DNA from: Chlorobiaceae bacterium
GTDB lineage: Bacteria > Bacteroidota > Chlorobiia > Chlorobiales > Chlorobiaceae
Direction of reading: 5' to 3'
Length of the DNA stretch: 38,703 nucleotides
Assembly (NCBI GenBank): GCA_013334755.1
Contig: JAAXWX010000018.1
Location: 1-38,703, forward strand
Position numbers and translations under genes: made by a program. This document shows, piece after piece, positions 1-38,703 of this stretch (position 1 is its first letter; every line of letters begins with the position of its first letter). The notes under the pieces were generated by a model. The model ran no database searches, was not told the DNA's origin, and saw only the letters and a program-made list of their open reading frames with translations.

Positions 1-1149
1 ACAGCTAAACCTGCGGCATCCACAGGCGGCGTCTATAAACCTCCGGTAGAACGTGCGCCCTCAAATCCCTACAAGGATTCCAGGGTCAGTGATTTGGGCG
101 CATGGTTCAGTGAGCGATTCTACGTTGTATTACCGGTAATCGATTATTTGAAGAAAAAGGAAGTACCAAAGCACCGTCTCTCATTCTGGTACTATTTCGG
201 TGGCCTTACCCTTTTCTTCTTCATTATCCAGATTCTGACCGGTTTGCTGCTTCTGCAGTATTACAAACCAACAGAGGCTGAAGCCTTCACTTCATTTGTC
301 TTTATTCAGCAGGTAGTTCCCTTCGGCTGGCTTCTCCGCCAGATTCATGCCTGGTCGGCCAATGCCATGGTGATGATGGCCTTTATTCACATGTTCAGCA
401 CCTTCTTCATGAAGTCATACCGTAAACCACGTGAGTTGATGTGGGTGAGCGGTTTTGTGCTGCTTGTGCTCAGCCTCGGCTTCGGATTTACCGGATATCT
501 TCTTCCATGGAACGAGCTTGCATTCTTTGCTACCCAGGTAGGTACCGAAGTTCCTAAAGTTGCTCCCGGCGGCGCTTTTATTGTAAGCCTTCTTCGCGGA
601 GGTGAAGAGGTTACCGGTGAAACGCTGACAAGAATGTTTTCGCTGCATGTTGTGCTGCTTCCAGGTCTTCTGATGCTGGTACTCTCAGCTCATCTGCTTC
701 TGGTTCAGGTTCTTGGTACATCAGCACCGATCGGTTACAAGGAATCTGGCTTGATCAAAGGATACGAGAAGTTTTTTCCGACCTTCCTTGCCAAAGATGC
801 TATCGGCTGGCTGATCGGTTTCGCTCTTCTTGTTTACCTTGCAGTGGTCTCTCCCTGGGAGATAGGCATCAAGGCTGATCCACTTGCATCTGCACCACTT
901 GGCATCAAGCCCGAATGGTATTTCTGGGCACAATTCCAGTTGCTTAAGGATTTCACCTTCCCCAATGGAGAACTGGTTGCTATCATCCTTTTCACCGTTG
1001 GCGCCATCCTCTGGATTCTTGTTCCATTCATTGACACCAAGGCCTCAAAAGAGGAGAGAAGTCCCATCTTTACCATCATTGGACTGCTTGTTCTGGCCTT
1101 CCTGCTCATCAACACCTATCGTGTTTATCTTGCATCCGTTGCATTATAA
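1..1149 (+). CDS. petB: Cytochrome b subunit of the Rieske/cytochrome b complex (5' partial)
   Basis: This is the quinol-oxidising membrane subunit of the bc-type complex, which in green sulfur bacteria passes electrons from menaquinol to c-type cytochromes. The frame is open from the first base, so the true start lies upstream; a TTG at 94 is an internal codon. The visible N-terminus is a Pro/Ala-rich soluble extension of about 35 residues, followed by several hydrophobic helices. Counting from the first codon in the window, the haem ligand pairs are H116/H130 and H216/H231. The second pair has 14 intervening residues, as in cytochrome b6. The quinol-site PEWY motif is at 304-307. The Rieske gene petC would be expected just upstream, outside the window. 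A strong hairpin terminator follows the stop codon. Confidence 0.95.
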
Positions 1150-1170
1150 ACGATTCAGCTCTGCTACAGA

Positions 1171-1200
1171 AAAAGCCCGGTTTACTGCCGGGCTTTTTTT
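1171..1200 (+). terminator. Intrinsic terminator after petB, probably bidirectional
   Basis: A perfect stem is formed by AAAAGCCCGG (1171-1180) and CCGGGCTTTT (1188-1197) around a 7-nt loop, and is followed by T residues on the + strand. The A run on the left arm gives a T run on the minus strand too. It can therefore also stop the convergent amylase-family gene that ends at 1261. Confidence 0.85.
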
Positions 1201-1260
1201 GTGTGTTGCATAATTTCTGAAGAAGAGAAACGGGTCGTCTCTCAACCACCACTCGAAGGG

Positions 1261-4200
1261 TTATGCTTTCTGTCGCGTTAACTCGCCGATCTCATATCCA
1301 GAAAGAAAGGCCAGCATGTCAATTTTTTCAGTGATATCCACCCATCCGGCTATGAATGCTTCTGGTTGAACCACTTTATTTGGGGGTGCCGGTTTCAGTT
1401 TGTTCTCCAATTCCTGAAGAGTTAGCCAGGCAACCAGCACGCTGAAACGGTGTTCACGGAACCAGATTTTCTGGTGTCGTTCATCGAATTGCAGCATGCG
1501 GCCAAGATGTGGCCGGTTGAGTGTATAGAGCGTTTTTACAGGGGCGAGCATGCGTGCTTCAGCAGTGTCATCAGGTGTAATCACAGGTTGAGGAGTAAGC
1601 ATGCAGACAAGCAGATCGGGCAGGTTTTCACCCGGAATGCCGATCATTCCGGATGGCGGATAGATTGCGCTGAGCGCATCACTCATAAGCCAGTCGTCAA
1701 TAAGGTTTGATTGCAGTTCCCCGGTTGAAGCAATCATCTGTTGCAGTGCGTCAAGCATAATCCACTGTCTTGCAATGGTTTTATATTCTATCGATTCTTT
1801 GCTGCCCAGGCCGAGAGCGGTCTGAAGTTTTTTTGAATCCGGTACGCTTTTCAGCATATCCGGAAAGAGGAGGGCCTGCCGATAACGTTCAGCCGCCTGC
1901 GAAGCAAGATTAACAGGAACAGTAAGAGGTTTATCCATGATTTCACTGAACTGCAGGGCAACCATCCCGAGCAGTTCAGTCATAATCGTTTCAAATGAAG
2001 GCTGTATGTTGTTTTTTTCTTCAACCAATTCTCCATCGGAAAGCTGTTCAGGAGCAAGAGCTGCAGTAATAATCCTGTGCAGAGGCGAGAGGCTCATGGT
2101 GAGAGCGGAACGATCGATTGACATGGTTCCCCGCCCATTCAGATCGGCAGCAAGCCGGTCATAGGGTCTCAGTTTTGATGGCCTTGCCTCTCTGAATTCA
2201 AGGAACACGTTATACTTGTAGCCATCGAGTGCGACGAGGAGCCCATTGTCTGCAATCTCGCGGCAGGATCGGATAAACTCCATGCCACTGGAATGATCCC
2301 TGAAAATAACGAACGTGTTTTCCTCATGGCTTATGTTGAGCCCCTCGGAAAGCGAGCTTTGGCGGATTTCGTCATTCTGCCTGTAGCCGACCGATGTTTT
2401 GATCCAGCCAGTAGCCTGTTCAAAGCAGTTGTTGAAGACGACAAGGGCAGTTTCATCGCCGAGTCTGTTGGAGTAGGCGAAGATATTCTCATTGACCGCC
2501 CCTTCCGAAGAGTAGACATCATAGAGGAAAAAGTTGCGAACCTCCGCGAAGAGCGGACGTTTCTTCATGATGGGGAATATCTCGCGGTAGTGACGGCCGA
2601 CAAGGTTTTCGTCAGGCTGTTCATCATAATAGGCTTTGGCGTACTCCATGCCATATTTTTCTGTAAAGCCTTCTACCTGTCCGTGACCAAACATCGGCAA
2701 ACCCGGCATGGTCAGCATCATCATACAGACACCGAAATATTTATCTCCCCGACCAAACTGAGCAATAGCGGTATCTTCATCCGGGTTGTTCATGAAGTTG
2801 ACGTAGCGCTTGAGAATTTCAGCATCAAATTCAAGGGTGTTCTTGATCAGGTAGCGGTAATCGGCATTATCCTCTTTCTTGAGCATGTGCATGAAGGCGC
2901 TGTTATAGACCCGGTGCATGCCCAGGGTACGGACAAAATAGCCTTCGAGCATCCAGAATGCTTCGGCAAGCAGCAGGGTGTCAGGAACTTCAAGGTGAAT
3001 GCGGTCAACTACCTCGCGCCAGAACTCTTCGGGTATGGCGGCGTCAAATTCCGACATGCTCATGGCATTGGATGAACGCGAAGGAACGCCTGCGCTGTGT
3101 CCATGGAGCGGAAACCAGAGGCGCTGGATGTGTCGTTTCGCCAGTACCATGGCTGCATCGAAACGGATGATGGGGAACATTCTCGCGACCTGAAGTATTT
3201 GCTGAATTACCCCTTCGCGCACCTCGGCACTGAGGAAGTTCAGCTGGGCAGTATCGTTCCATGGCATGATGGTGCCATCATTGCCATGATAGATATATCG
3301 AGTGTCTCCGGTCAGGTAATCAACCCGCTTGAAGGTTACCGCTGCATCAGAACGGTTCCAGTATCCATCTTCAAGGTAGATGCCGTAGCGAGAGTCGCTG
3401 CTGAGGTTTGGCCCATTATAGGAGTAGTTATAATAGGGAGTGCTGGGAGATGAAAGAAACCAGTCAGGATTGTTTCGGACAAGTTCGGAATCCATACCTG
3501 TATGATTGGGTACCATATCGCTTGCGAGGCGTATGCCGCGCTGTTTTGCTCTTTGGTGGAGATTCTGATACCCTTCATAGCCACCGATGTCATCAGAAAT
3601 CGTGTAATTTTCAAGTGCATATGCTGATGCTTTTGCTTCAGGATTTCCCTGGAGCTGCTTGATTTTCTGCGAGGCGTAACTTCGCTGCCAGATTCCAATC
3701 AGCCATAATGCTGTAAAGCCGCGCTCAGCGATAAGGTCAAGCTCTGTATCAGGGATATCCTGCAGTCGGTTAACAGGGCGCCGGTAAATTTTGCTGAGCT
3801 GATCGAGCCAGACATAGGTGCTTTTGGCCAGCATGACCACTTCAGGCATCCATGATGAATCGATAGAGTAATTCGCCGGAGCATTGGCATCATCCAAAGA
3901 GTTGTAATCAGGTATTTGGGCTTCTTTTTCAAACTCGAAGCCATCTTTTCGGAGTTCTTTTTCCTGGGCTATCTGCTCGAAAAAAAGGTACTTGTCTTCA
4001 TCCTCGATAAAATCAATTGCACCTGCAAGCAATCCCCAGAAAGGTGATTCTCCAAGCAGTTCAGCCCAGTTCAGGCGTATGTAACGCAGTTGCTCAAGGA
4101 TAGATGTTGGAGCGTGTTTTATTGGTCTGGTGAGTAACTCGGCAAGATCAATATTTTCTGGCCCGACAGGGCCCATGGCCTGCATTGAACTTCTCATGGT

Positions 4201-4797
4201 CATGATCAGCTTCCGGTACGCATTCTCTTTTGTCAGTTCTGCATCGGTCAAAAGATCGGAAAACTGTTCAAGAGCCGGATTCTGGTTATTCAGCCACACA
4301 AGGAAAGACTCCTCAAGCACATCTGTTTTGTTGTTATGCTGTTTCAGCCAGTCGGAGGGTGTTTCGGTTCCGGCATAAATATTCTGTGTCGGAAAGCTAT
4401 TGATAAACTGCCGGAGGTATTGTTCCGATTGTTCCGGGGAAAGCTCTTCTTTCAACGCGCCATAAACCTTTTCAAGGAAATCCGGTTGCCGTGCCGCGAT
4501 TGCATTCGTCATGATAGTGTGAAAGAGAGCATGCAGCAGTTTCATGCCATTGAACTGTGCCGGAAGTACTGGTTTTACATCGGCACCTTTCAGCTTTTTC
4601 AAAAAATCGTTGATGACAGCACTTTGTCTTTCGGATGTTTTGATACTTTCCTGGCCTGAGTATGGTAATGAGAGAAACTCGGGATCAGTCAGGTGAAAGA
4701 GTTCTCTGGCATGTCTGTTGACATAAAAGTGCTCTTTGTTCTGCAACGCTGGCAGGTTTTGCTTGATTGTCATAATAGGGACGCAATGCCAAAGCAT
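1261..4797 (-). CDS. Large GH13 alpha-amylase-family protein
   Basis: This 1178-residue protein is about twice the size of a simple alpha-amylase. About 350 mostly helical residues of unknown type precede the barrel. The GH13 motifs follow: region I DMVPNH (427-432), region II RFDAAM with the nucleophile D547, region III LLAEAF with the acid/base E612, and region IV NNPDED with D673. All three catalytic carboxylates are present, but the conserved region IV histidine before the last Asp is Pro672. A long C-terminal part after about residue 800 has no domain I can name. There is no signal peptide, so it is probably cytoplasmic and may act on glycogen or maltodextrins. M9 (position 4773) is an equally plausible start. 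The exact substrate cannot be read from sequence. Confidence 0.85.
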   Translation of the reverse strand: MLWHCVPIMTIKQNLPALQNKEHFYVNRHARELFHLTDPEFLSLPYSGQESIKTSERQSAVINDFLKKLKGADVKPVLPAQFNGMKLLHALFHTIMTNAIAARQPDFLEKVYGALKEELSPEQSEQYLRQFINSFPTQNIYAGTETPSDWLKQHNNKTDVLEESFLVWLNNQNPALEQFSDLLTDAELTKENAYRKLIMTMRSSMQAMGPVGPENIDLAELLTRPIKHAPTSILEQLRYIRLNWAELLGESPFWGLLAGAIDFIEDEDKYLFFEQIAQEKELRKDGFEFEKEAQIPDYNSLDDANAPANYSIDSSWMPEVVMLAKSTYVWLDQLSKIYRRPVNRLQDIPDTELDLIAERGFTALWLIGIWQRSYASQKIKQLQGNPEAKASAYALENYTISDDIGGYEGYQNLHQRAKQRGIRLASDMVPNHTGMDSELVRNNPDWFLSSPSTPYYNYSYNGPNLSSDSRYGIYLEDGYWNRSDAAVTFKRVDYLTGDTRYIYHGNDGTIMPWNDTAQLNFLSAEVREGVIQQILQVARMFPIIRFDAAMVLAKRHIQRLWFPLHGHSAGVPSRSSNAMSMSEFDAAIPEEFWREVVDRIHLEVPDTLLLAEAFWMLEGYFVRTLGMHRVYNSAFMHMLKKEDNADYRYLIKNTLEFDAEILKRYVNFMNNPDEDTAIAQFGRGDKYFGVCMMMLTMPGLPMFGHGQVEGFTEKYGMEYAKAYYDEQPDENLVGRHYREIFPIMKKRPLFAEVRNFFLYDVYSSEGAVNENIFAYSNRLGDETALVVFNNCFEQATGWIKTSVGYRQNDEIRQSSLSEGLNISHEENTFVIFRDHSSGMEFIRSCREIADNGLLVALDGYKYNVFLEFREARPSKLRPYDRLAADLNGRGTMSIDRSALTMSLSPLHRIITAALAPEQLSDGELVEEKNNIQPSFETIMTELLGMVALQFSEIMDKPLTVPVNLASQAAERYRQALLFPDMLKSVPDSKKLQTALGLGSKESIEYKTIARQWIMLDALQQMIASTGELQSNLIDDWLMSDALSAIYPPSGMIGIPGENLPDLLVCMLTPQPVITPDDTAEARMLAPVKTLYTLNRPHLGRMLQFDERHQKIWFREHRFSVLVAWLTLQELENKLKPAPPNKVVQPEAFIAGWVDITEKIDMLAFLSGYEIGELTRQKA

Positions 4798-4936
4798 TGA
4801 ACTGGTTGAGATTTCAGAGAAGCCCTGAGGAATTGTCGGGCATGCTCAAGTATCGGGGATAAGGTACGGAATATCCGCAAAACGGTCTGGCTTTTAGTCT
4901 GGCAGGTTTTACATGGGTGGCGATCTGAATGCACTG

Positions 4937-5329
4937 CTATGTGATTTTTTTATCGATATATCGTTGAAGGTAGGTAAATCCAAGATCCTTGGCAGTGCGG
5001 AGAGCTTCAAGACCGATGGTCGATAAGGTACCCCTATTATTGTTTGACAACAAGGGTTTTGGTGAAGGACAAGGTGTTTGGGTAACCGGGCCTGAAGAGC
5101 TTATGTTTTTTCTCACTGTCTTTCCAAGCAGCAAACCGGTAACAAAAATTATTACTGTGACCGGAAACGTGTGTTTTCTGATTAGTTCGACAGGTGAAAG
5201 TTCAGCTTCAATCTCCTCTTTCAGCTTTCGGGTTCTTTCCTTGATCTGCGCCTCTTTTTCTGCAATGGTGTTCTGCAACTCATCGATGCGCGCCTCAATA
5301 CCGACTAAAGGCTCATTTGTTGTAATCAT
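4937..5329 (-). CDS. Small coiled-coil protein with one membrane segment
   Basis: This 130-residue protein belongs to no family I recognise. Residues 8-45 are rich in Glu, Lys and Gln and look like an amphipathic coiled coil. One hydrophobic stretch at about 55-72 would span the membrane. A Ser/Pro/Asn-rich segment and a short amphipathic C-terminus follow. Its start overlaps the end of the upstream holin-X-like gene by 17 bp, which suggests translational coupling. It is the last of three small membrane-associated genes read in the same direction. The arrangement recalls enterobacterial yqjD-yqjE-yqjK, but similarity to YqjK itself is not evident. Confidence 0.7.
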   Translation of the reverse strand: MITTNEPLVGIEARIDELQNTIAEKEAQIKERTRKLKEEIEAELSPVELIRKHTFPVTVIIFVTGLLLGKTVRKNISSSGPVTQTPCPSPKPLLSNNNRGTLSTIGLEALRTAKDLGFTYLQRYIDKKIT

Positions 5330-5714
5330 GGACAGATAAAAAAATTTTCTGAATCAGGTTTTTCAAGAGTAATGGCTTGAATTTAGTGAAAAACAAAAAG
5401 CATGAAAGAAAAAGAAGACTGACGAACAGATAACCAAGAAAAGTATGACCCAGAAGCTCACCAGTCAGCAATGCAAGAGTTGTGAGCAGGTAGGCAATAC
5501 CGATAATGAGTATAATGACGAGAATAGTTGCGGATGCAACTGCCGAAATTTTCTCAGTCAGTTCAATCTTGAGCAGTTCGAATTTTGCTTCTACAATAGC
5601 TATCACGTCATCGTAAGTTGATGCTACCGTATCATCAAGAAGTTTAGGAATACCGGTACGTTTGCGTTTCAATGACGTTGAACCCTGCTCCATTTCTGCT
5701 TGACGGTTCATCAT
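5313..5714 (-). CDS. Holin-X/YqjE-like membrane protein
   Basis: This 133-residue protein has a charged N-terminus, an amphipathic helix around residues 35-55 (EAKFELLKIELTEK) and two long hydrophobic segments (about 58-85 and 90-112). That layout matches the phage-holin superfamily III / YqjE-type family, which is found in many non-phage contexts. No phage gene is nearby, so a lysis role is unlikely and a membrane or stress-related role is more plausible. It starts 9 bp after the DUF883-like gene and overlaps the next gene. The family assignment rests on pattern, not on a database search. Confidence 0.7.
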   Translation of the reverse strand: MMNRQAEMEQGSTSLKRKRTGIPKLLDDTVASTYDDVIAIVEAKFELLKIELTEKISAVASATILVIILIIGIAYLLTTLALLTGELLGHTFLGYLFVSLLFLSCFLFFTKFKPLLLKNLIQKIFLSVHDYNK

Positions 5715-5723
5715 GTTATCTGA

Positions 5724-6011
5724 TTATCTGTGCTTGTTATCGCCTTTTTTTATGAAAAGTCCGAACAAGGTACCTGCACCCAGCGTAATAAGCATCGCCT
5801 GTGTCGGATTTTTTTTGATATAACTCCTTGCTTTTTCAGCTTGTTTCAGAAGCCATTCATATGACTCACTCTCCTTGAAACAGGAAAATGTTTCAGAAAT
5901 GGTTTCACTGAGCTCTTTAAGCAGTTCCGGAATGTTTGCTTCGTGTTGCGGCTCCTGTACCGGATCTGCAGGTTCACCGCGATGAATGGTCACTTGAACT
6001 TCCTGTTCCAT
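5724..6011 (-). CDS. DUF883/ElaB-YqjD-like membrane-anchored protein
   Basis: This 95-residue protein has an acidic, helical soluble part and a single C-terminal membrane helix at about 71-88. The segment KKNPTQAMLITLGAGTLFG, followed by KK, matches the C-terminal pattern of DUF883 proteins (NP-x-Q-A then a Gly-rich helix with a basic end). E. coli members of that family are inner-membrane proteins reported to associate with ribosomes in stationary phase. Here it leads a tight group with a YqjE-like gene 9 bp downstream, the same order as E. coli yqjD-yqjE. No strong ribosome binding site was seen. Confidence 0.7.
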   Translation of the reverse strand: MEQEVQVTIHRGEPADPVQEPQHEANIPELLKELSETISETFSCFKESESYEWLLKQAEKARSYIKKNPTQAMLITLGAGTLFGLFIKKGDNKHR

Positions 6012-6109
6012 AAGAGACTTAAAACTGGTTATGCTTATTACTTTACGAACCCTGATGTAAAGAGTCTGAGTTCAATATATAAAAACAATATGGTCTTTGC
6101 ATGGCACTC

Positions 6110-6874
6110 TTACTGCAGGAGCCTTCCGCCGTCAATATTAATAATTTGCCCTGTTATATAGTCGCTTTCAAGAAGAAAGGTGATGCTTTTGACAATATCA
6201 AGCGGGTCACCAAGTCGTTTGAGAGGTATTTTTTTGACCATCTCCTCCCGGGATTCCATATCCTTGTCCATATTCAATGTGACTGTTCCTGGAGCAATAG
6301 AGTTGACAAGAATAACGGGAGCAAACTCTTTGGCAAAGATTTTCGTCAGATGCTGAATTCCGGATTTTGATACGGTATAGGGTGAAAAGTTTCGCCAGAC
6401 CAGATCAGCAGAAATATCGGTCATGGTAATGATGCGCGAGATGTACGGTTGTTTCTGCATAATCCTGACTGCCTCCTGCATTGTAAAAAATGTCCCTTTC
6501 AGATTGGTATCGACCAGACTGTCCCACTCCTCTTCTGTAACGTCAGGCAGGGGAGTGCTGAAAAAATTCGAAGCACTGGTGATGAGCAGGTCAAGTCGGT
6601 CAAACTGTTTGCGGAATGTTGCAAAAGCGTTCAGGATATCACTGGTTTTTGAGACATCACACTGAACCATCTGTGATTCAGGGCTTATCCAGCGGATTTT
6701 TTCAAGAGTATGCGCTGCTTTCTCTTCCGAAGAGTGCCAGGTAAAGAAAACAGTGTAACCCTGCCCAGCTACAGAAAGTGCGATTTCACTTCCCAGCATA
6801 CCTGAAGCACCGGTCATGAAGCATACTTTTTTGCCTGAAGATGTCATTTTTGCTACGTTTAGTTTACTATGCAT
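6110..6874 (-). CDS. Short-chain dehydrogenase/reductase at the end of the mod operon
   Basis: This 254-residue protein is a classical SDR. It has a cofactor loop TGASGMLG (about 21-28), an N-A/S-A-like segment (ITSASN), a catalytic YTVSK (Tyr-x3-Lys) with a preceding Ser, a SIAPGTV segment and the C-terminal ITGQIINIDGG typical of FabG-like enzymes. M10 (6847) is an alternative start. It lies 50 bp downstream of modC on the same strand. Pteridine and dihydromonapterin reductases are SDRs, so a link to pterin or molybdopterin metabolism is possible. However, the TGxxxRxG signature of pteridine reductases is absent here, so the substrate remains open. Confidence 0.8.
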   Translation of the reverse strand: MHSKLNVAKMTSSGKKVCFMTGASGMLGSEIALSVAGQGYTVFFTWHSSEEKAAHTLEKIRWISPESQMVQCDVSKTSDILNAFATFRKQFDRLDLLITSASNFFSTPLPDVTEEEWDSLVDTNLKGTFFTMQEAVRIMQKQPYISRIITMTDISADLVWRNFSPYTVSKSGIQHLTKIFAKEFAPVILVNSIAPGTVTLNMDKDMESREEMVKKIPLKRLGDPLDIVKSITFLLESDYITGQIINIDGGRLLQ

Positions 6875-6924
6875 ATAATAATTAAACTTGAACGCAGCAT
6901 TAAAAGTTGAGCGGGCGGGTCTGA

Positions 6925-7980
6925 TTACGCAAGCATTCTGAATGATGATGCCTTGATTGCAGCAAAAAGGGTTGAATGGATCGTAATATGCAGTTCTTCT
7001 GCGGCTGAACGGACAATTTCAGCAACAAGTTTTTCACCATTGACCGACAGAACAATACCGATTCTGCCGTCTGACTCAAACATCTCTGTAACGGTACAAT
7101 CCAGAAGGTTTCGTGCACTGATTGCTTCAGGATGCTTTTTGAACAGGATAATTTCACGTGAAGAGAGCTCGAACAGTGACTCTCCTGTTGCATCTCCACC
7201 GGAAACAAGAAGGGTGTTTTTTCCCCACCGATAGGCAAACAAACCATTCTGTTTAACCGGATCTGCAAGACGGAGCAGGTTGAGATAGCCTTTCGGGCTC
7301 TGTGCCATCCAATTTCGTGCAAGCTGCTCGGGCGTCGTTTCCTCCATACACCTGCCGTTTTTTATTGCAAGAATATGGTCGGTCATCAATTGCATTTCAG
7401 TCAGTGAATGCGAAATAAAGAGATAGGGAATTCTGAATTCCTCGCTCACACTTCTCAGATAGGGAATGATCTGGAACCGGAGTCTGTCATCAAGAGCCGA
7501 GAGCGGCTCATCCATAAGCAGGAGACGCGGATTTGCAAGAATAGCCCTGCCGAGAGCAACCCTCTGTTTTTCTCCCCCAGAAAGATTTTTAACTCCCCGC
7601 TGCAGGAGTGGTTGCAGTTTAAGCAAATCAATGAGTGTTTCAGCTTTGATACGCCGGTTTTCCGAGTGGCATCGTTTATAACCATAAAAGAGGTTTTTTT
7701 TGACACTCATATGGGGGAATAGCATCGCCTGTTGAAAAACAATTGCAATACGCCGTTCTTCAGGTGCGAGGTTAATCTTTTTCCGGCTGGAGAACAGGCA
7801 GGTTTCATCAAGCACAATTTCCCCCTTGTCCGGTTGCATAAGGCCTGAAATGAGATGAACCAGTGTTGATTTCCCGCTGCCAGACTCTCCGAAAATACCT
7901 GTCCGTTCACCTGATACATCGGCTTTCACCTGCAGGGAGAACTCGCCAAGCTTTTTTTCAACGTCGATATACAGCTTCAT
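6925..7980 (-). CDS. modC: Molybdate ABC transporter ATP-binding protein
   Basis: This is the ATPase of the molybdate importer, 351 residues as usual for ModC. The Walker A GESGSGKST is at 31-39, the signature LSGGEKQR at 133-140 and the Walker B LLLMDEP at about 153-159, followed by the D-loop SALD. The last 65 residues form a MOP/TOBE-like domain that binds molybdate in ModC homologues. The start overlaps the modB stop by 4 bp (ATGA), which shows coupling. No separate modE gene is seen in the window. Confidence 0.93.
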   Translation of the reverse strand: MKLYIDVEKKLGEFSLQVKADVSGERTGIFGESGSGKSTLVHLISGLMQPDKGEIVLDETCLFSSRKKINLAPEERRIAIVFQQAMLFPHMSVKKNLFYGYKRCHSENRRIKAETLIDLLKLQPLLQRGVKNLSGGEKQRVALGRAILANPRLLLMDEPLSALDDRLRFQIIPYLRSVSEEFRIPYLFISHSLTEMQLMTDHILAIKNGRCMEETTPEQLARNWMAQSPKGYLNLLRLADPVKQNGLFAYRWGKNTLLVSGGDATGESLFELSSREIILFKKHPEAISARNLLDCTVTEMFESDGRIGIVLSVNGEKLVAEIVRSAAEELHITIHSTLFAAIKASSFRMLA

Positions 7981-8663
7981 AATGTACTCCTCCGGTCAAG
8001 TTTGCGGCTGAGCACTTCATGCAGAAAAAGCACGGTAACGGAAATAATCACCGAAACAAGGCAGAGCGACAGTGCCATGGCGTTGCTTGAGGGTGAACTG
8101 GCATAGTCATAGATAGCCAGGGGAATAGTTTGTGTGATCCCCGGAATATTGCCAGCAACAATAATAGTGGCCCCGAATTCACCAAGGCTTCTGGCAAACA
8201 TCAGCGATGAGCCAGCCAGAATTCCCCGGAGGGAGAGAGGCAGAATGATGGTCAAAAGAGTATCATACCAGTGAGCGCCAAGGCTGCGCGAAGCCTCGAT
8301 CAATTGCCGGTCAATCGATTCCATGCCAAGACGGATTGAGCGTACCAGCAGAGGAAAGCCGACCGTGGCAGAGGCTATAACGGCCGCTTTCCAGGTGAAA
8401 ATGATTGGGATGCCCGATGAATCGAGCAGTTTTCCGATCCAGCCGTTTTTGCCAAGCAGCAGCAGCAGAAAAAAACCTATCACTACAGGGGGGAGCGTAA
8501 GCGGGAGGTTGACAAGCACTTCGAGCGCTACTTTTCCTCTGAATTTCTTGAAGACGATCAACCAGGCAATTGCAAAGCCTAAAGGCAGCGCAAGAGCAGT
8601 TGCCGTAAGTGCTACTTTCAGAGAGAGCCATATGGCGACAATATCTTCAGGTGCCAGCTTCAT
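7977..8663 (-). CDS. modB: Molybdate ABC transporter permease
   Basis: This 228-residue membrane protein has about five to six transmembrane helices. It carries the ABC-importer EAA loop, here EASRSLGAHWYDTLLTIILP, where the permease contacts ModC. The ModB-like pattern LGEFGATIIVAGNIPG follows. Length and position between modA and modC fit ModB. It overlaps modC by 4 bp and follows modA by 38 bp. Confidence 0.93.
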   Translation of the reverse strand: MKLAPEDIVAIWLSLKVALTATALALPLGFAIAWLIVFKKFRGKVALEVLVNLPLTLPPVVIGFFLLLLLGKNGWIGKLLDSSGIPIIFTWKAAVIASATVGFPLLVRSIRLGMESIDRQLIEASRSLGAHWYDTLLTIILPLSLRGILAGSSLMFARSLGEFGATIIVAGNIPGITQTIPLAIYDYASSPSSNAMALSLCLVSVIISVTVLFLHEVLSRKLDRRSTL

Positions 8664-8701
8664 ATAGATTTTTAAGTATATTTCTTTTCAACATGTCATT
8701 C

Positions 8702-9451
8702 TTATTTGAGGACAAAGCCGTATTTGCGTAGAACAGATTTTGCCTCAGCACCCTGCAAAAAGAGATAGAAGGCCTTTGCATCATTATTATGGGCGGCTTT
8801 TACCGTCAATGCCATCGGGTAGGTTACTCTTGGATAGAGTTTTTGCGGTACCACGAAGAGCAGTTTTGCTTTTTGTGCCAGCATGGCATCGGTGCGGTAG
8901 ACAAATCCGCCATCAACTTCGCCAAGTTCGGCATACATGAGGCACTCCCTGACATCCTTGGCCATTACAAGCTTTCCGGACAGCTGCTTGTCAACGCCTG
9001 CTTTTGTAAAAGCGGTCATGGCATACTCACCTGCGGGGACGCTCTTTGGGCTGCCAATGGCAATCTTGTCGAGCTTCAGCAGGTCACTTATTGAGGCCAC
9101 TTTTTTTGTGGTTGTTCCGGCAAAAACCAGCGAGTTGTAGGCAAACATCTTTGCGTTAGCACCGTCCACAAGATTTTTCTCTTTCAGATAATCCATCCAC
9201 TGGTTGTTTGCGGCAATAAATAGGTCAACCGGAGCGCCGTTTTCAATCTGACCGGCAAGGGTTCCCGATGGGCCGAAATTTTTAATAAAAACCGTTGCCG
9301 GATGTTTTACACTGTAACTCGAGCTCAATTCATTGATAACCTCTTTGAGGCTTGAGGCAACAGAGAGGTTCAGTTCCCCGGCCATTGCAGGAGCTGCAAT
9401 GGTGAGCAGTACAAAACAGAGGAGAGTGATGCGCTTTATTGATAGTATCAT
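8702..9451 (-). CDS. modA: Periplasmic molybdate-binding protein
   Basis: This 249-residue protein starts with a basic residue pair, a hydrophobic core and a likely signal peptidase I site after AMA (about residue 24). The mature protein opens with LSVASSLKEVINEL, a typical ModA start in which the Ser residues contact the oxyanion. It also contains the ModA-like segment GPSGTLAGQIENGAPVDLFI. It captures molybdate (possibly tungstate) in the periplasm for ModB/ModC. The gene lies 21 bp after modD. Confidence 0.93.
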   Translation of the reverse strand: MILSIKRITLLCFVLLTIAAPAMAGELNLSVASSLKEVINELSSSYSVKHPATVFIKNFGPSGTLAGQIENGAPVDLFIAANNQWMDYLKEKNLVDGANAKMFAYNSLVFAGTTTKKVASISDLLKLDKIAIGSPKSVPAGEYAMTAFTKAGVDKQLSGKLVMAKDVRECLMYAELGEVDGGFVYRTDAMLAQKAKLLFVVPQKLYPRVTYPMALTVKAAHNNDAKAFYLFLQGAEAKSVLRKYGFVLK

Positions 9452-9472
9452 AGTATCATTATTATGATTGTT

Positions 9473-10327
9473 TTATGGTTGCGAGGACGTGATTGAAACA
9501 GCGATATCCGAAGGCTTGCCGAAATAGACCGAAGAGAGAACAAGCATGTCAACACCAGATTCAGCATACGTTGCAGCATTATTAATAGTTATACCGCCAG
9601 CTGCAGAGATGGTGACACCGGGTGCCACTTTGTGTAATTGCTGAACCAGCCGTGAGAGCTCTTCAGGCGTGAGCTTGTCCAGTTGAACCACATCAACGCC
9701 AGCAGCCGCAATGGCAAGCGCCTCCTCGGTGTTCTGGGCCTCAACAATGATTTTTTGTTCAGGTGCTTTCTTTTTCAGTCCGCTCACAGTTTGAAGAAAG
9801 CGCTCAATTCCGCCACAAAATGCGGTATGTTGCCGGAAGACAAGCACTGATTCCGACAGGCCGAGCCGATGGGGGAGTGCACCGCCAGCCATGATTGCTT
9901 TGATTGCAACCTTTTTTGTACCCGGAAACGACTTGCGGGTTGTGACGATGGTAATGGATGCATTAACCTCTTTGACCTGGTTGACTATTTTTTGTGTTCG
10001 TGTAGCAATACCTGACGCATACTCCAGCATATTCAGCGCCACTTTCCAGCCAGCGTGAAGGCTGTCAGCAGAGCCGCTGGCCGAGAGGATGGTGACACCT
10101 GAGTCAATTGTTGTCCCGCTCTGCAGAAAAAAACTTACTGTCGCACCACATCGCTCAAGGATACGCGCAGCTTCCTCTGTACAGCAAAGTGTTGTTGTTT
10201 CACGGCTTGTATAGGTGATTTCTCCCTGAAGTGCGCCGATTCCGAGCAGTGAAGTTGTGAGATCACCGTATGGCATATCCTCTTCGATAAATCGTTCAAT
10301 TTCATTGTCAGGCAGTTGATAAAGCAT
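9473..10327 (-). CDS. modD: ModD, quinolinate phosphoribosyltransferase-like protein of the mod operon
   Basis: This 284-residue protein has the two-domain fold pattern of nicotinate-nucleotide pyrophosphorylase. Its N-terminus EEDMPYGDLTT and internal TTRKSFPGTKK and AGGALPHRLGLSES segments are diagnostic of the ModD branch, where NadC has TRKTxPGxR and GGGxxHRxGL. ModD proteins are usually encoded in molybdate-transport operons, and their exact reaction is not settled. It is the first gene of the unit modD-modA-modB-modC-SDR. True NadC would have to be encoded elsewhere. Confidence 0.85.
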   Translation of the reverse strand: MLYQLPDNEIERFIEEDMPYGDLTTSLLGIGALQGEITYTSRETTTLCCTEEAARILERCGATVSFFLQSGTTIDSGVTILSASGSADSLHAGWKVALNMLEYASGIATRTQKIVNQVKEVNASITIVTTRKSFPGTKKVAIKAIMAGGALPHRLGLSESVLVFRQHTAFCGGIERFLQTVSGLKKKAPEQKIIVEAQNTEEALAIAAAGVDVVQLDKLTPEELSRLVQQLHKVAPGVTISAAGGITINNAATYAESGVDMLVLSSVYFGKPSDIAVSITSSQP

Positions 10328-10852
10328 GAATACGTTATTTTATCGTTATAACATTGTAAATATTACCAATGCATAAAAAAAGACATAAACGGCTGGAAAT
10401 TTTGAATTCGGTACCTGCAGGCAGGAGTTTATCATCGCCTGCAGTAGTGAGGGAGTGCCGTTATTATTAATATATTTTTGGATTTAATATTAAAAAATAA
10501 GAAAATATAGCCAATAATACTTAAAAGTTTAATTTAATCATCTTTTCTTTGATGATTGTTTGTACATAAATGTTGTTATAGAAGAGCGCTGAGTGGTGAA
10601 TAATGTTTTGTCTTTTTATTCGTTAAGTAATTTATAATATAGCGCTTTGCCTCTTTTATGAAAATCCAGTGAGAGGGTCCTCTTTTTTTCAGATATTGGT
10701 GTCAACCATGGTATTTGAGTCTCGATTACTGAGGTGTTACTGAGGCAGTGAGTTGTACTGGGGAGTCGCGGCAAGTTATTAAAGGCACTTTCTTAAGTCA
10801 TAGTGACTCTAAGTTGCAAAAAGTGGGCCCATAGGGTGAGTGGAGAATGATT
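10328..10852. other. Gene-free, AT-rich spacer between the divergent mod and ars operons
   Basis: No credible coding sequence is seen on either strand. The stretch 10455-10660 is strongly AT-rich. It contains an 8-bp inverted repeat, CTGCAGGC (10415-10422) and GCCTGCAG (10437-10444), and a smaller dyad AGTCA-TAG-TGACT (10796-10808). Both divergent operons must draw their promoters from here. I found no cobalamin, TPP or other riboswitch consensus that I could defend. Confidence 0.6.
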
Positions 10853-10881
10853 TTGCTTTTTTTTATAATTAATCGTATAAT
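10853..10881 (+). promoter_or_regulatory. Sigma-70-type promoter of the ars operon
   Basis: A -35 box TTGCTT (10853-10858) and a perfect -10 box TATAAT (10876-10881) are separated by exactly 17 bp. Transcription would start near 10888, about 25 nt before the ATG at 10913. This argues against upstream ATG codons at 10847 and 10886 as the arsR start. Confidence 0.7.
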
Positions 10882-10890
10882 TGCGATGAA
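10871..10890. promoter_or_regulatory. Candidate ArsR operator 1, over the -10 box
   Basis: The core is the dyad ATCG-N8-CGAT at 10872-10887. The 20-bp segment AATCGTATAATTGCGATGAA matches another at 11343-11362 at 16 of 20 positions. It covers the -10 box of the arsR promoter, where a bound repressor would block RNA polymerase. Assignment to ArsR is inferred from position and duplication. Confidence 0.6.
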
Positions 10891-10912
10891 CTATAAGAAA
10901 GAATATGCAATT

Positions 10913-11248
10913 ATGAAGAGAAGCTTATCGGTTGTTGAGTACAGAGGGGAAGAGATGGTTATGGCGTCGATTGCCAAGGCTATAAGTCATCCGGTCAGGA
11001 TTAAAATTCTGGAGTTGCTTGCCAGCCAGCAATGTTGTTTTACAGGGGAGTTAACGGAGATTATTCCAATGGCACAGTCGACGATTTCACAGCACCTCAA
11101 GGCGTTGCTCGATGCCGGGCTGATACAGGGAGAGATCAACCCGCCGAAAGTCCGTTACTGCATTAATGTTGAGAACTGGCACAAGGCTCATGTAATGTTC
11201 GGGAGTTTTTTTGTACCCGATCGATTATCCGGTTGTCAGTGCTGCTGA
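10913..11248 (+). CDS. arsR: ArsR-family arsenic-responsive repressor
   Basis: This 111-residue winged-helix repressor carries AKAISHPVRIKILELLA and a recognition helix AQSTISQHLKALLDAGLI, both typical of ArsR/SmtB proteins. The classic ELCVC site of E. coli ArsR is absent. Candidate As(III) ligands are C41-C42 (QQCCF) and a C-terminal CQCC (C108, C110, C111), suggesting an alternative sensor site of the kind known in other ArsR branches. The frame is open back to an ATG at 10847, but the promoter and operator lie inside that extension, so I place the start at 10913. It heads a ten-gene arsenic cluster and probably represses it until arsenite binds. Confidence 0.88.
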   Translation: MKRSLSVVEYRGEEMVMASIAKAISHPVRIKILELLASQQCCFTGELTEIIPMAQSTISQHLKALLDAGLIQGEINPPKVRYCINVENWHKAHVMFGSFFVPDRLSGCQCC

Positions 11249-11342
11249 GCAGAGCTTATTTAATCCTTGAGAAATACAACAGGATGTGCCACGGTTGTGC
11301 ATGCAGAGGGGAGGATGGAAATAAAAATTGATTTTTTCTAAT

Positions 11343-11362
11343 AATCGTTCATTTGCGATAAA
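11343..11362. promoter_or_regulatory. Candidate ArsR operator 2, before the thioredoxin gene
   Basis: AATCGTTCATTTGCGATAAA repeats the segment at 10871-10890 with 16 of 20 identical bases and the same ATCG-N8-CGAT spacing (11344-11359). It lies 20 bp before the ATG at 11382. No convincing -35/-10 pair could be placed around it. It may mark a second regulated start or act with site 1. Confidence 0.55.
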
Positions 11363-11381
11363 CAAGTAAAAGATAAAAACA

Positions 11382-11684
11382 ATGAAAAAGGTAAAAATTC
11401 TTGGGAGCGGCTGTGCGAAATGCAATCAGCTTCTCGATGCAGTAAAGGCAGTTATTGCTGCAGAAGGTATTGACGCTTCAGTGGAAAAGGTAGAAGATAT
11501 TCAGCAGATCATGGCTTACAACGTGATTTCTACTCCGGCGCTTGTCGTTGATGAACAGGTACTCTGCAAAGGGCGGATTCCTTCTTATGATGAACTCAAG
11601 GAGCTGCTGACGGCAAAATCACAAGGGTGTTGCGGTTCTCATGGCACCAAATCGACAGCAGGCGGTTCAAGCTGCTGTTGTTAA
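11382..11684 (+). CDS. Small redox-active thioredoxin-like protein with Cys-rich tail
   Basis: This 100-residue protein matches the small 'redox-active disulfide protein 2' group of thioredoxin-fold proteins. Its active site GCAKC (C11, C14) follows the first beta strand, and the cis-proline segment STPALVVDE is intact. Beyond the fold, a 25-residue tail carries CC and a final CCC, which could bind soft metal ions such as arsenite. No signal peptide is seen. Such proteins often sit next to DUF318/ArsP permeases, and that is the next gene here, 77 bp downstream. A role as reductant or carrier in arsenic handling is inferred from context. Confidence 0.82.
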   Translation: MKKVKILGSGCAKCNQLLDAVKAVIAAEGIDASVEKVEDIQQIMAYNVISTPALVVDEQVLCKGRIPSYDELKELLTAKSQGCCGSHGTKSTAGGSSCCC

Positions 11685-11761
11685 GAAAGCGGCAGCGTCT
11701 GGTGTTGTTCCCCGGTTATCGGCAGAATTATGCAACTGAAACAGGTTAACGTATTGAAAAT

Positions 11762-12826
11762 ATGAAGCAGGGTTCCATGCAACAATTCTCCGAAGGCCCC
11801 TGGTTCCAACAGGTGAAATGGATTTCCGGTTTTTTATTTGCGGCACTGCTCTGGGTTATTATATACAGTAACCTTGATTGGTGTGCAGGTATGCTGCTTC
11901 ATCTTTCAGGGATCAGCCGCGCAAACCGTTTCGGCGAAGCGCTTTACTTCTTTGTTTACGAGGTGCCGAAAGTGCTGTTGTTGCTCACTGCAGTGGTCTT
12001 TGTGATGGGTGTCATACATACGTTTATTTCTGCCGAGCATACCCGGGCATTGCTTTCGGGTCGGCGTACCGGGTTTGGAAACATTATGGCGGCCTCTCTT
12101 GGTATTGTTACACCGTTCTGTTCCTGCTCTGCAGTACCACTGTTTATCGGCTTTCTTCAGGCCGGTGTGCCGCTTGGCGTCACCTTTTCCTTTCTTATTG
12201 CAGCTCCGATGATCAATGAGGTTGCCCTTGCACTGCTGTTCGGCATGTTCGGCTGGAAGGTTGCCCTGCTCTATTCCTCAATGGGTCTTGCTGTTGCAAT
12301 TGTTGCTGGCGTGGTAATCGGCAAGCTTCGTATGGAGCGCTATCTTGAAGAGTGGGTGCAGAAGCTGCAGGAGAGAACGGTTTCATCAGAAGTGGACAGC
12401 GAGCCAATGAGCCTCACGCTTCGCATACAGGAAGGTATCAGCCATGTTCGCGATATAGTGGGCAAGGTGTGGCTTTACATTGTTATTGGTGTAGGTCTCG
12501 GAGCTGCAATACATGGCTATGTGCCGGAAAACTTCATGGCGTCACTGATGGGCAAAAGTGTCTGGTGGTCGGTGCCTGTCGCTGTCTTGATCGGCGTTCC
12601 CATGTATTCCAATGCGGCGGGTATTCTTCCTGTTGTGCAGGCTTTGCTTGGCAAGGGAGCAGCCCTTGGTACGGTGATGGCCTTCATGATGAGCGTCATC
12701 GCCCTCTCTGCACCGGAGATGATTATTTTACGCAAGGTACTGAAGCCACAGCTTATTGCGGTCTTTGCCGGGGTTGTCGCAGCAGGGATCATGCTGGTGG
12801 GTTTTGTCTTCAATCTTGTTTTATGA
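11762..12826 (+). CDS. ArsP-like permease (DUF318/PF03773 family)
   Basis: This 354-residue protein has about eight to ten hydrophobic helices. The family signature TPFCSCSAVPLFIGF (C120, C122) is followed by AGVPLGVTFSFLIAAPMINEVAL, and the second half repeats the theme with GVPMYSNAAGILPV. The family includes ArsP, which exports trivalent organoarsenicals such as methylarsenite and roxarsone products. In this position a role in organoarsenical or arsenite export is likely, but the substrate is inferred from the family and neighbours. M6 is an alternative start. Confidence 0.82.
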   Translation: MKQGSMQQFSEGPWFQQVKWISGFLFAALLWVIIYSNLDWCAGMLLHLSGISRANRFGEALYFFVYEVPKVLLLLTAVVFVMGVIHTFISAEHTRALLSGRRTGFGNIMAASLGIVTPFCSCSAVPLFIGFLQAGVPLGVTFSFLIAAPMINEVALALLFGMFGWKVALLYSSMGLAVAIVAGVVIGKLRMERYLEEWVQKLQERTVSSEVDSEPMSLTLRIQEGISHVRDIVGKVWLYIVIGVGLGAAIHGYVPENFMASLMGKSVWWSVPVAVLIGVPMYSNAAGILPVVQALLGKGAALGTVMAFMMSVIALSAPEMIILRKVLKPQLIAVFAGVVAAGIMLVGFVFNLVL

Positions 12827-12854
12827 GTAATTATCAACTATTTCGTAGCTGAAC

Positions 12855-13283
12855 ATGAAAAAATCAGTGCTTATTCTCTGTACCGGAAATTCCTGCCGCA
12901 GCCAGATGGCAGAAGGGTTTCTCCGTTCATTTGATTCCTCAATTGAGGTCTTTTCTGCAGGAACAAAACCAGCGGAATCGGTTCATCCGCTTGCGGTCAA
13001 GGTTATGCATGAAGAGTGGATAGATATCAGCAAGAACATGCCGAAAAGTGTCGATGTATTTCTTGGCCGACCCTTTGACTATGTTATAACGGTGTGCGAC
13101 GGAGCCAATGAGTCCTGCCCGGTATTTATCGGCAAGGTGGAGCATCGACTGCACATCGGCTTTGATGATCCGGCAGAGGCGGAAGGAACTATGGAAGAGA
13201 TGCTTGCCGTTTTCAGGCGAGTTCGTAACGAAATCAACCAGCGCTTCCGGCAGTTCTATAACGAGAATTTAATCATGAAATAA
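12855..13283 (+). CDS. arsC: Arsenate reductase, thioredoxin-coupled LMW-phosphatase type (copy 1)
   Basis: This 142-residue enzyme would reduce arsenate to arsenite. It has the low-molecular-weight phosphatase P-loop CTGNSCRSQ with nucleophile C9 and R15. C81 and C88 in [14 protein letters not shown] match the spacing of the Cys82/Cys89 redox pair of S. aureus ArsC, so the thioredoxin-dependent triple-Cys mechanism is intact. The stop lies 2 bp before acr3, which allows the arsenite formed to be exported at once. It is clearly diverged from the second copy at 14368. Confidence 0.9.
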
Positions 13284-13285
13284 TC

Positions 13286-14341
13286 ATGAGTATTGATGCA
13301 AAACAGTTGTCGTTCCTTGATCGATATCTGACACTCTGGATTTTTTTTGCCATGGGCGTCGGAGTGCTTTCCGGATGGCTCTATCCTGAAATTTCAGGGT
13401 TCTGGAGCCTTTTTCAGTCGGGTACAACCAATATGCTTATAGCCGCAGGGCTCATTGTCATGATGTACCCGCCTCTGGCAAAAGTAAAATATGAAGAACT
13501 TGGCGATGTGTTTCGTAATACGAAAGTGCTTATGCTGTCGCTGGTGCAGAACTGGATAATCGGCCCGATCCTGATGTTTGTGCTTGCCGTGCTGCTGCTT
13601 TCCGATATGCCGCACTATATGGCCGGACTCATTATGATCGGCCTTGCTCGCTGCATCGCTATGGTCATTGTCTGGAATGAACTGGCTAAAGGAGATACGG
13701 AGTATGCCGCCGGGCTTGTCGCCTTCAACTCAATTTTCCAGGTACTCTTCTTTCCCCTCTATGCATGGATTTTTCTGACGGTGTTGCCGAAGTGGCTTGG
13801 CATCAGCTCTTTTGCTGTTGACATATCCATAGCTGACATTGCAGTTTCCGTCTTTATCTATCTCGGCATTCCCTTTATTGCAGGATTCCTCACTCGCTTT
13901 ATCATGCTGCGTCTGAAAGGGAAGGAGTGGTATGAGGCAGAGTTTATTCCCCGCATCAGCCCGCTCACACTGGTGGCGCTGCTCTTCACCATTGTTGTGA
14001 TGTTTTCACTGAAGGGCGAATACATCGTTAAAATTCCTCTGGATGTGGTGCGCATTGCCATCCCTCTTCTGATCTACTTTGTGATCATGTTTCTGCTCTC
14101 GTTTTACATGGGCCGCAAGATTGGTGCAGGCTACTCCAAAACGGCAACACTGGCGTTCACGGCAGCGAGCAACAACTTTGAACTCGCCATTGCAGTTGCT
14201 GTAGCTGTTTTCGGTATCAGCTCCGGCGAGGCTTTTGCCGCAGTGATTGGGCCCCTTGTGGAAGTTCCGGCCTTGATAGCGCTGGTTAATGTATCGCTCT
14301 GGTTCAGGGGAAAATATTTCGTGGAAACAATAGAAGCCTGA
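13286..14341 (+). CDS. acr3: Acr3-type arsenite efflux permease
   Basis: This 351-residue membrane protein has about ten helices, as in the Acr3 (BASS superfamily) arsenite exporters. The diagnostic segment [19 protein letters not shown] holds the conserved Cys (C123), and [20 protein letters not shown] matches the conserved ninth-helix region. It expels arsenite from the cytoplasm and can work alone or possibly with the ArsA ATPase encoded downstream. The ATG follows the arsC stop by 2 bp. Confidence 0.92.
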
Positions 14342-14367
14342 TATCAACTCATTATTCCTTATTCCAC

Positions 14368-14823
14368 ATGAAAAAACAAAACGTGCTTTTTCTTTGTACC
14401 GGCAACTCTTGCCGGAGTCAGATGGCCGAAGGATTGCTCCGACACCTGGCAGGGGAGCAGTTCGAAGCATTAAGTGCAGGACTTGAGCCCAATAATGAAG
14501 TCCATCCTCTGGCGATAATCGTTATGGAGGAAATTGGTATCGATATCAGTTCTCAGCAACCAAAAGCGGTTGATGTCTATCTTGGAAAAACAATGATTCA
14601 TTATCTGATGATTGTGTGTAACAAGGCACAGTCAACCTGCCCTCGCGTCTGGCCCGGGCTTCCCGATGAAAAACGTTATTACTGGCCGGTTGATGATCCG
14701 GCAGTACTATCCAGCTCAACAGAAGAACAGCTGGTCGTTTTCCGTGAGGTGCGTGATGAACTTCAGGGAAAAATAACCTCATGGCTTAACGACGTTTCAG
14801 CGTCGGCTTCATTTACTATTTAA
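14368..14823 (+). CDS. arsC: Arsenate reductase, LMW-phosphatase type (copy 2)
   Basis: This second 151-residue ArsC has the P-loop [13 protein letters not shown] (nucleophile C10) and the redox pair C84 and C91 (VCNKAQSTCP). It keeps the YYWPVDDPA segment close to that of classical ArsC proteins, whereas copy 1 has LHIGFDDPA. All catalytic Cys are intact in both, so neither looks decayed. It follows acr3 by 26 bp and precedes arsD by 12 bp. The two copies may differ in substrate affinity or reductant, or one may have arrived with a different ars module. Confidence 0.88.
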   Translation: MKKQNVLFLCTGNSCRSQMAEGLLRHLAGEQFEALSAGLEPNNEVHPLAIIVMEEIGIDISSQQPKAVDVYLGKTMIHYLMIVCNKAQSTCPRVWPGLPDEKRYYWPVDDPAVLSSSTEEQLVVFREVRDELQGKITSWLNDVSASASFTI

Positions 14824-14835
14824 TCAAGATTCAAC

Positions 14836-15183
14836 ATGAAAGGAATTCAGGTTTTTGATCCGGCACTCTGCTGCAGTACGGGCGTGTGCGGTACCGATGT
14901 CGATCAGTCACTGGTAAATTTTGCTGCTGATGTTGATTGGGCAAAACAGAACGGCATTGTCATCGAGCGATTCAACCTGGCCAAAGAACCGCTCTCCTTT
15001 GCAGAAAATCCTGTCGTGAAATGTTTCCTTGAAGAGGCGGGCCATGAAGCGCTTCCGCTGATTCTTGTGGATGGCAAGGTTATTGTGGCTGGCCGGTATC
15101 CGAATCGCTCGGAACTGGCCCGATGGGCAGGTTACACGCCACCCTCTGAGAGTAAGGGCTGTTCGGGCAAATGCTGTTGTTGA
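14836..15183 (+). CDS. arsD: ArsD arsenite metallochaperone
   Basis: This 115-residue protein carries C12, C13 and C18 in PALCCSTGVCG, at the same positions as the arsenite-binding triad of E. coli plasmid ArsD. The C-terminal tail GCSGKCCC supplies further Cys residues as in ArsD. ArsD binds arsenite in the cytoplasm and hands it to ArsA, raising its affinity for arsenite. It directly precedes arsA, the usual arsDA order. Confidence 0.92.
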   Translation: MKGIQVFDPALCCSTGVCGTDVDQSLVNFAADVDWAKQNGIVIERFNLAKEPLSFAENPVVKCFLEEAGHEALPLILVDGKVIVAGRYPNRSELARWAGYTPPSESKGCSGKCCC

Positions 15184-15200
15184 AGTGCATAACTATGACC

Positions 15201-16967
15201 ATGAAATTTCTTGATTGTCCGCCCCGATTTCTCTTTTTTACCGGAAAAGGCGGAGTAGGAAAAACCTCTATTGCCTGTTCATCGGCGATAGATTTAACGG
15301 CAGCCGGCCGGCGAGTGCTGCTTGTCAGCACCGACCCGGCTTCAAATGTCGGGCAGGTGTTCGGTATCAGCATTGGCAGCCAGATCACGCCAATCCTGAC
15401 GGTTCCCGGTCTTTTTGCGCTTGAAATTGACCCTCAGGATGCGGCAGCGCAGTACCGCGAACGAATTGTCGGTCCGGTTCGCGGCCTGCTGCCGCAGAGT
15501 GTACTCAGTACCATTGAAGAGCAGCTTTCCGGAGCCTGCACGACCGAGATTGCCGCCTTTGATGAGTTTACCTCACTCCTGACCGACCAGGCTCTTTACG
15601 CCGACTACGATCACATCGTTTTTGACACAGCACCTACCGGTCATACCATCCGGATGTTACAGCTGCCCGGAGCCTGGAGCGGTTTTCTTGAAGAGGCAAA
15701 GGGTGATGCATCGTGCCTTGGCCCGCTGGCCGGCCTGGCAAAGCAGCGGAGCAAGTACAAAGAGGCCGTCGAAGCACTCTGTGATCCCATGCGAACCCGT
15801 ATGATTCTGGTATCCCGTGCCCAACAGACAGCCTTGCGCGAAGTTGCCCGAACCTTTGGAGAGCTTATGGCTATCGGTATCCCGCAACAATATCTCGTTA
15901 TAAACGGCCTCCTGGCCAGCAGTGAATCGTCTGCCGATGCGCTTGCGGCGGCTATCACTTCCCGGGAGCAGGCCGCAATGTCCGGGATGCCTGAACTGCT
16001 CAAGGCATTGCCGACAGATCGAATACCTCTCAAGGCATTCAATATGGTTGGCCTTGAGGCCTTGCGCCACTTACTTTCCGAAACAGATGCTCAATATCCC
16101 GCTTCGGTAAACAAGCCGGTCATACTCAACGCACCCGCCCTTTCACTTCTGGTCGATGATATTGCTGCCGATGGTCATGGTCTGGTGATGTTTATGGGTA
16201 AAGGAGGAGTTGGTAAAACTACCCTGGCCGCTGCCTTGGCCATTGAACTGGCTCATCGCGGATTACCGGTGCATCTCTCCACTTCTGATCCGGCGGCTCA
16301 TCTCATCGAAACGGTTACTGATACGCTGGAAAATCTTTTGGTAAGCAGAATTGATCCGCAAGTCGAAACCGAACGGTACCGGCGTGAGGTACTTGACTCC
16401 AAAGGAGCACAACTTGATGGTGAAGGCCGGGCGTTGCTCGAAGAGGATTTGCGCTCGCCCTGTACTGAAGAAATTGCTGTTTTCCAGGCTTTTTCGCGCA
16501 TCATCGGCGAGGCAGACAGGAAGTTTGTGGTAATGGATACTGCACCGACCGGTCACACGCTTCTGCTGCTTGACGCTACAGGAGCATATCACAGGGAATT
16601 CACCCGTCAGGCGGGGCGCAATGCCTTGTATAACGTTACGCCTATGATGCAGATGCAGGACCGGAAACAAACAAAGGTTCTTATAGTAACATTGGCTGAA
16701 ACGACGCCCGTGCTGGAAGCCGCCACTCTGCAGGAAGATTTGCGACGGGCTTCTATTGAGCCGTGGGCCTGGATCATCAATAACAGTGTTGCGGCAGCAG
16801 TGACCAGCTCCCCTCTTCTGAGAGAACGAGCGATGAATGAGCTCGCGGAGATCGATGCTGTGGCTCAGCAACATGCCAGTCGGTATGCTGTTGTTCCCTT
16901 GTTGAAAGAAGAGCCTGTAGGCGATAGAGCTTTGCGCTCCCTCATATATGCAAACGATGGGGGATGA
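15201..16967 (+). CDS. arsA: ArsA arsenite-stimulated ATPase (tandem A1-A2)
   Basis: This 588-residue protein has two homologous halves, each with a P-loop GKGGVGKT (about 15-22 and 333-340) and a DTAPTGHT signature. From the ATG at 15201 the metal-site cysteines fall at C113, C172 and C421, against C113, C172 and C422 in E. coli ArsA. That agreement supports this start over ATG at 15171 (inside arsD) or 15195. ArsA hydrolyses ATP to drive arsenite export through the membrane partner, which here would be Acr3 since no ArsB is present. Acr3-ArsA coupling is inferred from context. Confidence 0.95.
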   Translation: MKFLDCPPRFLFFTGKGGVGKTSIACSSAIDLTAAGRRVLLVSTDPASNVGQVFGISIGSQITPILTVPGLFALEIDPQDAAAQYRERIVGPVRGLLPQSVLSTIEEQLSGACTTEIAAFDEFTSLLTDQALYADYDHIVFDTAPTGHTIRMLQLPGAWSGFLEEAKGDASCLGPLAGLAKQRSKYKEAVEALCDPMRTRMILVSRAQQTALREVARTFGELMAIGIPQQYLVINGLLASSESSADALAAAITSREQAAMSGMPELLKALPTDRIPLKAFNMVGLEALRHLLSETDAQYPASVNKPVILNAPALSLLVDDIAADGHGLVMFMGKGGVGKTTLAAALAIELAHRGLPVHLSTSDPAAHLIETVTDTLENLLVSRIDPQVETERYRREVLDSKGAQLDGEGRALLEEDLRSPCTEEIAVFQAFSRIIGEADRKFVVMDTAPTGHTLLLLDATGAYHREFTRQAGRNALYNVTPMMQMQDRKQTKVLIVTLAETTPVLEAATLQEDLRRASIEPWAWIINNSVAAAVTSSPLLRERAMNELAEIDAVAQQHASRYAVVPLLKEEPVGDRALRSLIYANDGG

Positions 16968-17017
16968 GTGATGTCGTTTAATGGCGCCGAGCGGGAAAAC
17001 CGATATTTGATAAACTG

Positions 17018-17398
17018 ATGCAAAAAATGAAAAATAAGAGAGCCGTTTTTTTTATGGCTGCAATGTGTCTGCTTATGGTATTAAGCCCTTTACTGGCCAT
17101 TGCCAAGTCTCGGGTGACCTTTGTCGAGCTTGGTGCAACCTGGTGCACTCCGTGCAAGTTAATGCAGCCAGTGATGCGTTCACTTGAAAACAGGTATGGA
17201 GAGCAGCTCAAGGTTATATTTTATAACGTCTCCGCTCCTGAAGAGCGCAGCTATGCAAAACAGTATGGCATACGGTTAATTCCGACCCAGGTTTTTCTGG
17301 ATGAAAGTGGCAGAGAGTTTTTTCGGCATGAAGGATTTTTTCCTGAAGCAGAGATTGACAAACTCCTGAAGCAGCGCGGAATGAGACCAACAAACTGA
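17018..17398 (+). CDS. Exported thioredoxin-like protein
   Basis: This 126-residue protein begins with basic residues and a hydrophobic stretch (about 9-27), a signal peptide or membrane anchor ending near LAIAK. A thioredoxin fold follows, with active site WCTPC (C43, C46), cis-Pro segment LIPTQVFLDE and a C-terminal helix. It would work on the periplasmic side. Its partner is probably the CcdA-like protein encoded 10 bp downstream, which could pass electrons to it from cytoplasmic thioredoxin. M4 (17027) is an alternative start. It follows arsA by 50 bp on the same strand. Confidence 0.85.
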   Translation: MQKMKNKRAVFFMAAMCLLMVLSPLLAIAKSRVTFVELGATWCTPCKLMQPVMRSLENRYGEQLKVIFYNVSAPEERSYAKQYGIRLIPTQVFLDESGREFFRHEGFFPEAEIDKLLKQRGMRPTN

Positions 17399-17408
17399 CA
17401 GACAATTC

Positions 17409-18110
17409 ATGCTTGACTCTCTTTTTTCCGGGCTGACCATCGCATTAAGCCAAAGTTATCTTGTTGCTCTTGCGGCATCATTTGTCTGGGGAATACTCAG
17501 CGTCTTGCTCAGCCCCTGTCATCTTTCAGGTATTCCGCTTGTGATCGGTTATATCAGCAGTCATGGCCGGATAAAAGTACAGAGAACCGTTTACCTCTCG
17601 CTCCTTTTTGCGTCCGGCAGTTTAATGACCATCGCTGTTCTCGGAGTGATCACGGCCTCAATGGGCAGGATGCTTGGTGATACGGGGGAGTGGGGCAGTT
17701 ACGTTATTGCCGGAATCTTTATCGTGATGGGACTCTATCTGCTTGATATGATCAAGCTGAACTGGAATAGTATTGTGTTGGCCGATGAGCAGCGTGGAGG
17801 ACTGTGGGGAGCGTTTCTGCTGGGACTTCTTTTTGGTATAGGGCTTGGGCCATGTACCTTTGCTTTTCTTGCACCCGTTCTCGGTGTTGTTTTCAGTATT
17901 GCTTCCGACAGTTTGCTTAAAGCCATCGTGCTAATTGCTGCGTTTGGTACAGGTCATGCAACCGTTCTTGCCGTTGCCGGGAGTATGACAAATGTGGTTC
18001 AACATTATCTTGACTGGTCAGGCAGATCGGGTGTCGTGGTTTATCTCAAACGGTTTTTCGGGCTTATAGTTTTGATTGTCGGGCTCTGTTTTCTTTATGC
18101 AGCGTTGTGA
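17409..18110 (+). CDS. ccdA: CcdA/DsbD-type membrane thiol transporter
   Basis: This 233-residue protein has about six transmembrane helices. The two redox Cys of the family lie in SPCHLSG (C37) and GPCTFAF (C149), at the start of the two symmetrical halves as in CcdA. It carries reducing power from cytoplasmic thioredoxin across the membrane. CcdA usually serves cytochrome c maturation. Here, paired with an exported thioredoxin at the end of an ars cluster, it may instead keep periplasmic thiols reduced under arsenic stress, or simply be a neighbour. No terminator was found after it. Confidence 0.85.
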   Translation: MLDSLFSGLTIALSQSYLVALAASFVWGILSVLLSPCHLSGIPLVIGYISSHGRIKVQRTVYLSLLFASGSLMTIAVLGVITASMGRMLGDTGEWGSYVIAGIFIVMGLYLLDMIKLNWNSIVLADEQRGGLWGAFLLGLLFGIGLGPCTFAFLAPVLGVVFSIASDSLLKAIVLIAAFGTGHATVLAVAGSMTNVVQHYLDWSGRSGVVVYLKRFFGLIVLIVGLCFLYAAL

Positions 18111-18173
18111 TAATATATTGCGCGTTGGTTCTTCTGTTCAGCCGCAAATAGCACTCCCTCTTTCAGCCTTTTT

Positions 18174-18182
18174 TGTTATAAT
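18174..18182 (+). promoter_or_regulatory. Extended -10 promoter candidate before lolD
   Basis: TGTTATAAT combines a TG-N motif with a perfect TATAAT (18177-18182), about 85 bp before the lolD ATG at 18268. No good -35 box is present, as is common for extended -10 promoters. It would separate lolD-cruA-ligA transcription from the ars cluster. Confidence 0.45.
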
Positions 18183-18267
18183 ACTGAACAGGTGTGCCCT
18201 TGCTGAAATTTTTGACTTCTTGCGGCATCTTTCCAGGGTAATAACAGAACAATGAAGGCGGCAACTG

Positions 18268-19011
18268 ATGGCTGAAACCATACTCAAGCTTGAAAATATT
18301 CGAAAGGAGCTTGGCCTCTCCAAAGCTATACGCCAGACCATCATTCCGAACCTTTCTCTTGAGGTTAAAGTCGGTGAATTTGTTGCAATAACAGGTCCTT
18401 CAGGTTCAGGAAAGTCAACTTTGCTCTATATTATGGGAGGGCTTGACAAACCAACTTCCGGTCATGTGTGGCTTGACGGTGAGGCTATTACCGAAAAAAA
18501 CGAGACAGAGATGAACCGTATCAGGAATGAAAAAATAGGATTTATCTATCAGTTTCATTTTTTGCTTCCTGAGTTCAACGCGGTCGAAAATGTCAGCATG
18601 CCGATGATGATTAATGGCCGACGCAACCGAAAAGAGATCAGGGAACGGGCAATGAAACTGCTTGACATGGTTGACATGCAGAACAAATATACCAACAAGC
18701 CAAGCCAGCTTTCAGGTGGCCAACAGCAGCGTGTTGCCATTGCACGGGCACTGGCTAATGAACCAAAAATTCTGCTGGGTGATGAACCGACCGGCAACCT
18801 TGATTCGCGTTCAGCGAATAATGTCTATCAACTGTTTGACCGGCTGAACCGGGAGATGCAACAGACCATTATTGTCGTTACCCACGATGAGGAGTTTGCC
18901 AACCGTGCAGGGCGGCGGATCCATCTTGTTGATGGAAAGATAGAGAGTGATCGGCTATTGAGGACGATGACCGACTATTCCACCGATGTGAAAATGCAGG
19001 ATCAATCATAA
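18268..19011 (+). CDS. lolD: LolD-like ABC transporter ATP-binding protein
   Basis: This 247-residue ATPase has Walker [10 protein letters not shown], signature [10 protein letters not shown], Walker [13 protein letters not shown] and the H-loop VVTHD. The Q-loop context [17 protein letters not shown] closely resembles LolD (QFHHLLPEF), the ATPase of the lipoprotein-release complex LolCDE. The permease partner is not adjacent, so the LolD assignment rests on this segment. MacB-type efflux ATPases are the main alternative. The gene is 24 bp before cruA. Confidence 0.8.
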
Positions 19012-19035
19012 TCTACCATATAGCCAGAGTTCTCT

Positions 19036-20574
19036 ATGCCCTTGTCTCTCGATCATATCAAGTCCAGCCATCCTCATCTTCACAGAGCATTTTCATCACT
19101 TGTGGATGGAGCGTTGCATCTTCATCGTATCATTGAGTTTGACCGGTATTGGGAACGGTTGAGGCAGCCGGTTCATAACGTGATCATGCCTGGTGATACA
19201 CTCCCTGAAAATGCAGTTATCAGCGGCGAATATGATTTGATTTACGCTGGAGGGACGCTCAGTTTGCTTCATGCTGCAGTTATGGTGAAAAAGTACGGGC
19301 GGCGGGTAATGATTTTTGATCGTCAGACACCGGCAAAATCTACCAGGGACTGGAATATTTCAAGGAATGAACTTCTGAATTTATCGTCAACCGGGATCTT
19401 TACCGAAAGCGAAGTTGATTCGGTTATTGTCCGTCGATACAAAACCGGCTGGGTTGAGTTTTACCAGCCTGATGGCCGCCAGAAGAGGCTTGTAATGGAA
19501 AATGTCCTTGATTGTGCCGTTGCTGCCGACAAGTTGCTTGGTCTTGCAAAGGAGAAAGTCCTGGCTATTGCAGGGAACACAATTCTGGCGGAAAATAGTT
19601 TTAATAGTTGCTACCAGTTTGATGACCATATTGTTGTGAGAGTGGATGATCATGATGGTAAACCCTTCTATTACAAGTCGAAAGTGCTGGTCGATGTTAT
19701 GGGGATACTTTCGCCGATCGCAATGGAGCTCAATGCAGGTTCTCCCCAGACCCATGTCTGTCCGACGGTCGGCACTATAGCCAGTGGTTTTGAAAACGTT
19801 GATTTTGATACCGGTGAAATTCTTGCCAGTATAGGGCCTGCTGAAATCATTCCGGGAGGAGGGAGGCAGCTTATCTGGGAAGGTTTTCCTGCTGAAGGGA
19901 AAGAGTATATCACCTATCTTTTCTTTTATGATGAGGCCGAATCACCGAACGATAAATCTCTGCTTGGTCTTTTCGAGACTTATTTCAGAACGCTTCCAGC
20001 TTATAAAAAGCCCGGGGCAGATTTTCTTATCCACCGACCTGTCTACGGTATTATTCCTGCCTACTGTCATGACGGCTTCAACCGGACAAGGGAGATTGCT
20101 GATGAACACATCATTCTCTTTGGTGATGCTGCATCACTTGGTTCGCCGCTCACGTTCTGCGGTTTCGGTTCAATGGTCCGCAACCTGGATCATCTCACTG
20201 CCGACCTTGACCGTGCTCTCAGCGAAAACAACCTCTCGAAAAAGCATCTGGAAAAAATCAGTGCCTATGAACCGAATGTTGCGTCTATGGCAAATCTCAT
20301 GAAATATATGTGCTATAACGCCACAACTGATGAGCCGAACTTCGTCAACGATCTCATGAACGAGGTCATGATTGTTCTTGACGATCTTCCACAGCGTTAT
20401 CGTCAGGCCATGTTCCGTGATGAAATGAAGATCGAAGAGTTGCTTCTGGTCATGTTCCGGGTTGCCTGGCGATATCCGCGAGTGCTTAGGGCTACCTGGG
20501 AGAAGCTTGGTGTTCCAGGCTCTCTCAGCTTCCTGAAAAATCTTGCAGGCTGGGCAGTTTCACCAGTCAGATAA
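19036..20574 (+). CDS. cruA: CruA-type lycopene cyclase
   Basis: This 512-residue flavoprotein belongs to the CruA/CruP family, which cyclises lycopene to gamma- or beta-carotene. In green sulfur bacteria this leads to chlorobactene or isorenieratene for chlorosomes. A dinucleotide-binding segment YAGGTLSLLHAA is at 70-81, after about 65 N-terminal residues. The family hallmark DWNISRNEL follows at about 108. A second flavin contact LFGDAASLGSPLTFCGFG lies near residue 360. CruB, a paralogue in isorenieratene-making strains, cannot be excluded by eye. The stop is 12 bp before ligA. Confidence 0.82.
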   Translation: MPLSLDHIKSSHPHLHRAFSSLVDGALHLHRIIEFDRYWERLRQPVHNVIMPGDTLPENAVISGEYDLIYAGGTLSLLHAAVMVKKYGRRVMIFDRQTPAKSTRDWNISRNELLNLSSTGIFTESEVDSVIVRRYKTGWVEFYQPDGRQKRLVMENVLDCAVAADKLLGLAKEKVLAIAGNTILAENSFNSCYQFDDHIVVRVDDHDGKPFYYKSKVLVDVMGILSPIAMELNAGSPQTHVCPTVGTIASGFENVDFDTGEILASIGPAEIIPGGGRQLIWEGFPAEGKEYITYLFFYDEAESPNDKSLLGLFETYFRTLPAYKKPGADFLIHRPVYGIIPAYCHDGFNRTREIADEHIILFGDAASLGSPLTFCGFGSMVRNLDHLTADLDRALSENNLSKKHLEKISAYEPNVASMANLMKYMCYNATTDEPNFVNDLMNEVMIVLDDLPQRYRQAMFRDEMKIEELLLVMFRVAWRYPRVLRATWEKLGVPGSLSFLKNLAGWAVSPVR

Positions 20575-20583
20575 CCAAGTTGA

Positions 20584-22611
<2,028 letters not shown>

Positions 22612-22802
22612 ACAAGCAGCGGAAAGGCGAACCATTTTTAACACAAGACTTTATTAATCCTCATTACTGGGTGGCAATATTCTGTTCTGCAAGGATAAAG
22701 GAAGGTGACAAGGATTATCATGATTTTTCATGTTATTGATCCGGTGCATGTTGTTGCGCTCATCAAAAAAGTACATACAGACCGACTTCAAGAGGCGCAT
22801 GT

Positions 22803-23228
22803 ATGCAAGAATTTTTCAAAATAGAGAAAAACATCCCCCTGAAGGTGAATACAAAAGAGCATAAGGTTATGATTGCTGCCCGCATTATACTGGCATTTAC
22901 CATCGCAGTTATCAGTTGGCAGGCGACAATCCAGAACGGGATAGAGGCACCGCCTGTCATGAATGGCGACAAGGTTCTTCATTTTTTCGCCTTTGCTGTT
23001 CTCGCTCTTCTGGTGGATTTCGCTTTTCCACGAATTCGTTTTGGTGCAGCTAAAATTACCATACTTGTCTTCTACGGGTTTGCAATAGAAGTCGTCCAGT
23101 CATATCTGGCCTACCGCTCCGCCTCGGCAGCCGATCTCGGGACTGATATACTTGGTATTTGCGCCTATGCACTTTTCATACCGCTTCTAAAACGTTTTCA
23201 GCTCTACCGTGAGTACTGGAAAACATAA
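22803..23228 (+). CDS. VanZ-like membrane protein
   Basis: This 141-residue protein has four hydrophobic segments and the VanZ-like pattern: NGDKVLHFFAFAVLALL (a D-K-x-x-H-F motif in the first loop), then YGFAIEVVQSYLAYRSASAADLGTDILG, where E-x-x-Q and R-x-x-x-x-x-D are conserved. VanZ family members are linked to low-level teicoplanin resistance in enterococci, but their function elsewhere is unknown. AGAGG about 8 nt before the ATG supports this start. It converges with menG. Confidence 0.8.
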   Translation: MQEFFKIEKNIPLKVNTKEHKVMIAARIILAFTIAVISWQATIQNGIEAPPVMNGDKVLHFFAFAVLALLVDFAFPRIRFGAAKITILVFYGFAIEVVQSYLAYRSASAADLGTDILGICAYALFIPLLKRFQLYREYWKT

Positions 23229-23317
23229 CAGTCATAACTATCGCCCGATTTTCTGACCCTCGGATAGTTCGACTCCTTTTCCTGGCGCTCCTTGATCACG
23301 GGAGAAATTTGATTGGT

Positions 23318-24073
23318 TTATTTTTGGGCGACGTAGAGAATTGAGGTTTCAAAGGTCATCGGGAAATAGTCGGCCTTTTTGAAGCCGCTTTTTTTCAGGA
23401 TGGCGGTGAATGCGTCTGCCTGAGGAAATTTTTCTACAGAGTGAGGCAGATAATCATAGGCAAAGGTTGATTTACTGAACAATCCTGCTATTTTTGGCAG
23501 TACTTTTTTGAAGTAGATCAAATACAGTTTTTTCATTACCCCATTGCGGGGTATCATCGGTTCAATAATGAGCGCGTGGCCGCCAGGTTTCAGGATACGG
23601 TGGAATTCCCGCATTCCCTCGTTCAGGTTTTCAAAATTTCTTACTCCGAAACCGGCACTGACAATATCAAAGCTCGCATTTTCAAAAGGCAGTTTTTCTG
23701 CATACCCTTCAATAAAGTTGATCTGCGGGTACTTTTTCCTTGCAAGAACCAGCATTTCAGGTGAAAGGTCCAGAGCGGTAACCTTTGCGCCAGCTATTTT
23801 TGCCATTGAGTTTGCCAAATCACCGGTGCCGGTTGCAACATCAAGAATCCTGGGCGCAGAATTTTTTTCAAGCAGTTTTTTTGCCCTGTTTGTAGCCTTT
23901 GCCCGCCAGTAGTTGTCTATTCCCAGACTCAGCAGATGATTTAAAAAGTCATAAGTCGGAGCAACCTCGTTAAACATTCTTTTTATTGAGGCTCTCGATT
24001 TCGTCTGATTAAGAGATTTTGCGCTCTCTTTTGCCTGCCGTCCCGAAATTTCAGTTTTTTTTGCCATATACAT
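23318..24073 (-). CDS. menG: Demethylmenaquinone methyltransferase
   Basis: This 251-residue SAM-dependent enzyme performs the last step of menaquinone synthesis. It has the UbiE/MenG N-terminal segment [21 protein letters not shown], motif [12 protein letters not shown], the [20 protein letters not shown] region and a C-terminal [10 protein letters not shown]. Green sulfur bacteria use menaquinone and not ubiquinone, so MenG is the appropriate name. The start overlaps the end of hisI by 23 bp. M3 (24067) is an equally good start. Confidence 0.92.
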
Positions 24074-24464
24074 CTTCCGGGTTAAACATCAGAGTATCAC
24101 AAATCTCCATGGAAAGATCATTCTTTGCTTTGCGGTAAAAGCAGGAGTGGTAGCCGACATGACAGGCTCCTCCAGTCTGTGAGACTTTTAAAAGCAAGGT
24201 GTCACCGTCGCAGTCAATCAGAATATCGTGAACAACCTGCATGTTGCCGGACGATTCTCCTTTCAGCCAAAGCTCCTTGCGGCTGCGGCTCCAGTAACAG
24301 GCTTTCTTTTTTTCTATGGTCATTTGCAGGCTTTCACGGTTCATCCATGCCATCATAAGAACCTTTCCGGTTTCATGATCTTGAACAATTGCCGGTACAA
24401 GACCTTTTTCATCGAACTTTACTGCTTCAAGAAAGCTTTTCTGGATATCTTGATTATCGTCCAT
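24051..24464 (-). CDS. hisI: Phosphoribosyl-AMP cyclohydrolase
   Basis: This 137-residue enzyme carries out the third step of histidine synthesis. It has the characteristic [13 protein letters not shown] and [17 protein letters not shown] segments, the Mg-binding DCDGD and zinc-ligand cysteines in [10 protein letters not shown]. It is the single-domain HisI form, so HisE must be encoded elsewhere. It is the first gene of a two-gene unit with menG, although hisH and hisA lie 10 kb away. Confidence 0.95.
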
Positions 24465-24500
24465 TGATGGTGTAGATTAAGTGTTTTTTATACATGTGCA

Positions 24501-24514
24501 TCTCCCTGGGGAGA
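24501..24514. repeat. Short palindrome in the hisI-efflux gene intergenic region
   Basis: TCTCCC-TG-GGGAGA is a perfect 6-bp dyad in the 170-bp gap between the divergent hisI and membrane fusion protein genes. It lies 37 bp upstream of hisI. It could be an operator or a small RNA hairpin; nothing in the sequence decides. Confidence 0.35.
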
Positions 24515-24634
24515 GCAGGAAAAAAGAAAAATGTTTTTAAAGATTGATAAAATTATGGAAAAACCAAGGTCGGAATGGATAAAAAGATCAAAACATGTAA
24601 CTTCCCAAAGCTGAATTCATAATAAAGGTGCCCA

Positions 24635-25717
24635 ATGCAGTCCCTACAGAAATTTCTTCCAAAATATTCTATTGCTCTTGCTGTTGTTTTTATTGCCACA
24701 GTGTTTTTCCTGATGACGAAGGGAAACACGGTCGATATTGAGGTGGAACAGGTGAGGAATGCAGAACTGGTTCAGGCAATCTATGCAACGGGGTTTGTTG
24801 AAGCAGATGCTGTCGCCAATCTCAGTGCTGAATTTACAGGAACTGTCAGTTATGTTGGCGCTCTCGAAGGCCAGCATGTTACTGCCGGTCAAAAAATTCT
24901 TCAGTTCAGCAGTCCACAGCCACAACTGGCCCTTCGTGAAGCAAAAGCGGCATTGGCGGAACAGCAGGCGCAGACCAGAGACAACAAGCTGCGTCGTGCC
25001 AGAAAGAAAAACCTTTTCAGTGAAGGGGCGATATCGCGTCAGGAACTTGATGAAGCCGAAAAAAACAGTGTTCAGGCTGAAGAAATGCTCCAGCAGAAAG
25101 CTTTCCAGTTGAAGATGCGTGAGGATGATCTGAAAAAGTTGACGGTCAATGCTCCTTTTTCCGGCACACTGACCCTGCAGAATGTCAAGGAGGGTGATTA
25201 TGTTACAGCCAACACACTGGTTGCGAGGGTTGTTGATACCTCCAGTTATATAGTCATGGTCGAGGTTGATGAACTCGATATTCCCCGGATACGTAACGGA
25301 CAGATGGCTACAGTCGCTTTTGATGCTTATCCAGACAAGCGGCTTTCCGCAGTTGTTTCCCGTATTGTACCCCAGACAGACCGGGTAACGAAGACCTCGA
25401 AGATCTATCTTGCTCTCCGGCAACCGGTCGCTGAGATTCAGGCAGGCATGACAGCAACCGCAAATATTATCTACAATATCAGACCGAATGCCCTCCTTGT
25501 CAGAAAAAGCTCACTTTTTGAAGAAAACCGTCTGAGCTATGTCTGGAAAATTGAAAATGGTCGGTTGAAAAAACAGCCCATACGGATCGGGGCAAGCGAT
25601 ATGACTTTTGTTGAAGTATTGCAGGGGCTTAAAACAGGAGATAAAATTGCACTTGTTCCGGAAAAGAACCTGCATGAAGGAATGGAGGTCAAAATCATCT
25701 CCGCCAGGAAGTCCTGA
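24635..25717 (+). CDS. HlyD/MacA-like membrane fusion protein
   Basis: This 360-residue periplasmic adaptor begins with a membrane anchor (about 10-28). It then shows the barrel/lipoyl pattern GTVSYVGALEGQHVTAGQKILQF, a coiled-coil hairpin rich in Ala, Gln and Glu (about 90-165), and the second lipoyl half NAPFSGTLTLQNVKEGDYVTA. The C-terminal beta-barrel ends in GLKTGDKIALVPEKNLHEGMEVKI. Such proteins link an inner-membrane pump (RND or MacB-type) to an outer-membrane channel. Neither partner is adjacent; a ferrochelatase gene follows 18 bp downstream. Confidence 0.85.
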   Translation: MQSLQKFLPKYSIALAVVFIATVFFLMTKGNTVDIEVEQVRNAELVQAIYATGFVEADAVANLSAEFTGTVSYVGALEGQHVTAGQKILQFSSPQPQLALREAKAALAEQQAQTRDNKLRRARKKNLFSEGAISRQELDEAEKNSVQAEEMLQQKAFQLKMREDDLKKLTVNAPFSGTLTLQNVKEGDYVTANTLVARVVDTSSYIVMVEVDELDIPRIRNGQMATVAFDAYPDKRLSAVVSRIVPQTDRVTKTSKIYLALRQPVAEIQAGMTATANIIYNIRPNALLVRKSSLFEENRLSYVWKIENGRLKKQPIRIGASDMTFVEVLQGLKTGDKIALVPEKNLHEGMEVKIISARKS

Positions 25718-25735
25718 GGTTATCATATTCAAGAG

Positions 25736-26746
25736 ATGGCTCCGAGAGAGAAAATAGCGGTTATTCTTGCTGCTCATGGTGAGGCTGAAACTACCCGTTT
25801 CATTGAAAATTATCGGGTTGCCCGCCATACGCTTGCACACGCAGCCCTTGTTATGCCAATTCCAAAGCCGGTGCAGCGGGCGATAGCGGTTACCTCATCA
25901 GTGAAAAAAAAGCTTCGTAACCCAATCGATACTCATTCATCTCCACAAAACAGGATCACCCGCGATCAGGCAGTTGCCCTGCAGCAGCATCTGGATGCTT
26001 CAAGTTCAGCGGAGCTTTTTGACTTTGAAGTTCATGCGGCTTTTTCGGCCTGTCCTCCTTATGTGGAGCATGTTATTGAACAGACACGTTCATATGATGG
26101 GCAGGTAATCGTCTCAATGGCACCGGTTGACAGCAGCCTCTCCTGTGGTCTGCTCTGCTCTTATCTCTCCTCTTCCTGCAAAGCGGAGGAACTTGGGAAG
26201 GTCAAGGTTCTCAGCCGTTTCTGGAACGATGAGCGACTTTACGCCATTTATTGTGACCACCTTTTTGAAAGGAGGCCCGCGCAACCACCGCCTGTCAGTG
26301 ATGAAAAACGTATCCTGTTCCTGCTTTTTCATGGTACGCTGGTTGCCGATACGAAGGGGAAAACCCCTCAGTTTCGTACTGGTCTTGAAGAAACAATGCA
26401 TTTCGCCCGGCGCCTTCGGCAGCTCATTCAGGTAGATCCGCGAAATTTTTACAGCCGGATTGAGGCGGTCTACCTTAACCACAATGTTGGCGGAGAGTGG
26501 ACAAAACCATCGTTTGAAGAGAGTTGCACCATGCTTCGGCAAGAGAGAGTCGGAAGCGTTGATCTTTTCGCCGGCGGTTATTTTGCTGACGGTAATGAAA
26601 CCATTCACCGGGCAGCAGAGCTTGTCGTGAGGGCATCGGTACGGGCTGTTACCTCCATTCCCTGCGTTAACAGCACTCCAGCTTTTACTGCCTGGCTGAC
26701 TTCAAGAGTTATTGATGCCGTCCGGCAGCTCAAGGGTTTGAGTTGA
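25736..26746 (+). CDS. hemH: Ferrochelatase-family protein
   Basis: This 336-residue protein matches ferrochelatases, which insert Fe(II) into protoporphyrin IX for haem. It shows the two-domain arrangement: CPPYVEHVIEQ in the first half, then LFLLFHGTLV, where the catalytic His sits, and FAGGYFADGNETIHRAAEL, where the second metal-site Glu is expected. The usual S-A-H-G/S-L/V-P context of the His is altered to LFHGTLV, so this is a divergent branch. It follows the membrane fusion protein by 18 bp. Confidence 0.78.
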   Translation: MAPREKIAVILAAHGEAETTRFIENYRVARHTLAHAALVMPIPKPVQRAIAVTSSVKKKLRNPIDTHSSPQNRITRDQAVALQQHLDASSSAELFDFEVHAAFSACPPYVEHVIEQTRSYDGQVIVSMAPVDSSLSCGLLCSYLSSSCKAEELGKVKVLSRFWNDERLYAIYCDHLFERRPAQPPPVSDEKRILFLLFHGTLVADTKGKTPQFRTGLEETMHFARRLRQLIQVDPRNFYSRIEAVYLNHNVGGEWTKPSFEESCTMLRQERVGSVDLFAGGYFADGNETIHRAAELVVRASVRAVTSIPCVNSTPAFTAWLTSRVIDAVRQLKGLS

Positions 26747-26843
26747 ACGTGCATTGCTGAATGGTTAAGGCTCTTCCTGTGTTTACTTTTTTTGTAATGA
26801 TGTTTGGCAATGCTTTTAATAGAGATCGAGAGGAGCAGATATT

Positions 26844-27686
26844 ATGGGCCGTGCTGCTGTTTATATTGATGGAGCAAATCTGTTTTTTACGCAGCGCCAT
26901 CTTGGGTGGCAGATAGATTTTTCCCGGTTGATGGCCTTTTTTATGTCCGGGTATGCTTCAGTGCAGGCACATTACTATGTACCTGCATCCGAACCGGTAT
27001 CTGAAGAAAATGCGGCATTCACCAGAGTTCTTACAGCCCACGGCTACCGGATCACCTCAAAACCGGTCAAAAAAATTGTAAACAAGGAGACCGGTGTTAT
27101 TGTCATGAAAGGCAACCTTGATGTTGAACTTGTTGTTGATGCATTGAGTGATGCCGATCAGTATGATACCTTTATACTTTTCAGTGGTGACAGTGATTTT
27201 CTTCCCCTGCTGAGGGCGTTAAAAGAGAAGGGAAAGGAGTTGATGGTCTATTCCACCCAAGGTTTGAGTGCAAGGGAACTGCTTGCTGAACCAGGCATCG
27301 CCTATCATGACATTGCACTTCTCAAAGAGCGTATCGAACAGTTCAGATCGGGAGAACCCTTGCGATTTGACGCGTTGGCAACAGGGAATGATCAAGAGTT
27401 TTCTGTTCCGCTTCCCGAAATTGGGGAGATATTTACCGGTGGCGTACTGAAAGTTCAGCCTTACGGAATTTTTCTCAGTAGTCCATTTCATGTCAAATGC
27501 CTTCTTCCCTTGAGTTTTCTTGGTATCAGCAAATATATCGAGGATTTGACGGCGATTGTGCGCATGACAGATGTTTTTGAAGTTGTTGTGTTTCATGTGA
27601 ATTCTGCACGTGATATTGCAGAGATTACTGTTAAGCTTGTTGATAAAAAAATGGTTGAAGAGCTGATGTCAAGATTAGAAGGATAA
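26844..27686 (+). CDS. NYN-domain nuclease-like protein with C-terminal S1-like domain
   Basis: The first 165 of 280 residues form a NYN/LabA (PIN-like) domain: YIDGANLF with D9, GNLDVELVVDAL with D93 and FSGDSDFLPLL with D116 and D118. These acidic residues match the metal site of PIN-fold ribonucleases. Residues 191-268 (GEIFTGGVLKVQPYGIFLSSP, then VVVFHVNSARDIAEITVKLVD) resemble an S1 OB fold, which binds RNA. Together they suggest an RNA-processing or RNA-decay enzyme; this is inferred. A strong ribosome binding site (GAGAGGAG) precedes the ATG. The neighbours do not indicate a pathway. Confidence 0.8.
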   Translation: MGRAAVYIDGANLFFTQRHLGWQIDFSRLMAFFMSGYASVQAHYYVPASEPVSEENAAFTRVLTAHGYRITSKPVKKIVNKETGVIVMKGNLDVELVVDALSDADQYDTFILFSGDSDFLPLLRALKEKGKELMVYSTQGLSARELLAEPGIAYHDIALLKERIEQFRSGEPLRFDALATGNDQEFSVPLPEIGEIFTGGVLKVQPYGIFLSSPFHVKCLLPLSFLGISKYIEDLTAIVRMTDVFEVVVFHVNSARDIAEITVKLVDKKMVEELMSRLEG

Positions 27687-27709
27687 GCGTTTAATGAGTT
27701 GGCTGGAGT

Positions 27710-27737
27710 TGTTCGTGTCTATCACGAACATTCGTGA
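27710..27737. repeat. Three alternating GTTCGTG-type repeats
   Basis: TGTTCGTG (27710-27717) and its exact complement CACGAACA (27723-27730) form an 8-bp dyad with a 5-bp centre. TCACGAA (27722-27728) pairs again with TTCGTGA (27731-27737). The middle copy can therefore pair with either side. It lies between the NYN gene and the DUF1499 gene. There is no T tract directly after it, so it looks more like an operator or switchable RNA hairpin than a terminator. Confidence 0.55.
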
Positions 27738-27811
27738 ATACATCAGTTTTTTAAGGCTGAAATATCTGCAGTGTGGCGTCAGGTTAACAGTTAATAAACG
27801 GAGCAAATCCA

Positions 27812-28258
27812 ATGGATATAATCAGTGATGCGATTGGTTCGATAACGAATCTCTTTTCCGCTTTGTGGCCGCAGCCGGCAGAAGATCCGAAACTGGTAAA
27901 TGGAAAACTGAGGCCCTGTCCAGGAACGCCAAACGGGGTGTGCAGTGAAAGTACCAATATGATTGTTCGAATCGATCCTCTCCGTTTCACCAATTCAGCT
28001 GAAAAGGCCTGGGCTGTACTGAAACGTATTGTCGAGGAAAACGGAGGCGTTGTGCACAAAGCTGAGAATGAGTACCTCTGGGCAGCTTTTCTTGTTCCTG
28101 TGTTCGGTTTTGTGGATGATGTCGAATTCAGGCTCAGTGCTGAAGAAGGAGTTATCCATGTCCGTTCCTCTTCTCGGCTTGGCTTCTCGGATCTTGGTGT
28201 TAACCGAAGCCGGGTCGAGCATCTGCGGACTGCATTCCGGGATGCCTTGAAAGCATGA
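27812..28258 (+). CDS. DUF1499 family protein
   Basis: This 148-residue protein has the DUF1499 signature RPCPGTPNGVCSES followed by alternating strands and VEFRLSAEEGVIHVRSSSRLGFSDLGVNRSRVEHLR, which is well conserved in the family. A short N-terminal helix is present but no clear signal peptide. The family has no established function. It is often found in photosynthetic organisms, including as part of chloroplast proteins. It converges with cbiO with only 13 bp between the stop codons. Confidence 0.82.
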   Translation: MDIISDAIGSITNLFSALWPQPAEDPKLVNGKLRPCPGTPNGVCSESTNMIVRIDPLRFTNSAEKAWAVLKRIVEENGGVVHKAENEYLWAAFLVPVFGFVDDVEFRLSAEEGVIHVRSSSRLGFSDLGVNRSRVEHLRTAFRDALKA

Positions 28259-28271
28259 ACGGCAAAAGACC

Positions 28272-28991
28272 TTATCCCTGAAGGCGAAGCGGAAGTTCCA
28301 GGCTGTTGGCTTCAAGCAGCTCCCTGTTTCCGAGAATCTCTCTGGTCTGGCCATCAGCTATGATACGTCCTTTGTTCATGATACAGACTCGCTGGCAGGT
28401 ATCCCAGATAAAATCAAGGTCATGTGAAACCGTTATTTTTGTTGTTGCAAGCCTGTTGACCAGGTTGATAAGTTTCCTGCGGTTTTTCGGGTCAAGATCG
28501 GCTGTTGGTTCATCCATGACAATCACGTCCGGCTTCATGACCAGCACTGTGGCAAAGGAGGCAAATCGTTTCTGACCTTGCGACAAATGTGCCGGAGGTT
28601 TATCGCGCAGTTCCCAGAGGTCCAGTTCCCGGAGCGCATCTCCGACCAGTATGGTGATATCATCCTGATTCAGACCGAGATTCTCCGGTCCGAAGGAGAC
28701 ATCATCATAGAGCCTTGCCGTAAAGAGCTGGTCATCCGGGTTTTGAAAAAGCAGACCGACCATTTTATGGATCCGGTCAAGATTTTTCCTGATCACGCTG
28801 ATGCCGTGAATTGAAATAGAGCCCTCACGTGGCAGGTAGTAGCCGTTCAGGTGGTTGACCAGTGTCGATTTCCCTGCACCGTTGGCCCCCACAATACCGA
28901 CAGAGCTTCCTTCGGCAATGGCAAGGCTGATGTGGTCGATTGCTTTTGTCCCGTCAGGATAGGAAAAAGAGAGCCCTTCAATGGAGATCAT
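28272..28991 (-). CDS. cbiO: Nickel/cobalt ECF transporter ATP-binding protein
   Basis: This 239-residue ATPase has Walker A GANGAGKST, an LSQGQKRF signature of the ECF/CbiO type, Walker B VIVMDEPTADLD and the switch KITVSHD. It powers the CbiMQO importer. The stop of cbiQ is 12 bp upstream. Because NikR is encoded in the same unit, nickel is the more likely ion than cobalt, and NikO would be an equally valid name. Confidence 0.92.
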   Translation of the reverse strand: MISIEGLSFSYPDGTKAIDHISLAIAEGSSVGIVGANGAGKSTLVNHLNGYYLPREGSISIHGISVIRKNLDRIHKMVGLLFQNPDDQLFTARLYDDVSFGPENLGLNQDDITILVGDALRELDLWELRDKPPAHLSQGQKRFASFATVLVMKPDVIVMDEPTADLDPKNRRKLINLVNRLATTKITVSHDLDFIWDTCQRVCIMNKGRIIADGQTREILGNRELLEANSLELPLRLQG

Positions 28992-29003
28992 TCAGGTGGC
29001 AAG

Positions 29004-29774
29004 TTAAAAGATCAGGCGAAGTGCAAGGAAGAGGAGAGACCAGAGTCCGATCGTTTTCCAGTCACCAGTGCTTATCTTTTCAGACGAGCGGCTTCCCATT
29101 CGCCCATGGAAACCCCTTGCAGTCATGCTCCGGTGAAGCCTTTCGGCACGGTGTATCGTTCTTAACAACAATGATCCTATGAGGGGTGCTGTACGGAAGA
29201 GCTCTTTTCCTTTTCTGCCGAACGATCGGATATCCCTTGCTTTCTGCATTGACTGAGCCTCTTCATGCAGAACGGAGCGGTACCGGTTGAGCAGTATCAA
29301 TTGTGTTATCAAAACATCGGGTACATGGAGTGCTTCAAGGGCGCGGCATATTCGGTAAAAGGGAATGCAGTGGGTAACCGAGAGCAGACCAGTCACTGAA
29401 ATGATTGTTTTAGCGACAATAACCGTTCCGGAAATCATGCCTCCGCTGATGGTTATTCCAGAGATCTGCATGAAGGGGTTCCGGTCCAGCAGGAGGTTTC
29501 CGGCAGCCATAAAGAGCACAAAGGGAGTAATCAGCAACAATCGTTTCATCATCTTTCCTGCATGAAGTTTTGCCGCGCTTATGAGAAAAAGAGGAAAGGC
29601 TCCGAACGCAATTACTTCCGAAAGATTGAATTTCGGAATCGAAAGCAGAGAAAAAACAAAAAGAACCGTCACCAGAAGAGCAGAGTGGTCACTTCCAAGG
29701 AATGGAGAGACGGGAACTGCGGTTTTACCCTCTGCAAGGCCAGAACTAATGAAAGGTAACCTTGATTGTATCAC
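29004..29774 (-). CDS. cbiQ: Nickel/cobalt ECF transporter transmembrane protein
   Basis: This 256-residue protein has several hydrophobic helices and the T-component coupling region: ALEALHVPDVLITQLILLNRY, then EAQSMQKARDIRSFG and later RAERLHRSMTARGFHG. These Ala-Arg-Gly motifs contact the CbiO ATPase in ECF transporters. It lies between cbiM and cbiO with 11-12 bp gaps on each side, so the three are surely one operon. Confidence 0.92.
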   Translation of the reverse strand: MIQSRLPFISSGLAEGKTAVPVSPFLGSDHSALLVTVLFVFSLLSIPKFNLSEVIAFGAFPLFLISAAKLHAGKMMKRLLLITPFVLFMAAGNLLLDRNPFMQISGITISGGMISGTVIVAKTIISVTGLLSVTHCIPFYRICRALEALHVPDVLITQLILLNRYRSVLHEEAQSMQKARDIRSFGRKGKELFRTAPLIGSLLLRTIHRAERLHRSMTARGFHGRMGSRSSEKISTGDWKTIGLWSLLFLALRLIF

Positions 29775-29785
29775 AAACGTTTTGG

Positions 29786-30784
29786 TTAAGTTCGTTTTCT
29801 GCCCAGTAAAAGACCGACGGTTCCGGCTGCAGCAAGGACAGAAAGACTGCCGACGATACCGGATAAACTGGTGCCCGCATTGACAGGTGATTCTGAGTTC
29901 TTGAGGGATTCCGGGGAGGATATGAAGCCGTAATCGGGAAGAAATGCTATCTTCTGCTGAAAATCTGCCAGTGCATCATGCACTGGCCCACTTGCCGGGC
30001 GGAACTCTTCGGAGCCCGATACTTTCGCTATGGACCATTCAAGTCCATCGGGTTGCGGGGAAGCGAACCAGGATATTACCCCTCCGATCAGGAGTGCCGG
30101 AACGGTAAACAGTGCGAAAGTAAAACGGGGATGACTGGCCATTTTGGCGGGAACGAGCAGTGCCGGTTCTGTTTTTGCAACGAAAGCGAGTACTCCCCAG
30201 GTAACCAGACCTTCAATAATACCGATAGCCAGGTGGATTGGCAGCATGAAGAGTATAAAGGCGCTGAACGGTAATTCAGTTATTCCTGAAAAGAGTGTTT
30301 GCAGGACAACGGACAATGCTCCCATCAAAAGACCTGCTGTGGCGGCCGTCATACTGCCGGCTGCAAGTTTTCCAGGAGATACGGAACTCCCGGCAATAAC
30401 TTTATAGATAAACGGGAAGGCAATAAACGCAGGAAAAAATGCAAGGTTGAACATATTGCAGCCGAGTGCAAGCACTCCTCCATCGGCGAAAAAGAGGCAC
30501 TGAATGATGAGCACCGAGGCAAGTGTTATAAATGCCCTGTATGGGCCGAGCAATACGGCAAGGAGAAGCCCTCCACCAAGGTGTCCGCTGGAACCTGTGC
30601 CCGGGATACTGAAGTTGATCATCTGCGTAGCAAAAACAAATGCTCCGAGCACGCCCATGAGCGGTGTTTTGCTGTTATCGTTTTCTTCGGTTATTTTTTT
30701 TGCCGAATAACCAATGAGTGTTCCGCTTGCAATCCAGAATGCGCTGCCGACAACCGGAGAGAGAAGTGCGTCAGCCATGTGCAT
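29786..30784 (-). CDS. cbiM: Nickel/cobalt ECF substrate-binding protein, CbiM with fused CbiN-like tail
   Basis: This 332-residue protein begins MHMADALLSP. The second-position His coordinates Ni or Co in CbiM/NikM, so this start is secure. About seven transmembrane helices follow, with PGTGSSGHLGGGLLLAVLLGP and GCNMFNLAFFPAFI as in CbiM. Residues 230-332 add a helix, the CbiN/NikN motif QPDGLEWSIAKV, a loop and a last helix. The fused MN form is common in nickel systems. It is read after the outer-membrane protein gene. Confidence 0.92.
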   Translation of the reverse strand: MHMADALLSPVVGSAFWIASGTLIGYSAKKITEENDNSKTPLMGVLGAFVFATQMINFSIPGTGSSGHLGGGLLLAVLLGPYRAFITLASVLIIQCLFFADGGVLALGCNMFNLAFFPAFIAFPFIYKVIAGSSVSPGKLAAGSMTAATAGLLMGALSVVLQTLFSGITELPFSAFILFMLPIHLAIGIIEGLVTWGVLAFVAKTEPALLVPAKMASHPRFTFALFTVPALLIGGVISWFASPQPDGLEWSIAKVSGSEEFRPASGPVHDALADFQQKIAFLPDYGFISSPESLKNSESPVNAGTSLSGIVGSLSVLAAAGTVGLLLGRKRT

Positions 30785-30886
30785 GATAATATCTCCTGTG
30801 GCTTGTTAATCTTCGTGTTATAAAAATAATTATTGTGTTACCAAAATACAATCCGCCGGGGTTGCTGAACGTATGATTCCCTGCAG

Positions 30887-31684
30887 TTAAAACCGGGCGG
30901 CAAGCCCGGCAAGAAAAGTTGTATCGGTTTCAGCTTCATTGAGTCCGCATTTCAGGCCAAGATCTATATCCAGGTTTTCATGTATGCTGCAGATTAATCC
31001 GCCGATGAGAAAAACGGGGGGAACCTCCGAAGTGATATCCTCGTTGGTTTCAACACCGATGTTGGCGACAGAACGAAAATTATCTGTCAAATTGATTTCG
31101 GCAGCCAGCGACGCATGCCAGATATCATTTCTTGCCGCCATATTGTTTTCTTCGATGCCATAGTCATTAAGGCGGTATCCCAGATTGCAATGCAGCGCCC
31201 CAAGCCGACCTTCATGGGTTGCGATCAGCGCAACTCCTCCTGAAACGACTCCGTTTCCAAGCCCTTTGTGCTCATCTCCTGTCGGTATCGAAAGACCTGG
31301 CTTCAGTGCAAGGCTCATGCCGCCCTCTTCAGCCTCGATTAATCGCCATTTCAGTTCAATTCCCATATCACCGATGCCGCTTTCATCTGCAACAGTCATT
31401 CCCTCCTCCTTGATCGTGTGCCACTGCAGAGGCATACCGACAACGAGGTCGATGTTGTGCGAAATTCCATACGAAAGCGTAGCGCCCACCGCGCCACCTC
31501 TCTCTTTTACCGATAATCCGTTTTCCTGCTCTTTATCCGTCGAAAACTCGCTGTTGATTTCAATCTGGAATTTTCCTTTTCCCTGGGTACCGGTATCATC
31601 CGTTATGAGCGGATGGGCAGCGTATGCATTTCCGGAGAAAAACAGGGTTAAAATGAGGAGGACGTTTTTTTTCAGCATGGCCAT
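30887..31684 (-). CDS. Outer-membrane beta-barrel protein in the nickel operon
   Basis: This 265-residue protein has a signal peptide with a likely cut after AYA (about residue 23). The mature part starts HPLITDDTGTQGKGKFQIE, which resembles the MetA-pathway / putative transporter barrel family. Alternating strands run throughout and the last residue is Phe, as expected for Bam-inserted porins. It sits between nikR and cbiM on the same strand. A role in moving nickel or a nickel chelate across the outer membrane is inferred from position only. M3 is an alternative start. Confidence 0.78.
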   Translation of the reverse strand: MAMLKKNVLLILTLFFSGNAYAAHPLITDDTGTQGKGKFQIEINSEFSTDKEQENGLSVKERGGAVGATLSYGISHNIDLVVGMPLQWHTIKEEGMTVADESGIGDMGIELKWRLIEAEEGGMSLALKPGLSIPTGDEHKGLGNGVVSGGVALIATHEGRLGALHCNLGYRLNDYGIEENNMAARNDIWHASLAAEINLTDNFRSVANIGVETNEDITSEVPPVFLIGGLICSIHENLDIDLGLKCGLNEAETDTTFLAGLAARF

Positions 31685-31728
31685 AAATAATACATTGGAC
31701 TCATTCTGTGGATATTAGAGAATGGCGA

Positions 31729-31753
31729 TGGCACTAAAATAATAAATGTGCCA
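31729..31753. promoter_or_regulatory. Candidate NikR operator before the outer-membrane protein gene
   Basis: A 6-bp dyad TGGCAC (31729-31734) and GTGCCA (31748-31753) is separated by 13 bp of AT-rich DNA. On the minus strand the spacer contains TATTAT, a -10-like hexamer, and the gene starts 45 bp downstream at 31684. It does not match the GTATGA-N16-TCATAC consensus of E. coli NikR, so assignment to NikR rests on position. Confidence 0.45.
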
Positions 31754-31808
31754 CTGTTGTTCAAAAAAAGCTCGCCTTTTTCATGGCAGAAGATGGTTTC
31801 ATTCCTGC

Positions 31809-32219
31809 TCACTCAGCCGATGAAGCAGAGATGCTCAGGCTGAGATGCTTGACTCCGACCTGAACCTTGAGGGTTGTGGCCAGTTTTTCAACATCTGAAG
31901 CCTTGCCTTTTACCGCAATGATTTCAAGACAGTTATGATGATCGAGGTGAACATGCTGGGTTGAAATAACGGTATCCTGAAAGTCATGCTGAATATCAAG
32001 GAGTACACTGACCAACTCCCGCTTGTGATGGTCATAGGTCATGACGATGGCGCCGGCAACGGTGCCGCCCTCTCTCCACTCTTTTCGTATCAGCTCTTCA
32101 CGGATAAGGTCCCGTATCGCTTCAGATCGGCTCTTGTAGTTTTGTGCTTCGATATGGCGGTCAAACGCCTCAATCAGTGTTTTTTCAAGGGAGACACCGA
32201 ATCTGTAAAGATCGCTCAT
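31809..32219 (-). CDS. nikR: Nickel-responsive regulator NikR
   Basis: This 136-residue protein has an N-terminal ribbon-helix-helix domain (YRFGVSLEKTLIEAFDRHI ... SRSEAIRDLIREEL) and a C-terminal ACT-like nickel domain. H78, H89, H91 and C97 reproduce the spacing of the E. coli NikR square-planar nickel site (H76, H87, H89, C95). With nickel bound it would repress the uptake genes downstream. It lies 80 bp after the nfnB-like gene and 124 bp before the outer-membrane protein gene. Confidence 0.94.
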   Translation of the reverse strand: MSDLYRFGVSLEKTLIEAFDRHIEAQNYKSRSEAIRDLIREELIRKEWREGGTVAGAIVMTYDHHKRELVSVLLDIQHDFQDTVISTQHVHLDHHNCLEIIAVKGKASDVEKLATTLKVQVGVKHLSLSISASSAE

Positions 32220-32245
32220 CTGGGTTGCAGGTTGGTGAACAAATC

Positions 32246-32267
32246 GGACCGGATACCTATCCGGTCC
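32246..32267. terminator. Strong hairpin between the nfn pair and nikR
   Basis: GGACCGGA (32246-32253) and TCCGGTCC (32260-32267) form a perfect 8-bp GC-rich stem around TACCTA. A short T run follows only on the + strand. In the direction of the minus-strand genes it lacks a T tract, so it may be an inefficient terminator or an mRNA-stabilising hairpin for the upstream flavoprotein genes. Confidence 0.45.
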
Positions 32268-32299
32268 TCTTTTGCAGTGTGCCAGTCAGTTCAGTGTTC

Positions 32300-33727
32300 T
32301 TATTTGCCCATCAGTTTTTCATGAATTGCCGCAGCAGCAGTGCGTCCTGCGCCCATTGCCAGAATAACGGTGGCTCCGCCGGTGACAATATCACCACCAG
32401 CATAAACATTTTCTTTTGATGTTGCCATTGTATTGATATCCACAATAATCGTATCCCGTTTGCTGAAGTCAATCTCCGGAGTTGTCTGCTTGATGAGCGG
32501 ATTCGAACCATTGCCGATTGAAATAATTGCCATATCTACAGGAAGAATGAATTCGGAGTCTTTTATGGGCACCGGACGACGGCGTCCGGACTCATCCGGT
32601 TCACCAAGCTCCATCCTGAGGCATTTGGCCCCCGTAAGCCATTGCTCATCATTTCCGATAAATTCCAGCGGATTCATGAGCATAAGGAATTCAATACCCT
32701 CCTCTTTGGCGTGATGAACCTCCTCAAGGCGAGCGGGCATTTCCGCTTCTGAACGGCGATAGACGATGTAGGCATGTTCAGCTCCCAGACGCTTGGCCGT
32801 TCGGACTGCATCCATGGCTGTATTGCCTCCGCCGAAGACGGCAACATTTTTTCCCTTGCAATTGAATACCGGTGTGTCGTTTTCAGGAAACTGATAAGAC
32901 TTCATCAGATTTACTCTCGTCAGAAACTCATTGGCCGAATAAACCCCAAGCAGATTTTCGCCAGGAATACCGAGGAACCAGGGCAGACCGGCTCCGACTC
33001 CGATAAAGATCGCATCAAATCCCTCTTCTTTGAGCAGTTCATCAACGGTGACAGAACGGCCAGTTACAGCATTTGGAATAAAAACCACTCCAAGTTTTTT
33101 CATCCCGTCAATTTCAGCCTGTACAATCTCTTTCGGCAGTCGGAACTGGGGAATACCGTACATCAGTACACCGCCAAGTTCATGCAGCGCCTCAAAAACC
33201 GTCACCGCATGACCCAGCTGCACAAGATCATTGGCACAGCTCAATCCTGCCGGTCCGCTGCCGATAACTGCAACTTTTTTTCCTGTTGGCGGTTTTACCG
33301 CCGGCAGCTCAACACTCCCTGTTTCGCGTTCATAATCGGCCGCAAACCGTTCGAGGTTCCCTATGGCAACCGATTTATATTTCTTTGTAAGAATGCACGT
33401 TTTCTCACACTGGTCTTCCTGCGGGCAGACCCTGCCGCAGACTGCCGGGAGTACATTATCCTCCTTGATCTTTCTTGCTGCACCAGTAAAATCACCATGA
33501 GCAATCAGCTTGATAAACTGGTCAATCTTGATGTTAACCGGGCACCCCTTGATGCATGCCGGATCCTTGCATTGAAGACAGCGAAGAGCTTCCTTTTGTG
33601 CCAGCTCCGGCGTATAGCCAAGATTGACCTCCTGGAAGTTGTGGCTCCGTACCTCCGGATTCTGAGATGGCATCTCCTGACGTGGGATGGCAAGGCGTTC
33701 TTTGGTCGTAATAGATTGTGCGTCCAT
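32300..33727 (-). CDS. nfnB: NfnB/SudA-type flavoprotein (GltD-like NADPH oxidoreductase)
   Basis: This 475-residue protein resembles the small subunit of glutamate synthase. Two cysteine clusters bind [4Fe-4S] centres: C50, C53, C58, C62 and C97, C101, C107, C111. A flavin fold follows (VIGSGPAGLSC), then the NADPH fold (VFGGGNTAMDA), and a C-terminal flavin contact YAGGDIVTGGATVILAMGAGR. With the adjacent partner it forms the NADH-dependent ferredoxin:NADP oxidoreductase (Nfn), also described as sulfide dehydrogenase SudAB. No large glutamate synthase subunit is adjacent, which favours Nfn. Confidence 0.87.
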   Translation of the reverse strand: MDAQSITTKERLAIPRQEMPSQNPEVRSHNFQEVNLGYTPELAQKEALRCLQCKDPACIKGCPVNIKIDQFIKLIAHGDFTGAARKIKEDNVLPAVCGRVCPQEDQCEKTCILTKKYKSVAIGNLERFAADYERETGSVELPAVKPPTGKKVAVIGSGPAGLSCANDLVQLGHAVTVFEALHELGGVLMYGIPQFRLPKEIVQAEIDGMKKLGVVFIPNAVTGRSVTVDELLKEEGFDAIFIGVGAGLPWFLGIPGENLLGVYSANEFLTRVNLMKSYQFPENDTPVFNCKGKNVAVFGGGNTAMDAVRTAKRLGAEHAYIVYRRSEAEMPARLEEVHHAKEEGIEFLMLMNPLEFIGNDEQWLTGAKCLRMELGEPDESGRRRPVPIKDSEFILPVDMAIISIGNGSNPLIKQTTPEIDFSKRDTIIVDINTMATSKENVYAGGDIVTGGATVILAMGAGRTAAAAIHEKLMGK

Positions 33728-33836
33728 AGTATGTCGTCTTTAAAAAAAGAGAGTTTGTGTATGCAAAAAAAGCGATTCCAGACCCAATGACGGACAGGAA
33801 AGGCCATCATGACTGTATTATACAACCGAGGAAGGC

Positions 33837-34682
33837 TTATACCTGTTTCAGGAGGTTGCACTTGTGCGTATATGCCTCAGCCGATTGCCGCTCTTCCGGC
33901 AGGTACATTTTGTTTCGGTCAGAAAGGTTTTTAAAGTCGACCTGGTGCGCATCGAATTCAGGCCCGTCGACACAGGCAAATTTGATCTGGTTGTCCACTG
34001 TAACCCTGCATCCGCCACACATGCCGGTGCCGTCAACCATGATCGGATTCAGGCTCACAATTGTTTTGATATGGTAAGGGCGGGTAACTTCGGCCACTGC
34101 TCTCATCATCGGTATTGGTCCGATAGCAAGAACATAATCAATCGTTCTTCCGGAATCGATCAATTCCTGCAGTTTCTGGGTAACAAAGCCGTGATAGCCA
34201 TACGTTCCATCATCAGTTGTGATATAGGCTTCATCACTTACTGCATTCATCTCATCCTCCAGGATTACCAGATCTTTGGACCGCGCTCCGTTAATCGTAA
34301 TAACATAATTTCCGGCCTCTTTCAGCGCTACAGCCGTCGGGTAGGCAATTGCTGCGCCCAATCCCCCACCGATACTGATCGCAGTACCGAACTTCTCGAT
34401 ATGTGATGGAGCTCCGAGTGGACCCACAATATCGTGAATGGTATCTCCGGCCTCTTTACTGTTTAGTTCCCTCGTCGATTTGCCCATACCCTGAACAATG
34501 ACGGTAACAGTACCTTTTTCAGGATCTGAACCCGCAATCGTAAGCGGCACTCTTTCGCTTGTCTCACCAACCCTGATCATGACAAACTGACCAGCTTTTC
34601 TTTTTTTTGCAATAAGGGGGGCCTCTATCTCAATTTTTTTGATATTTTCAGCTAAAAATATAGCAGAAACAATTTTATGCAT
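33837..34682 (-). CDS. nfnA: NfnA/SudB-type ferredoxin-NADP reductase subunit
   Basis: This 281-residue protein has an FAD domain (AGQFVMIRV, ERVPLTIAG), an NAD domain (ISIGGGLGAAIAYPTAVAL) and a C-terminal [2Fe-2S] site with C222, C225 and C237 (MCGGCR ... FACVDG). D217 is close enough to be the aspartate ligand known for NfnA. The frame extends upstream to 34739, but the ATG at 34682 (MHKIVSAIF) matches the normal family start. It is read first, 109 bp before nfnB. The pair can bifurcate or confurcate electrons between NADPH, NADH and ferredoxin. Confidence 0.87.
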   Translation of the reverse strand: MHKIVSAIFLAENIKKIEIEAPLIAKKRKAGQFVMIRVGETSERVPLTIAGSDPEKGTVTVIVQGMGKSTRELNSKEAGDTIHDIVGPLGAPSHIEKFGTAISIGGGLGAAIAYPTAVALKEAGNYVITINGARSKDLVILEDEMNAVSDEAYITTDDGTYGYHGFVTQKLQELIDSGRTIDYVLAIGPIPMMRAVAEVTRPYHIKTIVSLNPIMVDGTGMCGGCRVTVDNQIKFACVDGPEFDAHQVDFKNLSDRNKMYLPEERQSAEAYTHKCNLLKQV

Positions 34683-34745
34683 TGGTTCTTCGATTTTGTA
34701 TGATGATGGAGACTTTCCGGAATTTCTGGCAAGGTGCAAAAAGTC

Positions 34746-34751
34746 ATTATA
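34746..34751 (-). promoter_or_regulatory. -10 box candidate for nfnA
   Basis: A perfect TATAAT on the minus strand lies about 64 bp upstream of the nfnA ATG, giving a leader of roughly 57 nt. The -35 region is T-rich but has no clear consensus. Its position beyond the alternative start codon at 34739 also supports the shorter nfnA. Confidence 0.4.
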
Positions 34752-34853
34752 ATAAGCATTAAATAAACAAAATAAAAATTCGGCAGAAGAAGAGGTAACG
34801 CCTTTTTTAGTAGTCGTTTACCATGATATTCTGCAATTTTAAAGTTATTTTTC

Positions 34854-35459
34854 ATGGTATTTATTGCCGATTACGGTGCAGGGAATCTCCGGTCTGTTCT
34901 CAAGGCGTTTGATTATCTTGGAGTCAAGGCTATGGTTAGCAGTGATCCAGCTGAACTTGCCGGTTACAGAAAAGTTGTTCTTCCCGGTGTCGGAGCCTTC
35001 GGGCAGGCTATAGAGTCACTCAATGCATCTGGTTTTACCGAAGCTGTATCGGAGCATGTCGATAAAGGAGGCCAGCTTCTTGGAATATGCCTTGGTATGC
35101 AATTGCTCTTGACGGACAGTGAGGAGATGGGTGATTACAAAGGAATGGAGTTGATTCCCGGCAGAGTGCTCCGTTTCAGGAGTGAAACAGACAAGATTCC
35201 CCAGATAGGCTGGAACTCCGTAGATCAGCAGAAAGAGAGTGTTCTTTTCCGCGGAATTCCTGACCATTCGTTTTTCTATTTTGTACACTCCTATTACTGT
35301 GAACCGGAATGCTTTGACGATGTGGCTGCAACAACCTGGTTCGCGGGAAAAAATTTTTGTTCAGCCATTGAAAAAAATGGTATTTTTGCTGTTCAGTTTC
35401 ATCCGGAAAAGAGCTCTGAAGCAGGTTTACAAGTACTTAAAAACTTTGCCAGTTGCTAA
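34854..35459 (+). CDS. hisH: Imidazole glycerol phosphate synthase, glutaminase subunit
   Basis: This 201-residue class I glutamine amidotransferase supplies ammonia to HisF in histidine synthesis. It has DYGAGNLRSV at the start, the nucleophile Cys in GICLGMQLL and the His/Glu pair in QFHPEKS near the end. HisF is not in the window. It heads hisH-hisA-scpB-rluB and is divergent from nfnA across a 171-bp gap. Confidence 0.96.
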   Translation: MVFIADYGAGNLRSVLKAFDYLGVKAMVSSDPAELAGYRKVVLPGVGAFGQAIESLNASGFTEAVSEHVDKGGQLLGICLGMQLLLTDSEEMGDYKGMELIPGRVLRFRSETDKIPQIGWNSVDQQKESVLFRGIPDHSFFYFVHSYYCEPECFDDVAATTWFAGKNFCSAIEKNGIFAVQFHPEKSSEAGLQVLKNFASC

Positions 35460-35480
35460 AACCGTTTTTTGTTATTCGCT

Positions 35481-36251
35481 ATGTTGATTATTCCAGCTAT
35501 AGATATTAAGGAAGGGAAGTGTGTGCGGCTGACTCGTGGCGATTTCAGCCAGAAGAAAATTTATATTGACAATCCTCGTGATATGGCAATTATCTGGCGC
35601 AAGCAGAATGCCAAGATGATTCATATAGTTGACCTCGATGCCGCCCTGACCGGAGAGATGGTGAATTTTGAGAAAATAAAGGAAATTGTGGTCAATCTTG
35701 ATATCCCTGTTCAGGTCGGTGGTGGAATCCGCTCCGCTGAAGCTGTGAGTCGCTATCTGGATATCGGTGTGAGTCGTGTCGTTATCGGCTCGGCTGCTGT
35801 AACTGATCCGAAGCTGGTCGAAGTACTTTTAAAAACCTATACATCATCACAGATTGTTGTCGGGATAGATGCTGAAAACGGTATTCCCAAAATCAAGGGG
35901 TGGACTGAAAGCAGCACACTTAAGGATTATGATCTGGCCATTCAGATGAAAGAGATGGGTATTGAGCGTGTCATTTATACCGACATAACCCGTGACGGCA
36001 TGATGCAGGGGTTCGGCTACGAAAGCACAAAAAGGTTTGCTGAAAAAGCCGGGATGAAAATTACAGCATCCGGAGGAGTTACCAATGCCGAAGACTTGAA
36101 AAAACTCAATGAGCTTCGTCCTTACGGCGTTGATTCGGTCATTATCGGCAAGGCCCTCTACGAATGCAATTTTCCTTGTCAGGAGTTGTGGTATAATTTT
36201 GAAGAGGGTATCAGCCTTGATCATAATTTCTCAACAGCACGGAAAAAATAG
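35481..36251 (+). CDS. hisA: ProFAR isomerase
   Basis: This 256-residue TIM-barrel enzyme catalyses the fourth step of histidine synthesis. It shows MLIIPAIDIKEGKCVRLTRGDF with catalytic D8, VGGGIRS, a mid-barrel GIDAENG and the second catalytic Asp in YTDITRDGMMQG, followed by ASGGVTNAEDL. I chose ATG 35481 over an in-frame ATG at 35469 because the family starts at MLIIPAID. It follows hisH by 21 bp. Confidence 0.96.
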   Translation: MLIIPAIDIKEGKCVRLTRGDFSQKKIYIDNPRDMAIIWRKQNAKMIHIVDLDAALTGEMVNFEKIKEIVVNLDIPVQVGGGIRSAEAVSRYLDIGVSRVVIGSAAVTDPKLVEVLLKTYTSSQIVVGIDAENGIPKIKGWTESSTLKDYDLAIQMKEMGIERVIYTDITRDGMMQGFGYESTKRFAEKAGMKITASGGVTNAEDLKKLNELRPYGVDSVIIGKALYECNFPCQELWYNFEEGISLDHNFSTARKK

Positions 36252-36269
36252 CATTTAATCCCCCACAAC

Positions 36270-36899
36270 GTGCAGAAGCAGGAGATACAGTTGCAGCAAC
36301 AGGTTGAGGCGCTTATTTTTGCCTCCGAAGAGGCTGTTACCCTCCAGAATATCAGGCAGGTTACGGGGTTCAATTTCACTTCAGGTGAACTTCATTCTAT
36401 TGTTGAGCGTCTTAACCGTGATTATGAAGAGAGCGGAAGGTGTTTTCAGATTCACCGGATTGCCGGTGGATACCGTTTTCTTACCAGACCAGAATATGGT
36501 GATATTCTCAAAAAACTTCTTGCCCCAAAAATCCGCAGAAAGCTTTCCCTCTCCCAGCTTGAAGTTCTTGCTGTCATCGCCTATAATCAGCCTGTCACTC
36601 GGGCGGAAATTCAGCAGATTCGAGGCGTGAGTCCTGATTATTCGCTCGACAGACTTCTTCTTCGGGGCTTTATTGAAGTTCTCGGAAGAGCCGATTCTCC
36701 CGGTAAACCACTGCAATATGGTACCACTATGGACTTTCTTGATCTCTTTCATCTCTCATCGTTGAAAGAATTGCCTAAACTTCGTGAAATACAGGAAATT
36801 CTTCAGGAGCACAATGAAAATGAGTCTCTTAACCGTTTGAACGGTAATGAGTGTACCTCATTCGACAACGAACCAGCAGGAAACAATAAACAAATATGA
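36270..36899 (+). CDS. scpB: Segregation and condensation protein B
   Basis: This 209-residue protein carries the two winged-helix domains of ScpB, a regulator of the SMC-ScpA condensin complex. Recognisable segments are VEALIFASEEAVTLQNIR, YRFLTRPEYGDILKKLL, LEVLAVIAYNQPVTRAEIQQIRGV and FIEVLGRADSPGKPLQYGTT. Translation begins at a GTG codon; no nearby ATG fits. The stop overlaps the next start by 4 bp (ATGA). scpB beside an rluB-type gene is a common bacterial pairing. Confidence 0.94.
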   Translation: MQKQEIQLQQQVEALIFASEEAVTLQNIRQVTGFNFTSGELHSIVERLNRDYEESGRCFQIHRIAGGYRFLTRPEYGDILKKLLAPKIRRKLSLSQLEVLAVIAYNQPVTRAEIQQIRGVSPDYSLDRLLLRGFIEVLGRADSPGKPLQYGTTMDFLDLFHLSSLKELPKLREIQEILQEHNENESLNRLNGNECTSFDNEPAGNNKQI

Positions 36900-37639
36900 A
36901 AAATTGTAATAAAGATGATGAGGTAAGAATCAACCGCTATCTGGCTTCATGTGGTATTGCATCACGCAGGGCTGCCGATCAGCTTGTTCTTGATGGCAGG
37001 GTTATGGTGAATGGTACGGTGGTTACGACACCAGGCATAAAGGTCAGTCCCTCCCGCGACGAAGTTATTGTCGATGGTGAGCGGTTTGCTCAGCCTGAGC
37101 ACAGGAAAGTATACATACTGTTTAACAAACCGAGAAACGTTATTACCACAAACAGTGACGAAAAAAATCGGGAGATGGTGCTTGATTTTATTGATGTTGA
37201 AGAACGGGTTTTTCCGGTAGGACGGCTTGACCGGAAAACGACAGGTGTGATACTGTTGACCAATGACGGAACATTGGCTCATAAACTTATGCATCCTTCA
37301 TCAAATGTAAAAAAAGAGTATATTGCTGAGCTTGCTGAAAAATTTACACCAAATCTTCTGTCCCAACTGACAGGAGGGATGCGTTTGAAAGATACCGGGG
37401 AAAAAGTCAGTCCCTGCAGGGCAAAAATACTGGATGAAGGAATGCAGGTACTGGTGAGCATTCATGAAGGGAAAAACCATCAGGTCAGAAGAATGTTCGA
37501 GACTCTCGGTTTTGAAGTTAAACGGCTTGAAAGGGTTGCTTATGCAGGCCTGCAGGCAGGAGAACTACGGCGCGGCGAATGGCGATACCTGAGCCGGAAT
37601 GAGGTTCAGGCACTGTACAAGTTAACGGAAAGCCCATAA
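36896..37639 (+). CDS. rluB: RluB/RsuA-family rRNA pseudouridine synthase
   Basis: This 247-residue enzyme has an N-terminal S4 RNA-binding domain (RINRYLASCGIASRRAADQLVLDGRVMVNG) and a catalytic domain with VGRLDRKTTGVILLTNDG, whose Asp is the nucleophile. The later segment EGKNHQVRRMFETLGF is typical of the RsuA/RluB/RluE/RluF group. RluB, acting on 23S rRNA, is the most likely member given its linkage to scpB. It is coupled to scpB by a 4-bp overlap. Confidence 0.92.
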   Translation: MKNCNKDDEVRINRYLASCGIASRRAADQLVLDGRVMVNGTVVTTPGIKVSPSRDEVIVDGERFAQPEHRKVYILFNKPRNVITTNSDEKNREMVLDFIDVEERVFPVGRLDRKTTGVILLTNDGTLAHKLMHPSSNVKKEYIAELAEKFTPNLLSQLTGGMRLKDTGEKVSPCRAKILDEGMQVLVSIHEGKNHQVRRMFETLGFEVKRLERVAYAGLQAGELRRGEWRYLSRNEVQALYKLTESP

Positions 37640-37649
37640 GCCATCAGCC

Positions 37650-37672
37650 GGTTTTGTTAACGACACAAAACC
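37650..37672. repeat. Stem-loop after rluB
   Basis: GGTTTTGT (37650-37657) and ACAAAACC (37665-37672) form an 8-bp stem with a 7-nt loop directly after the rluB stop codon. There is no T tract after it. It sits just upstream of the stronger terminator at 37706-37742. Confidence 0.45.
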
Positions 37673-37681
37673 ACTTTGGGT

Positions 37682-38703
37682 ATGAAACAGCTGCTTATTT
37701 TCCTCAAACGTCATGACTTCCGTACAGTCATGACGTTTTTTTCCTTCATTGTCTCTCTTCTTGGTATACCTCACCTTCTATGTGCTGAAAATAATAACCT
37801 TCAGGATCTGTTTGACAATGCGGAATCTGAAGTTAATCTTGAGCAGTTGCTTGATTTGATTGATGAGCTGAAAACAAGCAAAATATTGCTCAATGAAGCA
37901 GATGTCAGTGATATGCGTCAGCTTCCCTGGCTCACAACAGCTGATGTTGAAGCTATTAGCATCCATCGTCGCCGGAAAGGCTCTATTCTCTCATTGCAGG
38001 AGCTTGAGACCATTATTGGAAAAGCGAAAACGGTGCGCATTGCGCCCTATATCCGTTTTCAAAGGGAGGAGCTTTCCCGTGCGGCAACCATGAAGGTAAA
38101 AGCCCTTGAAGTTGATGGCTCGCTTTACAGCAGACTTTATTGGGAAACAAAAGCGAGAAAAGGAATTCAAAATGGCAATTATGCTGGCGAGAACTACAAA
38201 TTGTATCACCGTCTGCAGTTTTTAGCTCCTCATTTAAAAGCTACCCTGCTTCAGGAAAAGGATATCGGCGAGCCAGATGTAGCCGATTTTACCTCAATCA
38301 GCCTGGCTGCCAACGATTTTGGAGTCATGAAAACCGCCGTTCTCGGCAACTTCAAGCTCAATATTGCACAAGGGCTGCTCATCGGACAGGGACGCTATTT
38401 TTCAAAAGGTTCCGATCCATCCGGCAGTATCCGGCTTTCCTCAAAGCAGCTACAGCCGTACTCATCAAGTTCGGAATACGGTTTTCTTCAGGGTGCCGGA
38501 ACGACCCTGAAGCTTGATCCTTTTGAGCTAACCCTCTTTTATTCCTTTAACCATCGTGATGCAATCATCAATGATGCCGGCATTATCAGCAGCTTTTCAA
38601 CATCAGGTTATCACCGCACCGAGCTTGAACTGAACAGAAAAGATAATGTTACTGAAACCATCTCCGGGGCAAATCTACTCTATCACTACGAAAGAGGCCT
38701 TTT
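37682..38703 (+). CDS. Exported protein with helix-hairpin-helix-like N-terminus (3' partial)
   Basis: The frame is open from ATG 37682 to the window edge, at least 340 codons. The first 35 residues (basic residues, then a hydrophobic core ending LLCAENNN) look like a signal peptide, and the Cys near the end may be a lipoprotein or chance residue. Residues about 50-115 (LPWLTTADVEAISIHRRRKG, then SLQELETIIG) resemble the ComEA-type helix-hairpin-helix found in Bacteroidetes/Chlorobi exported proteins. The remainder has alternating strands suggesting a beta-barrel. M17 (37730) is an alternative start, just downstream of the left arm of an intrinsic terminator. Function unknown. Confidence 0.7.
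   Translation, partial: MKQLLIFLKRHDFRTVMTFFSFIVSLLGIPHLLCAENNNLQDLFDNAESEVNLEQLLDLIDELKTSKILLNEADVSDMRQLPWLTTADVEAISIHRRRKGSILSLQELETIIGKAKTVRIAPYIRFQREELSRAATMKVKALEVDGSLYSRLYWETKARKGIQNGNYAGENYKLYHRLQFLAPHLKATLLQEKDIGEPDVADFTSISLAANDFGVMKTAVLGNFKLNIAQGLLIGQGRYFSKGSDPSGSIRLSSKQLQPYSSSSEYGFLQGAGTTLKLDPFELTLFYSFNHRDAIINDAGIISSFSTSGYHRTELELNRKDNVTETISGANLLYHYERGL
37706..37742 (+). terminator. Intrinsic terminator inside the start of the last gene
   Basis: AAACGTCATGAC (37706-37717) and GTCATGACGTTT (37727-37738) make a perfect 12-bp stem with a 9-nt loop, followed without a gap by more T residues to 37742. It would end the hisH-hisA-scpB-rluB transcript. It lies within codons 9-21 of the downstream reading frame as opened at 37682. 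Confidence 0.8.

Follow-up and report, generated by a model that had tools for sequence, protein, structure and literature searches.

The operator closest to those considered here is that of ArArsR, the ArsR of Arsenicibacter rosenii, for which a DNase I footprint on TTTTATCGTAATATTGCGATCACAATC and a response to arsenite have been published (Zhang et al. 2025; PMC11868830). ArArsR binds As(III) through Cys41, Cys80 and Cys82, its C80S mutant responds to MAs(III) and not to As(III), and the one operator described for it lies upstream of arsR, over the -35 element (PMC11868830). The classical operators of the ArsR/SmtB family (arsRBC, cadCA, smt) are 12-2-12 inverted repeats with the core TAxAxTCAAATAxxTATTTGAxTxTA (PMC6555750). 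A third system is engineered: in E. coli reporters, a second ArsR site added downstream of arsR reduces background expression (Stocker 2003, as summarised in PMC3918153).

Here, we report the analysis of a 38,703-nucleotide stretch of a Chlorobiaceae genome (hereafter the window), in which two similar dyads flank an arsR gene. With a probability of roughly 0.87, the two serve as operators for the ArsR whose gene they enclose, the first being fused to the arsR promoter, an estimate that leaves aside the exact role of the second site.

The two dyads and the arsR gene

The original prediction singled out two 20-bp segments, 10871-10890 (AATCGTATAATTGCGATGAA) and 11343-11362 (AATCGTTCATTTGCGATAAA), and direct comparison confirms that they are identical at 16 of 20 positions and share the symmetry ATCG-N8-CGAT, at 10872-10887 (site 1) and 11344-11359 (site 2). 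The TTGCTT and TATAAT hexamers, 17 bp apart, that it placed at the first segment are present as described, and the second segment does lie just before the thioredoxin gene, 22 bp separating the end of site 2 from the ATG at 11382. The features concerned are the following.

10853..10858, + strand: -35-like TTGCTT of the arsR promoter, 17 bp before TATAAT (10876-10881), a weak match to TTGACA (3/6)
10872..10887, + strand: site 1, predicted ArsR operator core ATCGTATAATTGCGAT, containing TATAAT 10876-10881
10888..10894, + strand: downstream extension of site 1, GAACTAT here and GAACTAA in the family consensus (1.0-1.9 bits per position, 53 orthologs)
10913..11248, + strand: arsR, ArsR/SmtB repressor of 111 aa with conserved Cys41-Cys42 and Cys83 (Pfam HTH_5 and NCBIfam HTH_metalloreg, above cut-off)
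11332..11337, + strand: T-run TTTTTT, 6 nt 5' of site 2
11344..11359, + strand: site 2, core ATCGTTCATTTGCGAT of a predicted internal ArsR operator that has no TA where site 1 carries its promoter element

Taken by itself, the ATCG-N8-CGAT symmetry has three matches in the window for 0.74 expected from shuffles, a weak excess. Sites 1 and 2 are the only two occurrences of the fuller pattern TAATCGNNNANTTGCGAT in the 2.1-Mb genome. The window alone not being enough, the significance of the dyads comes from their conservation across genomes.

The protein encoded between the sites carries the winged helix-turn-helix domain of ArsR repressors (PF01022, 3.7e-14; NF033788, 64.4 bits for a cut-off of 55). 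The methionine at 10913 is the start in all 54 aligned orthologs, window included, and an in-frame stop lies within 75 nt upstream in 36 of the 54 (within 36 nt in 32), which bears out the predicted arsR start at 10913. The longer frame from the ATG at 10847 (133 aa) was rejected because the orthologs share the 10913 start and many of them carry stop codons ahead of the operator.

Comparison with described ArsR operators and sensors

ArArsR comes from the same phylum and from an ArsR subgroup that is homologous, and its operator, too, precedes arsR, in an ars operon under autoregulation (PMC11868830). Its footprinted core, ATCGTAATATTGCGAT, is identical to site 1 at 14 of 16 positions and to site 2 at 12 of 16, and a dyad of the ArArsR type (ATCGTA-N4-TRCGAT) stands just 5' of arsR at site 1. 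Because this nearest characterised case agrees so closely with site 1, ArsR binding is very likely here. The resemblance to the classical 12-2-12 operators lies in the presence, at a promoter, of an inverted repeat for a dimeric winged-helix metalloregulator (PMC6555750), but the repeat itself differs: it reads WTCGTA-N4-TACGAW, with the half-site WTCGTA, and TCAAATA-type half-sites were not found at the sites.

The sensor cysteines are conserved in part. Cys42 and Cys83 of the Chlorobiaceae proteins correspond to Cys41 and Cys82 of ArArsR and are invariant, whereas the equivalent of Cys80 is Arg or Lys in all 54 Chlorobiaceae orthologs; the complete ArArsR-type As(III) site (Cys41, Cys80 and Cys82) is thus missing from Chlorobiaceae ArsR. 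Neither does the protein have the type 1 site of R773 (Cys32-X-Cys34-X2-Cys37), the corresponding position reading CCFTGEL. An additional adjacent Cys41 creates a vicinal Cys41-Cys42 pair conserved in all Chlorobiaceae orthologs; possibly, this vicinal cysteine provides the third ligand, or MAs(III) is the preferred inducer.

Conservation and regulon in the Chlorobiaceae

A total of 61 Chlorobiaceae genomes were searched, and arsR orthologs were recovered in nearly all of them. The check proposed with the original prediction, a dyad upstream of arsR in related genomes, gave a uniform answer: the site 1 consensus ATCGTATATTTRCGATGAACTAA, or a close variant, lies 16-30 bp 5' of the arsR start in 53/53 other orthologs with readable upstream DNA. 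The core in the window carries an A at one position where these 53 all have T. Of 55 thioredoxin loci, the window among them, 46 have site 2 (consensus ATCGTTYATTTRCGAT) ahead of the gene, each keeping at least 12 of 14 positions, and since the other nine have lost it, site 2 is not essential.

Searched genome-wide, the pattern TCGTNNATTTRCGA gave about 118 matches in the 61 genomes, most of them flanking arsR, compared with roughly 12 when the pattern was reversed as a control. Matches occurred in 58 of the 61 genomes. In the other three (G001, G039 and G051) neither an arsR ortholog nor, in this whole-genome search, a site was found, and the single match of G005, scored as lacking arsR, falls at a contig end just 5' of a truncated arsR. 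Some matches, for instance in G037, are probably due to chance.

The operator was also found away from arsR, before dispersed relatives of the permease gene (L132, L133 and L134), before the thioredoxin/DsbD pair (L133, L135 and L136, the pair following the permease in L134) and before a copy of the thioredoxin gene (L131). That relocated relatives of the cluster genes carry their own operator argues that the predicted operator works in trans and is no mere local repeat. The cluster genes of the window are the following.

11382..11684, + strand: arsE-type thioredoxin (redox_disulf_2 / MTH895-ArsE family; TIGR00412 6.8e-32, PF13192)
11762..12826, + strand: ArsP_1-family permease (PF03773 8.6e-73)
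12855..13283, + strand: thioredoxin-type arsenate reductase-like LMW phosphatase (PF01451; TIGR02691 3e-35, below cut-off)
13286..14341, + strand: ACR3 arsenite efflux transporter (TIGR00832 8.9e-133)
14368..14823, + strand: second arsenate reductase-like LMW phosphatase (PF01451; TIGR02691 3.4e-33, below cut-off)
14836..15183, + strand: ArsD metallochaperone (NF033727 3.8e-39)
15171..16967, + strand: ArsA ATPase (TIGR04291 1.2e-264)
17018..18110, + strand: thioredoxin and DsbD_TM pair (Pfam), with relatives elsewhere under their own operator

Several further observations were made. The arsD (14836-15183) and arsA (15171-16967) genes share 13 bp, which suggests that their translation is coupled, and a ModD/NadC-like gene (9473-10327, minus strand; TIGR01334 above cut-off) lies upstream of the ars cluster. 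In G027, a second operator (ATCGTATGTTTGCGATGAAC, at L064:2412) followed by a 26-residue remnant of the arsR N-terminus is located about 1.2 kb upstream of an intact arsR, and this arrangement is a partial duplication. Orphan operators of the site 2 type, whose flanks are conserved, are present in G011 and G029 (L139:3052 and L142:3194, minus strand), situated shortly after a small possible membrane ORF with no ars gene nearby; in both genomes, the arsR-thioredoxin junction has no recognisable site 2.

Spread across the Bacteroidota

The original prediction considered the motif specific to this lineage, and this was wrong: besides the Arsenicibacter footprint, a dyad of the form [AT]TCG-N8-CGA[AT] lies within 120 bp upstream of arsR in 100 of 115 distinct loci from other Bacteroidota. 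A second one lies within 120 bp past the arsR stop in 54 of the 115. The reversed control pattern is found neither upstream nor downstream of arsR in these loci (0 and 0), and equal-sized stretches farther downstream gave 0, 2 and 1 matches. Of 46 loci with both sites, 45 have dyads of one class, ATCG or TTCG, at the two positions, which is what recognition by a single protein would lead one to expect.

Taken together, conservation in the family and the phylum and the footprinted homologous core strongly support the prediction that the dyads are an ArsR motif, and we consider it highly probable, from these comparisons, that both sites are ArsR operators. Our literature search returned nothing direct on Chlorobium ArsR operators; RegPrecise lay outside this search, so that an earlier prediction of the motif is possible.

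A predicted promoter element at site 1, mostly lost from site 2

At site 1, TATAAT and TTGCTT at 17 bp in the window, and TATATTTR in the orthologs, match a promoter by sequence. A mechanical promoter scan listed TGGAGA (10864-10869), 17 bp from TATAAT, instead of the TTGCTT pair. The Chlorobiaceae orthologs show T-rich/TTG information 19 to 16 bases 5' of the site 1 dyad. By contrast, site 2 (TTCATTTG) has no -10/-7 element within its dyad, and upstream of the Chlorobiaceae site 2 no -35/-33 information was found at the proper distance.

The A of the promoter element is present at 52/53 copies of site 1, 2/46 copies of site 2 and 7/7 stand-alone sites, which would have to act as promoters on their own, in the Chlorobiaceae, and the promoter form TAnnTTT[GA] at 72/100 copies of site 1 vs 10/54 of site 2 in other Bacteroidota, counts that treat related genomes as independent, so that their p-values overstate certainty. 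TAnnTTTG is the -7 consensus of Bacteroidetes and may not be that of Chlorobi. The notion of a duplicated dyad hence holds insofar as both dyads are real; they are not equivalent, as each has its own conserved consensus and the promoter element belongs to site 1 only. On that ground, the reading of site 2 as merely a duplicate of site 1 was rejected.

That site 1 is a promoter operator is well supported by these sequence features. Its dyad contains the -10/-7 element, so that a bound ArsR dimer would exclude RNA polymerase and arsR would stay autorepressed until As(III) or MAs(III) frees the DNA of ArsR. Transcription may plausibly begin near 10888, and the extension at 10888-10894 is a probable transcript start region and/or additional ArsR contact. 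An operator pair flanking arsR, of which only the first is fused to a promoter, looks to be a new architecture, and no description of such a phylum-wide pair was found in the literature searched.

The role of site 2

Site 2 would act as an internal operator separating arsR from the genes for thioredoxin, permease, ArsC, ACR3, ArsD and ArsA. The reading we favour is that of a roadblock without a promoter: basal arsR transcripts would be kept from reaching the detoxification genes while some ArsR is still made. It is favoured because the TA that marks the promoter element is missing from site 2, and we give it an even chance. It also fits the E. coli bioreporter, in which one ArsR site precedes arsR and another lies between arsR and the next gene, and the second site lowers the background; that system is engineered, its operator sequence is unrelated and the background effect was measured there only (PMC3918153, in its account of these constructs).

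Alternatively, site 2 might control a second promoter, P2, from which thioredoxin and the downstream genes would be transcribed apart from arsR, a possibility that we consider less likely. An intrinsic terminator overlapping the arsR stop codon precedes site 2 in 15 of 52 Bacteroidota loci (1.8 expected from shuffles), in gut Bacteroidales, where the later genes would need their own promoter; P2 is thus more likely in some Bacteroidales. In the window, a weak AATAAT (9/12 with TGGAAA at 18 bp) adjoins site 2, and the AACNAA bases 3' of both sites are conserved, also in line with P2. Against it, site 2 seldom retains the promoter TA, which is kept in all stand-alone operators, the -35/-33 information is missing from the Chlorobiaceae site 2, and the window, despite its T-run, has no hairpin above shuffles before site 2 (fold z-score 0.42) and no match in a terminator scan.

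The T-run is itself associated with the second operator in the phylum, being present in 37/54 loci of other Bacteroidota with site 2 vs 7/60 without. Outside the Chlorobiaceae, its end lies 9.8 +/- 0.7 nt from site 2, whereas its position relative to the arsR stop is variable (sd 5.3); the spacing is looser in Chlorobiaceae, with the 6-nt gap of the window. A T-run at a fixed distance from a second operator suggests repressor-assisted termination, in which site 2 would act as a ligand-controlled terminator: bound ArsR would stall RNA polymerase over the T-run about 10 bp upstream, release would follow and arsenite would lift the stop. We regard this as doubtful overall; the data suggest that it fits best in Bacteroidota outside the Chlorobiaceae and less well in the window (6-nt gap, no hairpin). 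In yeast, the Pol I terminator consists of a T-rich element and bound Reb1. The Bacteroidota site 2 resembles it in having a T-run a fixed short distance before the site of a bound protein, but the analogy concerns layout only, involves another domain of life and does not extend to the window, whose spacing is not the fixed 10 bp. A role of site 2 other than roadblock or second promoter is unlikely.

Cooperation of the two operators via DNA looping across arsR would account for two strong sites some 380-540 bp apart. Their spacing shows no helical phasing (Rayleigh p ~0.08-0.5), on which ground looping was rejected, and ArsR proteins function as dimers that are not known to tetramerise; looping is very improbable.

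That the dyad might instead be the site of another regulator, or a mere promoter element shared by unrelated genes, is brought to mind by the overlap of the site 1 core with a TATAAT-like element, but is scarcely credible: the sites follow the presence of arsR and flank arsR itself, a homologous ArsR footprints the same core, and site 2 retains the dyad without the promoter element. Chance similarity in AT-rich spacers, to which the weak excess of bare matches in the window might point, is refuted by conservation (53/53 and 46/55 in the family, recurrence throughout the phylum, control patterns near zero).

Implications

For arsenic resistance in green sulfur bacteria, this work yields an operator and a regulon with good support, and it widens a footprint known from one species to a whole phylum. 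Since the T-run keeps a fixed distance to the second operator, repressor-assisted termination can be tested directly; if true, such termination would amount to a bacterial equivalent of the protein-assisted, Reb1-type process and would be widespread in the ars operons of Bacteroidota. If site 2 is the roadblock that we favour, nature would already be using an arrangement that was built into arsenic biosensors to lower background expression.
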